From positions 88,486-152,485 of the forward strand of contig DWXK01000006.1 in NCBI GenBank assembly GCA_019119205.1: 64,000 nt of DNA. The letters run 5' to 3'. This DNA is from Candidatus Mediterraneibacter intestinavium (GTDB lineage: Bacteria; Bacillota; Clostridia; Lachnospirales; Lachnospiraceae). The translations under genes were made by a program, and so were the position numbers. The number at the start of each line of letters is the position of its first letter. Position 1 is the first letter of the stretch. The notes beneath the pieces were generated by a model, which worked only from the letters and a program-made list of their open reading frames with translations, was not told where the DNA came from and made no database searches. Shown here in pieces: positions 1-64,000 of this stretch.

Positions 1-120
1 TTCCGAACAGGAACTTATCAATATTATTTGTGCAAAGGGTGCTGAAATGAACCATTCGGAATTTAAAAGAATATTAGAAAACTGTGTTGCTGTTTTGACT
101 CTAATATGCAGAATATTATC

Positions 121-228
121 ATGCCGGTGATCGAGGGAGGAATCTCCCGATATTTTGAGATATTCCCTCACGCCGTTCATTCTGCAAAACGCACTTTGAA
201 AGAATATCTTAACGCGAGCGATGTCTAA
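121..228 (+). pseudogene. 3' fragment of an unidentified gene, possibly frameshifted (frame 2 at 2-130 into frame 1 at ~105-228)
   Basis: Frame 2 from the window edge reads SEQELINIICAKGAEMNHSEFKRILENCVAVLT..; frame 1 continues as SNMQNIIMPVIEGGISRYFEIFPHAVHSAKRTLKEYLNASDV*. Both look protein-like. Confidence 0.25.
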
Positions 229-312
229 TACAGTGAATAATAAATAATCAGCCATTCATTTTTCAACCAGCAGGATTCATAAGTCAATTCAACACAAGGG
301 AGGAAAACCGCC

Positions 313-774
313 ATGGATTTCAAAGTTATAAGAGCAACCGAGACTTATCAGCAGGCAGGCGCCTACTATGTCCGCATTCAGGCAATGGCGAGACAGTATC
401 ACATCACGCTGCGGGAAGAATTTGACGAGTATGATACGCCCGATACAAAATATATCGTCATCCTTGACGGTGAATTTCCCGTCGCCACCTGCCGTTTATA
501 TGAACTGCCGGAGGATGAGGAACCCGTTCCCGCCATGATGCTCGGACGGATCGTAGTCCTTCCCGAGTACAGGAAACAGGGACTGGGGCGCCTTGTCGTT
601 ACAGAGGCTGAGAAATGGGCAAAAGAACTGGGATGCCGGAAAGCCGTACTGGACAGCCGGGATGTAGCAGTCGGATTCTACGAGAAACTGGGATATACAG
701 CCGACTACAACAGAAAAGTACACGGATGGACATTCAACTGCATCCATATGGAAAAGATGCTGGTACAGGATTGA
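313..774 (+). CDS. GNAT family N-acetyltransferase
   Basis: 153 aa; GRIVVLPEYRKQGLGRLVVTEAEKWAKELG acetyl-CoA binding motif and C-terminal GFYEKLGY; RBS agggagg upstream. Confidence 0.9.
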   Translation: MDFKVIRATETYQQAGAYYVRIQAMARQYHITLREEFDEYDTPDTKYIVILDGEFPVATCRLYELPEDEEPVPAMMLGRIVVLPEYRKQGLGRLVVTEAEKWAKELGCRKAVLDSRDVAVGFYEKLGYTADYNRKVHGWTFNCIHMEKMLVQD

Positions 775-789
775 GAAGGAGGTTTTCCT

Positions 790-2655
790 ATGCAGAACCG
801 GACGATCGCCGAAAAACTGGAACAGGAACTGACCTCTGTTTCTACTGACAGAACAGAGTACATGCCCCTGAGGGAGGAGCGCGACCCTTTCACCTTTCTG
901 AAGACCGCCGCCGTAAATATCCGGGAGGCGCATAAAGACCTCAAATATATCGGCTGTTACCACGCCTGCAAAAATGGTGATATGGGGATCATGTATCGTG
1001 CTGTCAGGCAGGATACGCGTCTCGAATATGCCGGGATCCTGCATGGAGCGGAATCCTTTCTCTGGATCCAGGCCCTGATCGCCCTCGCCGGGAACGACCA
1101 CGTCCTGGTCCGGAAGATGCTCCCCAGGGACACGGGGTACTGTGACCGGCTGCATACAATACACAAGATAATAAGCCGGCTCCTCACTGCCCTGTATTAC
1201 AAGGATGATGTTCTTGGCAGGAAAGCGCTCGAAGCTTCAGAAACTTTCCTCGGTCAAAAGCATCCCAAAATATGGCTGCTCATAGCAGAGTATCTCTGCG
1301 CACTGTGGAGAAAAGAAACAGACCGCCTGTCGTCTCTTCTCACAGCTGTCTGTGCCGCAGAGCGAAGATCTGACCTTCTCCTGAATCAATGTACCGACGG
1401 CATAGATCCTGCCCCGGAGGAAACCGTCAGTTTCTTAGTCCACGGATTGTTCGCCCTGGCACAGCACTGCCTCTCCCCAGAAGAATTTCAGCAGCTTCCC
1501 CTGCCTGAAGACAGGGCATTTCTGAAAGGATACGAAGAATATCGCCGTACTGCGGACGGCTCCGATGAAACGGCACGCTCCGACGCACATTTCATCCATT
1601 TTACAGGAGACGCTGCCTGGCTGAACGAAGTGGTGGACATTCTTCCGGAAACGGTACTGAAGCAAGAACCGGATGGAGACGTCTTCATCGACCATGAGGA
1701 TCACTATGAAAAACTGTTCACACATCTGCTCCGCTCTCCCGCTTTCCAAAGGATGTATCAGGACAGGGATGTCTGCTGGGCGGCAAAATGGGATACCTTT
1801 AACCATTTTCTGGAACAGTATCGTCCCGGGGATGAAAGAAGACTTTTCTATGGAAGAGGACTTCTGTATTATGCCCTGGCGAACCCTGATCTCGATGCAA
1901 GGTACCGTATCTCACACTTTCTCCTTGATAACGGCGCGGGAGTCCAGCCGGTAGAGAGGGAGTACGATGGTCCCTTTCATTATCTTCTCCGGCAGAAATA
2001 CCACGATATCCCGCGCACAAAAATGCTGTGTGAAGAGCTTCTCCGACACGGTGCCGATCCGAACCAGGCGGGAGCCCGGAATCTCCTCCCCATTGAGTGC
2101 ATGATCCAGATGCACTACTCTGAGACGGAATTAACACCGCTGTATGAGCTGTGGCTTTCGATCCCTGATCTGGAATTAAACTTAAGGACTTTTGGCGGAC
2201 GCCGACCCATAGATCTTGCCAGGGAATGCGGACGGAAAATACTGGCAGAGCGGCTGGAAACGATGATGTGTACGGATGAAAAAGCCCCTTATACCCTCTT
2301 AGTTGAAAAAGTGGATTCTTATGACTGGAGCAAAGGGGGCTCCTTCCCCGGCAAAGTGCTAAAGGACGCTCACTGTGACCTTGCGCTGGCACTGAAGATA
2401 TTCTACCTCTTGGACGGATACAGTTTCCTGTCCGGCACTCTGCACAACGATAGTTCCGGTAACACGTCCAGTAAAATATCCGGAAATAAAGCCACAGGAA
2501 AGCAGACTGCTTTTATAGAAAAACTCTATACTGATATCTTAAAAGGCAGATATGACAAAGGTTCCGGGACATTCAAAAACCCACTCACAAAAGTACAGAA
2601 ATATAAACTCCGAAAACTGGATACACCGGACATTTTCCTGGAAGATATTTCCTGA
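790..2655 (+). CDS. Ankyrin-repeat-like protein of unknown function
   Basis: 621 aa; ankyrin-like segments (ELLRHGADPNQAGARNLLPIECMIQMHYSE); RBS gaaggagg. Confidence 0.7.
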   Translation: MQNRTIAEKLEQELTSVSTDRTEYMPLREERDPFTFLKTAAVNIREAHKDLKYIGCYHACKNGDMGIMYRAVRQDTRLEYAGILHGAESFLWIQALIALAGNDHVLVRKMLPRDTGYCDRLHTIHKIISRLLTALYYKDDVLGRKALEASETFLGQKHPKIWLLIAEYLCALWRKETDRLSSLLTAVCAAERRSDLLLNQCTDGIDPAPEETVSFLVHGLFALAQHCLSPEEFQQLPLPEDRAFLKGYEEYRRTADGSDETARSDAHFIHFTGDAAWLNEVVDILPETVLKQEPDGDVFIDHEDHYEKLFTHLLRSPAFQRMYQDRDVCWAAKWDTFNHFLEQYRPGDERRLFYGRGLLYYALANPDLDARYRISHFLLDNGAGVQPVEREYDGPFHYLLRQKYHDIPRTKMLCEELLRHGADPNQAGARNLLPIECMIQMHYSETELTPLYELWLSIPDLELNLRTFGGRRPIDLARECGRKILAERLETMMCTDEKAPYTLLVEKVDSYDWSKGGSFPGKVLKDAHCDLALALKIFYLLDGYSFLSGTLHNDSSGNTSSKISGNKATGKQTAFIEKLYTDILKGRYDKGSGTFKNPLTKVQKYKLRKLDTPDIFLEDIS

Positions 2656-2714
2656 CGTATGCGGTCCGTCTCCTCCTGTTCCTCATACGCAACAGTTGGT
2701 TGGAAGTCCGGAAA

Positions 2715-2807
2715 ATGCTCTGCTGTCTCGCAGTCATCGCCGGCACTGCCCTGGTCACAGTCCTTTTTATCACCGCGCTGGGATTCGTCGCAAAATATCT
2801 TTTATGA
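2715..2807 (+). CDS. Possible 30-aa single-TM peptide
   Basis: Reads MLCCLAVIAGTALVTVLFITALGFVAKYLL*; same frame is hydrophobic upstream (TYAVRLLLFLIRNSWLEVRK), so the start is uncertain. Confidence 0.3.
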   Translation: MLCCLAVIAGTALVTVLFITALGFVAKYLL

Positions 2808-2823
2808 GAGGGGGAAATATCAA

Positions 2824-3003
2824 ATGAGGAAAAAATGGAAGCGTACTTGTCTTCTCACACTGACACTCGTCGTCCCTTTCCTTTCCGGCTGTATCTACTC
2901 TCATAATTATGATAAAGACGGAAATGAGATGGACCGGGAGCAGGTGGAAGAAACCATCGAAAACATAAAAGATGATGTACAAAACAATTTTAGGAGAAGA
3001 TGA
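2824..3003 (+). CDS. Small lipoprotein
   Basis: 59 aa MRKKWKRTCLLTLTLVVPFLSGCIYSHNYDKDGNEMDREQ..; lipobox LSGC; upstream gagagggggaa RBS. Confidence 0.65.
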   Translation: MRKKWKRTCLLTLTLVVPFLSGCIYSHNYDKDGNEMDREQVEETIENIKDDVQNNFRRR

Positions 3004-3079
3004 AAACTCTCCCGAAAGGCTTGAAACTTGACGCTGAATGTGTCAAAATTGAAGACAGGTAAAAAAGGAGGGATCTTTT

Positions 3080-3703
3080 ATGGACCCACGTACATTTCCG
3101 ACAAAAGGAAACTTAATGCTGGCGAAGAACTCTCTGGCGCTGGCACAGCAGGGATACGACCTGATGGACAAGAAGCGCAATATCCTGATCCGCGAGCTGA
3201 TGGATCTGATCGACGAGGCCCGGAATATCCAGGATGAGATCGACACCACATTCACCTATGCTTATCAATGTCTGCAGCGCGCCAACATCGAGAACGGCAT
3301 CAGCATGGTGGAACAGCTTGCATACACCGTCCCCATCGAGAACTCGATCACGATCCAGACGCGCAGTATCATGGGAACGGAGATTCCCCATGTGAAATAT
3401 ATCCCTGACGCCGGAAAGCCCACATATGCTTTCAGTACGACTCATGAATCCATCGACCAGGCAAAGGAAGCGTTCCGCAGGGTGAAGGATCTGACCGTCA
3501 AGCTTTCCATGGTGGAAAACGCAGCCTACCGTCTGGCAAGCAACATCAAGAAGACGCAGAAGCGCGCCAACGCGCTCCAGAACATCACGATCCCGATGTA
3601 CTCCTCGCTGGTCTACACGATCACGAATGCGCTGGAGGAAAAAGACAGGGAAGAGTTCACCCGGCTGAAGGTGATCAAACGGATGAAAGTAAAGAAAGGG
3701 TAG
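3080..3703 (+). CDS. ntpD/atpD: V-type ATP synthase subunit D
   Basis: 207 aa; N-terminal P-T-K-G-N-L-M-L-A-K-N-S-L-A-L-A and central/C-terminal coiled coil typical of V/A-ATPase subunit D; RBS aaaggaggg. Confidence 0.85.
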   Translation: MDPRTFPTKGNLMLAKNSLALAQQGYDLMDKKRNILIRELMDLIDEARNIQDEIDTTFTYAYQCLQRANIENGISMVEQLAYTVPIENSITIQTRSIMGTEIPHVKYIPDAGKPTYAFSTTHESIDQAKEAFRRVKDLTVKLSMVENAAYRLASNIKKTQKRANALQNITIPMYSSLVYTITNALEEKDREEFTRLKVIKRMKVKKG

Positions 3704-3757
3704 CCCCAAAGGCCGCCCTTTCTTCCTTTCTTCTCGTTTCTCAAACTGTCTCTGTCT

Positions 3758-4627
3758 CTATGCCACTACGATCGAATACTCCTTCTCGAAGATCTCTCCC
3801 GGATCCACAGCATTGATCCCCGGTTTCTCGGAGATGTCCCTGTCGAACCCGATATCATCCGCACGTCCCATCCAGGGCTCCAGGCAGACGAACGGCGCGT
3901 TCTTCACGGACCAGATGCCGAAGTTCGGGAATCCCTCGCACTTCATCCCAACATAAGGCGTTCCGTCCTTGTGATACAGCCAGACTTCCCCGATCTGACC
4001 TCCGTCAAAGATCAGCGCGTCATTTGCAAAAAGTTCTTCTGTCACTTCATAACATTCATCTGTCAGTTTCATCTCATGAGGCTTCTTCAGATCCACTGCA
4101 GCCTCCGCCGGATCGATGAGAACATACTGCAGAGCCTCTTTTCCCGGGAATTTCAGGAGATAGTCTGTCTTAACCTCGTCTTTTCCCGCGAACCGGAATG
4201 CCGGGTGTCCTCCGATCGTAAAATAGATCGTCTCGTCAGACGGGTTCCGAACTTCCCATTTCACTGTCAGGCTGTTTTTCTCCAGGCGGTAAGTGATGAT
4301 GAGTTCAAACTCAAAGGGATAGACTTCCTTTGTCTCCTCGTTTGAAGCAAACAGGTAAGAAACGCTGTCTGCGGAGGAACGGATACAGCGGAACTCATTA
4401 TCCCTGGCAAATCCGTGCTGTGAAGTCGGATACTGTACTCCGTTGATCAGCATCGTGTTCTTATACGTCTTTCCTACATTCGGAAAAAGCACGGGAGAAT
4501 GACGTTTCCAGAACACCGGATCCGCCTCCCACAGCACATCCGTATCGTTCTTTTTGTCGTAAATACGCGTCACCTCTGCCCCCATGTCGGCGATCTCGAC
4601 ACAAAGGCGCTCATTTTCCAGTTTCAT
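3758..4627 (-). CDS. Aldose 1-epimerase family (galactose mutarotase-like) protein
   Basis: 289 aa; SQHGFARDNEF, GGHPAFR, CLEPWMGRADD motifs. Confidence 0.88.
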   Translation of the reverse strand: MKLENERLCVEIADMGAEVTRIYDKKNDTDVLWEADPVFWKRHSPVLFPNVGKTYKNTMLINGVQYPTSQHGFARDNEFRCIRSSADSVSYLFASNEETKEVYPFEFELIITYRLEKNSLTVKWEVRNPSDETIYFTIGGHPAFRFAGKDEVKTDYLLKFPGKEALQYVLIDPAEAAVDLKKPHEMKLTDECYEVTEELFANDALIFDGGQIGEVWLYHKDGTPYVGMKCEGFPNFGIWSVKNAPFVCLEPWMGRADDIGFDRDISEKPGINAVDPGEIFEKEYSIVVA

Positions 4628-4714
4628 AAGATAGACCTCCTTTGCTCTTATTTATAATGAAACGGAGAAGCTCCTCTCCGTTCATTTTCCTCTCTGCCGG
4701 TGCATAGCACGCTT

Positions 4715-5794
4715 TTATTCACTTTCTGTGGACTCTTCCACCTGGATGCAGTTATCCACGAGATAATCAAGTACAGTCTGTCTGAGCACGGAGTCTCTCA
4801 GTACATCTTCCCCGTACTGCTCCTTGAACGCATCCACATCGTCTGTTCCTGCGCTCTCGGCAAGATCCGCGATCTCTTCTTCGTACTCTTCGTCAGAAGG
4901 TTCCAGGTTTTCCTTCTCTGCGATCAGTTTCAGTGCCTCGTCGAGCTGGACTGTCTGCTGTGCGGCAGTCTCAACGCTGGCATTGAAATCCTCCTCTGTT
5001 GTCTGAAGGTAAGTCGTGATAAAGTCGGAAAGTTCCATGCCATACAGCCCTGCGATCGAAGTATAATATTCCGTCGCCTGCTCAACCTGCTCGTCCACTG
5101 CCCCCTCCGGATATTCCTTGATCTCGCTCTGGGAAAGGAGCGCATCCTGGATGCTGGTCCGCAGTTCGCTCTTTGCAGACTCCTCTGCGTTGTCTTCCAG
5201 TGTAGAGCGGATCTCTTCCCTGTACTCATCTACCGTTTCGGAATCCTCACTGTTCTCCGCCACCCACTCGTCTGTCAGTTCCGGCGTTTCCTGACTGTAG
5301 ATCTCATTCAGTACGATGTGGAAATCTGCCACAACCCCTGCCATCGCCGGATTGTTTGAGTAAGTCTCCGGGAACTGCACTTTGATATCGAACTCATCGC
5401 CTGTGTTATGCCCTGCGATCTGGTCCTCAAATCCCTCGTAATCCTCTGTAGCCCCGATAAAGGAACCTGACCCAAGTTCAAGGTCCGCACCTTCAGCCGA
5501 GCCTCCGTCAAATGCTTCTCCGTCAACATAGCCTGTATAGTCGATATTTACCCAGTCACCAGTCTCTGCAGCGCGGTCCGTGATCGGGTTCTTCGTCATA
5601 TTCGCGCTCAGTGCGCTCTGGATCGTCTGCTCCACCTGGTCATCCGTCACTTCCTCTGTGACCACCTGGGGAACTTCCAGCCCTTTATACTGTTTTACAG
5701 TGACATAGTCGTTTGAGATCTCCCCGCTGCATCCGGCGAGAAGGCTTCCCGCGAGCGCAGCAGATATCAGTACAGCAGCTATTTTTCTTTTCAT
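4715..5794 (-). CDS. Trigger-factor-like FKBP peptidyl-prolyl isomerase, lipoprotein
   Basis: 359 aa; signal peptide with lipobox LLAGC; FKBP-like domain (GDWVNIDYTGYVDGEAFDGG, LGSGSFI..GFEDQIAGHNTGDEFDIKVQFPETY) and trigger-factor-like C-terminus. Confidence 0.85.
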   Translation of the reverse strand: MKRKIAAVLISAALAGSLLAGCSGEISNDYVTVKQYKGLEVPQVVTEEVTDDQVEQTIQSALSANMTKNPITDRAAETGDWVNIDYTGYVDGEAFDGGSAEGADLELGSGSFIGATEDYEGFEDQIAGHNTGDEFDIKVQFPETYSNNPAMAGVVADFHIVLNEIYSQETPELTDEWVAENSEDSETVDEYREEIRSTLEDNAEESAKSELRTSIQDALLSQSEIKEYPEGAVDEQVEQATEYYTSIAGLYGMELSDFITTYLQTTEEDFNASVETAAQQTVQLDEALKLIAEKENLEPSDEEYEEEIADLAESAGTDDVDAFKEQYGEDVLRDSVLRQTVLDYLVDNCIQVEESTESE

Positions 5795-5867
5795 GATCTT
5801 TTTCCTCCATTTTCCAATACTGTTTTTCTATAAAAAATTTTATTTTTATCTTTTCTCCCGGATCCGG

Positions 5868-7343
5868 TCACAAAAGCGGTGACAGCAGCCTTGAGAACTG
5901 CTCTTTCGCCTTGATGACGATCCCTCTCTCATCGTATACCTTCCGTGTCACGTGGGTACACTGTGTCATATCGTTTTCAAATGACTGCTCCAGCTTCCGG
6001 ACCGTCCTCTCACTGTAGATCACTGCATTGACCTCAAAGTTGAGCCCGAAGCTGCGTATATCCATATTCGCGGTTCCCACGCACGCCACCAGCCCGTCAA
6101 TGCTCAGTGTCTTCGCGTGGAGAAATCCGTTGTTGTATACATAGCACTTTGCCCCCGCCGCCACCATATCGCCGATATACGAATAGGTCGCCCAGTAGAC
6201 AAAGGGATGGTCCGGCTTGCAGGGGACCATGATCCTCACATCGATCCCGGAACGGCTGGCGATCTTCAGGGCATCCAGGATGGAGTCATCCGGGATAAAA
6301 TACGGCGTCTGGATATAGACGTGGTCTTTTGCACTGTGGATCAGCCGCAGATAATTATCGTGGATCGTCTTGGTCTGCGAGTCCGGACCGCTGGAGATGA
6401 TCTGTACCGGGTCCCTTCCGCCGCGCACATACCGCGGGATCTCGAAAAGATTATCGTCCAGGAACAGATTCTCCTTTGCCGCATAGTTCCAGTCAAGGAC
6501 AAACCGGACTGCAAGAGACGTCACCGCAGCCCCCTCTATGCAGAGATGGGTGTCTCTCCAGTAACCGAATTTCGGGTCTCTCCCGAGGTATTCTCTTCCC
6601 ACGTTGAAACCGCCCACAAATCCGATCCTTCCATCGATCACAACGATCTTTCTGTGATTCCTGTAATTCACGCGGAGCTGGAGTTGCCCCAGGATCGCAG
6701 GGAAGAACTCCGCGACTTTGATACCCTCTCTCTTCAGGCGTTCCCAGTCACGCTTATGCATGGTCCGGCAGCCCATACTGTCAAAGAGGACACGGACCTC
6801 CACGCCCTCCCTCGCTTTTTCTATCAGGACCTTCTCGATCTCCTGCCAGAGTTCATCATTTCGGATGATATAGTACTGAAGGTGGATGTACCGCTCCGCC
6901 TTTCGCATCTCCTCGATCAGCGCGCGGAATTTCGCCTTTCCGTCCGTGTAGATCCTGATATCATTATTATCTGTCAGGACCGCTTCTCCCGCCTCCAGGT
7001 TATAGAGGATCAAGTCCTTAAATCGGTTCATCTCCGGGTTGGCAAGCATAAGTTTCCTGTTATAGATCGTCTCCTCCTGCCGCCTGACCGCGTATTTTAA
7101 CTCGCCCTCGATCTCCTTGGCTTTGAACATCCTGCTCTTGTGGTAATCCTGCCCGATGATAAGATACATCACGAATCCGAGGATCGGTATAAAATAAAGC
7201 AGAAGCAGCCAGGTCCAGACAGTCTGCGGAGACCTTCTCTGAAAGAAAACGATCACAAGTGCGAAAAGCACATTGATAACGACCAGGTTGTCCATGACAA
7301 ATTCAAAGGCTGTCACCACTCCGTTCCAAATTGTTTCTGCCAT
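5868..7343 (-). CDS. cls: Cardiolipin synthase (phospholipase D family)
   Basis: Two HKD motifs (NHRKIVVIDGRIGFVGGFN; HAKTLSIDGLVACVGTANMD), N-terminal TMs. ORF is open to 7445; start chosen at MAETIWNG. Confidence 0.92.
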   Translation of the reverse strand: MAETIWNGVVTAFEFVMDNLVVINVLFALVIVFFQRRSPQTVWTWLLLLYFIPILGFVMYLIIGQDYHKSRMFKAKEIEGELKYAVRRQEETIYNRKLMLANPEMNRFKDLILYNLEAGEAVLTDNNDIRIYTDGKAKFRALIEEMRKAERYIHLQYYIIRNDELWQEIEKVLIEKAREGVEVRVLFDSMGCRTMHKRDWERLKREGIKVAEFFPAILGQLQLRVNYRNHRKIVVIDGRIGFVGGFNVGREYLGRDPKFGYWRDTHLCIEGAAVTSLAVRFVLDWNYAAKENLFLDDNLFEIPRYVRGGRDPVQIISSGPDSQTKTIHDNYLRLIHSAKDHVYIQTPYFIPDDSILDALKIASRSGIDVRIMVPCKPDHPFVYWATYSYIGDMVAAGAKCYVYNNGFLHAKTLSIDGLVACVGTANMDIRSFGLNFEVNAVIYSERTVRKLEQSFENDMTQCTHVTRKVYDERGIVIKAKEQFSRLLSPLL

Positions 7344-7515
7344 AATATATTGATCATACTCCTTTTCCAGACACAAAACGCCATCATAGACAGTATACTC
7401 GCAATCCCTGTAAAAAGTAAACCCAAAATGGTAATTCTCTTGCACTTCCCTGAAAACAATGGTACAATACTACATGCAAAACAGCGCAAAACAGAGCGTT
7501 TAGGAGGGTTTTAAC

Positions 7516-7962
7516 GTGAGTACATTCACTATCGTCTTGCTCGTCATCCTTGTAGTGCTGATCGCAGCATGCATCGCATTATATTTCTTTGGGAAGAGAG
7601 CGGAAAAGAAACAGGCGGAACAGCAGGAACAGATGGACGCCGTTGCTCAGACCGTCAGCATGCTGGTCATCGATAAAAAGAAAATGAAACTGAAAGAAGC
7701 CGGATTTCCTTCCGTGGTACTTGAGAACACACCGAAATATTTACGGCGCACCAAGGTACCGGTCGTGAAGGCAAAGATCGGCCCCAGGATCATGACACTG
7801 ATGTGCGACGCAAAAGTTTTCGATATCATTCCTGTAAAAAAAGAAGTCAAAGCAGTTGTGAGCGGGATTTACATAACCTCACTGAAAAGCGTCCGGGGCG
7901 GCTCCATCGAGGCTCCTCAGAAGAAGAAAAAAGGACTTTTCGCAAGATTTAAAAAAGACTGA
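7516..7962 (+). CDS. Small N-terminally membrane-anchored protein of unknown function
   Basis: 148 aa; GTG start after RBS aggagg; one N-terminal TM and a basic C-terminus. Confidence 0.7.
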   Translation: MSTFTIVLLVILVVLIAACIALYFFGKRAEKKQAEQQEQMDAVAQTVSMLVIDKKKMKLKEAGFPSVVLENTPKYLRRTKVPVVKAKIGPRIMTLMCDAKVFDIIPVKKEVKAVVSGIYITSLKSVRGGSIEAPQKKKKGLFARFKKD

Positions 7963-7963
7963 C

Positions 7964-8007
7964 AAAAAAGCTTATGGATTCTGAGACATGAACCCATAAG
8001 CTTTTTT
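7964..8007. terminator. Bidirectional intrinsic terminator
   Basis: AAAAAAGCTTATGG...CCATAAGCTTTTTT inverted repeat between convergent genes. Confidence 0.85.
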
Positions 8008-8008
8008 T

Positions 8009-9256
8009 CTATCCCGCTATTTTCTTTCTTCCCGGGCTCCGTCTCTGCCCGGAGATCTCCCGGTCATTTTCCGCTCCTTCTTCTCTCCGTTTCAGGATCC
8101 CTGTAAGGAGGAACGCGCAGATTCCCGCCAGCGCCGCCGGCACAGCCCCGGCTGCTCCCACATAGCGGAGACCTGCGTGATCCACGACCACACCTCCCAG
8201 GAATGATCCCGCCGCGATCCCGAGATTAAAGAACACCGAATTGAACGACGCGGCAAGGTTCACACAGGAAGGATACTCCTGTGCCGCCGTATTCAGGAAC
8301 AGCATCTGGCTGGGTGAATTCACCAGATAGATGAGGATCCCCAGCAGGAAGACCGCCGCCAGACCGGCAGGCAGGCTCTGCGTCGCGAAAGGCATGCTCA
8401 GAAGGCAGAGCGTATGGACCACATAGATCCCCGGCATCCGCTTCATCCCTCCGTTCTCTGCGATCCTTCCGGAATACAGGTTGCTGATCAAAGCTGCCAC
8501 GCCGAACAGAAGAAGCGCAAAACTGATCATATTTCCGGGGATATGAAGTTCTGTCTCAAAGATCGGGGTAAGATATGTGTAGACAGTATATGTCGCCGCC
8601 GCGCCCAGGAAAACGCACAGTGCTCCCAGGATGATCTTCCGGTCCGTCAGGAGGACGAACTGCCGGATCACGCTGTGCGATTCCACACCGCCTTTCCTCG
8701 GCAGGGTCCGGTACAGGACTGCCGCCACTGCCAGAGAAGCTGCAGCGATCAGGAAAAACGCAGCGCGCCAGTTCAGGAAACGGGTCACCGCAGTCGCGAT
8801 CGGAACCCCGAAGACCGACGCGATGCTGAACCCGGAGAAGATGCCCGCTACGACTTTCGGCATATTCTCGGGAGCCGCGATGTCCCCCGCATATGTCATG
8901 GAAACCGCCACCAGAGTCCCCGACACCACGGCAATGACGATCCTCGCCGCAGCAAAGACAAGATACATCGACGTCAGCCCGCACAGCAGGTTTGCCACAG
9001 CAAAAACAGATACGCACACCATGGTAAACCGGAACCTGTCAAACTTTCCCGCCGCTGCCGCGCAGAAAGGAGTTCCCACGGCATAGGCGAAAGCAAACAC
9101 AGACACGATGCCCCCCGCTGTTGTCAGCGATATATGAAATCCCTCGGATATTTCCGGAAGTATCCCCACCACGATAAACTCACTTGTCCCTAAAAGAAAT
9201 GATAATGTGACCAGCATGACTACCTGGACTGTCAGAAACCGACTTTTTTTCTCCAT
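8009..9256 (-). CDS. MFS transporter (DHA1/AraJ-like)
   Basis: 415 aa, ~12 hydrophobic segments; LLGTSEFIVVGILPEISEGFHIS motif. Confidence 0.88.
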   Translation of the reverse strand: MEKKSRFLTVQVVMLVTLSFLLGTSEFIVVGILPEISEGFHISLTTAGGIVSVFAFAYAVGTPFCAAAAGKFDRFRFTMVCVSVFAVANLLCGLTSMYLVFAAARIVIAVVSGTLVAVSMTYAGDIAAPENMPKVVAGIFSGFSIASVFGVPIATAVTRFLNWRAAFFLIAAASLAVAAVLYRTLPRKGGVESHSVIRQFVLLTDRKIILGALCVFLGAAATYTVYTYLTPIFETELHIPGNMISFALLLFGVAALISNLYSGRIAENGGMKRMPGIYVVHTLCLLSMPFATQSLPAGLAAVFLLGILIYLVNSPSQMLFLNTAAQEYPSCVNLAASFNSVFFNLGIAAGSFLGGVVVDHAGLRYVGAAGAVPAALAGICAFLLTGILKRREEGAENDREISGQRRSPGRKKIAG

Positions 9257-9432
9257 GCTCCTTTTCTCCTCTCCTTTGTCTTACGGGATTCTATTCTATC
9301 ATCATCTTTTCCTCAATTCTTGTTTACATCAGGCATATTTTTGTATTATATTGATATCAGACAGGGGTATTCTGTCATTGACTGCACTCTGCTCCTGTAC
9401 TTATATATCCGCTCAGAAGGAGGCAAGTTCTG

Positions 9433-10296
9433 TTGGAGATACCTGTATTCGGAATTGAAGACCAGTCCACCAGCCCTGATTCCGGGCTTTCCTACACGAT
9501 CAATACGATCTATGACGAACCGCCGCTGCACACCCACACATACTACGAGTTTTTTGTCGTGACAGAGGGCTCTGCCCTGCATCTGATCAACGACTCGGTC
9601 CAGACGATACGGAAGGGGGATTTCTTTTTTATCCGCCCGTCAGATGTGCACAGTTATAATTTTTATCACTCGGAAAATTTTCATAAGCTTAATCTCGGGT
9701 TCACGCAGCAGATCTTCCGCTCTGTCAGCCGCTTCTTTGACAGCACGGAAAAGCTGTCCCTGCTCACCTCCCCGGAATTCCCGCCCTCAGTCCGCCTTGA
9801 CAAAGGACAGCTCCACCGCGTGGTCACTCTCATGAAGGAAGCAGGAGACTATCTTCAGAATGCGAGCCCGCTGAGGACCAAGTACCATGTCCAGTGCATC
9901 CTCGCCATGTTTTTCGAGGAATATTTTTTTGAATATGATACCGAACTGCCGCAGAAGATCCCTTCCTGGCTGACCGGTCTGATGACAGAGATGCAGAAGG
10001 TCGAAAATATGCAGGAAGGATACCCCGGGATGTGCCGCCTTGCGCCATGTTCTCCCAACCATCTCTGCCGCACGATGAAACATTTTTTCGGCGTGACCCC
10101 GACCCAGTATATCAATGAACAGAGGCTGAACTATTCCGTATATCTGCTGATGCAGACAGATATGGATATCCTGGATATCTGCGGCGCCTGCGGATTTTCC
10201 AATCTCAGTCATTTTTATCACCTGTTCCGCCGCAAATTCTCCTGCCCTCCCCTGCAGTTTCGAAAGGCCAGAGAAAAAGCCTGTACAAACGCTTGA
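9433..10296 (+). CDS. AraC family transcriptional regulator with cupin-like N-terminus
   Basis: 287 aa, TTG start; HTHTYYEFFVVTEG sensor motif; C-terminal double HTH (DILDICGACGFSNLSHFYHLFRRKFSCPPLQFR). Confidence 0.88.
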   Translation: MEIPVFGIEDQSTSPDSGLSYTINTIYDEPPLHTHTYYEFFVVTEGSALHLINDSVQTIRKGDFFFIRPSDVHSYNFYHSENFHKLNLGFTQQIFRSVSRFFDSTEKLSLLTSPEFPPSVRLDKGQLHRVVTLMKEAGDYLQNASPLRTKYHVQCILAMFFEEYFFEYDTELPQKIPSWLTGLMTEMQKVENMQEGYPGMCRLAPCSPNHLCRTMKHFFGVTPTQYINEQRLNYSVYLLMQTDMDILDICGACGFSNLSHFYHLFRRKFSCPPLQFRKAREKACTNA

Positions 10297-10313
10297 CCAG
10301 CGTCTGCACAGGC
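10279..10313 (+). terminator. Terminator-like hairpin overlapping the stop codon
   Basis: GCCTGTaCAaACGCT tgacc AGCGTctGcACAGGC. Confidence 0.6.
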
Positions 10314-10344
10314 TTGATCCATATATATTATCCTTATCCAGTCT

Positions 10345-10812
10345 TTAACTCAGCACGGAGAAATCCCCGCTGTTCTTCGAAGTGATGTTCATCCGGATCT
10401 TACAGTCCGCGAGCGGTTCATGATCAACGTCCAGCTCGTAGTCCACAGACACATTGATTTTATCCTCCGAAACGCTGACCTCCATATTTTTCGTATTGAT
10501 GCCGATGAGCATCTGCCCGTACGGCGTCTTATAATATGTCAGGTTCTTCCGGTTCTTCTCAAACACCATGTGCGTCCCGGTCCCGCCGCTCCTCATGATC
10601 TCCATGCTGTCGTCACCGGTGATCTTGATCTTGTTTTTGACCGTCCCTGCCATTCCCTCCATCACTTCGTCATAAATGATATAATGTTTCCCGTTCCGGC
10701 AGTAGTAACTGGCAGGCGTCACAACCTCGATCGGTTCGTCCTCCTCATCCGGCTGCGGGGATACGATCCCCATATGCATCCCGGAGATGCTGACTAATAC
10801 ATCCTTCGTCAT
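10345..10812 (-). CDS. DUF1934 domain-containing protein
   Basis: 155 aa; ITSKNSG C-terminus and lipocalin-like layout (MTKDVLVSISGMH); adjacent to murI. Confidence 0.75.
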   Translation of the reverse strand: MTKDVLVSISGMHMGIVSPQPDEEDEPIEVVTPASYYCRNGKHYIIYDEVMEGMAGTVKNKIKITGDDSMEIMRSGGTGTHMVFEKNRKNLTYYKTPYGQMLIGINTKNMEVSVSEDKINVSVDYELDVDHEPLADCKIRMNITSKNSGDFSVLS

Positions 10813-10815
10813 ATC

Positions 10816-11643
10816 TTAATATTCCTCGATATTTACTACATTGGTAGTGGGTACGTCAAATGGCATCACCGTGTTGGCAAATCTCCTGAACTTCTCCGCC
10901 GCATCGCTGACATAGAAGGAATATCTGCTGTGCTGCTCTGTTGTCCCATCGTTTGCCATCCCCCGCTCCTCCAGCATTTTCTTGAGGTCCATCGCGGTCT
11001 CATATGCCGGATTGACGATCTGGATCCGGTCTCCCATGTACTCCCGGATCTTTGAGCGGATCAGGGGATAATGGGTACATCCCAGGATCATCGCGTCGAT
11101 ATCCGTATGCTTCATGGACTCGAGATAATACTCAATGATCTCCTGCGTCACCACATGTTCCTTAAACCCTTCTTCCACAAGAGGTACAAAGAGAGGACAT
11201 GCCTTCTCGATCACTGTGATATCCGGCGCCATCTCCCGGATGACTTTCGTATACATCCCGCTCTGGACTGTGGCATCCGTACCGACCACGCCGACCTTGC
11301 GGTTCTTCGTCGCCTCAACAGCAGCTCTCGCCCCCGGGATGACCACTCCCATGATCGGGATATCGAACTCATCCCTCACTGCGTCGAGCGCCAGTGCGCT
11401 CGCCGTATTGCACGCGATGACGATCGCCTTTACCTGCTTTGTCTTAAGGAAACGGATGATCTGCTCCGAGAAGCGGATGATCGTATTCTGTGACTTGCTT
11501 CCGTATGGAACACGCGCAGTATCCCCGAAATATACGATATTTTCTTTCGGCAGCTGGCGGGATATCTCCCGCGCAACTGTCAGACCGCCGACTCCGGAAT
11601 CGAACACGCCGACCGGAGCCGTTTTTCTGCTTTCCATACCCAC
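10816..11643 (-). CDS. murI: Glutamate racemase
   Basis: 275 aa; GVFDSGVGGLTV, IACNTASA, LGCTHYPL motifs. Confidence 0.95.
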   Translation of the reverse strand: MGMESRKTAPVGVFDSGVGGLTVAREISRQLPKENIVYFGDTARVPYGSKSQNTIIRFSEQIIRFLKTKQVKAIVIACNTASALALDAVRDEFDIPIMGVVIPGARAAVEATKNRKVGVVGTDATVQSGMYTKVIREMAPDITVIEKACPLFVPLVEEGFKEHVVTQEIIEYYLESMKHTDIDAMILGCTHYPLIRSKIREYMGDRIQIVNPAYETAMDLKKMLEERGMANDGTTEQHSRYSFYVSDAAEKFRRFANTVMPFDVPTTNVVNIEEY

Positions 11644-11656
11644 GTTTATCTTTCTC

Positions 11657-12670
11657 CTAAAGTGCTAATACTTTCGCCACGTCGTACTGATACTCGGAAA
11701 CGGACTTCTTCATCGCAAGAGCTTCCTCGATATCAAAGTCAACGAACTCGCCGTTTTTGTATCCTACGACACGGTTTGTCTTGCCCTGGCAGAGAAGATC
11801 CACTGCCATGGAACCCATGATGGACGCATAAACTCTGTCTTTACATGTCGGGCTTCCGCCGCGCTGCATGTGTCCGAGGATCGTCGCTCTTGTCTCCATC
11901 CCTGTAGCCGCCTCAATCCTCTTTGCCATGTTGATGGAGTCACCGATACCCTCGGCATTGATAATGATATAGTTCTTTTTACCACGTCTCTGGCACGCTT
12001 TGATGTCCGCGATGATCTCCTGCTCATCAATATCGTGCTCCTCCGGCATCAGGATGCGCTCCGCGCCGTTCGCGATACCGCACCACAGTGCGAGATACCC
12101 GGCATCACGCCCCATAACCTCAATGATACTGCATCTCTCATGAGATGTGGAAGTGTCACGCACTTTATCGATCGCTTCCATAGCAGTGTTTACTGCCGTA
12201 TCAAATCCGATCGTATAATCTGTACATGCAATGTCAAGGTCGATCGTTCCCGGGATACCGATGGTGTTCACCCCGAGATTGGCAAGTTTCTGGGCACCGG
12301 CAAAAGATCCGTCTCCACCGATGACTACCAGACCGTCAATCCCGTATTTCTTACAGATCGCAGCAGCTTTCTGCTGTCCTTCTTCTGTCCTCATGGACTT
12401 GCATCGTGCAGTCTGGAGGATCGTACCTCCGCGCTGGATGGTATCGGAAACATCACGCGCTGACATATCAATGATCTCTTCTTTCAGAAGTCCGTGATAT
12501 CCTCTGCGGATCCCGCGCACTTTCAGCCCTCTGGACAGTGCTGTCCTGACAACTGCACGGATCGCCGCGTTCATTCCCGGCGCGTCTCCACCACTGGTAA
12601 GAACGCCGATCGTGCGGATCCTGTCTTCAAAGTCATCTGCATATAATTCGTCTAATGTGTTTTCTGCCAT
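11657..12670 (-). CDS. pfkA: ATP-dependent 6-phosphofructokinase
   Basis: IGVLTSGGDAPGMNAAIRAVVR, GIPGTIDLDI, EVMGRDAGYLA motifs. ORF open to 12829; start MAENTLDELY chosen at 12670. Confidence 0.95.
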   Translation of the reverse strand: MAENTLDELYADDFEDRIRTIGVLTSGGDAPGMNAAIRAVVRTALSRGLKVRGIRRGYHGLLKEEIIDMSARDVSDTIQRGGTILQTARCKSMRTEEGQQKAAAICKKYGIDGLVVIGGDGSFAGAQKLANLGVNTIGIPGTIDLDIACTDYTIGFDTAVNTAMEAIDKVRDTSTSHERCSIIEVMGRDAGYLALWCGIANGAERILMPEEHDIDEQEIIADIKACQRRGKKNYIIINAEGIGDSINMAKRIEAATGMETRATILGHMQRGGSPTCKDRVYASIMGSMAVDLLCQGKTNRVVGYKNGEFVDFDIEEALAMKKSVSEYQYDVAKVLAL

Positions 12671-12861
12671 GTTTTTCTCCACCTTTCCTTCATAATAGGT
12701 CCCGGCAGCCTGCTCCATGCCACTGTACAGACCGCCTGTAAAACGGACACATCCGATCCGCTTCACTACTTCCTGCTGAGCGCAGAACTGCGCCGCATTT
12801 AAGATAACCGCCAAACCCTGAAATTGCATTTCTCATCAATTCCGAGAATATTCTACCGTAT

Positions 12862-15800
12862 TTAGAAGTGGTTTTCAATAGCTTTTTCCACCACTTTTAC
12901 CCGGCTTTCCCCGTAATGATTCATTAATCTGCTCAAAACCTGTGCGTCGATCCGGATGTTCCGGTTCCTCGGAAGCCGCTTGACCGCGCGCTCTTTCGCG
13001 CAGTAGATGACCACCTCATCATCTCCTTCGGAATCAGCCAGATATCCGTTTACGATCTGTTCTTCATCCAGATATGAAGCCTTGTCCGGGAACTGGAGCC
13101 ACAGTTCCCGCTTTTTCTGCTCAAAGGGGATCACCTTCTCACAGATCAGCTTGCTGGCGCGCTCATCCTCCTCGGCCACTCTTCCCCTGATGAACACCTT
13201 GCTGTCCACCTCAAGGCATTCCCGGTTCTTCTCATAATCTCTGGGGAACACGACGACCTCCACCGTGCCCATCAGATCCTCCACTGTGAGGAAAGCCATC
13301 ATCTGGTTCGTCTTCGTGTGCTTCACCGTCTTCTCCGTGATCATGCCGCCGATGACCGCGCGGGAGCCGTCCCTCACCTTGGTCTGCCCGGTCTCCTCAT
13401 CCGGCTGGAAATCTCCTGTCGTCGCCGTGATCACCTTTTTCCACTGCTCCTCATATGCCTCCAGAGGGTGTCCGCTGACGTAGATTCCCAGGACTTCCTT
13501 CTCAAATGCCAGAAGGTTCTCTCTGGAATACTCCCCCACGTCCGGGAGTTTGATCTGGAATTCTTCTTTCTGGTCCTCTCCCACCATATCGAAGAGGGTC
13601 ATCTGCCCCGCCATGGAATACTTCTTTTCCTGGTTGACGTGGTCCACGATCTGGATGTAGATGCTCATAAACTGCTTCCTGGTTCCTCCCAGCGTGTCCA
13701 GCGCGCCGGATTTGATCAGGTTCTCGATAGCGCGCTTGTTGAGCGCCTCCCTGGAGGACATCCTCGTGATAAAATCCTCCAGATTCTTAAACGGACCGAA
13801 CTGTTCTCTCTCCTCCACGATGGCTTTGATCACCGGTCTGCCGATGCTCTTGATCGCAGCGAGCCCGTACCGGATATTTCCGCTGTCGACCGAGAAGTTC
13901 GCCTCCCCTTTGTTGATGTCCGGAGGCAGGATCCGGATGTTCATCTGCCGGCAGGCGTAAATATATTCTGCCACCTTTGGCGGATTTTCAATCACAGAAG
14001 TCATGAGCGCCGCCATAAATTCCACCGGATAGTAATATTTCAGCCACGCAGTCTGGTAAGAGACTACCGCATATGCCGCCGCGTGGGACTTGTTGAACGC
14101 ATATTTCGCGAAATCGATCATCTCATCATAGATCTTATTCGCTGTCTTCTCGTCGATCCCGTTCTTGATACAGCCCGGAACGTTCGTCTCCTCATCCCCG
14201 TAGACAAAGATCTGACGCTCCTTCTGCATCACATCTCCTTTTTTCTTTGACATGGCTCGCCTGAGGAGGTCGCTCCGCCCCAGCGTATACCCTGCAAGAT
14301 CCCGCACGATCTGCATGACCTGCTCCTGATACACGATACACCCGTAAGTGGGCGCGAGGATCGGCTCCAGCTGCGGACAGTCATAGGTGATCGACGCCGA
14401 CTCGTTCTTTCCTTTGATATACTGGGGGATAAAGTCCATGGGTCCCGGACGGTACAGTGCGATCCCGGCTATGATATCCTCCAGGCTGTGGGGTTTCAGT
14501 TCCTTCATGAAACTCTTCATGCCGCTGCTCTCGATCTGGAATATCCCGTCCGTCTTTCCGGTACCGATATAATCCATCACCGCCTGATCGTTATAGTCGA
14601 TCTTCTCAATATCGAGTGCAGGGGCTTTTTTCCTGGCCATGGCGACCGCGTTCTGGATCACAGTCAGAGTACGGAGTCCCAGGAAATCCATCTTCAGAAG
14701 CCCCAGTTCCTCCAGAGTGGTCATAGTAAACTGGGTCGTGATCGTCCCGTCCGCGGCGCGGGAAAGAGGAACGTACTCATCCACAGATTTCTGGCTGATC
14801 ACAACGCCGGCAGCATGCATGGAACTATGTCTGGGCAGACCTTCCAGGCGCTTCGCCATATCGATCAGGCTTTTCACCTGCTCGTCGGTCTCATAGGTCC
14901 TGCGCAGTTCCGGGTTCTCTTTCAGCGCCTTGTCGATAGTGATGTTCAGCTCCTGGGGGATCATCTTTGCGATGGAATCCACAAAAGCATAAGGCAGATC
15001 CATTACCCTTCCCACGTCCCGGATGACACCTCTTGCAGCCAGGGTTCCGAAAGTCACGATCTGAACGACCCGGTCCTTCCCGTATTTACGCACCACATAG
15101 TCGATGACCTCCTGCCTTCTCTCGAAGCAGAAGTCCACGTCGATATCGGGCATGGACACACGTTCCGGGTTCAGGAAACGCTCGAACAGGAGCTGATACC
15201 GGATGGGATCGATGGTCGTGATCTCCAGGCAGTAGGAGACAATGCTCCCCGCGGCGGAGCCTCGTCCAGGTCCCACCGCGATCCCGTGGTCCTTCGCATA
15301 CTTGATGAAGTCCCATACGATCAGGAAATAATCCACATACCCCATGTTCTTTATGGTGTCCAGCTCGTAAGTGAGCCGGTCTTTTAATTCCCGGGACGGA
15401 TCGCGGCCATAGCGCTTCTCAAGTCCCTCCCAGCACAGTTTTTGAAGGTATTCCCAGGAGGTCATCCCGTCCGGGACATCGTATTTTGGAAGTTTCGTCA
15501 CGCCGAACTCGATCTCCACAGAGCACCGGTCAGCGATCTTCTGCGTGTTCTCCAGCGCCTCCTTCGCAAAAGGAAAAAGCGCCTCCATCTCCTCCGGAGA
15601 TTTCACATAATACTGTCCGCCCTCGTATCGCATCCGGTTTTCATCCGCCAGCTTCTTTCCTGTCTGGATACAGAGCAGGATATCGTGCGCCTTCGCGTCA
15701 TCCGCGTAAGTATAATGGACGTCATTGGTCGCCACCAGCGGGATCCCGGTCTCCTGGGACATCTTCATGAGCTGCTGGTTCACCAGGGTCTGATCCGGGA

Positions 15801-16338
15801 TCCCGTGGTCCTGCAGTTCCAGAAAATAGTTGTCCTCCCCAAAGATATCTCTGTACTCAAGCGCTTTCTTCTTCGCCTCGTCATACAATCCTTTGACGAT
15901 ATAGCGCTGGACCTCTCCGGCAAGGCAGGCGCTCAATGCTATGATCCCTTCATGATATTCCGCGAGCAGCGACTTATCCACTCTGGGACGGTAGTAATAT
16001 CCCTCCACAAAGCCTTTGGAAACAATCTTCATCAGATTCGCATAGCCTTTATTGTTCTCCGCCAGAAGGACAAGGTGATAGTACCTGTCGTCTCCCCCTG
16101 TTATCTCTCGGTCAAACCGGGAGTTTGGCGCGACATACACCTCGCATCCAAGGATCGGATTGATCCCCTGTTTCTTCGCCTCACGGTAAAAATCGATCAC
16201 ACCGTACATAACGCCGTGGTCTGTGATCGCGGCGCTGTTCATCCCCAGTTCCTTTACCCGGGACACATATTCCTTTATCTTGTTCGAACCGTCCAACAGA
16301 CTGTACTCTGTGTGGACATGCAAATGTGCAAAACTCAT
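12862..16338 (-). CDS. dnaE: DNA polymerase III subunit alpha
   Basis: 1158 aa from MSFAHLHVHTEYSLLDGS (PHP domain); PDIDVDFCFERR catalytic motif, HHH and OB domains. ORF extends to 16488 without evidence of use. Confidence 0.97.
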   Translation of the reverse strand: MSFAHLHVHTEYSLLDGSNKIKEYVSRVKELGMNSAAITDHGVMYGVIDFYREAKKQGINPILGCEVYVAPNSRFDREITGGDDRYYHLVLLAENNKGYANLMKIVSKGFVEGYYYRPRVDKSLLAEYHEGIIALSACLAGEVQRYIVKGLYDEAKKKALEYRDIFGEDNYFLELQDHGIPDQTLVNQQLMKMSQETGIPLVATNDVHYTYADDAKAHDILLCIQTGKKLADENRMRYEGGQYYVKSPEEMEALFPFAKEALENTQKIADRCSVEIEFGVTKLPKYDVPDGMTSWEYLQKLCWEGLEKRYGRDPSRELKDRLTYELDTIKNMGYVDYFLIVWDFIKYAKDHGIAVGPGRGSAAGSIVSYCLEITTIDPIRYQLLFERFLNPERVSMPDIDVDFCFERRQEVIDYVVRKYGKDRVVQIVTFGTLAARGVIRDVGRVMDLPYAFVDSIAKMIPQELNITIDKALKENPELRRTYETDEQVKSLIDMAKRLEGLPRHSSMHAAGVVISQKSVDEYVPLSRAADGTITTQFTMTTLEELGLLKMDFLGLRTLTVIQNAVAMARKKAPALDIEKIDYNDQAVMDYIGTGKTDGIFQIESSGMKSFMKELKPHSLEDIIAGIALYRPGPMDFIPQYIKGKNESASITYDCPQLEPILAPTYGCIVYQEQVMQIVRDLAGYTLGRSDLLRRAMSKKKGDVMQKERQIFVYGDEETNVPGCIKNGIDEKTANKIYDEMIDFAKYAFNKSHAAAYAVVSYQTAWLKYYYPVEFMAALMTSVIENPPKVAEYIYACRQMNIRILPPDINKGEANFSVDSGNIRYGLAAIKSIGRPVIKAIVEEREQFGPFKNLEDFITRMSSREALNKRAIENLIKSGALDTLGGTRKQFMSIYIQIVDHVNQEKKYSMAGQMTLFDMVGEDQKEEFQIKLPDVGEYSRENLLAFEKEVLGIYVSGHPLEAYEEQWKKVITATTGDFQPDEETGQTKVRDGSRAVIGGMITEKTVKHTKTNQMMAFLTVEDLMGTVEVVVFPRDYEKNRECLEVDSKVFIRGRVAEEDERASKLICEKVIPFEQKKRELWLQFPDKASYLDEEQIVNGYLADSEGDDEVVIYCAKERAVKRLPRNRNIRIDAQVLSRLMNHYGESRVKVVEKAIENHF

Positions 16339-16451
16339 CCGATACCTCTCTGTCACACCGTAATCTCTGTCTCCTGAAACACTGCAGTTCAGCCATATGC
16401 CGAAGGAGTGGCTGCACTGTGATCCTGAGACCATCCTGATCTTAAGATAAA

Positions 16452-16484
16452 AGAGGCAGTCCCCCTTTCCGGGAACTGCCCTCT
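16452..16484 (-). terminator. Intrinsic terminator downstream of the HPr-like gene
   Basis: - strand AGAGGGCAGTTCCCGGAAAGGGGGACTGCCTCTTTT. Confidence 0.7.
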
Positions 16485-16530
16485 CCACATTCTCTCACTG
16501 AAAGAAGCTTTCCTGTCTGTCAGCTCAGAC

Positions 16531-16767
16531 TTACTCTCCATCCATCATAAACTTGATCAGTCTGTCTGTATCTTCCTTCTCATATGCAATGATCTCAAGT
16601 TCCGGGATCTCACCGTTGGAAAAGATATTCGCCATGGAAACGTACTGGGAAAGCTTTGACTTCAGGTTCAGTCTGTCTCCTTCTCCTGTAACCAGTTCTA
16701 CTTTTCCTTTGCATTCGTCGATCACCTTAAAGAAGCCTTCTATATCTGTTATGTTCTGCACTTTCAT
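16531..16767 (-). CDS. HPr-fold-like small protein lacking the phospho-acceptor His
   Basis: 78 aa MKVQNITDIEGFFKVIDECKGKVELVTGEGDRLNLKSKLSQYVSMANIFSNGEIPELEIIAYEKEDTDRLIKFMMDGE; HPr-like layout (fold assignment is inference); RBS ggagaaata. Confidence 0.6.
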   Translation of the reverse strand: MKVQNITDIEGFFKVIDECKGKVELVTGEGDRLNLKSKLSQYVSMANIFSNGEIPELEIIAYEKEDTDRLIKFMMDGE

Positions 16768-16923
16768 GATTATTTCTCCTTTCACATCCACTCTGTATGT
16801 ATCTGAAATGTGTCTTCATACTGCTACTCTGCACATTCCTATAAATATTATACCCTATTTTATCCGAATTGCAAGGAATTTTCTTCCCTGCCTGTGTCCA
16901 TCTGGCGCTGCAGAGACTTTTCC

Positions 16924-17745
16924 TTACTGCCGCCGGATCTCCGTCCCGCCGATCTCGATCTTGTTTTCTTTCAAAAGACGTCCCACGGCTCTCTTAAAGG
17001 CAGCTTTGCTCATATCGAATTCCTGACGGATCTCTTCCGGTGAAGCCTTGTCCGTAAACGGTATCCTCCCGCCGTTTTTCTCCATCCAGCTCAGAAGGAG
17101 TTCCGCGTCTTTGTCCATCTGCTGCGGGATCTTTCCGCGCACGCTCAGGTCCAGCTTTCCGTCCGCCTTGACCGCCGTGACTCTCGCCTCGATCCGCTGT
17201 CCGTTCTGCATCTTTCCGTATACTTCCCTCTTCGGGATCATCGCGGAGTACTGATCGTCCACTGCGACATAAACGCCGTAATCCCTGTTTCTTCCATATA
17301 CAGTCCCGGTCACCATGTCGTCTTTTTGGTAGGGGGAATCTGTCCTCAGCATGGGATAGATCTTCATCGTAGCGCAGAGGCGCTCGCTCTTATCGATATA
17401 AAGCCCCACAAGGCAGCGGTCGCCTTTTTCCACCCCCTCTGTCTGCTCCTTATATGGAAGCAGAAGATCTTTTTCAAGCCCCCAGTCAAGGAAGGCTCCC
17501 ACTCTTCCCACATCAACAACTTCCAGCACCGCAAGTTTTCCAAGCGTGAGTTTCGGCTCACGTGTCGTCGCGATCATACGGTCCGAAGAATCCTTGTACA
17601 GAAATACTTCTATGGGATCTCCCACTTCTACACCTTCCGGAACCTGTTTCTTTGGAAGGAGCACCCTCTCCTCATCGCTTCCCAGATACACACCAAAATC
17701 TACGGTCTTCACAACTGTGAGTACCTGCTTTTCTCCTAATTTCAT
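16924..17745 (-). CDS. cvfB: S1-domain RNA-binding protein, CvfB family
   Basis: 273 aa; repeated S1-like modules (VGRVGAFLDWGLEKDLLLPYKEQ) and C-terminal winged helix (SKAAFKRAVGRLLKENKIEI). Confidence 0.88.
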   Translation of the reverse strand: MKLGEKQVLTVVKTVDFGVYLGSDEERVLLPKKQVPEGVEVGDPIEVFLYKDSSDRMIATTREPKLTLGKLAVLEVVDVGRVGAFLDWGLEKDLLLPYKEQTEGVEKGDRCLVGLYIDKSERLCATMKIYPMLRTDSPYQKDDMVTGTVYGRNRDYGVYVAVDDQYSAMIPKREVYGKMQNGQRIEARVTAVKADGKLDLSVRGKIPQQMDKDAELLLSWMEKNGGRIPFTDKASPEEIRQEFDMSKAAFKRAVGRLLKENKIEIGGTEIRRQ

Positions 17746-17820
17746 AATGGTATTTTCTCCTTGATCCTCTTCGTCGCCGCTGCCCTGGTCAAAAGGACGC
17801 CGGCAGCCTCTCTGCCTATG

Positions 17821-18888
17821 TTAAGTTATCTGTTGCCGATTGTCAATCTCCCCTCTGTTTTCTCCCGCAGCACTGCCAGTGTCAGGAAGCCTGCACACTG
17901 ACCCTCTCTCCACCAGTTCCACATTCAGCACGATATTTTCCGCCGGCAGGTCCTGCTCCTGTATATGCTTTATCAGCAGATCGCATGTGACGGAAGCTTT
18001 CTTTTTGATATCCTGCCGCACAGTAGTCAGAGGCGGTGTTACCCGGGCGCTCATCTTCAGATCGTCAAATCCGATGACAGACAGATCTTCCGGAACACGG
18101 ATCCCCATCCGGTATGCTTCGGAATAGATCTGATAAGCACAGTTATCCGCTGTGGTAAAGATCCCCGTCACCGGATCTGCTCCGCTGCAGAGGCGTTTCA
18201 GCGTTCCTCCCAGATCTTTCACTCCAAGGTCCATGAAATTCTCCAGAGGAAGGGAAACTCCCGCCTCCCTCAGCGTAGTGACAAATCCTCTCATCCTGTG
18301 CATGACAACGCCATTGTCCAGTACCTCCGGTCCGTAAAAAGCCACATTCCTGTGCCCGTTCTCAAGGAAATACTTTGCTGCCAGTTCTCCTCCCGTATAG
18401 TCATCAATCCCCACATTGGTGATACTGCGGACCGAGCTGTAGCTGTCTGTAAAGATCAGCGGGATGTGATTGTCCTCCTGAAGTTTCCGTATACTCTCAT
18501 CAAACATGCCGATAAACACGGCCCCCGCCACATTCCAGGACTTCAGACTGTAAGTGATCTCCGAGTAATCCTTTACATAATGGATCATCAGATCATAACC
18601 TTCCTTTTTTATCTGAAGCGCCAGCTCACCGAGAAAACAGCTCGTATAACTGTCTTCCAGCGGGTTGTGGTCCTCATCGTACTCCTGAAGGAGCGCTGCG
18701 ATCAGACGTGAAGATCTGGATGCCAGTGCCCTCGCAGAAGAATTCGGCACATATCCCATCTCACGGGCGATCTTCTTGATCCTCTCTGACGTTTTTCCGG
18801 AAACTTCTTTCGTATTCCCGTTCATCACCCGGGAAACCGTCATGCTGCTGACTCCCGCTTTTTTCGCGATATCTTTTAACGTTACCAT
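17821..18888 (-). CDS. LacI family transcriptional regulator (GH31 locus)
   Basis: 355 aa; MVTLKDIAKKAGVSSMTVSRVMNG HTH; divergent from a sugar ABC operon. Confidence 0.93.
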   Translation of the reverse strand: MVTLKDIAKKAGVSSMTVSRVMNGNTKEVSGKTSERIKKIAREMGYVPNSSARALASRSSRLIAALLQEYDEDHNPLEDSYTSCFLGELALQIKKEGYDLMIHYVKDYSEITYSLKSWNVAGAVFIGMFDESIRKLQEDNHIPLIFTDSYSSVRSITNVGIDDYTGGELAAKYFLENGHRNVAFYGPEVLDNGVVMHRMRGFVTTLREAGVSLPLENFMDLGVKDLGGTLKRLCSGADPVTGIFTTADNCAYQIYSEAYRMGIRVPEDLSVIGFDDLKMSARVTPPLTTVRQDIKKKASVTCDLLIKHIQEQDLPAENIVLNVELVERGSVCRLPDTGSAAGENRGEIDNRQQIT

Positions 18889-18927
18889 TTTTTCACCGCT
18901 TTCTGTTTTTGTTGATATCCCCCATCA

Positions 18928-18947
18928 TTTCGTTATCGCTAACGAAA
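18928..18947. promoter_or_regulatory. LacI-type operator candidate
   Basis: TTTCGTTA-TCGC-TAACGAAA, 8-bp perfect arms, in the divergent intergenic region. Confidence 0.65.
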
Positions 18948-18993
18948 TTATACCTTATATTTTACGTGAAATCAAGAATCTCACAAAATAGTA

Positions 18994-19022
18994 TTGACAT
19001 TTTTTACAGCTATATCTATAAT
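18994..19022 (+). promoter_or_regulatory. Sigma-A promoter of the GH31/ABC operon
   Basis: TTGACA-N17-TATAAT perfect consensus. Confidence 0.85.
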
Positions 19023-19031
19023 ATTCTCAAA

Positions 19032-19050
19032 CGTTAGCGCTATCGTAACG
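19032..19050. promoter_or_regulatory. Second LacI-type operator candidate at the transcription start
   Basis: CGTTAGCGCTATCGTAACG, same half-site CGTTA/TAACG as 18928-18947. Confidence 0.6.
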
Positions 19051-19076
19051 AATAAAGGTTATCAGGAGGTGCAATT

Positions 19077-20459
19077 ATGAAAAGAATACTTTCATTCTGT
19101 CTTGCCCTCGTCCTTGTCTTATCCCTGGCCGGATGCAGCAGCGGCGGCAGTGAAGGCGGGACTGCCACAGGCATACAGGACACACAGGCAGACAAAGGTC
19201 TGGAAGTCATGGGGGAAAATGTAACTTACGACCCCAACCATCTTGTAAACAATGGTGATCCCATCTCCATCGACTGGTGGATCTGGGCATCGGAAGACAT
19301 GTTCCGTGCCATCGCGGACGAGTATGAAGAGATTCACCCCAACGTCACGATCAATATCATCAACAATCCATGGGACGGATTCTTTACCAAACTTCCTCTG
19401 GCTCTGCAGAGGGGCGAAGAGGGACCCACACTCTACAATATCCATAACAGTTATGAAAACCTGCTCCTTAACTATATGGAGCCATATGACATCGATACAG
19501 ATGAACTGATCGCGGATTATCCTTCTGCATCGACCCATCTGATGGACGGCAAGATCTACTACGCGGATTACGGACTTTCTACCGGAATGTATTATTATAA
19601 TAAGGATCTCTGGAAAGAAGCCGGACTGACAGACAACGATATCCCAGAAACATGGGATGAATTCATCCAGGTCGCCCAAAAACTGACAAAATTTGATGAA
19701 AACGGCAATATGGTCCAGGCAGGATACAACTATAACAACTATTTCAATTCCACAGTCATCGGACTGAACTACCAGTTTGGAGACAACCTTTTCTCTGAAG
19801 ACGGGAAATCCTCTCTTGTCGACAGCGATGGTATGAAAGATGCCGTCTCCTTCCTTGTTGATCTCTATGACGAATATCATGTAGGCGACAAAGATTTCGG
19901 TACAAACTACGATCAGAGTTTCTATCAGGGACAGAGTGCGATCGTCTTTGCCTGGGGCTTCTTTGTGGGAAATCTTGCCACCAACGCTCCTGATATCGAC
20001 TATGGTACTTTTGAGATCCCGACCCAGGACGGAGAAGCTCCTTACGCTTACTACCGCTACAACGGAGAGTCCACGCCGGGTATCAACAAGAATGCAACCG
20101 ACGCACAGAAAGAAGTCGCACAGGATTTCATCCGGTTCTTCCTCGCAAGCGACGACGTGCAGATCCGGCTCAGCCAGGAGGGCGGACTTGTCCCCGCAAA
20201 GACTTCTCTTATGGATGCACCGGAGCTGAAGGATACCCCGATCGTCAAGACGGTCGGTCCTCACATCGACCGTTACATATGGCCGGGAGCAATGCCTTCC
20301 ACAGTGGAAAACAATATGAAGATTGCCGGCGAGGATATCCTGTATAATGGAAAAGATGCTGCCGACGCTCTGAAGACCGCTGCAGATACCATAGACATTG
20401 ACCTTGCGAACGCAGACTTCACCTCAAGTGAGAGTCTCTATGCATACTATGAAAAGTAA
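19077..20459 (+). CDS. Sugar ABC transporter substrate-binding lipoprotein
   Basis: 460 aa; lipobox LAGC; ISIDWWIWASEDMFRAIADEYEEIHPNVTINI. Confidence 0.92.
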   Translation: MKRILSFCLALVLVLSLAGCSSGGSEGGTATGIQDTQADKGLEVMGENVTYDPNHLVNNGDPISIDWWIWASEDMFRAIADEYEEIHPNVTINIINNPWDGFFTKLPLALQRGEEGPTLYNIHNSYENLLLNYMEPYDIDTDELIADYPSASTHLMDGKIYYADYGLSTGMYYYNKDLWKEAGLTDNDIPETWDEFIQVAQKLTKFDENGNMVQAGYNYNNYFNSTVIGLNYQFGDNLFSEDGKSSLVDSDGMKDAVSFLVDLYDEYHVGDKDFGTNYDQSFYQGQSAIVFAWGFFVGNLATNAPDIDYGTFEIPTQDGEAPYAYYRYNGESTPGINKNATDAQKEVAQDFIRFFLASDDVQIRLSQEGGLVPAKTSLMDAPELKDTPIVKTVGPHIDRYIWPGAMPSTVENNMKIAGEDILYNGKDAADALKTAADTIDIDLANADFTSSESLYAYYEK

Positions 20460-20473
20460 AGGAGGGGGAAATT

Positions 20474-21352
20474 ATGTTCAAAAGAAGGCCACTTCAAAGC
20501 AAAAGTGAGATCTGGATGCGTAATATCGCGATGGGATTTCTCATCATCTATATGACGATCTTCCTGATCATCCCTGTGATCATGGTCGTAGCGGGAAGTT
20601 TTCATCAGTGGAACCCGCTGAACCAGACTTACAACTGGATCGGCCTGGATAACTACGCCCGGATGTTTTCCTATCCGACGTTCTGGCAGTCCATGGCAAA
20701 CACCGTGATCTTCTGCGTGGTCGTCGTCATTTTCCGTGTTGCTCTCGGACTTGCGATCGCCTACGCACTCAACTCAAAACTGATGAAACACAAGACACTG
20801 TTCCGGACGATCTTTTACATGCCGACTGTAACTCCTCTGGTTGCGGTTGCATACGTATGGAAGATCATGTACAATCCTCAGTTCGGACTGATCGACAACA
20901 TTTTCGGACTGGATATCAACTGGCTGTATGACAGCAGGTTTGCTCTCATTGCATTGATGGTGATGACGATCTGGAAAGACTTCGGATATGCCGTGATCCT
21001 TTTCCTGTCCGGTCTTCTCTCCCTGCCTTCCGACTGCTACGAGTCGGCGAGCATTGACGGAGCGAACGCATGGCAGACATTCCGGTATATCACTCTTCCG
21101 CTTTTGAAGCCGACCATGCTGTTCGTGGTGGTGACTTCCATCATCTCCTATCTGCAGGCATACGTACCTGTTCTGGTCATGACTACAGGCGGTCCCGGGA
21201 CTTCTACCTACTTAAGTTCCTACCTTGTATACGACCAGGCGTTCAAGCAGTATAACTTCGGGTTCGCGTCAGCCATTTCACTGTTTATCCTTGTGCTGAC
21301 CGCGGTATTCACCTTGATCTCATTCAAGGTTACCGGTGCAAATGAAAGTTAA
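20474..21352 (+). CDS. Sugar ABC transporter permease
   Basis: 292 aa; EAA-like loop (ESASIDGANAWQTFRYITLPLLKPT). Confidence 0.92.
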   Translation: MFKRRPLQSKSEIWMRNIAMGFLIIYMTIFLIIPVIMVVAGSFHQWNPLNQTYNWIGLDNYARMFSYPTFWQSMANTVIFCVVVVIFRVALGLAIAYALNSKLMKHKTLFRTIFYMPTVTPLVAVAYVWKIMYNPQFGLIDNIFGLDINWLYDSRFALIALMVMTIWKDFGYAVILFLSGLLSLPSDCYESASIDGANAWQTFRYITLPLLKPTMLFVVVTSIISYLQAYVPVLVMTTGGPGTSTYLSSYLVYDQAFKQYNFGFASAISLFILVLTAVFTLISFKVTGANES

Positions 21353-21364
21353 GGGGGTCTGGAC

Positions 21365-22186
21365 ATGAAACACAAAACACTGACAACAGTTTTATATATC
21401 GTGCTCGCTCTGCTCGGAGTCGTCACTGTCTTCCCTTTCGTGTGGATGGTGCTGTCCTCCTTTAAGACGAACAATGAGATCCAGTCTATCATACAGACGC
21501 TGCTTCCTCAGGAGGCGATCACAGATAATTACCTGAACCTTCAGCAGACTTTTGATTTCCTGAGATATTTTATGAACAGTATCTTTATCGCCGTAGCAGT
21601 CACTGTGATCGTGATCTACACAAGCTGCCTGTGCGGCTACGTACTTGGAAAATATCAGTTTAAAGGCAAAAATATCATCTTCGGCTTCGTCATGATGACT
21701 ATGATGGTTCCCTGGTCGGTCACCATCATCCCGAGGTACACCATGTTCATGGGCGCCAGACTTCAGGATACATATATCTCTCTGATCCTGCCGGTCATGG
21801 TCAGCGGATTTGGTATCTTCATGATGAAACAGAATATGGAGTCTATTCCGGATGAACTGATCGAGGCGGCCCGGATGGATGGTTCCAATGAGTTCCAGAC
21901 CTTCCATAAGCTGGTCCTTCCGTTGTGTAAGAACGGTATCTCAGCGATCGCCATTTTCCAGTTCCTCTGGGTATGGGAGGATTACCTCTGGCCATACCTC
22001 ATGATCGACAGCGAAAAGAAGCAGCTCCTCGCCGTAGGACTTACGCTGTTCAACGGACGTTATTCCACAGATTACGGCGGACTGTTCGCAGCTACCACGA
22101 TATCCATCCTGCCGGTCATCATCGTTTACGTCATCTTCCAGAAACGTTTTGTTGCAGGCGTTGCAGCCGGAGCGGTAAAAGGATGA
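21365..22186 (+). CDS. Carbohydrate ABC transporter permease
   Basis: 273 aa; EAARMDGSNEFQTFHKLVLPLCKNG. Confidence 0.92.
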   Translation: MKHKTLTTVLYIVLALLGVVTVFPFVWMVLSSFKTNNEIQSIIQTLLPQEAITDNYLNLQQTFDFLRYFMNSIFIAVAVTVIVIYTSCLCGYVLGKYQFKGKNIIFGFVMMTMMVPWSVTIIPRYTMFMGARLQDTYISLILPVMVSGFGIFMMKQNMESIPDELIEAARMDGSNEFQTFHKLVLPLCKNGISAIAIFQFLWVWEDYLWPYLMIDSEKKQLLAVGLTLFNGRYSTDYGGLFAATTISILPVIIVYVIFQKRFVAGVAAGAVKG

Positions 22187-22228
22187 TGCATTACATAAAA
22201 TCTGAAACTTGAAAAGGAGAATGTATAT

Positions 22229-24616
22229 ATGAGACCTGAACTGATCGCAGCTACCCATCCCGAAACAAGACCGGAAAATATCCTTAAGGGCGACCGCTGG
22301 CGCATCAGCGTCCTCACGGAAAGCCTTTTGAGACTTGAGTATTCCCCGGAGGGTATCTTCGAAGACCGCGCTACCCAGTCTGTCTGGAACCGTGATTTTC
22401 CGGTGTCCACATTCCGGCGCATTGAAACAGAAGATTCTCTGGAGATCATCACACCGGCAGCACATCTGATCTACAATAAAAAAGAATTTTCACCCAATGG
22501 ACTGTCCATACAGGCGGTCGGAGATTACAGTGCCTACCACAGCATCTGGCATTACGGAGATGATTTCCGGGATCTGGGAGGAACAGCCCGCACTCTGGAT
22601 GAAGCGGACGGTGCCATTCCGCTGGAACACGGCATCATAAGCCGGAACGGTTTTTCTGTGATGGATGACAGCCGTTCTCTGGCACTCCGGGAAGACGGGT
22701 GGGTGGAGCCCCGCAGAGAGGGATGCACAGACATCTATTTCTGGGCTTACGGTCACGATTATCACCAGGCGCTCAAAGATTTCTGCCATCTGTGCGGGAA
22801 GACCCCCATGGTCCCGAGATACGCTCTGGGCAACTGGTGGAGCCGCTATTACAAATATACGGAAGAATCCTACAAAGCTTTGGTGGAACGGTTTGAAAAA
22901 GAAGACCTTCCGTTCTCTGTCGCAGTGATCGACATGGACTGGCATCTGGTGGATATCGATCCGAAATACGGAAGCGGCTGGACCGGATATACATGGAACA
23001 AGGATTTCTTTCCCGACCCGGAGGGCTTCATGAAATGGCTCCATGACCGGAACATGCATGTTACCCTGAACCTTCATCCCGCCGACGGGATCCGCGCCTT
23101 CGAGGACGCCTATCCCGAAATGGCGCAGGCGATGGGAATCGACCCGAAAACAGAACAGCCGGTCGTGTTTGATATATCTGACCCTCATTTTCTCGAGGCG
23201 ACCTTTGAACATGTACTCCACCCGGAGGAAGAAAAGGGAGTTGATTTCTGGTGGGTCGACTGGCAGTCCGGGGGCATCAGTAAAGTCGAAGGACTTGATC
23301 CCCTGTGGATGCTGAACCATTACCATTATCTGGATAACGGAAGGACCGGAAAACGTCCCATGGCGTTTTCCAGATATGCGGGACCGGGGAGCCACCGGTA
23401 TCCCGTCGGATTCTCAGGCGATACACTCATCACATGGGAATCCCTTGACTTCCAGCCGTATTTTACGGCTACGGCGTCAAACATCGGCTACGGTATGTGG
23501 AGTCATGACATCGGCGGTCATATGATGGGCTGCAAAGATGATGAGATGGCGGGTCGCTGGGTCCAGTTCGGCGTATTCTCACCGATCATGCGCCTGCACT
23601 CCAGCAGCAGTGAATTTAATGGAAAGGAGCCCTGGCGTTACAAACCGGAGATCTGCTCCATGATGAAGGAATTTTTACGTCTGCGGCACCGGCTCATCCC
23701 CTATCTCTATACAATGAACCATCGTGCTTACGCGGAAGACATTCCTCTGATCCTTCCGATGTACTACGACTATCCGGAGGAGGAAGCTGCTTACCATGTT
23801 CCCAATGAATATGCCTTCGGGAGCGAGATGATCGTGGCTCCGGTCACGACTCCCCGGATCACCGGCCTGAATGCTGCCAAGACAAAGGTATGGCTTCCGG
23901 ACGGGACTTTCTTCGATATCTTCACCGGAAGAAAATATCGGGGGAACCGAAACATCACGATGTATCGCGGCATCAATTCCATCCCTGTCCTCGCCAAGGC
24001 AGGGGCCGTCATCCCAACCGCCTGCGACATCCATGATGTGGAAACCAATCCGGAAGAGCTCTGTATCCACGTGTACGCCGGAGCAGCCGGGAGTTTTACG
24101 CTCTATGAAGACGACAATGTCTCGGAGGAATACAAGAACGGCAGATGCGCGACCACCAAGATGTATTTCCTCTGGGGCAAAGACGCAGAATTCCTGATCG
24201 ACGGTGCGAAAGGCGCCACAGACCTGATCCCTGCCAAGCGGACCTATGTGGTAAAGATCCACGGTATAACGCCGTGCGAAGACAGGACTTCCCTGTTCGT
24301 AAACGGCTTCGACGATGTTCCTGATGGCCTGACGGTATACGACGGCGAGACACGCACGCTCACCTGCACCCTGGAGGGCATTCCCTCCGACGCGCGCGTC
24401 CGCATCCTTATCACCGATGTGTCAGAAGCAGGAAACGACATTGTAAAAGAATCGTTCGACTTCCTGAACCAGGCAGAGATATCCTTTGTCCTGAAGGATG
24501 AACTCTACCGTCTGATCGAAGCAGCATCAGACCGGACGGTCCTTCTGTCACAGCTTGCCGCAATGGAGCTGGACCGGGATCTCTTCGGTGCGCTGACAGA
24601 GATCATCAGCGCATAA
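22229..24616 (+). CDS. Glycoside hydrolase family 31 (alpha-glucosidase/xylosidase-like)
   Basis: 795 aa; FSVAVIDMDWHLVD, DFWWVDWQSGG, SHDIGGHM, FGVFSPIMRLHSS. Confidence 0.92.
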   Translation: MRPELIAATHPETRPENILKGDRWRISVLTESLLRLEYSPEGIFEDRATQSVWNRDFPVSTFRRIETEDSLEIITPAAHLIYNKKEFSPNGLSIQAVGDYSAYHSIWHYGDDFRDLGGTARTLDEADGAIPLEHGIISRNGFSVMDDSRSLALREDGWVEPRREGCTDIYFWAYGHDYHQALKDFCHLCGKTPMVPRYALGNWWSRYYKYTEESYKALVERFEKEDLPFSVAVIDMDWHLVDIDPKYGSGWTGYTWNKDFFPDPEGFMKWLHDRNMHVTLNLHPADGIRAFEDAYPEMAQAMGIDPKTEQPVVFDISDPHFLEATFEHVLHPEEEKGVDFWWVDWQSGGISKVEGLDPLWMLNHYHYLDNGRTGKRPMAFSRYAGPGSHRYPVGFSGDTLITWESLDFQPYFTATASNIGYGMWSHDIGGHMMGCKDDEMAGRWVQFGVFSPIMRLHSSSSEFNGKEPWRYKPEICSMMKEFLRLRHRLIPYLYTMNHRAYAEDIPLILPMYYDYPEEEAAYHVPNEYAFGSEMIVAPVTTPRITGLNAAKTKVWLPDGTFFDIFTGRKYRGNRNITMYRGINSIPVLAKAGAVIPTACDIHDVETNPEELCIHVYAGAAGSFTLYEDDNVSEEYKNGRCATTKMYFLWGKDAEFLIDGAKGATDLIPAKRTYVVKIHGITPCEDRTSLFVNGFDDVPDGLTVYDGETRTLTCTLEGIPSDARVRILITDVSEAGNDIVKESFDFLNQAEISFVLKDELYRLIEAASDRTVLLSQLAAMELDRDLFGALTEIISA

Positions 24617-24625
24617 CCGGACAAA

Positions 24626-24665
24626 AAAAAGGCTGTAGAAACGAATATGTTTCTGCAGCCTTTTT
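24626..24665. terminator. Intrinsic terminator
   Basis: AAAAAGGCTGTAGAAAC...GTTTCTGCAGCCTTTTT. Confidence 0.85.
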
Positions 24666-24707
24666 CATATATTGTTTATATCGGTCACGATATACTGCCC
24701 GTATCGC

Positions 24708-25727
24708 TCAAATGGCAATGCTGTCCCGGTATTCTTTCGGCGTTTTACCAAGAGTTGCTTTAAACAGCCGGGTAAAATAATTTACATCTGAGATCCCGCA
24801 GTGCTGCGCGATAGTCTGGACCTGAAGCCGGGTGGAGTTCAGGAGAAAGACAGCCTGTTCGATCCGTTTCCCGTTTACATATTCTGTCAGTGTCTTCCCC
24901 GTCTCTTTTTTAAACAGAGTTGACAGATAACTGGCATTGACTCCAAACTCTGCCGCCTGCGCTTTCAAGCTCAGGTCCGCAGTCAGATCCATATCGATCT
25001 GAGTCAGGACTTTTCTCACCAGAAGCGAATAGTCTTTCATAGAATGATTTGTCACAAGGAGACAGTATTTTCTCACCATTTCCTTTGCCAGAAGGCTCAT
25101 CCCTTTCTCTGAGTTGAGCTGCTCGATCTTATGCGCAAACCTGGAAGAAAGTTCATCGATATGGATAGGATGCACATCCGCGCTCTCCACCGCTTTTCGC
25201 AGGAGTGTGTTCATGATGATCAGATAGTTCTTCACATTTCTCAGCCGGTCCGGCGTCCGAAGCTCCAGCCAGTGCCCTGATCCGCTCAGAAGAGCCTCCG
25301 CCCTGTGGGTCTGCCCCTTTGCCACAGCCTGGATCAGACGGTTCTCCACCTCATACCGCTCTGCCAGTATCTGCATCATCTGCTGGGACTCCCCTTCTCC
25401 TCCGTCTTCTCTGCTGCCTGCTTCCGCTTCAACATCCAGGGAGATCCCGCTGTTTATATCCTGCAGTTCAAAGTTATCTATGCTTCCCCATATCCTCTCC
25501 CCGAATGTATTTACCATGGAAAGGAGCACGCTTTCATCGTAGATCCGCGGCAGTCCGACGAAGAACTGTTCCAGCCGGCGGTAGTGCTTTTCCGGAAATG
25601 ACAGATACTCCGCCACATCATAGATCATCTTTTTCGTCACCTCTGTCAGCATGTACGGACCGATCAGGAAAAGATCCTGTCCTTTTCTTCCCGGTTCCGG
25701 CAGCCGGAACAGAAGGTATCGGTACAT
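24708..25727 (-). CDS. AraC family transcriptional regulator, probably 5'-truncated
   Basis: C-terminal AraC HTHs (ADLSLKAQAAEFGVNASYLSTLFKKETGKTLTEYVNGKRIEQ...); RLPEPGRKGQDLFLIGPYML looks like the middle of the sensor domain. ORF open to 25991 but that part is antisense to a Gly-rich ORF. Confidence 0.75.
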   Translation of the reverse strand: MYRYLLFRLPEPGRKGQDLFLIGPYMLTEVTKKMIYDVAEYLSFPEKHYRRLEQFFVGLPRIYDESVLLSMVNTFGERIWGSIDNFELQDINSGISLDVEAEAGSREDGGEGESQQMMQILAERYEVENRLIQAVAKGQTHRAEALLSGSGHWLELRTPDRLRNVKNYLIIMNTLLRKAVESADVHPIHIDELSSRFAHKIEQLNSEKGMSLLAKEMVRKYCLLVTNHSMKDYSLLVRKVLTQIDMDLTADLSLKAQAAEFGVNASYLSTLFKKETGKTLTEYVNGKRIEQAVFLLNSTRLQVQTIAQHCGISDVNYFTRLFKATLGKTPKEYRDSIAI

Positions 25728-26220
25728 GCACGCCGAACTGATCCTTCTTGAAGACCTGTTCCACATATCCATAGATGAACTCGTAGGCCGTGAGACAGCA
25801 GATACAGGCGCAGAGCCAGAGTCCGGGCTTCTCGCCCTGGGCGGGATCGCATCCGGCATCTTTTCCCTGGGCGGGATTTCCGCGGGTCTCTTCTCTTTTG
25901 GCGGACTGTCCGCGGGGCTTCTGCTTTCCGTCGGCGGATTCTCCGTGGGAACTGTCGCCATCGGCGGACTGGCTCTCGGGATCTTTGCCATTGGTGGCGG
26001 CGCCTTCGGAGTCTATGCCCTGGGCGGAGCGGCAGTGGCGCAGAAGATCGCCGCAGGCGGAGCCGCGCAGGCAGCCATTGCCATTGGAGACGCAGCGAAC
26101 GGCGAGATCGCCATCGACATAAATAATCCCGTCCCGCCATCTGTGATCCGGGACATCATCCTGGAAAAGTTTCCGGGGACATGGGATATCATCGTAGAAA
26201 TCTTCTCTCATACCGTATAG
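25726..26220 (+). CDS. 5'-truncated XRE-HTH / Gly-rich hydrophobic repeat protein
   Basis: MHAELILLEDLFHISIDELVGRE resembles the end of an XRE domain, then ALGGIASGIFSLGGISAGLFSFGGLSAGL... repeats. ORF open from 25651. Confidence 0.6.
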   Translation: MHAELILLEDLFHISIDELVGRETADTGAEPESGLLALGGIASGIFSLGGISAGLFSFGGLSAGLLLSVGGFSVGTVAIGGLALGIFAIGGGAFGVYALGGAAVAQKIAAGGAAQAAIAIGDAANGEIAIDINNPVPPSVIRDIILEKFPGTWDIIVEIFSHTV

Positions 26221-26290
26221 TCTATAGTCCCAAAAGAACGGTTACCCGATTGGCAGTAAAGAATTTCCTCATTAAAAAACTTTCCCGTCA

Positions 26291-26352
26291 ATGCAGAAAG
26301 CTGCAGCCAGGCAGGACGATCACGCCTTCCCTTTGCTGCAGCTTTTCTGCAT
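26291..26352 (-). terminator. Terminator-like inverted repeat downstream of the EndoQ-UvrD gene
   Basis: ATGCAGAAAGCTGCAG...CTGCAGCTTTTCTGCAT. Confidence 0.55.
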
Positions 26353-26360
26353 ACTCTGGT

Positions 26361-29300
26361 TTACATTTCAAACAGGCTCATCTGATGCCAGTTCTCTTCT
26401 TTTTTCTTCTCCACATTTTCCTCTTCCATCAATCCATCAGGAAGATTCTTAAGAAACTCTGACATTTCTCCGGATGTCGTAAGAAGCAGTTCCTCCTTCC
26501 CCCGTGTCATTCCCACATAGAACAGCCGTCTCTCCTCTTCTCTGTCGCAGGGATGCTTTTCGCTCTCCAGCGGGATCGATCCCTGGTCCGCCCCATAGAT
26601 AAATACAACCGGGAACTCCAGCCCTTTGGAGCCGTGCAGTGTCATGATGGTCACAGCATCCGCAGTATATTTCTTCGTCCCGCAGCGCTTCAGATCGCTC
26701 TCCACTCCCAGACTGACCGCATTCATAAACTCCGTCATTGTCTTATAGAACACTGCCATCTGAAGAAATTTCCGCATCGCCGGATCCTCAGACATCCCCA
26801 TCTCTTCCATCCACTGCTCTATGAATTTCTGAGGTTTTTTCTTTTGATACAACGGTCTGAATTTCTCCGCAGCAGACCGGATCACCTCCCCGGTCATCTC
26901 GTTCCACTCCAGTTTCCAGAGCTGCTCCGCCGAACTTTTCATTGCCTCAATATCCTCCGGGTCTTCCAGATAACGGAAAAAGCAGAGACTGTCCTGCACC
27001 GTGCTCTCCTTCAGAAAGTCCTCCCGTCCTGCCACGATATAGGGAATGCTCTCTTTCTTCAGGCATTTTTCCACCAGTTCCGCCTGGTGATGGGTCCTGC
27101 ACAGGACTGCCATCTCGTCGAATCCTCTTACTCTTCGCCCGTCCTGCTCCCACGCATTCTGATGGGCCTCCAGCATTCCGATGCCTCCGACCATGCGGTC
27201 GATCTCTTTCGCGATAAAAATGGCCTCTCCCAGAGGACTGCCCGCACGGATCAGCCGGACCGGGGCATTGTCCGGACAGTTGGGATGGAGTGCCCGCTGT
27301 CCGCTGCTGCATGGCGCTTCGCAGGGCTCATTTTCCAGGAGTCTCTCATCCGAATCTTCTCCGGTCCCCTTCTCTTCCTGAGATATCACAGCCGTGGCTG
27401 CATTCAGGATCTGCGGTGAGGAACGATAATTTTCCTTCAGCGTCACCGTCTCAAGGTCACTGTATTCTTTCCTAAGTCTCTCAAAACATGCCGCGTCTGC
27501 TCCCCTGAATCCATAAATAGACTGGTCCGGATCACCGATCACAAACAACTCTCTGCCAGCACGGCTCCACAGTTTTACTAATCGGAACTGGACCGGATCG
27601 ATATCTTGAAACTCATCTACGAGCAGATAGCGGAACCTCTTTTCCCATCCCGCCGCAGCCTCGCCATTTTCAATCCGGCGTACCGTCCGAAGCAGAAGAT
27701 CGTCAAAGTCCCACAGGTTCTTTTCCTCTTTTTTCTTCTCATAGAGATCCCATGCCTTTTTCCATTCCTTTTCCGGTATCATCTCCTCTGACAGCATCTC
27801 ATCATTCTCACTACGTTCTGCTTCTGTCTCCGATTTGCATCTTGAGACCATCTCCAGGAACCGCTTTGCATTTATCGAGATCCCGCTCTCTACAACCGTC
27901 TCCTCCGCCAGCCTGCGCTGCTCCTCGTCGGTCATGAGTACAGGTTTCTCCCCCTGCGCTTTCAGGAAATCCAGACAGATAGCATGGAATGTACCGATCT
28001 GCAAAGCCCGGGCAGTCTGTTTCTTTCCGGTTTCCCGCTCGATCCGCTCCCGCATCTCGGCAGCTGCCTGGTTGGTAAATGTGACCGCAGTGATATCCGA
28101 CGGCTTTACTTTCCGATATTCCATCAGATAGCGCAGACGTGAGACCAGTGTCTTCGTCTTTCCCGTTCCGGGTCCTGCTTTCACGGCGATCCGGGGTGAA
28201 GTACAGCGTACGGCATACGCCTGCTCCGGATTCAGGACCGGAGCAGACGGTTTCTTTGTCGGAATATTTTCCCGTCTCGACGTCCCGGTATCTTCCCGTT
28301 TCAGCGAGCGGGCCTCCTCCGTTTCCGGCGCAGGAGCATCTTTCGATATCTCTTCTTCAACTTCTGAACTCATTTCCGGCTTTCCTTCGCTGTCCCGTTC
28401 CTTATCTTTCCTTCTGTTCACAGGTACGGCTCCTGCTGCCGGCACACCAAGCATATCAAAAAAGTTCATCTGCCCTTCCGTGTTGTTCAGTTCCTCTGCG
28501 CTGAACAGCCTGATCACGCCATACTCCCCGTCAAATCCCGGAATCCGCTCCACCTGACCGCTCCGGAGCCGTTCGATCCCTTCCGCCAGCCTTGTGCCTG
28601 CCGCCCGCCGGATCTCTTCCAGAGGGAGATTCCGCAGAATCTCGAATTCCGGTCCGAGCTGAGAAAGAATGCGTCGGTATTCCCTGTCCACCTTTTTGCC
28701 CGCCGCCGACGCTCCGACGGACGCCCCGATCACTTCCGGAAGTGGAACCAGGCTCTCAAACCTCTTTGCGTTTTTTCTCACATATCCTTCCTCCCGGTCA
28801 GCAAGTTCCTCCACCCGATGTGACACGCCGATCGTGATCTTCCTGCCGCACACCGGACATTTCCCGTTGTACTTCATGGTCTCGGAGGGCGTCAGGCAGA
28901 GATTGCATTTCCGGTGTCCGTCCATATGATACTTTCCTTCTTCCGGAAAGAATTCAATGGTTCCGTCAAGCCCTTTCCCTGTCTGGATCGCATCTGCCAG
29001 AGCGCCATAGGACATGGGGATATCAAACAGATTCGCCTCCCGCCCCAGCTTTGCAGGCGAATGAGCGTCTGAATTGGAGATCAGCTGAAAACGGTCCAGT
29101 GCGGACACGCGCCAATTCATCGGAGGATCCGAGGAAAGTCCTGTCTCCATCGCATGGATATAAGGCGTAAGGTCTTCGAAACACTCCTCCACCGTATCAA
29201 ATCCGGAAAATGCGCCGAACAGAGAAAAATGAGGCGTCCAGATATGAGCCGGCACATAGACGGCGGAAGGACACAGTTCCAGGATGATCTCCAGAAGGTC

Positions 29301-29732
29301 ATGGCAGTCCAGACCCAGGATGGGGCGCCCGTCCGAATGGATATTTCCGATCTGCTCCAGTTTTGCCGAGATCTTCTCCGCATCCTCCAGGCCCGGGAGC
29401 AGGATCAGGCTGTGAACTTTGCGCACTTTCCCGTTTTTCTTGTAGATCGAGCTGATCTCTCCCGTGATGACAAAACGGGGGGACATCTCCCCCGGGACCT
29501 CACTGTCTCTGATCCGGTACTCCTCCTTCAGGACATAAAGCCCCTCCTCAGCCGGTTCCAGCTTCTCCGTCAGTTCCTCCCTCCATGCAGGGTGGGTAAA
29601 GTCTCCTGTCCCGACGATATGGATCCCCTTTCTCCGCGCCCAGAGATCAAGATGCTCCGGAGTGCAGTCCTTACTCGTCGCCCTGGAATAGCGGGAATGA
29701 ATATGTAAATCTGCAATGTACATTGAAATCAC
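26361..29732 (-). CDS. EndoQ-like PHP nuclease domain fused to UvrD/Rep SF1 helicase
   Basis: 1123 aa; N-terminal YIADLHIHSRYSRATSKDCTPEHL and zinc ribbon CNLC..CPVCGRK; helicase motifs AGPGTGKT, VDEFQD, GDPDQSIYGFRGAD, LKENYRS, TLHGSKGLEF, VGMTRGKEEL. Confidence 0.92.
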   Translation of the reverse strand: MISMYIADLHIHSRYSRATSKDCTPEHLDLWARRKGIHIVGTGDFTHPAWREELTEKLEPAEEGLYVLKEEYRIRDSEVPGEMSPRFVITGEISSIYKKNGKVRKVHSLILLPGLEDAEKISAKLEQIGNIHSDGRPILGLDCHDLLEIILELCPSAVYVPAHIWTPHFSLFGAFSGFDTVEECFEDLTPYIHAMETGLSSDPPMNWRVSALDRFQLISNSDAHSPAKLGREANLFDIPMSYGALADAIQTGKGLDGTIEFFPEEGKYHMDGHRKCNLCLTPSETMKYNGKCPVCGRKITIGVSHRVEELADREEGYVRKNAKRFESLVPLPEVIGASVGASAAGKKVDREYRRILSQLGPEFEILRNLPLEEIRRAAGTRLAEGIERLRSGQVERIPGFDGEYGVIRLFSAEELNNTEGQMNFFDMLGVPAAGAVPVNRRKDKERDSEGKPEMSSEVEEEISKDAPAPETEEARSLKREDTGTSRRENIPTKKPSAPVLNPEQAYAVRCTSPRIAVKAGPGTGKTKTLVSRLRYLMEYRKVKPSDITAVTFTNQAAAEMRERIERETGKKQTARALQIGTFHAICLDFLKAQGEKPVLMTDEEQRRLAEETVVESGISINAKRFLEMVSRCKSETEAERSENDEMLSEEMIPEKEWKKAWDLYEKKKEEKNLWDFDDLLLRTVRRIENGEAAAGWEKRFRYLLVDEFQDIDPVQFRLVKLWSRAGRELFVIGDPDQSIYGFRGADAACFERLRKEYSDLETVTLKENYRSSPQILNAATAVISQEEKGTGEDSDERLLENEPCEAPCSSGQRALHPNCPDNAPVRLIRAGSPLGEAIFIAKEIDRMVGGIGMLEAHQNAWEQDGRRVRGFDEMAVLCRTHHQAELVEKCLKKESIPYIVAGREDFLKESTVQDSLCFFRYLEDPEDIEAMKSSAEQLWKLEWNEMTGEVIRSAAEKFRPLYQKKKPQKFIEQWMEEMGMSEDPAMRKFLQMAVFYKTMTEFMNAVSLGVESDLKRCGTKKYTADAVTIMTLHGSKGLEFPVVFIYGADQGSIPLESEKHPCDREEERRLFYVGMTRGKEELLLTTSGEMSEFLKNLPDGLMEEENVEKKKEENWHQMSLFEM

Positions 29733-30064
29733 CTCTGTACTTTATCCTGATGTACTCAGTCAAAAATTTCCAGTTCCAATTTTAGCACAGAAAATGGGAA
29801 ACCGCCATCGGCTCCTTTTGTTTGAGCTCACAGAAGGTTGCAGCCATGAGTTTTTTTACCTATAATGGAACTATTTATTAAAAGAAAAATTAACTACATC
29901 GCAAAACATAATATCAATATCTACAGCAGCGTTCCTGAATTTTTCTCAGGGACACTGTTCTTATTTTCGTCCATTCCACTCAGGAATATATCGCGTCCGA
30001 AGTGGAATTGACTCTGCAATATCCGCTCACTATAATGAGAACCGAATCAAGGAGGTTCTTCATT

Positions 30065-30733
30065 ATGAAAACGATCATGAAGCTGAATAGATCATTTTAT
30101 GAAAGGATGTTCTGCTATATCGCCGGACTGCTCATCATGTCCGTGGGATCCAATCTGTTTTTGAAAGCCGCCCTCGGCGTGGCTCCGAGCTGCACCATCG
30201 CGCTCGCGCTTTCAGAGATTTTTCCTTCTCTCAGCTATGCAGTTTTTAATTTCCTTGTAAACTCGTTCCTGCTCCTCTGTGAGATCGCAGTGGTAAGAAA
30301 AATTGAAAAAAGGCAGGCCGTACAGCTTGTACTGACCTTCCTCTACTCGCTGTTTATCCAGTGGACAGCAGGTCCGCTACGTTTTATCACGGCAGACACC
30401 ATGACAGCCAGAGTGGGATTAAGTTTTATAGCCTGCGCTGTACTTGCGGCAGGGATCTCATTCACGGTAAATTCCGGATTTGCGGTGCTTCCGTTGGAAG
30501 GATTTGTAGCAAGCCTTTCTGAAAAGACCGGGAAACCGTTCGGAACGGTTCGGATCTATACGGAGGTCAGTATCACAGTCATCTCCGGGACCGTATCCAT
30601 CGTCTGCCTTGGGAGTATTTCCGTCGTCGCGATCGGAACTGTGATCGCTGCATTCTGTACGGGAACGATCACAAACCTCCTCTCCCGATTTTTTACGAGA
30701 GGATCTCTTCTTTCACATGCCGCTACAGCCTGA
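30065..30733 (+). CDS. YczE/YyaS/YitT-like integral membrane protein
   Basis: SVGSNLFLKAALGVAPSCTIALALSE motif, ~5 TM; RBS aaggagg at 30050. ORF open from 30002. Confidence 0.8.
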   Translation: MKTIMKLNRSFYERMFCYIAGLLIMSVGSNLFLKAALGVAPSCTIALALSEIFPSLSYAVFNFLVNSFLLLCEIAVVRKIEKRQAVQLVLTFLYSLFIQWTAGPLRFITADTMTARVGLSFIACAVLAAGISFTVNSGFAVLPLEGFVASLSEKTGKPFGTVRIYTEVSITVISGTVSIVCLGSISVVAIGTVIAAFCTGTITNLLSRFFTRGSLLSHAATA

Positions 30734-30814
30734 TAACAAGATCTATAAAAGTCAAAAGAGTACTGTGCTCTTCTTCTGCCGGGTCTTAATACCTCCCGGC
30801 TGACGAACTTCTGG

Positions 30815-31969
30815 TCATATATTTTCCGGTCCGCTATTTTCTGACTGCACATTTTCTGACCGGAATTCTTCTGACCGGAACGGTTCCGGCCTCTCACAGG
30901 AAGATGTGATGTCTGTAAACGCTCCCGACTCTTCCCCTTTCAGCATAGCGTCAAGCACCTCATGCACATGGTATGCCATCTCTGCAGACGGGCGGAGAGG
31001 CGTGCCGTTCAGGATCGTATCCGCAAGGTCGGCCGGTCCGATCCCCCTGGAGTTGTCACTGTATTCATTTACAGCGGACAGCACATAAGTTTCCTGCTTC
31101 TCCCTGGAATCCATCATGTTCGGAAGAAACCGTACTTCTCCGCCGAACTGGTTCGGATCCGTCAGGAACAGAATTCCTTTTGTCCCGTAGATCGTAAAAT
31201 AAGCCTGGTCTTTTGTCACAGAATCCGCGTCAATATGGAATGTTCCTGTTACCCCGCTCTCCATCTGTATCACTGCACTGACCTGGCTTTCATTGGGCGT
31301 ATCCATAACCTGTCCGTACAGCGGCGTTCCCGGCACCCTGTTCTCATGAGTCGGGTAGGGATGTCCCACAATGCTCCCCACCCGCGCCACAGCCCCCAGA
31401 AGACTGACCAGAGCTGTAACGTAATATACGCCATAGTCGCAGACAATACCGCCGCCCGGCTGCCGGAGAAAATCGGCAACACAGAGCAGGATATCGTTAT
31501 TCCGGTTTGCGGAGACCGCGAAGGAATGGATCTCTCCCAGAAGCCCGCTGTCGATCGCCGCTCTTGCAGTCTGAAGCCCCGAACCGAGGAAAGTGTCCGG
31601 CGCTGAGCCCAGATAAAGTCCTTTCTCACGGGCAAGCCGGACAAGTTCCGCCGATCTCTCCAGATCGTCGGTCAGAGTCTTCTCTGTGTAGACGTGCTTC
31701 CCGTGTTCCAGCGCCGCCCTGATGACACTGTAGTGAGCATGGGCAGGCGTCAGGTTGACGATGAGTTGGATCTCCGGGTCGTCCAGCATTTCCTCCATCG
31801 TGACCGCCTGTATCCCATATTCCCGGGCTTTCTTCTGCGCGCTCTCGATATGCCCCGCGCAGATGGATTTCACAGACAGGCCGTCAAACCTGTATATCAT
31901 GTTTTTCAAATAGATATCGCTGATCGCGCCGGCGCCAACCACACCGATGCATACTTTTCTGTCTTCCAT
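30815..31969 (-). CDS. Gfo/Idh/MocA family oxidoreductase
   Basis: 384 aa; GVVGAGAISDIYLKNM Rossmann motif and HVYTEKTLTDD. Confidence 0.92.
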   Translation of the reverse strand: MEDRKVCIGVVGAGAISDIYLKNMIYRFDGLSVKSICAGHIESAQKKAREYGIQAVTMEEMLDDPEIQLIVNLTPAHAHYSVIRAALEHGKHVYTEKTLTDDLERSAELVRLAREKGLYLGSAPDTFLGSGLQTARAAIDSGLLGEIHSFAVSANRNNDILLCVADFLRQPGGGIVCDYGVYYVTALVSLLGAVARVGSIVGHPYPTHENRVPGTPLYGQVMDTPNESQVSAVIQMESGVTGTFHIDADSVTKDQAYFTIYGTKGILFLTDPNQFGGEVRFLPNMMDSREKQETYVLSAVNEYSDNSRGIGPADLADTILNGTPLRPSAEMAYHVHEVLDAMLKGEESGAFTDITSSCERPEPFRSEEFRSENVQSENSGPENI

Positions 31970-32123
31970 ACCCTTCTCCTCCTGCTTCTTCTTGTTTCCT
32001 TCTTTTCATTCATTATACATGACACGACCGCTCTGTTTCAGGATCCTCAGGATCTCTTTACAGGCATCCCGCGTATATCCAACGCTCGAAACGGACGGGC
32101 TCACCTAAATTAGGATAAAAATA

Positions 32124-32163
32124 GACCGGAAAATGTTTCATCTTACTAAAACATCTTCCGGTC
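32124..32163 (-). terminator. Intrinsic terminator of the 40-aa ORF
   Basis: GACCGGAAaATGTTT...AAAACATcTTCCGGTC inverted repeat; U-rich tract on - strand (CTATTTTTAT). Confidence 0.75.
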
Positions 32164-32217
32164 CTTTACCTTTGATCTGTTATTCTGTTTCTTCATCTTC
32201 TGCCGTACCTCTGAGTC

Positions 32218-32340
32218 TTATCTCATTGACCGGTACAGTCCGTATGCGTCAACGTTTCCGTTCAGAAGCAGAAGTCCTGCATTGATCATCTCTGTGTTAG
32301 ATGCAAGATAATTTTTAACTGCTTTTATGATCATACTCAT
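32218..32340 (-). CDS. 40-aa peptide, unknown function
   Basis: Reads MSMIIKAVKNYLASNTEMINAGLLLLNGNVDAYGLYRSMR*; strong SD AAAAGGAGATATAAATC-ATG; own downstream terminator. Not in the ORF track (length cut-off). Confidence 0.65.
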   Translation of the reverse strand: MSMIIKAVKNYLASNTEMINAGLLLLNGNVDAYGLYRSMR

Positions 32341-32570
32341 GATTTATATCTCCTTTTCATTTTTCTTAACTGTTTCCTTGTTACGTCTATATCATAGTCC
32401 ATGATAATACGCAAAAACAGATATTTTCTTGACCTTTTCTAAGTCGATATTGACTTCGCAGTGCAGTTATACACAAAAAGCATCTTCCTCGATCTGAAAA
32501 AAGCATTAGACTTTCCGCTGTTGGAGAAATAAAATAGAAGCATCTGATAACCAGAAAAAAGGAGTGTATT

Positions 32571-33578
32571 ATGAAGTATACAAAACTAGGAAATTCTGAC
32601 CTGAACGTATCCCGTGTCTGCATGGGATGCATGGGCTTCAGAGATGCTGCGCACGGACAGCATACCTGGACCCTGGACGAAGAGCACAGCCGCGAGATCA
32701 TAAAGCACGGGCTGGACCTGGGCATCAACTTTTTTGACACTGCCATTGCTTACCAGAGCGGGACGAGCGAGCAGTACCTGGGAAGAGCACTGAAAGACTT
32801 TGCCAGGCGGGACGATGTAGTCGTGGCGACAAAATTCCTCCCCCGCACGCCCGAAGAGATCGATGCAGGCGTGACCGGACAGCAGCACATCGAGACCATG
32901 CTGAATAAGAGCCTGGAAAATCTGGGAATGGACCATGTGGACCTCTATATCTATCATATGTGGGACCACCATACTCCCATCTACGATATCCTGGACGGGC
33001 TCAACCGGATGGTGAAAGCCGGAAAGACCCGCTATATCGGTATATCCAACTGCTTTGCCTGGCAGCTCGCCAAAGCCAATGCACTGGCAGAAAAAGAAGG
33101 CTTTGCAAAATTTATTTCCGTGCAGGGGCACTACAACCTGATCTTCCGTGAGGAGGAGAGGGAGATGGTGCCTTTCTGTCAGGAGGAGAATATCGCCATG
33201 ACTCCCTACAGCGCTCTGGCAGGCGGGCGCCTCTCCAAACACAGAGGAGAGACTTCCAAGCGTCTGTCCGAGGACAGCTACGCTCAGCTCAAATACGGTG
33301 ATACCGCCGCTCAGGACCAGGTGATCATCGACCGGGTCGCTGAGATCGCGGAAAAACGCGGGGTGACCATGACCGAAGTCTCCCTTTCCTGGCTCCTGAC
33401 AAAAGTCACTTCCCCTGTGGTGGGCGCTACCAAATTCCATCACGTGGAAGGGGCGGCAAATGCCGTGAATCTGGAACTGACAGCCGAAGAGCTCGCTTAT
33501 CTCGAGGAACCCTACATCCCTCATAAACTGGTGGGCGTGATGGCGCAGAACACTGCCGCTTCACACCAGCGGTCTTAA
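32571..33578 (+). CDS. Aldo/keto reductase
   Basis: 335 aa; MKYTKLGNSDLNVSRVCMGCMGF, FDTAIAYQSGTSEQYLGRAL, GATKFHHVEGAA. Confidence 0.95.
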   Translation: MKYTKLGNSDLNVSRVCMGCMGFRDAAHGQHTWTLDEEHSREIIKHGLDLGINFFDTAIAYQSGTSEQYLGRALKDFARRDDVVVATKFLPRTPEEIDAGVTGQQHIETMLNKSLENLGMDHVDLYIYHMWDHHTPIYDILDGLNRMVKAGKTRYIGISNCFAWQLAKANALAEKEGFAKFISVQGHYNLIFREEEREMVPFCQEENIAMTPYSALAGGRLSKHRGETSKRLSEDSYAQLKYGDTAAQDQVIIDRVAEIAEKRGVTMTEVSLSWLLTKVTSPVVGATKFHHVEGAANAVNLELTAEELAYLEEPYIPHKLVGVMAQNTAASHQRS

Positions 33579-34094
33579 GCACTTTACAATATTTTCCACC
33601 GTTCGCACAAAGACTTCCGTATCCGCCTCCGGGTTGCTCAGATACGCGTGATATGCCCCCTGTATGCAGTAGGACAGAAGGATATTTTTCTCCACGTCCT
33701 TCTCATACTCGGGGTATTTTCTGTAGATCACCTTCTTTAACTCCCGGTCAAGCTGATTCCCGAGATGGTTCTGTTCCTTTCCCGAAAAAATAATATTGAT
33801 AAGCGAGATCTGTGACATGAACGCAAGGCAGACCTCTCTTGTAAACGCATCCGAATTCTCAAATGTATATTCTTTCAGATGTTCGATCCCGTTTATGATC
33901 GATGCGACCGTCTCTTTCTCCATCGCTTCGGAGAGCGCATAGATATCTTCATAATGGGAATAAAAGGTGGATTTGTTGATGCACGCCTCGGCGCACAGTT
34001 CCTTCACTGTGATCTTCTCCAGTGGTTTCTTTGATCTCAGTTCTATAAATGCATTTCGGATCGCCCTCTGCGTCTTTTCTATTCTCAGATCCAT
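33561..34094 (-). CDS. TetR/AcrR family transcriptional regulator
   Basis: 177 aa; EKITVKELCAEACINKSTFYSHYEDIYAL HTH; overlaps the aldo/keto reductase tail by 18 bp. Confidence 0.9.
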   Translation of the reverse strand: MDLRIEKTQRAIRNAFIELRSKKPLEKITVKELCAEACINKSTFYSHYEDIYALSEAMEKETVASIINGIEHLKEYTFENSDAFTREVCLAFMSQISLINIIFSGKEQNHLGNQLDRELKKVIYRKYPEYEKDVEKNILLSYCIQGAYHAYLSNPEADTEVFVRTVENIVKCLRPLV

Positions 34095-34297
34095 GATCTC
34101 CTCCCTGGCACATCACTTCATTCCGTTCTTCCGACGGAAGCTTCCGTAAACTTTTTCTCCCGGCACAGCAATGATAAACAACACTTTTTCGAAATAGTCG
34201 GTTTTCCGACACATCCCCTGGATTGTCGGTGGACATCCTGATTTTTTGAAGCTATTCTTATTATAAAACGAAAACCAACTACTGTCTATTATTTGTT

Positions 34298-36112
34298 ATG
34301 GAGGTAATTATGGATTTTTACGGATTCTACACAGGAAAAATATTCGACGCTTACAAGTATCTGGGCGCACACACGGAAAAGGACGGCGTGGTCTTCCGCA
34401 CCTTCGCTCCGTCCGCCTCAAAGATCTCTGTCATCGGAGAGTTCAACGACTGGGAAGAAGTCCCCATGGAGAAGGTCCACGACGGGAACTTCTGGGAGTT
34501 CTCCACCAAAAAAGCGCGCCCGGGAATGATGTACAAATACCGGATCTACGATCAGTCCGGACAGTTTATCGACCACTGCGACCCTTATGGATACGGGATG
34601 GAGCTGCGTCCCAACACCGCATCCATCATCCGGGACATGGATGCTTACAGTTTCCGCGACTCCGCCTGGATGAAGAAACGTACGGACAGGCTCAGCGGTC
34701 CCCTGAATATCTACGAGATCCACTTCGGCTCCTTCAAAAAGCCCTCCGACGAACCGGACGCATGGTATGATTATGAGGAGATGGCAGATATCCTGATCCC
34801 TTATCTGAAGGAGAACGGCTACAATTATCTGGAGATCATGCCCCTCAATGAATATCCAAGCGATGAATCCTGGGGCTATCAGGGGACCGGCTTTTTCAGC
34901 CCCACTTCCCGTTACGGGACGGCAGACCAGCTCAAAGCCTTCGTGGACGCCTGCCATCAGAATGACATCGGCATCATCCTGGATTTTGTGCCCGTGCATT
35001 TTGCAGTCGACTACTATGCCCTGGCTAATTACGACGGCACGGCACTCTATGAGTATCCCCACGCCGCGGTGGGGCAGAGCGAATGGGGAAGCTGTAACTT
35101 CATGCACTCCCGTGGGGAGGTGAGGAGCTTTCTCCAGTCCGCCGCCAACTACTGGCTGACCGAATTCCACATGGACGGACTCCGCATGGACGCCATCAGC
35201 CGCGCCATCTACTGGCAGGGCACGCCGGAGAGGGGTGTGAACTCCAACGCAGTGGAATTCTTAAAAAACATGAACCGCGGATTGAAGGAACTGCATCCTT
35301 CCGCCATCCTGGCAGCCGAGGACTCCACCAGCTTCCCGGGCGTCACAGAATCACCGGAAAACGGAGGACTGGGGTTCGACTATAAATGGGACATGGGCTG
35401 GATGAACGACACTCTGGATTATTTCCGCATCGATCCCCTTTTCCGTGGAGGCTGTTACCATAAGCTCACCTTCTCCATGGCATACTACTACGATTCGAAC
35501 TACCTGCTCCCCCTCTCCCACGACGAGGTGGTCCACGGGAAAGCAACCATCCTCCAGAAGATGTTCGGGGACTATGATATGAAGTTCCCGCAGGCGAGGG
35601 CATTTTACATGTATATGTACGCGCATCCGGGCAAGAAGCTGAATTTTATGGGAAATGAGATCGGACACTTCCGGGAATGGGATGAGAAGCGTGAACAGGA
35701 CTGGGACCTTCTCACCTATCCCGCCCATCAGGATTTCCACCGGTTCATGACGTACTTAAACCACTTTTACCTGGAGCATCCGGCTTTTTCCGAGAAAGAC
35801 TATGACTCAGACGGATTCCTGTGGCTGGACTGCCACTCCGAGGAGCGCTGCGTCTACGCCTTCGAGCGGATCGGAAAGAACGAGCGGATCGCCGCCATCT
35901 TCAATTTCTCCGGGGTGGAGCAGGCCGGGTATCAGCTTGAGATTCCGGACGCCACAGAGCTGGAGCTGATCTTCAGCAGTGAACTTCCGGAATACGGCGG
36001 AAAAGGAGGACCGGACCTCGCAGCCGGAACCAGACAGAACACCGGAAGGGCAGTATTTGAATTTACACTGGCGCCGTTTTCGGCGGAGTATTATCTGATA
36101 AAGGAAAACTGA
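34298..36112 (+). CDS. glgB: 1,4-alpha-glucan branching enzyme (GH13)
   Basis: 604 aa; DFVPVHFAVD, GLRMDAISRAIYW, LAAEDSTSFPGVT, LPLSHDEVVHGK. Confidence 0.94.
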   Translation: MEVIMDFYGFYTGKIFDAYKYLGAHTEKDGVVFRTFAPSASKISVIGEFNDWEEVPMEKVHDGNFWEFSTKKARPGMMYKYRIYDQSGQFIDHCDPYGYGMELRPNTASIIRDMDAYSFRDSAWMKKRTDRLSGPLNIYEIHFGSFKKPSDEPDAWYDYEEMADILIPYLKENGYNYLEIMPLNEYPSDESWGYQGTGFFSPTSRYGTADQLKAFVDACHQNDIGIILDFVPVHFAVDYYALANYDGTALYEYPHAAVGQSEWGSCNFMHSRGEVRSFLQSAANYWLTEFHMDGLRMDAISRAIYWQGTPERGVNSNAVEFLKNMNRGLKELHPSAILAAEDSTSFPGVTESPENGGLGFDYKWDMGWMNDTLDYFRIDPLFRGGCYHKLTFSMAYYYDSNYLLPLSHDEVVHGKATILQKMFGDYDMKFPQARAFYMYMYAHPGKKLNFMGNEIGHFREWDEKREQDWDLLTYPAHQDFHRFMTYLNHFYLEHPAFSEKDYDSDGFLWLDCHSEERCVYAFERIGKNERIAAIFNFSGVEQAGYQLEIPDATELELIFSSELPEYGGKGGPDLAAGTRQNTGRAVFEFTLAPFSAEYYLIKEN

Positions 36113-36126
36113 CCTTTCATGATCCT

Positions 36127-36168
36127 GGTCAGCGCAGAAGTTTTTCACTGCGCTGGCCTCTTTTTTCT
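36127..36168 (+). terminator. Intrinsic terminator of glgB
   Basis: GGTCAGCGCAG...CTGCGCTGGCCTCTTTTTT. Confidence 0.85.
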
Positions 36169-36546
36169 TCACTTCCCATTATCCTGTATAACAGTTTACG
36201 TCTGAACTGTTACGATACGATTCGTTGCTTGCCTCCTTCCCCGCTGCCGTGTTATCCTCATATCATCTTATCTCAGGCGGAGGGCACTCGCCCGGATCTT
36301 TCCCGCCGGATAATTTATCATCTCAGGTTACTGTGAATAGTGACCACCCGGGAGATTTTCCCATACCGTATCCTGCATTCGCGGATCACGGTCTCATGCT
36401 CCGCATTCGGAGTTTTATCCCATTCAAACCAGTCGACCAACAGAACAGGGGGAGGTGTTTCCATTGATAACAAAAATCCGCAATTAGACCGCAGCCCGCA
36501 GACCATCTCAGGCTGCTTCTCACGGCAGCCATAACGGAGGAACATT

Positions 36547-39500
36547 ATGAAAAAACTGAAACACGTTCTGGCATTTATACTGTCAGCCGCTGTTCTGTTC
36601 AGCACGGGAATGGACAGCCTGGCAGTAAAAAAGATGCCGGAAGAAACGAAACCTGTCCACAAATTGAAGCTAGTACAGCCGGAACACGGTTCCCTGACGT
36701 TGTCCGATGACCTTGAAAATGCAGGAGAAGACTCTTACAGCATACCATCCGGCACAGAGGTAAAGGCATCCGCAAGACCAGAGCACGGTTATGAGATCGG
36801 CCGCATCCTTCTGAACGGAGATCCTGTAGAGTACTCACAAAGCGGAGATGGGACAGCCGGATTTTCCTTCCGGATGCCGGACTGTGACGCCACACTGGAA
36901 CTGACAGTGATACGGAGTTCTTCTGCATCTGCAGACAGTTCCCAAGCCAATGATTCCGGGGACAATAACCCCGGGGCCGGCAGTTCCGCAGCTCAGGATC
37001 CTGCGTCTTCCGCTCCGGAAGGCACTTCCGGTCAGGCAGGCTCAAAAGCCCCCTCAGGCTCAGAAAATTCAGCCTCTGAAAGTTCAGACTCTAAAGGTTC
37101 CGGATCCCCCGGTTCTTCATCCGACAGCACCAGATCCGTACCTTCTGACGGGAGTTCCGCAGACACACAGCCGGAACCTTCCCGGTCAGCTATCCCGTCT
37201 GCCAGGATCTCTCCGGCTTCCGCCGGAAATACCATCACATCCGCTTACATCAAAAAAGGCTCCCAGATCCCCGGCGGGATCGACGTCATCCTGTGGGAGA
37301 ACGGAGAGTGGACTTCCCTGGATCACTGGTCCGAAGGAATCCTGGGGACAACATCCGGAGAGTGGCTTTTCTGCGCAGACCCAACCCAGAATTTCAAGGA
37401 AGGGCTCACCATGACATCCCACAGCGCACGGGAATATTACAGCCAGGACACCATCGATACCGTATGCGCTCTTCTGTACTATATGGACAACTACAGCTGC
37501 TCCGGGCTCACCGATGACCAGAAATATATGATGAAACAGGCATTCTTATGGACTGCCCTGAATCATTCAAAACACTGGTATACAGGCGGAGACTATGTGG
37601 AGATCAACTATGGGAACGGTCTGGCATGCAGCTGTGGATATAATGTGGCCGGACATTACCGTGACCACTACGACGACGGAATACGCTGGCTCGAAGCAAA
37701 CCGGGACAGTTTTGAAGCCTCCGGCGAGATCTTCACAAACGGAGAGAACCAGCCTTTAAGCCGCTGGACTTATGAATATCATCCCACCGGATATGTGGCT
37801 CTTCAGAAAAGTTCCGCCTATCCGGAAGTGACCAGCAGCAATTCCTGCTACAGCATTGCCGGGGCAGAGTACGGAGTTTACAGAGACGAAGCGTGCAAAG
37901 ACCAGGTCGGGACACTCCGCACAGACGAGACCGGGAACTCCAATATCCTCGAACTCAACCAGGGACAGTATTATGTGAAAGAGACGAAAGCGCCCCGTGG
38001 ATACGTCCTGGACGCCAAAGTATATACCGCCGCGCTGGAAGGAAGCAAAACCACCGTCGTCCGGGCACAGGATGTACCTCTGACCGCGCCGGTACAGATC
38101 CTTCTCGAAAAATCAGACCGGGACACTTCCCTTTCGACTCCTCAGGGAAAGGCGTCCCTCGCAGGCGCAGAATTCACAGTGAGATACTATGACGGGACCT
38201 ATGATTCAGATCCTGCATCGTCCGGAAAGAAACCGCTTCGGACCTGGGTGCTGAAAACAGGATCTGACGGGACCACCCGCCTGGATCCCGCATCTAAAGT
38301 ATCCGGCGACGCCTTTTACCACGCAGATGGAAAGGCTGTCCTTCCCCTTGGCACCATCACGATCCAGGAGACAAAAGCACCGGCAGGATACCTTCCAAAC
38401 AGCGAGATCTTTATCCGGCAGGTCACGGCAGAAGGCAGCAGCGTCAGCACCTGGGATACGCCGGAGATCCCCGAGGAGGTGATCCGGGGTGGTGTCCGGG
38501 TAGAAAAGTGGGACCATGAACTCGCAAAAAACACAGCCCAGGGAGACGCCACACTGGAGGGCGCTCAGTTCGACATCATCTCCCTGAATCCTGATCCTGT
38601 CACTGTGGGCGGAAAGACCTTTCAAAACGGCGAGGTGGTCCGGACTCTGAAGACGGACAGCAAAGGCACTGCCGCCACACCTTCAGACCTTCTCCCCTAC
38701 GGGGATTACCGGATCACTGAGACATCTCCTCCCAAAGGCTATACCACATCAGGGGTTACCCGGCGGGACTTCAGCATCACAGAAGACGGAGTCCTGATCA
38801 GCCTCGGCACCTCCCAGACCGCAGTCCGGAACACTGTGATCCGGGGCGGCATCCGGGTAGAAAAATGGGACAGTGAACTGGACCAGAACAAATCCCAGGG
38901 CAGCGCCACGCTGGAGGGAGCCCGCTTCGACATCATTTCCCTGAATGAAGCTCCCGTGCTGGTAAACGGGGCTTCTTATGATAAAAATGAAGTGGTCGCC
39001 ACACTCACCACAGATAAGACCGGCTCCGCCCAAGCAAAGGCAGACCTCCTCCCTTACGGCAGTTACCGGCTGAAAGAGGTCACGCCGCCAAAGGGCTATA
39101 ACAAGACAGGGACTTTATCCAGGGATTTCCACATCAGGGAAAACGGAAAACTCGTCAGCCTGGACACATCCTCCACCGCGATCAAGAACGACATCATACG
39201 CGGCGACCTTGAGATCGTGAAATTTGCCGAACCCGTCGATGGCGAGGAAGATCAGATGCCGCCGCTCGAGGGCATCGTATTTGAAATCACATCAAAGACC
39301 ACAGGGGAAGTGTTCGAGATCACGACAGACAAAAACGGATACGCATCAACAACACAGCTTAAACTCAGCAGCCGCGGCAACCTGGTCTACGATACTTATA
39401 CCGTACATGAAAAGAACACGCCAAACGGTCTGGACTCTGTGGATGATTTTGAAGTATCCATCTCAGAGGAAGGACAGACTCTCTATTATATCCTTGAGGA

Positions 39501-41487
39501 CAAACAGATCCTCTCTCCGATCCGCCTGGTAAAGACCGACAGCACTACCGGGCGTGCCATTCCCATTGCGGGAGCCGAATTCCAGCTTCTCGACAAAGAC
39601 AAGGATCCCATCACGATGACTACTTATTATCCGGACAAGACTGTTTATGAAAGTTTCACCACTGATGAAAACGGTGCCTTCCTGCTTCCCGAAAAACTGC
39701 CCGCAGGGTCCTACTATTTCCGTGAGGTCAATGCGCCCTCAGGGTATCTCCTGGGAGAAGATCTCCCGTTCCGGATCGAGGAAGGCAGGGACTGGTCCGA
39801 GCCCCTTGCCGTAAAATATGAAAACACTCCTGCAATGGGAAGGATCCGCATCACAAAGACAGACAGCGAATCCGGTGCAGAGCTTGCCGGAGCCGAATTT
39901 ACGATCACGGCAGCGGAGGATATCATTACCGGGGACGGCACGATCCGGGCAGAGAAAGGCGAGACCGTAGACACCATCACCACCGGGGAAGATGGCAGCG
40001 CACAGAGTAAAGAGCTTTATCTGGGAAAATACACCATCACAGAGACAAAACAACCGGAAGGGTATGCCCTCCCGGACGAACCGCTGGAGGTCGAACTTGA
40101 GTACGCCGGACAGGACACTCCTGTGGTGACAGGATCTCTAAACGTCGCCAACGTTCCTACGAAACTGATCATCCAAAAGATCTCCGGGGATACAGAAGAA
40201 CCGCTGGAAGGAGTGACCTTTGCCATATGGGAGAAGGACCCTGACGCCGGCACAGAAGACAGCGGATCATCTGAAGAAGCGGGAGCGGAAACCGACGGAT
40301 CATCTGAAGAGACCGGAGCAGAAATCGACAGTTCTTCCGGCGAAGACCTCGCAGAAGTCGGCAGCATCATCCAGCCGCCTGCATCCGCCCAAAATTTTGT
40401 CACCGATAAAAACGGGCAGATCACTCTCCCATATCTGCCCCCCGGCACTTACTGTATCCTTGAAACAGAAGGGCTTCCCGGATACGCTTTCGACGGAGAG
40501 ATCCGGGAGATCACCATTGGGCAGGATGGCAGGATAGGAGGTGAACCATCCATGACTATGACAGTTGAAAATCAAAAGACAAAGATCACTCAGACCAGCG
40601 CAGTCAGCACGGACACCGGCACCCGCCTGGGGATCGCCCGGGAGGACACCGTGATCCGGGATACAGTGAGCATGGTCGACCTGCAGATTGGGCAGGAATA
40701 TCTTCTCCGCGCCGAACTGATGGACACAGAGACAGGAGAGCCGTTGGAAAATGCAGATAACATAACAGTCTCCGCAGAAAAGACATTTACGGCAGATGTA
40801 TCGGATATGGAAGTAGAAATCGAGATCCCGCTGGATGCTTCTGCTCTTGCCGGCAGGACCATCACTGTCTTCGACACACTGTATATCGGAGATACGGAGG
40901 CGGCAGCACACAGAGACATCAGCGCCGAGAGCCAGCAGGTCACATTCCCGGAACATCAGATCGGCACGACAGCCCTGGGGGAACAGACCGGGACCCATGA
41001 CCTTCCCGCTGAAAAGGATGCAGTCATCATCGATACTGTTTCCTACAAAGGGCTGATCCCCGGTCTTGAGTATGAACTCCGGGGCGCCGTGGCAGACAAA
41101 AAGACCGGAAAGATCTTTTTGGAAAGCAAAGAAGAACTGTGGGTCTCACAGACGTTCACTCCCGAGTCTGACACCGGAACTGTCGAGATGAGATTCTGTC
41201 TCGACACATCCGGACTGGCAGGGAAAGAATTCGTCATTTTTGAATATCTCTGGCAGGGTGATGATCTGGTGACCTCTCATGAGGACCTGTCCGACAAAGG
41301 TCAGACCGTGCGCGTCCTCATCCCTGAGGAAGTCAAAAAAGATGTCCCCGGGACAGGTGACGACGCAGGGCTCGCCTCACTGACTGCACTTGCAGGTCTG
41401 ACCGGGCTTGCCGCCATCACAGGCGCCGGGGCTTATCTGGCTTCAAGGAGAAAACACAGGAGGCGCGGAAGGCGCAGACACTCATAA
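36547..41487 (+). CDS. Large sortase-type surface adhesin: thioester domain, SpaA/CnaB repeats, VaFE-like domains
   Basis: 1646 aa; signal peptide; thioester-type motifs GEWLFCADPT and MKQAFLWTALN; repeated YxxxExxAPxGY CnaB motifs; VPGTGD + TM + RRKHRRRGRRRHS C-terminus. Confidence 0.9.
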   Translation: MKKLKHVLAFILSAAVLFSTGMDSLAVKKMPEETKPVHKLKLVQPEHGSLTLSDDLENAGEDSYSIPSGTEVKASARPEHGYEIGRILLNGDPVEYSQSGDGTAGFSFRMPDCDATLELTVIRSSSASADSSQANDSGDNNPGAGSSAAQDPASSAPEGTSGQAGSKAPSGSENSASESSDSKGSGSPGSSSDSTRSVPSDGSSADTQPEPSRSAIPSARISPASAGNTITSAYIKKGSQIPGGIDVILWENGEWTSLDHWSEGILGTTSGEWLFCADPTQNFKEGLTMTSHSAREYYSQDTIDTVCALLYYMDNYSCSGLTDDQKYMMKQAFLWTALNHSKHWYTGGDYVEINYGNGLACSCGYNVAGHYRDHYDDGIRWLEANRDSFEASGEIFTNGENQPLSRWTYEYHPTGYVALQKSSAYPEVTSSNSCYSIAGAEYGVYRDEACKDQVGTLRTDETGNSNILELNQGQYYVKETKAPRGYVLDAKVYTAALEGSKTTVVRAQDVPLTAPVQILLEKSDRDTSLSTPQGKASLAGAEFTVRYYDGTYDSDPASSGKKPLRTWVLKTGSDGTTRLDPASKVSGDAFYHADGKAVLPLGTITIQETKAPAGYLPNSEIFIRQVTAEGSSVSTWDTPEIPEEVIRGGVRVEKWDHELAKNTAQGDATLEGAQFDIISLNPDPVTVGGKTFQNGEVVRTLKTDSKGTAATPSDLLPYGDYRITETSPPKGYTTSGVTRRDFSITEDGVLISLGTSQTAVRNTVIRGGIRVEKWDSELDQNKSQGSATLEGARFDIISLNEAPVLVNGASYDKNEVVATLTTDKTGSAQAKADLLPYGSYRLKEVTPPKGYNKTGTLSRDFHIRENGKLVSLDTSSTAIKNDIIRGDLEIVKFAEPVDGEEDQMPPLEGIVFEITSKTTGEVFEITTDKNGYASTTQLKLSSRGNLVYDTYTVHEKNTPNGLDSVDDFEVSISEEGQTLYYILEDKQILSPIRLVKTDSTTGRAIPIAGAEFQLLDKDKDPITMTTYYPDKTVYESFTTDENGAFLLPEKLPAGSYYFREVNAPSGYLLGEDLPFRIEEGRDWSEPLAVKYENTPAMGRIRITKTDSESGAELAGAEFTITAAEDIITGDGTIRAEKGETVDTITTGEDGSAQSKELYLGKYTITETKQPEGYALPDEPLEVELEYAGQDTPVVTGSLNVANVPTKLIIQKISGDTEEPLEGVTFAIWEKDPDAGTEDSGSSEEAGAETDGSSEETGAEIDSSSGEDLAEVGSIIQPPASAQNFVTDKNGQITLPYLPPGTYCILETEGLPGYAFDGEIREITIGQDGRIGGEPSMTMTVENQKTKITQTSAVSTDTGTRLGIAREDTVIRDTVSMVDLQIGQEYLLRAELMDTETGEPLENADNITVSAEKTFTADVSDMEVEIEIPLDASALAGRTITVFDTLYIGDTEAAAHRDISAESQQVTFPEHQIGTTALGEQTGTHDLPAEKDAVIIDTVSYKGLIPGLEYELRGAVADKKTGKIFLESKEELWVSQTFTPESDTGTVEMRFCLDTSGLAGKEFVIFEYLWQGDDLVTSHEDLSDKGQTVRVLIPEEVKKDVPGTGDDAGLASLTALAGLTGLAAITGAGAYLASRRKHRRRGRRRHS
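38479..39192 (+). repeat. Two tandem 357-bp CnaB-domain repeats inside the adhesin
   Basis: VIRGGVRVEKWD.. starts at 38479, VIRGGIRVEKWD.. at 38836, next IIRGDLEIVKF at 39193: exact 119-codon period. Confidence 0.9.
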
Positions 41488-41525
41488 ATCAGCCATTAGA
41501 AGGCAGGATATTCATTAATAACAAC

Positions 41526-41569
41526 GGAAGGGACAGCTTCATGAAACAGATCATGGAACTGCCCCTTCT
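41526..41569. terminator. Bidirectional terminator-like hairpin
   Basis: GGAAGGGACAGcTTCATG...CATGGAAcTGcCCCTTC between convergent genes. Confidence 0.65.
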
Positions 41570-41599
41570 TCTCTTGTATAGTTTTCCTGTCAGAACCGT

Positions 41600-42088
41600 T
41601 TAATCTACTTTTGTTTTCCCAAATCCTTTCCTCTCTGCCGCCGCATCGATCAGTTCCTTTGCCTCCTCAAATGCCTCCGGCAGATAAGCCTCCGTCCATT
41701 CTTTTCCGGCTTTCTCCTGTTTCTTGATCTCATCCCATTTTGTCAGTACCTCACCGGAGTCAGAAACAACAGCATTGCCGAACACATGAGGATGGCGGCG
41801 GATCATTTTGTCAATGATCGTCTGGATCACATCGTCCATAGTAAAATATCCTTCCTCCTCCGCGATTCGGGCATGCATCACCACCTGCATGAGCAGATCT
41901 CCCAGTTCCTCCTTCAGGTTGTCCGGGTCTCCGGTCTGTTCCAGGATATTGATCCCGCAGATCACTTCTGCCGCCTCTTCGATGCACGGCTTTTTCAGGC
42001 TCATATGGGTCTGTTCCCGGTCCCACGGACAGCCGTCCGGAGCCCGGAGTTTTTCGATGATGTCTTCAAATTCTTCAAACTTTGTCAT
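41600..42088 (-). CDS. mazG: MazG-family nucleoside triphosphate pyrophosphohydrolase
   Basis: 162 aa; CPWDREQTHMSLKKPCIEEAAEV and EELGDLLMQVVMHA. Confidence 0.93.
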   Translation of the reverse strand: MTKFEEFEDIIEKLRAPDGCPWDREQTHMSLKKPCIEEAAEVICGINILEQTGDPDNLKEELGDLLMQVVMHARIAEEEGYFTMDDVIQTIIDKMIRRHPHVFGNAVVSDSGEVLTKWDEIKKQEKAGKEWTEAYLPEAFEEAKELIDAAAERKGFGKTKVD

Positions 42089-42109
42089 TTTATGATGATC
42101 CCCTTCCCT

Positions 42110-43087
42110 TTATCTGTCAGCCGGGAAGCGGATTCCCTGCTGTGCGCGCGCCTCGTCCATGATCCTCATCTCTGTCTCAGAGTTTTTAAGCCATCTGTGT
42201 TCCACCGCTCCGGCACGGATCAGCCGGATGAATTCCTCTGTTTCATATACCATATTGTTTGATGTCTTCGGGATATCCGGCTTCTCTTCTTTCCCGTCAC
42301 GGAAACAGATCGTGACCTCCTGGGGCTCCGAAATCCTGTCGATCAGCATCACACCGTTCTCCCCCTGTATCTGGCTTGGCACACGGGAATCTGTGATCTT
42401 TGAGTATACCAGTTCTCCCTGCATCCCGTCATATTCTACCAGGATCGTCCCGGCGCCCTCAAACCCGTTGGACAGCTTCAGGCTGCTGCTCTGTATCCGC
42501 TCCGGCATACCGAACAGGTCTGCAAGCGGATGGACACAATACACCCCGATATCCATCAAAGCACTGTTTGACAGTTCCGGCTTAAATGCATTTTCTATGA
42601 TCCCGTTCTTAAACTTGTCGTAACGGCTGGAGTACTGGCAGAACTGAAATGATACCCTCCGGATCGCACCAAGTTCATGCAGGTTCTCCCTGACCGCGGA
42701 GAACCCCGGAGAAAATACAGAGCGCATCGCCTCAAGAAGGATCACGCCGTTCTCCATCGCAGTCTCTTTCATCCGGCAGAATTCATCCAGATTCGAGGCG
42801 ACCGGCTTCTCAACAAGGACATGTTTCCCCGCCCGCATCATCTGTATGCTCTGCGGCGCATGACAGCAGTTTGGGCTTGCCACATAGACTGCATCCACAT
42901 CCGGACTCGCCGCCAGCTCATCCAGGCTGTCAAAGGTCAGCTCTGCTCCGTGCCGCCGTGCGTACTCTTCCGCCTTCTCCATGGTCCTGGAGTATACCGC
43001 TTTCAGGCGGAATTCCGGCACGGACGATGCCGCCTCAAGAAAGCGGTCCGTTATGAAATTGGTCCCTATCACTGCAAAATCTATCAT
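42110..43087 (-). CDS. Gfo/Idh/MocA family oxidoreductase
   Basis: 325 aa; AVIGTNFITDRFLEAA, HVLVEKPVASNLDEF. Confidence 0.92.
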   Translation of the reverse strand: MIDFAVIGTNFITDRFLEAASSVPEFRLKAVYSRTMEKAEEYARRHGAELTFDSLDELAASPDVDAVYVASPNCCHAPQSIQMMRAGKHVLVEKPVASNLDEFCRMKETAMENGVILLEAMRSVFSPGFSAVRENLHELGAIRRVSFQFCQYSSRYDKFKNGIIENAFKPELSNSALMDIGVYCVHPLADLFGMPERIQSSSLKLSNGFEGAGTILVEYDGMQGELVYSKITDSRVPSQIQGENGVMLIDRISEPQEVTICFRDGKEEKPDIPKTSNNMVYETEEFIRLIRAGAVEHRWLKNSETEMRIMDEARAQQGIRFPADR

Positions 43088-43297
43088 AAAATGCCTCCCT
43101 CCAAACGCAGGATCCCGGGTATATCTGCACCCATTTTACTACGTTTAAAAAAGCGGTTCAAGATTGCTTTCGTACCAAAATCGCGATATAGGAAATGCGG
43201 GTTATGCCTTTGACTCACCTCTGAGATGTGCTAAAATAATCTCGTAAGGCTGGCGCACTTTCCTGTATCAGCGCACTGACAGGAAAGGAGAAGTTTT

Positions 43298-44179
43298 ATG
43301 ACCTCAGCAAACAGCAGCCCGACAAAAAAAGATCACACCGACGACAAATTTATCATGCTTCCCACCGTAGACGTATGTTTCAAGAGCCTGATGAACAATC
43401 CAAAAGTGAGAAAAGGATTTATCGCAGCGCTCTTGAACGTCGCTCCAGAGACGATCGCAGAAACCACACTGCTCCCCACGGCACTTCGACAGGATTATCC
43501 TGACGATAAGCTGGGAATTCTCGATGTCCGTGTATCACTGGAAGACAGACAACAATTTGATATGGAAATGCAGGTGGCATACTTCGAATACTGGGACGCC
43601 CGGATCCTGTTCTACCTGAGCAAAATTTTTACGGACCAGCTGAAAAAAGGCGAACCTTATGAAAATCTCAAAAAATGCATCCATGTGAGCATCCTGGATT
43701 TCATTTACTTTGAAGATGATGACGACTGTCACCGCACGATCTGCTTCTGCGATGAAAAAACCGGCAAAAAGTATACCGATCTGATGGAAATACAGATCCT
43801 CGAACTCAAAAAACTGCCGAAAGAACTAAAAAACGATCCAGATATCCTCAACTGGATGCGTTTCCTCGGAGGGAAGACCCGAAGGGAGTTTGAAGCCATG
43901 GCAAAGAAAGACGAATATATCGAAGAAGCTTACAGAGAACTCGAGAAACTCAGCGCTGACGAACAGGCAAAACTTGAGTATGAAGCCCGTGAGAAAGCGA
44001 TCCGGGATCATAATTCTCAGATGAACAGTGCCCTGAAGCGCGGAATGGAAAAAGGGCAAAGATCACTTATCCGGACCATGCTCAAAAACGGCGCCGAACC
44101 TGATCTGATCGCAAAGCTGACCGGACTCAGCCTGGCTGAGATCAAAGAGGCAGAGAAACTACCGGACAGCGCTTCCTAG
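43298..44179 (+). CDS. Rpn family PD-(D/E)XK nuclease / putative transposase
   Basis: 293 aa; DVCFKSLMNNPKVRKGFIAALLN, LGILDVRVSLEDRQQFDMEMQV; C-terminal GMEKGQRSLIRTMLKNGAEPDLIAKLTGLSLAEIKE. Confidence 0.9.
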   Translation: MTSANSSPTKKDHTDDKFIMLPTVDVCFKSLMNNPKVRKGFIAALLNVAPETIAETTLLPTALRQDYPDDKLGILDVRVSLEDRQQFDMEMQVAYFEYWDARILFYLSKIFTDQLKKGEPYENLKKCIHVSILDFIYFEDDDDCHRTICFCDEKTGKKYTDLMEIQILELKKLPKELKNDPDILNWMRFLGGKTRREFEAMAKKDEYIEEAYRELEKLSADEQAKLEYEAREKAIRDHNSQMNSALKRGMEKGQRSLIRTMLKNGAEPDLIAKLTGLSLAEIKEAEKLPDSAS

Positions 44180-44339
44180 CCCCCCTTCTTTCCGGATCGG
44201 ACCTGCAGTACAAATGAAACCAGGCTCTTGCCCCGACCAAAAAATATGCATCTATCACAAAAACCCGACGCCTGCAGTAAAATCTATGGCTTCTGCCGCG
44301 CATAGGAGGCAGCGCGGCAGAAGCTATATTATCTGTATC

Positions 44340-45299
44340 TCATCTGTCAATAGTCTTTTCTATCTCCACCCTCGACGGCATCACCTTCAGTGCGCCCCGT
44401 CTCGTCGTGACGACGGACGCCGCGGCGTTCGCGAAGGTCAACATCTCACTCAGATTCTGCTCCGTCAGTCCGTTTATCCCCTTTTCCAGGATCCCGGCGA
44501 GGATGCATCCGCAGAACGTGTCTCCTGCTCCGGTAGTCTCGATCGTATCGGCTCGCAGGAAAGGCGCCGCTTCCACGATATGTCCTTTATAATATGCCCT
44601 GCTGCCCTCTTTTCCCATAGATACGAGGATCAGCGGAATATGGTATCTGCTGCCTATCCACTCCACGCCTTCCGTGTAGTCCTCTTTCCCTGTCAGCCAG
44701 GTGATCTCATTATCTGAGATCTTCAGGATATGGCAGTGTTCCAGTCCCCACAGGACCTGTTCCTTCGCCTCTTCCAGGCTGTTCCAGAGGGGCGGGCGGA
44801 GGTTCGGATCAAAGGAAAGGATACAGCCTGCTTCTTCCGCGATACGAACTGCCTTCTTTGTAGCTGCCCGTACGCCCTCATGGGTCATGGAAAGGGTACC
44901 GAAGTGAAATATCTTCGAATCACGGATCAGATCTTCCGAGATTTCATCCTCTCTCAGCATCATATCTGCCCCCGGATCACGGTAGAATGAGAAGTCACGG
45001 TCCCCGTCCGGAAAAGTATGGACGACGGCAAGTGTAGTATGGACTTCTTCATCCGTCATAAGGTATTCTGAACAGATCCCCGCTTCCATGATCGCGGTCC
45101 TGAGCTGATCCCCAAAGCAGTCCCTGCCGACTTTCCCGATAAACGCCGTCCGGTACCCCAGCTTCGCCAGCATGGCAAGGACATTGCAGGGTGCTCCGCC
45201 CGGATTCGCCTCGAACAAAGGGTTCCCCTGGGCGCTGATACCGTTTTCAGTAAAATCGATCAGAAGCTCTCCGAGAGCGGTCACGTCATATTTCTTCAT
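44340..45299 (-). CDS. PfkB family carbohydrate kinase (fructokinase-like)
   Basis: MKKYDVTALGELLIDFTENG, GAPCNVLAMLAKLG, TTGAGDTFCGCILAG. ORF open to 45335. Confidence 0.92.
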   Translation of the reverse strand: MKKYDVTALGELLIDFTENGISAQGNPLFEANPGGAPCNVLAMLAKLGYRTAFIGKVGRDCFGDQLRTAIMEAGICSEYLMTDEEVHTTLAVVHTFPDGDRDFSFYRDPGADMMLREDEISEDLIRDSKIFHFGTLSMTHEGVRAATKKAVRIAEEAGCILSFDPNLRPPLWNSLEEAKEQVLWGLEHCHILKISDNEITWLTGKEDYTEGVEWIGSRYHIPLILVSMGKEGSRAYYKGHIVEAAPFLRADTIETTGAGDTFCGCILAGILEKGINGLTEQNLSEMLTFANAAASVVTTRRGALKVMPSRVEIEKTIDR

Positions 45300-45331
45300 T
45301 TCCATCTTCCGGCGGTCACTCAGGATCCGCC

Positions 45332-46681
45332 TCACTCCTCTCCTTGTTGTCCTTCGTCCTCTTCTCTCATCGTATACAGGCGCACCGGTTTTCCACTGCT
45401 TAATTTGATCGTCTTTCCGAGCCCGTACACGGCGTTGCTGATCACATATTCTCCGTCGTTTATATAGACTTCCACCAGGTTGTCGTCCACCAGCACTTCG
45501 ACCCGGTATCCTTCTGTGATCTCCGGAGTCTCTGATATCAGGTGCGCCCCTTCAAAAGAAGGGTATACCGCAGCCCGGTCCGTACGGATCCGGTTCCCGT
45601 CTCTTGTGATGAGAAAACCTCCGATATCTGCCTGTTCCCCGTCCTCCAGTTCAAACGCCGCCATATATCCGTCTTTAGAAGCCAGAGAGATATCCGTGAT
45701 CTCTTTTGAGCAGGCAGCCCTCACGTTGGGATGGATACGGAAGTAGATGTGTCCTCCCTTTCTCTCCACAACACGGGGCGAGCAGAACATCCCGATCCAG
45801 CCTTCCTCCGCAGGTTTCGGCATCCTGATCCACGCTTCCATCACTCTTCTCCCCTCAGCGTCCAGTGTGGACTGAGGCGCATACAGATCCATCCCATGAT
45901 CTGCAAACTGATACTGGTCCGGTATCTCCATCCGGCAGGTATCTTCATCGAATTCCACCGGGAAACAGACCGACTGATTTTTCTCTTTCTCCCCGTTTTT
46001 GAGAAGCCCCATGGGGGAGATGATGAGCACGCCGCCACCCTCTGTCTCAAAGAAGTCCGGGCACTCCCACATCCATCCGTATTCCGGACCTTTCCATGCC
46101 TTATCCACATAAGTCCATGTATGCAGGTCTTCACTACGGTAGAAAAGGACTTCCCCGTATTTTTCTTCCACCGTGCTTCCAAGGATCAGGTACCATGCAT
46201 TTTTTCCCCGCCAGATCTTCGGATCCCTTGTGTGGGTCCGGTCTCCCAGCGTTTTGTCTGTGACCGGTGGGATGATGACCGTCTTCCCTTTCTCATTGTC
46301 AAAATGAAATCCATCCTCAGATGTGATCATAAGCTGAGCGGACTCATACTGCTCATCCAGGCAGGTGTGCGGGTCTTCCGGATTCACTACCTCATACCGC
46401 ACACCGGTATAGGCAAGGTACAGTTTCCCGTCTTCCTCTATGGCGCTCCCTGAGAAGCAGCCGTTCCTGTCTTCGTAAGTGGACGGATAGAGGGCGACCC
46501 TTCTGTGTTCCCATGTGACCAGATCCCTGCTCACCGCATGTCCCCAGTGCATGGTCCCCCAGCGGGGACCATAGGGAAAATACTGATAAAACAGATGGTA
46601 ATATCCTTTGTAGTATATAAAGCCGTTTGGATCGTTTATCCAGTTATCCGGCGCTTTTAAGTGCAGTCTCTGTCTTTTCAT
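45332..46681 (-). CDS. Glycoside hydrolase family 32 (sucrose/fructan hydrolase)
   Basis: 449 aa; WINDPNGFIYYKGYYHLFYQYFP, RDPKIW, WECPDFF motifs. Confidence 0.94.
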   Translation of the reverse strand: MKRQRLHLKAPDNWINDPNGFIYYKGYYHLFYQYFPYGPRWGTMHWGHAVSRDLVTWEHRRVALYPSTYEDRNGCFSGSAIEEDGKLYLAYTGVRYEVVNPEDPHTCLDEQYESAQLMITSEDGFHFDNEKGKTVIIPPVTDKTLGDRTHTRDPKIWRGKNAWYLILGSTVEEKYGEVLFYRSEDLHTWTYVDKAWKGPEYGWMWECPDFFETEGGGVLIISPMGLLKNGEKEKNQSVCFPVEFDEDTCRMEIPDQYQFADHGMDLYAPQSTLDAEGRRVMEAWIRMPKPAEEGWIGMFCSPRVVERKGGHIYFRIHPNVRAACSKEITDISLASKDGYMAAFELEDGEQADIGGFLITRDGNRIRTDRAAVYPSFEGAHLISETPEITEGYRVEVLVDDNLVEVYINDGEYVISNAVYGLGKTIKLSSGKPVRLYTMREEDEGQQGEE

Positions 46682-47781
46682 ACTTCCTCCGTGTAATTGA
46701 TCCCTGTCTCCTTATCAAAGAAATGCATCTTTGACGGCATGAACACAAAATCGATCCCATCCCCGATCTGGCTGATCTCATATTTTGATACTCTCGCCAC
46801 TGCCTGCGTTCCGCCGAAGTTGAAGTACAGGTTATTTTCATTTCCCATGACTTCGGTGTCCGTGATGACGGCGTGCTGCCGGTTGTCACGGTTCAGGTCC
46901 ATGTTCTGCGCATCCATCTTGATGTCCTCACCGCGGATGCCGAGCACCATCTGCCCCTGGCGTCCGTTTAATCTCTTTGTCGTTCCCTCAGACAGGGTGA
47001 TGGTATTTCCATCCGCGAACTTCACTGTGTTCCCGGAAACTGTCACGTCAAAGAAGTTCATCTGCGGGGATCCGATGAATCCGGCAACAAACTGGTTCTT
47101 CGGATGGTCATAGAGTTCCATGGGCTTTCCGACCTGCTGGATCACGCCGTCCTTCATGATGACGATCCTGTCCGCCATGGTCATAGCCTCCACCTGGTCG
47201 TGGGTGACGTAGATCGTAGTCGCGCCCAGCTCTCTGTGAAGCTTGCTGATCTCTGTCCTCATGCTGACGCGGAGTTTTGCATCCAGGTTGGAGAGGGGCT
47301 CATCCATGAGGAATACTTTCTGGTTCTTCACGATGGCGCGTCCCAGGGCTACCCTCTGTCTCTGTCCGCCGGAAAGGTTCTTCGGTTTGCGGTATCGGTA
47401 CTCTTCCAGTCCCAGGATGTCGATCGCCCAGTCTACTTTTTTCTTGATCTGGTCTGCCGGCATCTTCATATTCTTAAGGCCGTATCCGATATTTTTCTCC
47501 ACCGTCATATGGGGATACAGAGCATAATTCTGGAATACCATGGCGATTCCTCTGTCTCTCGGCGCCACTTCATTGACTTTCTTTCCGTCTATGTAGAGTT
47601 CGCCCCCTGTGATCTCCTCAAAGCCCGCGATCATGCGCAGCGTCGTGGATTTTCCGCATCCGGAAGGACCGACGAAAGCGATGAACTCTTTTTCTTCAAT
47701 ATCAAGGTTAAAATTATCTACTGTATTTTTATCTGATCCGGGATACATTTTACATATATTTTTAAATTCTATAAAACTCAT
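46678..47781 (-). CDS. Sugar ABC transporter ATP-binding protein (MsmX/UgpC-like)
   Basis: 367 aa; GPSGCGKSTTLRMIAGFE, LSGGQRQRVALGRAIVKNQKVFLMDEPLSNLDAKLR. Confidence 0.95.
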   Translation of the reverse strand: MSFIEFKNICKMYPGSDKNTVDNFNLDIEEKEFIAFVGPSGCGKSTTLRMIAGFEEITGGELYIDGKKVNEVAPRDRGIAMVFQNYALYPHMTVEKNIGYGLKNMKMPADQIKKKVDWAIDILGLEEYRYRKPKNLSGGQRQRVALGRAIVKNQKVFLMDEPLSNLDAKLRVSMRTEISKLHRELGATTIYVTHDQVEAMTMADRIVIMKDGVIQQVGKPMELYDHPKNQFVAGFIGSPQMNFFDVTVSGNTVKFADGNTITLSEGTTKRLNGRQGQMVLGIRGEDIKMDAQNMDLNRDNRQHAVITDTEVMGNENNLYFNFGGTQAVARVSKYEISQIGDGIDFVFMPSKMHFFDKETGINYTEEV

Positions 47782-47785
47782 CTTC

Positions 47786-48637
47786 TTATCCTTCCTTTGA
47801 ACCTGTTGATGTTACACCTTCCACGATCTGTTTCGAGAACAGAGAGTAGATGATGATAACCGGTATGGTAACTAGCGTAATGACTGCAAGTGTCTGACCC
47901 ATCGTTGTATTCTCGTTGGATGTGATGGAGTTCAGACCGATCTGCGCCGTCAGCAGATCACTGGATGTGAACACCAGTGACGGCCAGAGGTAATCGTTCC
48001 ACACATTCAGGAATGTGAACACGCTGACTGTCGCTACGACTGTCTTTGACATGGGCAGGACCATGGTGAAGAAATATTTCACCGGCCCGCAGAAGTCCAG
48101 CTGCGCCGCCTCGTACACATCGTCCGGGAGGCTTACGAACACCTGCCGGAACAGGTAGATATTGAACGGATTGACGATCAGCGGCAGGATATAACCTACG
48201 ATCGTGTTCAGCAGCCCCGCCTTCGCGATGATCAGGAAATGGATCGTGATGACCGTCTCTGTCGGCACGATCAGCAGCATGATGATGATCATGAGCCACT
48301 GGTCGCGGAACGGGAAGTTGATCTTTGCCAGCGCATATCCTGCAAGCCCGTTTACCACAATGCTCAAGACGATCAGGATCGCCGCATAGAGGAGCGTGTT
48401 CGCCATATATCTTAAAAAGTTTGTATCCGTGATGATGGAAACATAGTTTTCAAAGAAGTTTCCGCTGGGCGCCGGCGGGATGAACGCCGCGATGGAGTTC
48501 ATGTCCGCAGTGATCGCCGCATCCGCTTTGAAAGAGTTCGCCAGCATCCAGAGCACCGGGAACAGGAAGAAGACCGACAGGACCAGCAGCACTGCTACCA
48601 GGATCCAGTTAATTCGCTTTTGCTTTTTTGTTAACAT
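47786..48637 (-). CDS. Carbohydrate ABC transporter permease
   Basis: 283 aa; EAAQLDFCGPVKYFFTMVLPMSKT. Confidence 0.92.
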   Translation of the reverse strand: MLTKKQKRINWILVAVLLVLSVFFLFPVLWMLANSFKADAAITADMNSIAAFIPPAPSGNFFENYVSIITDTNFLRYMANTLLYAAILIVLSIVVNGLAGYALAKINFPFRDQWLMIIIMLLIVPTETVITIHFLIIAKAGLLNTIVGYILPLIVNPFNIYLFRQVFVSLPDDVYEAAQLDFCGPVKYFFTMVLPMSKTVVATVSVFTFLNVWNDYLWPSLVFTSSDLLTAQIGLNSITSNENTTMGQTLAVITLVTIPVIIIYSLFSKQIVEGVTSTGSKEG

Positions 48638-49508
48638 GCTTTCTTCCCTCCTTGTCCTTAGTCAGTACATTCTGGATGATCGTCAGGATCACCACGAATA
48701 CTGTAAATACGATCGCCATTGTTGACGCAAGTCCCATCTCCCAGTTGACCGTTCCTGTCTCATATATATCGTAGACGATAGTGTAGGTCGAGTGGTCCGG
48801 TCCTCCTCCGGTCATGACCATCGGCTGTACCAGCATGCGGAACGCGCCGATCGTGACCGTGATAAATACGAAGATGCACAGAGGCTTCAGCTCCGGGAGC
48901 GTGATATCTTTAAATTTCTGCCATGCGCTTGCATGGTCCATCTCCGCCGCCTCGTAAAGTGCCGGATTGATGTTCTGCAGCCCGCCCAGGAAGATGATCA
49001 TCTGATAACCCACACCCTGCCATACGCTCATGATCGCGATGGACGGAAGCGCTTGGTCCGCGCTGTGGATAAATGGCTGGGCGTCGATCCCGAAGTTTGC
49101 AAGAAGTGTGTTCAGGATCCCCTCCGGACTGTAGATCTGCATCCACAGCGTGGACACCACCGCCAGAGACATGACCACCGGCACGAAGAATGCCACTTTA
49201 AAATATTTCTTGCAGTGTGCCGCCTTGTTGATCGCCAGCGCGAGGAGCAGCGCCCCGCCGCACTGGAGCGGCACGATGATGATCACAAATTTTACCGTGT
49301 TCAAAAATGACTGTACAAAAAGTTCGTCCTTAAAAATATCAATGTAGTTTTCCAGCCCCACGAAGTGCGTCAGTTCCGGGTTCAGCGCAAAATAGTCGGT
49401 AAAGCTGAATCCGAACGTGAGCAGCATCGGCAGGAATAAGAAGATCGTGAGCAGTACCAGCGCAGGCCCGAAAAACGCCATTCCCATGATTGAATTCTTT
49501 TTCTTCAT
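48609..49508 (-). CDS. Sugar ABC transporter permease
   Basis: 299 aa; EAAEMDHASAWQKFKDITLPELKP. Confidence 0.92.
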   Translation of the reverse strand: MKKKNSIMGMAFFGPALVLLTIFLFLPMLLTFGFSFTDYFALNPELTHFVGLENYIDIFKDELFVQSFLNTVKFVIIIVPLQCGGALLLALAINKAAHCKKYFKVAFFVPVVMSLAVVSTLWMQIYSPEGILNTLLANFGIDAQPFIHSADQALPSIAIMSVWQGVGYQMIIFLGGLQNINPALYEAAEMDHASAWQKFKDITLPELKPLCIFVFITVTIGAFRMLVQPMVMTGGGPDHSTYTIVYDIYETGTVNWEMGLASTMAIVFTVFVVILTIIQNVLTKDKEGRKHVNKKAKAN

Positions 49509-49511
49509 ATT

Positions 49512-50834
49512 TTATTCCCTCGTATAACGTTCCAGTTTCGAATCGATCCGTTCCACAGCTTTTTCAAGCTCTTCATGTACATCCTTTCCGCTCAGGGCGA
49601 CACTCTCCAGCACTTCCTGGAAACTGGTGCTCACCTGCGGATACACCGGCGTCTTCGGTCTCGGATGCCCGTAATTGCTGAGCTGTTCATACAGAGCGCT
49701 GTAGTTCTCATCCGTCTGGAACACATCAATGTTCTCAAATGCCTCGTAAGTCGACGGGAAGTTCTTCGTCATCTCCCAGATCCGGATGCCGCTCTCCACA
49801 CCGCTCATCCATTTGACCAGTTCTGTAGCTGCCTCGATGTCCTCTGTTTCAGAGGATGCGGCAAATGCCCAGGAGCCTGTCGGGGTGTAAGTTCCTCCGT
49901 CCCAGTCGTCGCTGACGATATACGGAGCGACGCCCAGTTCAATATCCGGATAGCTTGTATACACTGTATTGACTTCCCATGCGCCGTCGAACTTGAACGC
50001 CGCCCTCCCGCTCTCAAAGAGATGGTCAATGGGCGCTTCCGACATGTATCCGTTCTCCACGATCGTCCGGAAATATTCCATTGCCGCCGCAGTCTGTTCC
50101 GAATTGAAATATCCGTCCACGGTCAGCCCGTCGTCGCTTACCAGCTCTCCGCCGCCGGACCAGACAAAAGGCGCGAAGTAATAAATGCTCGTCTCACCAA
50201 CCGGGAAAGTCATATCCAGCGGATATCCGTCTTTCTCCTCCATCAGAGGCTTTAACTCTTCCAGGATCTCAAGGAACTCTGACCATGTCCACGGATCATC
50301 TGCATCCGGGATCTCGATCCCTGCTTCCTCGATGATCTCTTTGTTATAGTAGAATCCTACACTAGACTCCATCACCCCCAGCGCATACAGTTCATCATCC
50401 ACCGTTCCCTGCTCAATGATGGAGGGAAGATACTCACTTTCTTCCTCCTCCGTCAGTTCTGCCAGCGGCTGGATGATCCCATTTGCCGCGTAGGCGGATA
50501 CGTTCGGTCCGTCTACTGTGAGCACATCCGGAAGCCCTCCGGCCATGACCGAGGCGTTGACCTTGTCCGAATAACCGCCTCCGCTGTCATTCCTCGGTAC
50601 GAACTCAATGTCCGCAAAATACTGTCCGTCGTATGCCTCATTAAAACTGTCCACTGATGCTTTGTATGCCTGCCCTTCCTCCGTGTCCTCAATGGAATGC
50701 ACCCAGATAGAAAGGTACTCTTCACCCTCATCATATCCTGCCACCTCTCCCGGCTCGGGATCTTTCTGCTGACATCCTGTGATGCTGGCAGCGGCAAGGA
50801 TGATCCCCATCAGACATAGCAGCCGTTTTTTCAT
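49512..50834 (-). CDS. Sugar ABC transporter substrate-binding lipoprotein
   Basis: Start MKKRLLCLMGIILAAASITGCQQ (lipobox); extracellular solute-binding family 1 layout. Confidence 0.92.
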   Translation of the reverse strand: MKKRLLCLMGIILAAASITGCQQKDPEPGEVAGYDEGEEYLSIWVHSIEDTEEGQAYKASVDSFNEAYDGQYFADIEFVPRNDSGGGYSDKVNASVMAGGLPDVLTVDGPNVSAYAANGIIQPLAELTEEEESEYLPSIIEQGTVDDELYALGVMESSVGFYYNKEIIEEAGIEIPDADDPWTWSEFLEILEELKPLMEEKDGYPLDMTFPVGETSIYYFAPFVWSGGGELVSDDGLTVDGYFNSEQTAAAMEYFRTIVENGYMSEAPIDHLFESGRAAFKFDGAWEVNTVYTSYPDIELGVAPYIVSDDWDGGTYTPTGSWAFAASSETEDIEAATELVKWMSGVESGIRIWEMTKNFPSTYEAFENIDVFQTDENYSALYEQLSNYGHPRPKTPVYPQVSTSFQEVLESVALSGKDVHEELEKAVERIDSKLERYTRE

Positions 50835-50881
50835 TCCTTCTCCTCCTCTGCTCAAATTATTTATGTGAAACCGTTTGTGTT

Positions 50882-50900
50882 ACCGGTTAAGTAACCGGTT
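50882..50900. promoter_or_regulatory. LacI-type operator candidate, site 1
   Basis: ACCGGTTAAGTAACCGGTT. Confidence 0.65.
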
Positions 50901-51005
50901 CCTTTAATGGCATCATACCCCTTGCGCCAGCCTGTGTCAACAGGATTTTCGATTTTTGGCACATCTGCCATTTTTCCTTCCTGATTTCTGTACACATTTC
51001 ACAAA

Positions 51006-51024
51006 ACCGGTTTTGTAACCGGTT
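51006..51024. promoter_or_regulatory. LacI-type operator candidate, site 2
   Basis: ACCGGTTTTGTAACCGGTT; same sequence and spacing as site 1. Confidence 0.65.
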
Positions 51025-51196
51025 ACTTTGTTGATTTTCCGTTCTTTCATCTGTTATACTGTAGCTGTTGGAATGTTCCTGTCCACAGAAACGCTGGGAT
51101 ACAAGGAACATATTTCAATACAGTTCTGTCAGATGCTCCGCCTTTCAGGCAGGAGACAGTTTACGGGCTGTTCTTATAAAGAAGGAGCTGAAATAT

Positions 51197-52225
51197 ATGA
51201 AGTCAAAAAAGAAAGTGACCTTTGCAGATATCGCGTCATACACCGGATTTTCCAAGACAACGATCTCCCGCTATTTCAATGATCCGGATTCCCTTACATT
51301 GGAGAACCAGCAGAAGATCGCAGATGCTCTGGTGGCGCTGGATTATAAAGAGAACAAAGTTGGACGGATCCTTGCCAGCGGCAAGACCGAATTCGTCGGT
51401 CTGATCATCCCCAACCTGTATCTCCACTACTACTCGGAGATGCTCAACCAGATCCTTGCCACCTATGAGACATACGGCTATAAATTTCTTGTCTTTGCCG
51501 GCAGTTCAAAAGCAGATGTGGAGCGGAAATATATCGAAGAACTTCTCGCCTACAATATTGAAGGAATGATCATCTTAAGCGGGACCATTCCCTCGAAAGA
51601 ACTTGCCTCCTATAATGTACCTGTCGTAGGGATCGAGCGGGAGGACCAGTACATCTCCAGCGTCAACACCGACAACTACATGGGCGGCGTGCAGGCTGCA
51701 AGCCTTCTTTGCAAAAGCGACTGTGACATTATCATCCATGTCAATGCGGATGTGCCGGACACTTCCCCGGCTTCCGGGCGTATCCACGGGTTCGTTGACA
51801 CATGTGATGAATACCATCTCCCCTACGAACTGGTCCTGACTGAGTTGGGAGATACTTTTGAGGAAAACAGAGAGCGGATCACACGGCTCGTAGATGCGTT
51901 TGAAGAGAAATATCCCGGGAAAAAGAAAGGCATCTTCATGCCAAACGATACCCATGCAAACGTCCTTCTCAATATCCTGTTCCAGCGGTACGGCAGGCTT
52001 CCCGATACCTATCAGATCATCGGCTTTGACAACTCTCCCATCTCCAGGGAGGCAGTGATCCCGCTGAGCACTGTCGGACAGCAGATCCCTGTCATCGCAA
52101 ACGAAGCGATGAAACTTCTGTCGGAGCAGATGGAAGAACGGAAAAAAAGGCGCCCTGCGCCCTTAAAAGAACCTGTGCATAAAGTCATCCCGCCGATCCT
52201 GATCCGGAGGGATACGACCGCGTAA
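51197..52225 (+). CDS. LacI family transcriptional regulator (GH32 locus)
   Basis: MKSKKKVTFADIASYTGFSKTTISRYFND HTH; SD aagaaggag. ORF open from 51068. Confidence 0.92.
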   Translation: MKSKKKVTFADIASYTGFSKTTISRYFNDPDSLTLENQQKIADALVALDYKENKVGRILASGKTEFVGLIIPNLYLHYYSEMLNQILATYETYGYKFLVFAGSSKADVERKYIEELLAYNIEGMIILSGTIPSKELASYNVPVVGIEREDQYISSVNTDNYMGGVQAASLLCKSDCDIIIHVNADVPDTSPASGRIHGFVDTCDEYHLPYELVLTELGDTFEENRERITRLVDAFEEKYPGKKKGIFMPNDTHANVLLNILFQRYGRLPDTYQIIGFDNSPISREAVIPLSTVGQQIPVIANEAMKLLSEQMEERKKRRPAPLKEPVHKVIPPILIRRDTTA

Positions 52226-52303
52226 GACCGTCTGCTTCAGCATCGCAAACGCGAAAAATCAGGAAGATCAATTGGGAAAACTATACGAAAGGCAGGTAGG
52301 GAA

Positions 52304-52642
52304 ATGATCATAAGCGAAAAAATATTTGCCCTTCTCGAACAGAGAGGCATGAGCCAGAAAGAATTTTCCGAGAAGACCGGGATCTCACAGAGCACGATAA
52401 GCGACTGGAAACGAAAGCAGACGAATCCCTCTGCTGATAAGATACTGAAGATCTGCGAAGTTCTGCAGGTATCTCCCTATGAGCTGCTCTCCGAAGAAAA
52501 GGATTCCTATTCCGGGTTCAGCGCGGATCACGATATCGTTCTGAGCAGAGACGAGACACTTCTTCTCGAAAACTACCGGAACTTTTCCTCCCGCCAGAAA
52601 GAACGTCTGATGGGCTATCTCGAGGCATTGCGGGAAATGTAA
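52304..52642 (+). CDS. XRE family HTH regulator
   Basis: 112 aa; ALLEQRGMSQKEFSEKTGISQSTISDWKRKQTNPSADKILKICEVLQVSPYELL. Confidence 0.93.
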   Translation: MIISEKIFALLEQRGMSQKEFSEKTGISQSTISDWKRKQTNPSADKILKICEVLQVSPYELLSEEKDSYSGFSADHDIVLSRDETLLLENYRNFSSRQKERLMGYLEALREM

Positions 52643-52713
52643 CAGCCTGTGCGGGATGTTAGACTTTACACCGCAGCCACGGGATCTCAGGGAAATTCAG
52701 AAGAAAGACCACG

Positions 52714-52742
52714 AATGCATGTCAGATTGACATGCATTTTTT
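52714..52742 (+). terminator. Intrinsic terminator
   Basis: AATGCATGTCA gat TGACATGCATTTTTTG. Confidence 0.75.
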
Positions 52743-52855
52743 GATATGATATCATTCGTATATACGTATCGTATAAACAATATGTAATATATTTATCAGG
52801 GAAGCTGGAAAGGCGTGCAGTCATCCGTTCTTATCCTGTAGAAAGGGTGAATGCT

Positions 52856-52933
52856 ATGAGTACATATGAAGAATTCATGGTCATTTTAACCGTGGTAACG
52901 CTCATTGTGGCAATTCTGAACTATAGAAAATAA
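52856..52933 (+). CDS. Holin-like type I toxin (Hol-Tox-like), copy 1
   Basis: MSTYEEFMVILTVVTLIVAILNYRK*; SD AGAAAGGGTG; resembles the MSTYE[AS]L..-TM-KK putative holin-like toxin family. Confidence 0.75.
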   Translation: MSTYEEFMVILTVVTLIVAILNYRK

Positions 52934-53037
52934 GCAAGCCGCCTTGTCTCTTGACCGGAGTAGGCAGCTTGCTTTTTTGTAACTGTTAACTTTGCGCCGG
53001 AGCGGATAGGCTTCATCTATCTTCCGGCTTTCCTGTT
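52930..53037 (-). ncRNA. Predicted antisense antitoxin RNA, copy 1 (ends approximate)
   Basis: Starts from a perfect promoter (53044-53072, - strand), contains hairpin 52996-53028, ends at the bidirectional terminator overlapping the toxin 3' end. Confidence 0.65.
52932..52978. terminator. Bidirectional terminator, toxin copy 1
   Basis: AAGCAAGCCGCC...GGCAGCTTGCTTTTTT; - strand copy ends in TTATTTT. Confidence 0.8.
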
Positions 53038-53043
53038 AAATAT

Positions 53044-53072
53044 ATTATAGTCACCATATAAAACCGTGTCAA
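53044..53072 (-). promoter_or_regulatory. Antisense RNA promoter, copy 1
   Basis: - strand TTGACA-N17-TATAAT, perfect consensus. Confidence 0.85.
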
Positions 53073-53160
53073 ACATATTTCTGTAAAATAATATACTTAC
53101 CCAGGGAGCCGATGGGGCGATATGTAGCCACCTACTCATAAGAGAAAGGGGCTGGTGCTT

Positions 53161-53256
53161 ATGTACGTTACATACAGCGATTTATTCACATTTGTAACCA
53201 TGCTAGTTGCTGTTATTACCCTTGTTATAACCATCAATAAGCATAACAAAAAATAG
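53161..53256 (+). CDS. Holin-like type I toxin (Hol-Tox-like), copy 2
   Basis: MYVTYSDLFTFVTMLVAVITLVITINKHNKK*; SD AGAAAGGGG; leader aligns with that of copy 1. Confidence 0.7.
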   Translation: MYVTYSDLFTFVTMLVAVITLVITINKHNKK

Positions 53257-53287
53257 CGCCCCCACCTGGTCAGTGTAGCGCTATTTT
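53250..53287. terminator. Bidirectional terminator, toxin copy 2
   Basis: AAAATAGCGC...GCGCTATTTT; toxin stop codon TAG lies in the stem. Confidence 0.8.
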
Positions 53288-53342
53288 GTAATACATTTTT
53301 GCCGAGGTGGCTAGGTTTCAGCTAGCTATCGGCTCCCTTGTT
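53250..53342 (-). ncRNA. Predicted antisense antitoxin RNA, copy 2 (ends approximate)
   Basis: Starts from a perfect promoter (53349-53377, - strand), contains hairpin 53301-53333, ends at the bidirectional terminator. Confidence 0.65.
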
Positions 53343-53348
53343 AAGTAT

Positions 53349-53377
53349 ATTATAGTCAATATTTCAATATGTGTCAA
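53349..53377 (-). promoter_or_regulatory. Antisense RNA promoter, copy 2
   Basis: - strand TTGACA-N17-TATAAT, perfect consensus. Confidence 0.85.
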
Positions 53378-53440
53378 ATAATATCTCCCATCTTTATAAA
53401 GCTCCTCTTCGTTTCCAATTCGGCCAGATCAGCTGACCAA

Positions 53441-54178
53441 TCAGGGCTCTTCCACTCCCGCCAGATCTTTCATCTTCTCATATGTAAAATGATTGAACAC
53501 TGCAATGGTCCGTCCCACGCCGATCATGGCAAGGACCGTTCCCACTCCGACACCCACCAGATGCCCGGCGAACGCGAAGCTTAAGACAAGCGTGATCGTG
53601 ATATTGGTCAGGTCAAAGCAGTTCTTTGTAAATCCTACACTCTTATATATCGTGTCTGCGATCGCCTGCACGATCCCGTCCCCCGGGTTCGGCACGATCC
53701 GCATATCCAGCGACATTGCCGCCCCGATCCCGGTCAGGATGATAGCGATGATCAGGCAGATCACACGGACCGCCATCTCCTCTGCCGTACTCTCTCCATC
53801 TGAATAGAGATTCGGGATCACAGCGGAGAACACATTCAGGAAACGGGTGAACACAATGCTCAGCGGGATCTGGAGAAAATCCATCAGAAAGATCAGCTTC
53901 AGGTCCTTTTTCTCTGCATGGGCAAGCGCCTCACCTGACCTTCCCGAATATCTTATATGGCGGATCAGGTGCAGCACCATCTCGATCACAACAAAGACAC
54001 AGTAAAGCGCCAGCGTCATGTCACCGAAATTATGATCGAAGATCGTCGCAATGCTGTATGCCACCGAGATGATCGGCGAGACTCCAAGCCCCGTCTTTGT
54101 GTTCAGGGTGAGCCCGAGCGCCAGGATAAGAAGCCCGGCGGCATAGAACAGGATGCGGTAAATAATTTGTTTTTTCAT
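53441..54178 (-). CDS. YczE/YyaS/YitT-like integral membrane protein
   Basis: 245 aa; ILALGLTLNTKTGLGVSPIISVAYSIA; RBS ggagggg. Confidence 0.8.
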   Translation of the reverse strand: MKKQIIYRILFYAAGLLILALGLTLNTKTGLGVSPIISVAYSIATIFDHNFGDMTLALYCVFVVIEMVLHLIRHIRYSGRSGEALAHAEKKDLKLIFLMDFLQIPLSIVFTRFLNVFSAVIPNLYSDGESTAEEMAVRVICLIIAIILTGIGAAMSLDMRIVPNPGDGIVQAIADTIYKSVGFTKNCFDLTNITITLVLSFAFAGHLVGVGVGTVLAMIGVGRTIAVFNHFTYEKMKDLAGVEEP

Positions 54179-54202
54179 GATGTCCCCTCCGGAAAAACTC
54201 TC

Positions 54203-54252
54203 AAAAAGGATGCTGCAAAAACATGAAATCGTGCTTTTGCAACATCCTTTTT
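54203..54252 (-). promoter_or_regulatory. Terminator-like hairpin in the leader of 53441-54178
   Basis: - strand AAAAAGGATGTTGCAAAAGCAC...GTTTTTGCAGCATCCTTTTT just upstream of the SD. Confidence 0.6.
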
Positions 54253-54436
54253 CTATTTTAGACGTTTTCCGCAGGATTTGTCAAATTTTTGCTTTTTGTA
54301 ATATCAGACCGGGACCCGCCTCGGACCTCCGCCCCATACTTCCCCGCCTCACCTCCGCGTCGCTGACACACCCCCGCGTCGCTGACTTGATTCTCTTCCG
54401 GCTAGATGCTATATTAATCTCACCGAACATACATTC

Positions 54437-54458
54437 CACCTTTTACCCTTAAAGGTGG
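54437..54458. terminator. Terminator-like hairpin
   Basis: CCACCTTT-taccctt... AAAGGTGG followed by TATTTTATA; lies in the region preceding the response-regulator remnant. Confidence 0.45.
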
Positions 54459-54501
54459 TATTTTATATGATATTTTCCATCGACATACAGGAGGACCAGC
54501 C

Positions 54502-54897
54502 ATGAACACCATACTTCTTCTGGAAGACGACGCCAACTTAAACCGCGGGATCTCCCTCAAACTTCGGAAAGAAGGCTACGACGTATACTCCGCTTTCACC
54601 GTAAAAGAGGCGGAAGACCTTTTCTCCGCATGCAGTCCCGACCTGATCATCAGCGACATCACTCTCCCGGACGGGAGCGGTCTGGACTTCTGCGCCGGGA
54701 TACGCAAAAAGAGCAGTGTCTTTATCCTCTTTCTGACCGCCATGGATTCGGAGATCGACATGGTGAACGGGTATGATATAGGCGCCGACGACTATATCAC
54801 CAAGCCCTTCAGCCTGATAGTCCTGGTCTCCAAGGTCCACGCTTTCATGGGGATGTCTCCTATGAGGACCTGCTCTCCGGCGATAAGCTCCTCGTGA
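54502..54897 (+). pseudogene. Truncated OmpR-type response regulator (receiver domain only)
   Basis: MNTILLLEDDANLNRGISLKLRKEGYDVYS..GADDYITKPFSLIVLVSKVHAF, then out-of-family tail; no DNA-binding domain. Confidence 0.75.
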
Positions 54898-55640
54898 ACT
54901 GGACATTTCAGTACTGGCACCCGGAAAGCAGATTGGGCGATCCTGTCCGCATCCTGTTCGACACACCGGACGGTCCTGTCGAGAGGACCTTTGAGCTGGC
55001 AGGCATCTGCCATTACTCTTCCGGATTTACTGACTCGGAGTTCATACTTCCGGAGAGTGTGCTCTCAGAGATCTGCCCCTATGATCTCACCAATACCTGC
55101 GAGATCACCGTAGATGCGGCACAGAAAGAGACCGCTTACGAGACACTTCAGTCGCTCGCAGATACAGACGAGCGTTTTGTATCAGATACCTATGAAGACT
55201 TCGTCGCCCAGTGGGAGAGCGTGACTTCCTTTATCAGTCTCGCCGGATATACATTCATGATCATCCTTGGCGCCATCGGCGTGATGAACCTGGTCAATAC
55301 CATGATCAACAGCGTCTATACAAGGAAACACGAACTGGGCATCCTGCAGGCTGTCGGCATGTCCGAACGCCAGCTCACCCGCATGATGCAGATGGAAGGA
55401 CTGTTCTACACCCTTTTTACTCTGATCCTCTCCCTGGGACTGGGCAGCCTTGCCGGATACGCCGCCTTCCTCTATGCCCGGAGTGAAGGACTGATGAACA
55501 TCACCGTCTTCCACTATCCGTTCCTGCAGGCGGTCCTTCTCGCCGTCACTGTTGCGGCAGTACAGCTCATCCTCACATTCGCGGTGACAAAGAGTTTCCG
55601 GCGCACGAGCCTGATCGAGCGGGTAAGATATTCGGAGTAA
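54849..55640 (+). pseudogene. 3' portion of an FtsX-like ABC transporter permease (5' truncated)
   Basis: Frame reads GDVSYEDLLSGDKLLVNWTFQYWHPESRLGDPVRI...GVMNLVNTMINSVYTRKHELGILQAVGMSERQLTRMMQMEG...; N-terminal TM missing. First ATG-type ORF at 54894. Confidence 0.75.
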
Positions 55641-55824
55641 CTGTGAAATTTTTGTGAAACACAGCGAAAGAGAGCCTTTTGCCCTTGACATCCGGTGCTA
55701 TAATGTAACTGTAACAAAGAAACACACTTAACAACACCTATTTGTCCTGCATCCGCTCAATGCGGATAAAGCAGCAAAGTTGAAGGCTTGCTAAGCGCGA
55801 TTCAGTGATTGGAGGAAAAGATAA

Positions 55825-56412
55825 ATGAATACTTTAAAAGCTGAAAGAAGAGACATGACAGTAAAAGCCAAGAAACTTAGACGTGAAGGATTTGTTACAG
55901 GCAGTATCTTCGGTCGCGAACTGGAAGAGACCATACCGCTCAAGATGGAGAAAAGCGCGGTAGAACGTCTGCTCAAAGAAGAAGGCAAGGGCGGACAGGT
56001 CATGCTCGAGATCGAAGGCAAAACCTATGATGCACTGATCAAAGAAGTGGATTACAATCCGTTAAAAGGCTGCATCGACGAGATCGATTTCCAGGCACTG
56101 GTAGCTGGTGAGAAGGTTCATTCCACTGCAGAGGTCCATCTGGTCAACCTGGAGAAACTGGCTGCAGGCGTTCCGCAGCAGATGCTGCATGAGATCGCAT
56201 TCAAGGCGCTTCCGTCTGCACTGGTTGATAAAGTTGAGATCGATGTGGGCGACATGAAAGTCGGTGATACGCTCAAAGTATCCGATTTGACGATCGCACA
56301 TACAGAAGGTCTGGATCTGACGACAGATGCTGATGCGACAGTAGTCACGATCACTGAAGTCCACGCAGCTCCGGCAGATGATGCAGATACAGAAGATGAG
56401 GCTGCAGAGTGA
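55825..56412 (+). CDS. rplY: 50S ribosomal protein L25 / general stress protein Ctc
   Basis: 195 aa; L25 beta-barrel then CTC C-terminal domain (VHSTAEVHLVNLEKLAAGVPQQMLHEIAFKALPSALVDKVEIDV). Confidence 0.92.
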   Translation: MNTLKAERRDMTVKAKKLRREGFVTGSIFGRELEETIPLKMEKSAVERLLKEEGKGGQVMLEIEGKTYDALIKEVDYNPLKGCIDEIDFQALVAGEKVHSTAEVHLVNLEKLAAGVPQQMLHEIAFKALPSALVDKVEIDVGDMKVGDTLKVSDLTIAHTEGLDLTTDADATVVTITEVHAAPADDADTEDEAAE

Positions 56413-56444
56413 TCCTGTTCCTGCAGGATGATCTATGAGTTCTG

Positions 56445-56509
56445 AAAAACCCCGGATATGGGAGAAATGCACACAATTGAGCATATTCCCTCGTATCCGG
56501 GGTTTTCTT
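56445..56509. terminator. Bidirectional intrinsic terminator
   Basis: AAAAACCCCGGATA...TATCCGGGGTTTTCTTTT. Confidence 0.85.
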
Positions 56510-56513
56510 TTAT

Positions 56514-57890
56514 CTAGCGCTCAGCCTGAACGGCCGTCCTTACTTTATTCTGTTTCTCCCACTTCCGCATGGTATAGATATAATATGGGATCAATGGGAT
56601 CAGCGCAGCGATCCACGCCGCCGGGTCAGAAAGGCACACGCCCACAAAGCTGGTCCTGCCCGCAACAAACATGACAATGGCGCTCCTTGCCGCCAGTTCA
56701 AACACGCCTCCCAGCATGGGGACCAGTCCGTATCCCATCCCCTGAAGCGTGTTCCTGTAGAGGAAAATGCTTCCCAGGAAAGGATAACACCAGAATACAG
56801 CATGAAAATACATCTCCGCTACCCTGATCACCTCTGTCTCAGACGGGCTGACGAACAGCAGCATCATATATTTCCCGAAGAAATATACCACCACCATGGT
56901 GACCACACTCCATGCAAGGATCATGATCTGCGTATACCGCACTCCTGTCTTAACGCGGTCCATCTTTCCCGCCCCCCTGTTCTGTCCCACGTATGTTGCG
57001 ATCGTCGCGCCAAAGGCTGTGAAGACAGTAGCGATAATGTTCTGCAGTTTTCCTGCTGCTGCAAATCCGGCCATGTAGACTTCCCCATATACGTTCACCG
57101 CCCCCTGAACGATGATCGTGCCGATCGCCGTAATGGAAAACTGAAGTCCCATGGGTATACCGAGTGCCAGAAGTCTCCCGAAACTCTGAAAAGAAATGCG
57201 GAAGTCTTCTTTTTTCAAATGCAGGATCGGATATCTCTTTAAAATATATATAAAGCAGAGCAGCGCCGAGATTCCCTGTGCAATAACTGTCGCGTAGGCA
57301 CATCCCTCCACGCCCATTCCAAAGCATACGATAAATGCAATATCCAGCACTACGTTGATCACTGCAGAAATGATCAGAAAATAAAGGGGCGATCTGGAAT
57401 CTCCGAGCGCTCTGAGGAACGCTGCAAGAGAATTATATGCAGCTGTGACGATCAGTCCCGCATAGATGATCCCCATATATGACATCACATCCGGCATGAT
57501 CTCATCAGAAAAATTCATCATCCTCAGGATCGGCTCATTCAGTATGAGCAGCCCCGCTGTCATGACGATCGCAAATGCCGCTGCCAGGTAGACTGACATT
57601 GCAACGTAATGCCTCATCTGATCATATCGCTTTGCTCCGAACCACTGGGATACCAGGATCGCGAACCCGCTGCTCAGTCCGGTCAGCCAGCCTGTCACAA
57701 AAAACATCAGCGAACCGGTGCTCCCTATGGCAGCCAGTGCATCCACCCCGATAAACTGTCCTGCCACGATAGAATCCGCCACATTATAAAACTGCTGAAA
57801 TATATTTCCAAGGCAGACCGGGATCATAAACTGAAGGATCAGCCGGACCGGACTGCCGGATGTCATATCATTTGTAGTATTTGCTGCCAT
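56514..57890 (-). CDS. MATE family efflux transporter
   Basis: 458 aa from MAANTTNDMTSGSPVRLILQFMIPVCLGNIFQQFYNVADSIVAGQF. ORF open to 58190. Confidence 0.93.
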   Translation of the reverse strand: MAANTTNDMTSGSPVRLILQFMIPVCLGNIFQQFYNVADSIVAGQFIGVDALAAIGSTGSLMFFVTGWLTGLSSGFAILVSQWFGAKRYDQMRHYVAMSVYLAAAFAIVMTAGLLILNEPILRMMNFSDEIMPDVMSYMGIIYAGLIVTAAYNSLAAFLRALGDSRSPLYFLIISAVINVVLDIAFIVCFGMGVEGCAYATVIAQGISALLCFIYILKRYPILHLKKEDFRISFQSFGRLLALGIPMGLQFSITAIGTIIVQGAVNVYGEVYMAGFAAAGKLQNIIATVFTAFGATIATYVGQNRGAGKMDRVKTGVRYTQIMILAWSVVTMVVVYFFGKYMMLLFVSPSETEVIRVAEMYFHAVFWCYPFLGSIFLYRNTLQGMGYGLVPMLGGVFELAARSAIVMFVAGRTSFVGVCLSDPAAWIAALIPLIPYYIYTMRKWEKQNKVRTAVQAER

Positions 57891-58086
57891 TGCCTGTCCC
57901 TCTCTTTTCATTCTCATTTTCCAGAGGTCCATTATATGACAGCAGAAACTGCTTTGCAAGAGAATATTTTTTGTTTTTATCCTGTTTTTTACAGCTCTGT
58001 GTGCTATGATAAGGATACCTTGCAAAACCGCGTATGCGCGTCTCAGAAGACAGGCGCTGTAACGCCATAAAAACGGAGGAAATACT

Positions 58087-58806
58087 ATGGAAAACCAAAA
58101 CCAGAAGATCAGGATACTCGTCGCCGACGATGAAAAGGAGATCCGCGACGTCCTCACCATGCTCCTCACTGCAGAAGACTTTGAAGTCATTGCCGCGGCA
58201 GACGGCAGAGAAGCCGTGGAACTTGCGGAAGCATCGATAGACCTTTATATACTGGATGTAAACATGCCTGCAATGTCCGGATTCGCGGCAGGCTCTGAAA
58301 TACGGAAACAATTCTACGCACCTATCATGTTTCTGACCGCCTATTCCGGTGAATCCGACAAACTCATGGGATTTTCCGCCGGTGCAGATGACTACATCGT
58401 GAAGCCATTTTCCAACACAGAACTTCTGATCCGGGTAAAAGCCCTTCTGCGCAGATCCCGCGATTACTCGCAGGCTTTCCGGTCCTCAGGTTCTCCGTCT
58501 CCTGCTCCTGAAAACGAGATACATTACAAAGACCTCGTCCTGGATCTGGACAGTCAGAACATACGAAAAGGCGGTGAGATCATCCTCCTCACCTATACAG
58601 AATATAAGATCCTGGAACTCTTCCTCTCCCACCCGAAGAAGATCTATTCTCTGGACAACATTTACCAGAGTATCTGGGAGGAGGATGCCGTGGGTGACAG
58701 CACCATCATGGTCCATATCAAAAATCTGAGAAAAAAACTCGGGGACAATTCCAGGAACCCGCAGTATATCAAGACCGCATGGGGGAAGGGCTATTATGTT
58801 GACTAA
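58087..58806 (+). CDS. OmpR family response regulator
   Basis: 239 aa; receiver (ADDEKEIRDVL, LDVNMPAMSGF) and winged helix (TYTEYKILELFLSHPKKIYS). Confidence 0.94.
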   Translation: MENQNQKIRILVADDEKEIRDVLTMLLTAEDFEVIAAADGREAVELAEASIDLYILDVNMPAMSGFAAGSEIRKQFYAPIMFLTAYSGESDKLMGFSAGADDYIVKPFSNTELLIRVKALLRRSRDYSQAFRSSGSPSPAPENEIHYKDLVLDLDSQNIRKGGEIILLTYTEYKILELFLSHPKKIYSLDNIYQSIWEEDAVGDSTIMVHIKNLRKKLGDNSRNPQYIKTAWGKGYYVD

Positions 58807-59851
58807 GAAGGATACCGGAAGTTCCGGCGCAAAAAAACTTTCTGCAGTGATCCTGGAATACCTATTCCTTTCTGCCGCGATCTCCATTTTTACCTTTTTC
58901 TTTCTATACTCGACCTCCGTCTCACTCGGAGATAATTATCTGTCCCGCCGCGGATTTATCCTGACAGATATGCAGCAGGTCACATTTCAGCTCTGGGCGA
59001 GGAGCATCTGCGTCGTCGCCTCGATCATCCTGTTCATCGTGGTCTTTCTCTCTGTACTGGGGCAGCGTCTCTCCTATCTGATCACTATCATAAAAGGGGT
59101 CGAGATGCTCCATGCACGCAGCATGGACTACGATATCCCCCTGGAAGGGAATGATGAGCTGACCCGCCTTGCAGAAAGCATCAACTATCTCTCCGCAGCC
59201 CGCAGAGAATTATGGCGGCAGGAACAGGCTTTTCAGGAGGAGCGCTCCGCCTGGGTCCGCGCTCTTTCCCACGATATCCGGACTCCTCTCACCTCCATGC
59301 TCTCCTACTCTGAACTTCTCAGAAAAAAAGAGCATCTCAGCGACGAAGAGATAAAGAACTATATTGAACTTGTCTTCTCCAAATCCTCCCAGATCCGCCA
59401 GCTCACAGAACAGCTTATGAATCCGGATAACGGTACCTGGGAAAAAATAGATGATATAAGATTTCTCATTGAACAGTTTGCCGAAGAATGGGAGGAAATC
59501 CTGGAAGGCAGGTTTCTCTGCCGCACTGATCTTACCGGTCTCACTTCCTTTGAAGGGATGGCAGATGTACATGCCCTTCACCGAATACTGGACAACCTGA
59601 TCTCCAATGTCGAAAAATATGCAGATCCCGGATGTGATGTAGAACTCATCTTTAAAAATGAAGACCGCCGCCTCGTTCTGATACAGAGGAATGGGATCAA
59701 AAAGAGCGGTTTTGATAAAGTGGAAAGTTCCCGGATCGGGCTGGAAAGCGTGCGAAGGATCGCAGATGTATACAATGGAGAAGTCAGTGTCTCTGATACA
59801 GACGATATTTTTGAGATAAAAATAGCCCTGAGTTTTCCCAAATGCCTTTAG
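58796..59851 (+). CDS. Sensor histidine kinase
   Basis: 351 aa; two TM, HAMP-like, ALSHDIRTPLTSMLSYSELL H-box, degenerate ATPase domain; overlaps the response regulator by 11 bp. Confidence 0.92.
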   Translation: MLTKKDTGSSGAKKLSAVILEYLFLSAAISIFTFFFLYSTSVSLGDNYLSRRGFILTDMQQVTFQLWARSICVVASIILFIVVFLSVLGQRLSYLITIIKGVEMLHARSMDYDIPLEGNDELTRLAESINYLSAARRELWRQEQAFQEERSAWVRALSHDIRTPLTSMLSYSELLRKKEHLSDEEIKNYIELVFSKSSQIRQLTEQLMNPDNGTWEKIDDIRFLIEQFAEEWEEILEGRFLCRTDLTGLTSFEGMADVHALHRILDNLISNVEKYADPGCDVELIFKNEDRRLVLIQRNGIKKSGFDKVESSRIGLESVRRIADVYNGEVSVSDTDDIFEIKIALSFPKCL

Positions 59852-59946
59852 AATTCTTCAGAATATGAGCTGAATTTTCTTCACAGATACCTGATAGACT
59901 GCATGCATAACAGAAAAACAAACATTGATCTAAGGAGGAAAAAGTA

Positions 59947-60279
59947 ATGGCATTAGGTTTATTAGTAATATCATTTGTAGGAATAAGTGTGATCAGTATC
60001 ATCGGACTGGCACTGTTATATCTGCTGAAGAATGAACGCGCTAAGGCAGGAGTCTTCTATTTCCTGTCCATCTGGGGGATGGCAGTCGCCGTCATCAGCG
60101 CAATGAGTGCCCCTTCAAACCTGATGTCCCAGCAGCTCATCGCATGGGGGTTCGGTATCCTGAGCGCAGCAGGACTGATGGTACATCTTAAGGGCAGCTC
60201 CAATTCCAGCCGCATGACAGCATACGTCCTTGTAACAGTTTCCGTGATCGGCGGCGTACTCAAAATGTTCATATTTTAA
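59947..60279 (+). CDS. Small integral membrane protein, unknown function
   Basis: 110 aa, ~4 hydrophobic segments; RBS aaggagg. Confidence 0.7.
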   Translation: MALGLLVISFVGISVISIIGLALLYLLKNERAKAGVFYFLSIWGMAVAVISAMSAPSNLMSQQLIAWGFGILSAAGLMVHLKGSSNSSRMTAYVLVTVSVIGGVLKMFIF

Positions 60280-60293
60280 AAATGAAATGAATG

Positions 60294-60361
60294 AAATCCT
60301 CCTTCCGGATCGTATTCATAGTGAAAAGAAAATTTCACAGTACGAAACGGAAGGAGGATTT
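60294..60361 (+). promoter_or_regulatory. Terminator/SD-sequestering hairpin upstream of 60367
   Basis: AAATCCTCCTTCCG (60294-60307) pairs perfectly with CGGAAGGAGGATTT (60348-60361), with an inner GTGAAA/TTTCAC stem; 3' arm contains the SD. Confidence 0.75.
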
Positions 60362-60366
60362 TTATT

Positions 60367-60825
60367 ATGAAGAAAAAAATAACAGCGCTCATCCTGACGG
60401 CGCTTCTGCTGGTCACTCTGGGCGGAGCAACCGTCCTCGCGGCAGGAAACGGCAGGCAGGGAGATCAATGGCAGGAGAACCAGGGACAGGCGGACGGATC
60501 GCAGGAATATGCGAGGACTGTTACCGGAACCTGCACAGGCGTTCTCCGCGGAACGCTTGACCACTGCATATACAGTCATTACAATGGATACAACAGCGAC
60601 GTTGAAAACAACGGCTGCAGTGAATACTGGAACAGCAGCACCTGCATCTGCGGAGAAGCCCATACATTTACCGATCAGGACGAAGACGGGATCTGCGATC
60701 ATCGCGGCAGTGCAGACGGGTATCAGGGCGGATCCGGGCAGTACGCCGCAGACGGGCATCATGCCGGCTTCGGGCATCACAGCACGGGTTCAGGCGGACA
60801 TCACAGGGAATTTAACTGCAGATAG
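60367..60825 (+). CDS. Exported protein with EF-hand-like motif and His/Gly-rich tail
   Basis: 152 aa; signal peptide MKKKITALILTALLLVTLGGATVLAAG; FTDQDEDGICDHRG; tail HHAGFGHHSTGSGGHHREFNCR. Confidence 0.75.
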   Translation: MKKKITALILTALLLVTLGGATVLAAGNGRQGDQWQENQGQADGSQEYARTVTGTCTGVLRGTLDHCIYSHYNGYNSDVENNGCSEYWNSSTCICGEAHTFTDQDEDGICDHRGSADGYQGGSGQYAADGHHAGFGHHSTGSGGHHREFNCR

Positions 60826-60886
60826 ACACACTGCAGTCAGATTCTGATCTTCAATACATCATGGAAACAGAGAGAGGGGCAAAGAC

Positions 60887-61372
60887 ATGCGGAGCGAGGA
60901 AGAAGCAAACAGAGCCATCCGGCTGTACGCAGATACAGTCCGCAGGATCTGTATGGTCCATCTGAAAAATTATTCTGACACAGAGGACATATTTCAGACC
61001 GTATTTCTGAAGTATGTCCTTCACTCCGAGCCTTTTGAGAGCGAAGAGCACGAAAAGGCATGGATCATCCGCGTCACGGTCAATGCCTGTAAGGATCTTC
61101 TGAAAAATGTGTTCCGGAGCCGGACCGTTCCTCTGGAAACTCTGGTCGAGACACCTCAGGCGCAGGAACTCCGGCACACGGAACTTCTGGAAGCAGTCCT
61201 CTCTCTTCCAGCGAAATACAAAGACGTGGTATATCTCTACTATTACGAAGGATATTCCGCGGAGGAGATCAGCCGTATCCTGAAAAAGAACGTGAACACA
61301 GTGTACACTCTTCTGACCCGGGCAAGAAAGATACTGAAAAAAGAACTGGAAGGGGTGACGGACATTGAATAA
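60887..61372 (+). CDS. ECF-type RNA polymerase sigma factor
   Basis: 161 aa; sigma2 (DTEDIFQTVFLKYV) and sigma4 (LPAKYKDVVYLYYYEGYSAEEISRILKKNVNTVYTLLTRARKILKKEL). Confidence 0.93.
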   Translation: MRSEEEANRAIRLYADTVRRICMVHLKNYSDTEDIFQTVFLKYVLHSEPFESEEHEKAWIIRVTVNACKDLLKNVFRSRTVPLETLVETPQAQELRHTELLEAVLSLPAKYKDVVYLYYYEGYSAEEISRILKKNVNTVYTLLTRARKILKKELEGVTDIE

Positions 61373-62216
61373 GCAGTGGCAAGAAGCATTTGACCAGATC
61401 CATGCCGAAGACCAGCTGAAAGATCATACGATGGAATACCTTTCCCGGAAGGTTTACCGGAGCAGACGCCCGCGTTTTTCCCCACTCCGCGGGATCGCCG
61501 CGGCCGCGGCATGCCTTGCCGTTCTTTTCCTCGCCGGCGGCTCCTGGCTGTACTTTACCCCTGAAGCTTATATCAGCATCGATATCAATCCCTCCCTGGA
61601 ACTGGGCATCAACCGGTTTGACCGGGTCGTCTCAGTGGAAGGCTGGAACGAAGACGGAGATGATCTGGCTGATTCGCTGGATATCAAATATATGGACTAT
61701 ACAGACGCTATCGAGACACTGCTCTCGGATCAGGTCGTCGAAGATTATCTCTCTCAGAATGGGCTTATGGATCTCACCGTTGCCTGCGAAAATACATCCC
61801 GGCATGATGAGATCCTGGAAAATGTAGAATCCTGCACCTCAGAACACACAAATATCCGCTGCCACTCAGGCGATATGGAAGAGATGCATGAAGCCCACAA
61901 CGAAGGTCTCTCATTCGGGAAGTATCGGGCTTACCTGAAGCTGAAGGAACTGGAGCCTTCCTTCACGGCGGACGACGTCCGGGATCTTTCCATGCGGGAG
62001 ATCCAGGATCTGATCGAAGAATATTCTGACGGATCCTCGTGGAAGTCCTCCGAAGATTCTCCGTCCCGGGATGATTCCTCGGGCACCGGCGCCTCTTCCG
62101 ATACCGATACCTCATGCGGGTACGAAGAAGGGGATGAAGATACGTATAAAAGCGGCTATGAAAATGCCAGTGAACATGAACCTGGGAACGGATACAGACA
62201 CGGACATCATGAATAG
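61365..62216 (+). CDS. RsgI-like transmembrane anti-sigma factor
   Basis: 283 aa; single TM then YISIDINPSLELGINRFDRVVSVEGWNEDG (RsgI autoproteolysis-type domain); overlaps the sigma gene by 8 bp. Confidence 0.85.
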   Translation: MNKQWQEAFDQIHAEDQLKDHTMEYLSRKVYRSRRPRFSPLRGIAAAAACLAVLFLAGGSWLYFTPEAYISIDINPSLELGINRFDRVVSVEGWNEDGDDLADSLDIKYMDYTDAIETLLSDQVVEDYLSQNGLMDLTVACENTSRHDEILENVESCTSEHTNIRCHSGDMEEMHEAHNEGLSFGKYRAYLKLKELEPSFTADDVRDLSMREIQDLIEEYSDGSSWKSSEDSPSRDDSSGTGASSDTDTSCGYEEGDEDTYKSGYENASEHEPGNGYRHGHHE

Positions 62217-62220
62217 CGGG

Positions 62221-62264
62221 AAAGGCAGTCGCTGCGCCAAAAATATCACGCAGCGACTGCCTTT
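62221..62264. terminator. Intrinsic terminator
   Basis: AAAGGCAGTCGCTGCG...CGCAGCGACTGCCTTT, 16-bp perfect stem. Confidence 0.8.
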
Positions 62265-62300
62265 CTGCTGTCTTTCTCCTACTTTTCTTCCGGCTTTCTT

Positions 62301-63206
62301 TTATCCCTCATTTGACACCCAGATATAGGCATCCTCCAGCGTCGGTTCTGCCTGCGTCCACCTCTCGTCCGCCCGGTTCCGGCTGATGATCCTCACATGC
62401 ATCCCTTCCGCGGAGAACTGTTTGGAGGAGACATGGCAGTTTTTCTCCAGAGCCCGCACTTCTCTCTCGTCCTCCAGTGTATAGGTCCACACATGACCTT
62501 CCGCCTTCCGGATCAGCTCTCTCATGCTCCCGGAGTAGAGGAACTTCCCCTTTTTCATGACAGCGAGCCGGCTGCAGACCGCTGCCAGGTCCTCCACCAC
62601 ATGGGTGGAGAAAAGAACCGTGCGCCCCTCGGAGAAATCCACCAGCAGGTTTCGGATCCGGATACGCTCCTCCGGATCCAGTCCGGTGGTCGGCTCATCC
62701 ACGATCAGAAATTCCGGTTCGTTCAGCAGCGCCTGGATCAGTCCTGCCCGCCTCTTCATCCCTCCGGAGAGCTGGCGCATCTTTTTGTTCCGGTGTTCCG
62801 TCAGACTGGTCTTTTCCAGATAGTAACGGATCCTCTTCCTGCATTCATCCTTCGGGATACACGAGAGAGCCCCCATATATTCCAGACACTCCTGCAGCGT
62901 CAGTCCCGGATACAGGTCGATCTCCTGGGGCAGATACCCGATCTTCCTCTGGATCTTCTCATAATTGCTTTCCTTATACGTGATCCCGCCCAGGCTGACC
63001 CTGCCACTGATCTGTGCTCCTCCGCCGGAGGGCGCCAGCACAGTGGTCAGCACCCGCATCAGCGTGGTCTTTCCCGCGCCGTTTTCTCCCAGAAGTCCGT
63101 AAATCCCGCCGGGGATCTCCAGGCTTGCATGGTCGATGGCCGTCACTTTATTTTTCTTCATTCTGTTCTGAAACGTTACCGTCAGATCATTGATCCTGAT
63201 ACTCAT
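62301..63206 (-). CDS. ABC transporter ATP-binding protein
   Basis: 301 aa; GLLGENGAGKTTLMRVL, LSGGMKRRAGLIQALLNEPEFLIVDEPTTGLDP. Confidence 0.94.
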   Translation of the reverse strand: MSIRINDLTVTFQNRMKKNKVTAIDHASLEIPGGIYGLLGENGAGKTTLMRVLTTVLAPSGGGAQISGRVSLGGITYKESNYEKIQRKIGYLPQEIDLYPGLTLQECLEYMGALSCIPKDECRKRIRYYLEKTSLTEHRNKKMRQLSGGMKRRAGLIQALLNEPEFLIVDEPTTGLDPEERIRIRNLLVDFSEGRTVLFSTHVVEDLAAVCSRLAVMKKGKFLYSGSMRELIRKAEGHVWTYTLEDEREVRALEKNCHVSSKQFSAEGMHVRIISRNRADERWTQAEPTLEDAYIWVSNEG

Positions 63207-63210
63207 ATCC

Positions 63211-63891
63211 TCACCCTCTCTTTCGGATTATCTTCGGCGTCACAAGCGCCATGATGATACACAGACAGACGCAGAGCGCCTTTCCCATGATCCAGCTTAA
63301 GTCTCCACTGTTCTCAATATCCCGGAATGTATAGGAGAACATGTTCCATGGTCCCAGCAGCCGGTCTCCCGTCGTAGAATTTACAGTCAGCCACAGGACC
63401 AGACAGACTCCGATCCCCGCCCACATGCTGCGGGTCAGGCATGCCGCCGTATTTCCCAGGATTCCCCAAAAGTTCAATGTCACGAGGATCGCCGCCAGAT
63501 AAACCAGGAACAGATGCAGTTCACTTTCCCCGCCCGTCCCCGGAGAATACAGCGGAAAGGGATCCTGAAACAGAAAGAACATCCCGTATCCTGCTGCCCC
63601 GAGCAGCAGAAGATAACACTGCTGGATCCCGATCCTGCGCGCCATGCACATCGCCTTTCTCTTCATCGGATACAGCCTCCACACTTCGGACCTGCGGCTC
63701 GTGATCTCCTGCACATAAGTGTCTGCACAGAATACCGACGAAAGAAGCGCCATAGGCGCCTCGCAGGCAATCCCCACCTCATAAGTGTGTGTTACGCCCC
63801 GGGCCAGACTCAGGATGACCACAAAAGCCAGGGAATACAGGACTTTATACAACGGCAGGCAGATCTTCATTTCTTTTCCGGTCATGCTCAT
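63211..63891 (-). CDS. ABC transporter membrane protein
   Basis: MSMTGKEMKICLPLYKVLYSLAFVVILSLARG..., ~6 TM. ORF open to 63960. Confidence 0.75.
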   Translation of the reverse strand: MSMTGKEMKICLPLYKVLYSLAFVVILSLARGVTHTYEVGIACEAPMALLSSVFCADTYVQEITSRRSEVWRLYPMKRKAMCMARRIGIQQCYLLLLGAAGYGMFFLFQDPFPLYSPGTGGESELHLFLVYLAAILVTLNFWGILGNTAACLTRSMWAGIGVCLVLWLTVNSTTGDRLLGPWNMFSYTFRDIENSGDLSWIMGKALCVCLCIIMALVTPKIIRKRG

Positions 63892-64000
63892 ATCCTCTGC
63901 CTCCTCCACAACTGTACGCAGATCAGGATGATCCCGAACGACGCCACGATCAGGCAGCACTGGTTCACCATCGCCATGGGCGGCGGTGCCGTGTCAAAGA
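63888..64000 (-). CDS. Membrane protein C-terminus, partial at window edge
   Basis: ..FDTAPPPMAMVNQCCLIVASFGIILICVQLWRRQRI*; stop overlaps the next start (ATGA). Confidence 0.55.
   Translation of the reverse strand, partial: FDTAPPPMAMVNQCCLIVASFGIILICVQLWRRQRI

Follow-up and report, generated by a model that had tools for sequence, protein, structure and literature searches.

A probable recent deletion scar of a response regulator, sensor kinase and ABC transporter operon in Candidatus Mediterraneibacter intestinavium

In a stretch of 64,000 nucleotides of Candidatus Mediterraneibacter intestinavium DNA, referred to here as the window, an open reading frame that begins as an OmpR-type response regulator gives way within a few codons to a different frame encoding the end of an FtsX-like ABC transporter permease. 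The question that this locus raises is whether it represents a pair of small functional genes, an error of assembly, two unrelated pieces brought together by rearrangement, or the two ends of an operon whose centre has disappeared. We favour the last of these, a recent deletion scar of a response regulator-kinase-ATPase-permease operon, with a probability of roughly 0.93. The ancestral operon would have encoded a response regulator, a sensor kinase, an ABC ATPase and an FtsX permease with eight transmembrane (TM) helices; about 4.0 kb was presumably lost by illegitimate recombination, either homology independent or guided by microhomology, and with it would have gone the regulator's output domain, all of the kinase and the ATPase, and the N-terminal two thirds of the permease.

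Anatomy of the junction

The 131-residue response regulator frame (54502-54897) contains a PF00072 receiver domain at residues 4-112 (Pfam search, E 2.5e-22) with conserved D-D-T-K residues, and the Trans_reg_C output domain that is present in an intact homologue, the 232-aa regulator of locus L032, was absent from this frame in the same search. Residues 1-116 align with the L032 protein without gaps, and the identity ends at Met116; residues 117-131 are permease sequence read out of frame. At the nucleotide level, 54502-54852 is 86.6% identical to the regulator gene of G071, a genome of the same genus, with the match ending at the join (blastn/local alignment), and the region upstream of the gene is partly conserved with G071 as well (54382-54436, 80% by blastn).

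Coding sequence in the permease frame runs from 54849 (GDVSYEDLL...) to 55637, and the resulting 263 residues, which carry a PF02687 FtsX match (Pfam, E 2.9e-14), align ungapped to residues 563-825, the extreme C terminus, of the intact 825-aa permease of L032. The end of the G071 permease gene matches 54856-55658 at 73% of nucleotides (blastn/local alignment), and the piece is 67% identical in amino acids to its counterpart in the G071-type intact operon. Hydropathy analysis of the intact G071 permease (829 aa) predicts eight TM helices and two large extracytoplasmic domains, and of these the three C-terminal helices and the distal half of extracytoplasmic domain 2 survive in the remnant. The longest reading frame with an ATG, GTG or TTG start in this frame begins at a GTG and encodes 248 aa (54894-55640). 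The original prediction, made from the window alone, described a receiver that loses its family resemblance, followed in another frame by the C-terminal two thirds of a MacB/FtsX-like permease; the receiver, the frame and the family were correctly called, and the permease piece proved to be the C-terminal third (263 of 825-829 aa).

On either side, homology to the intact proteins is bounded exactly by the join. To the left, the window and G071 agree perfectly over the 24 bases that end at G54849, after which G071 has C; to the right, the permease codon GGG begins at 54849. Because this G is the only base certainly common to both sides, the join would be blunt or microhomology mediated. The regulator and permease frames differ across the join, and the regulator frame reaches its stop at 54897. 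Compared with the intact G071 operon, the window is without everything from regulator codon 117 through permease codon ~562, a single clean gap of 3,990 bp when calculated as the difference between the two collinear match diagonals. A deletion of the regulator output domain, kinase, ATPase and permease N terminus, with endpoints near 54.84 kb, had been postulated beforehand, and the junction lies within ~10 bases of that position. The features of the locus are collected in Table 1.

Table 1. Features of the deletion locus and its flanks (positions in the window)
Feature	Position	Strand	Basis or detail
YczE/DUF6198-like membrane protein, upstream flank, syntenic with G007	53441..54178	-	Pfam and synteny
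Response regulator gene upstream region	54382..54501	+	Promoter-like TTGATT-17-TATATT at 54387-54415; AGGAGG ribosome site at ~54489
OmpR-family response regulator 5' remnant, receiver domain whole, output domain lost	54502..54849	+	PF00072; nucleotide identity to G071 response regulator
Deletion junction	54849..54850	.	Regulator codon 116 (ATG) fused out of frame to permease codon ~563 (GGG), ~1-bp overlap
FtsX-family permease 3' remnant, last 263 aa and stop	54849..55640	+	PF02687; ungapped alignment; TM prediction
Response regulator frame tail, out of frame through permease sequence, stop TGA at 54895-54897	54850..54897	+	Reading frame and alignment
Ribosomal protein L25-type gene (rplY/ctc-like, named by sequence), downstream flank	55825..56412	+	Synteny with G007 and G071

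A false join in an organism that really has the intact operon would create the same appearance, and the assembly is fragmented (81.6% complete, 104 contigs), which means that an intact copy might sit on unassembled DNA. We nevertheless regard an artefact of this kind as very unlikely. The breakpoints in G071 share only ~1 base, and false bridging by a k-mer is impossible for that reason; an independent assembly, that of the isolate An427, shows both flanks in unchanged order; and no contig of this 81.6%-complete assembly carries an orthologue of the lost kinase, for which the best matches (36-40% identity) are domain-level paralogues, or of the lost permease N terminus, for which the best matches reach 26-28%.

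Intact and broken relatives

The gene order that had been ascribed to clostridial clusters of this type (regulator, kinase, ATPase, permease) was found complete within the window's genus in G071, G081 and G068 and in most of 22 public-genome loci, including those of Lachnospiraceae and Clostridioides difficile; G079, also of the same genus, has the ATPase-permease part up to a contig end. Examples of the intact operon family are provided by G071, L032 and L048. G017 was rejected as an intact reference: its regulator, kinase and ATPase genes are open, and its permease is without residues ~62-279 and contains a frame break; G071 and L032 were used in its place. The window locus resembles the intact Lachnospiraceae and C. 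difficile operons in the gene order of its ends and has rplY downstream, as does G071, in which rplY lies ~2.8 kb beyond the permease with two further reading frames between them.

On the upstream side of the locus, a 31-aa reading frame on the forward strand of the window (53161-53256; MYVTYSDLFTFVTMLVAVITLVITINKHNKK) matches the Pfam family Hol_Tox (PF16935) at 24.3 bits, against a cut-off of 23.3, and is likely to encode the small toxin of a type I toxin-antitoxin system. DNA similar to this region is present in several copies in G007, and an Rfam search of 50-60 kb of the window yielded no RNA family.

Relatives were expected to be informative, and in addition to the intact operon of G071 they include a sister isolate, Mediterraneibacter glycyrrhizinilyticus An427 (G007, NZ_JACJLR010000039.1), with a different breakage. 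An427 has the same permease end, at 96% amino acid identity, between YczE and an rplY gene that adjoins the permease; unlike the window, it has wholly lost the regulator, kinase and ATPase, and a separate deletion has removed 413 bp from the interior of its permease relative to G071. At the An427 locus (L028, G007:C175, contig ~11317-11918), the space between the YczE-like gene and the permease remnant is occupied by part of a PTS transporter gene, on the opposite strand and split between frames, which abuts the permease remnant; the window's genome contains no close copy of this fragment. The rearranged state of the An427 locus, PTS fragment included, lends some colour to the idea that an insertion or rearrangement united two unrelated pieces in the window, as opposed to a single deletion within an operon already in place, but the pieces correspond to the two ends of a single G071 operon, the upstream sequence is partly collinear and rplY follows downstream, and we consider such an origin extremely improbable.

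Had the short receiver and truncated permease been found together in many genomes, a conserved and functional arrangement would have been indicated, as the original prediction recognised. This did not materialise: the join was present in 0 of 40 other genomes searched, and no second locus with this arrangement turned up in 58 genus genomes (57 besides the window's). A functional minimal pair, in which a receiver-only protein would be coupled translationally to a short permease through a GTGA overlap at 54894-54897, could appeal to the retained D-D-T-K residues, to the overlap of the regulator stop with the permease-frame GTG and to a low dN/dS of the permease piece, which could mean that the fragment is still in use. 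It is barely credible all the same. In addition to its absence from the other genomes searched, no common product is conserved, because An427 is broken at other points; the permease piece has no ATPase and has lost extracytoplasmic domain 1 together with five of the eight TM helices predicted for the intact protein; and its continued use would have to be reconciled with the want of both an ATPase partner and a conserved start. The resemblance of the GTGA overlap to translational coupling appears to have arisen by chance.

The permease is present in 8 of the 58 genus genomes (E below 1e-45), and half of these copies look broken, each differently. They are those of the window's genome, G007, G017 and G008; in the last (L030), decay or sequencing error may explain why the ATPase and permease of a related operon are divided between frames. 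In the family sample the permease occurs in 24 of 397 genomes, the window's included, and besides the window's two more copies look broken: the G205 operon has multiple internal deletions, and in G372 the permease N terminus is missing. The G205 locus (L092, G205:C309, 593-2852), from another genus, represents a further collapse of this operon that took place independently; here the regulator is whole, the kinase has an internal deletion and ATPase residues 113-172 are joined to permease residues 594-828. Because four of eight genus copies look broken, in different places and with the permease hit every time, inactivation of the transporter may perhaps be favoured in some hosts, beyond mere tolerance; repeated selection for operon loss in gut Lachnospiraceae is nonetheless a doubtful proposition to which we give little weight. 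A literature search on pseudogenes in Mediterraneibacter found nothing relevant. For the question of how sensing and export modules turn over, it is of modest interest that related gut bacteria show repeated independent breakage of this operon.

Age of the loss and state of the remnants

Over the 222 permease codons shared by the window and G007, there were 22.5 synonymous and 8.5 nonsynonymous changes, giving a dN/dS of 0.109 that is comparable to those of other pairs of the same permease (0.12-0.20) and far from neutral (binomial p 5e-8). When changes were polarised with G071 and G079, which are distant outgroups (dS about 1.1-1.2) and allow the direction of change to be read at only a fraction of the sites, the window branch received 1 nonsynonymous and 9 synonymous changes (p 2e-5 versus neutrality) and the G007 branch 6 nonsynonymous and 4 synonymous changes, the latter being indistinguishable from neutrality. 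These counts indicate that the permease codons were under purifying selection on the window branch until recently, and it is for this reason that we consider the loss to be recent.

Neither remnant of the deleted operon should be functional: the regulator piece is a lone receiver that has lost its DNA-binding domain and its cognate kinase, and the permease piece has three helices and no ATPase. Annotation of the two reading frames as pseudogene fragments would be preferable to calling one a receiver-only regulator and the other a short permease. The locus offers a clean case of an operon lost recently, its endpoints exactly defined, and of the ordinary gene decay of an accessory sensing and export module.

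The lost module and Bce-type systems

In the intact operon an OmpR-type response regulator is accompanied by a kinase that has two TM helices, an ATPase resembling LolD, MacB and FtsE, and a permease containing two FtsX domains; this gene content suggests that the operon would be a signal-responsive export or envelope-protection module. In the G071 kinase, the TM helices are predicted at residues 9-27 and 118-136, with a loop of ~90 residues between them. The closest matches of the intact permease (825-829 aa) among sequences of solved structure are YtrF, LolF and MacB, and no BceB chain was among these matches.

The architecture of the Bce-type antimicrobial-peptide modules (BceRS-BceAB) has been described (PMC10314905). 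The operon resembles these modules in having four components, with a two-component system beside an ABC transporter whose permease is of the FtsX type. BceS, an intramembrane-sensing kinase, has a short loop between its TM helices. The intact kinase differs from BceS in the length of this loop, and the permease, a protein of 825-829 aa with eight predicted TM helices and two extracytoplasmic domains, differs from BceB in the proteins that it matches; judged by these two features, which were the ones tested, the ancestral operon is not of the Bce type.
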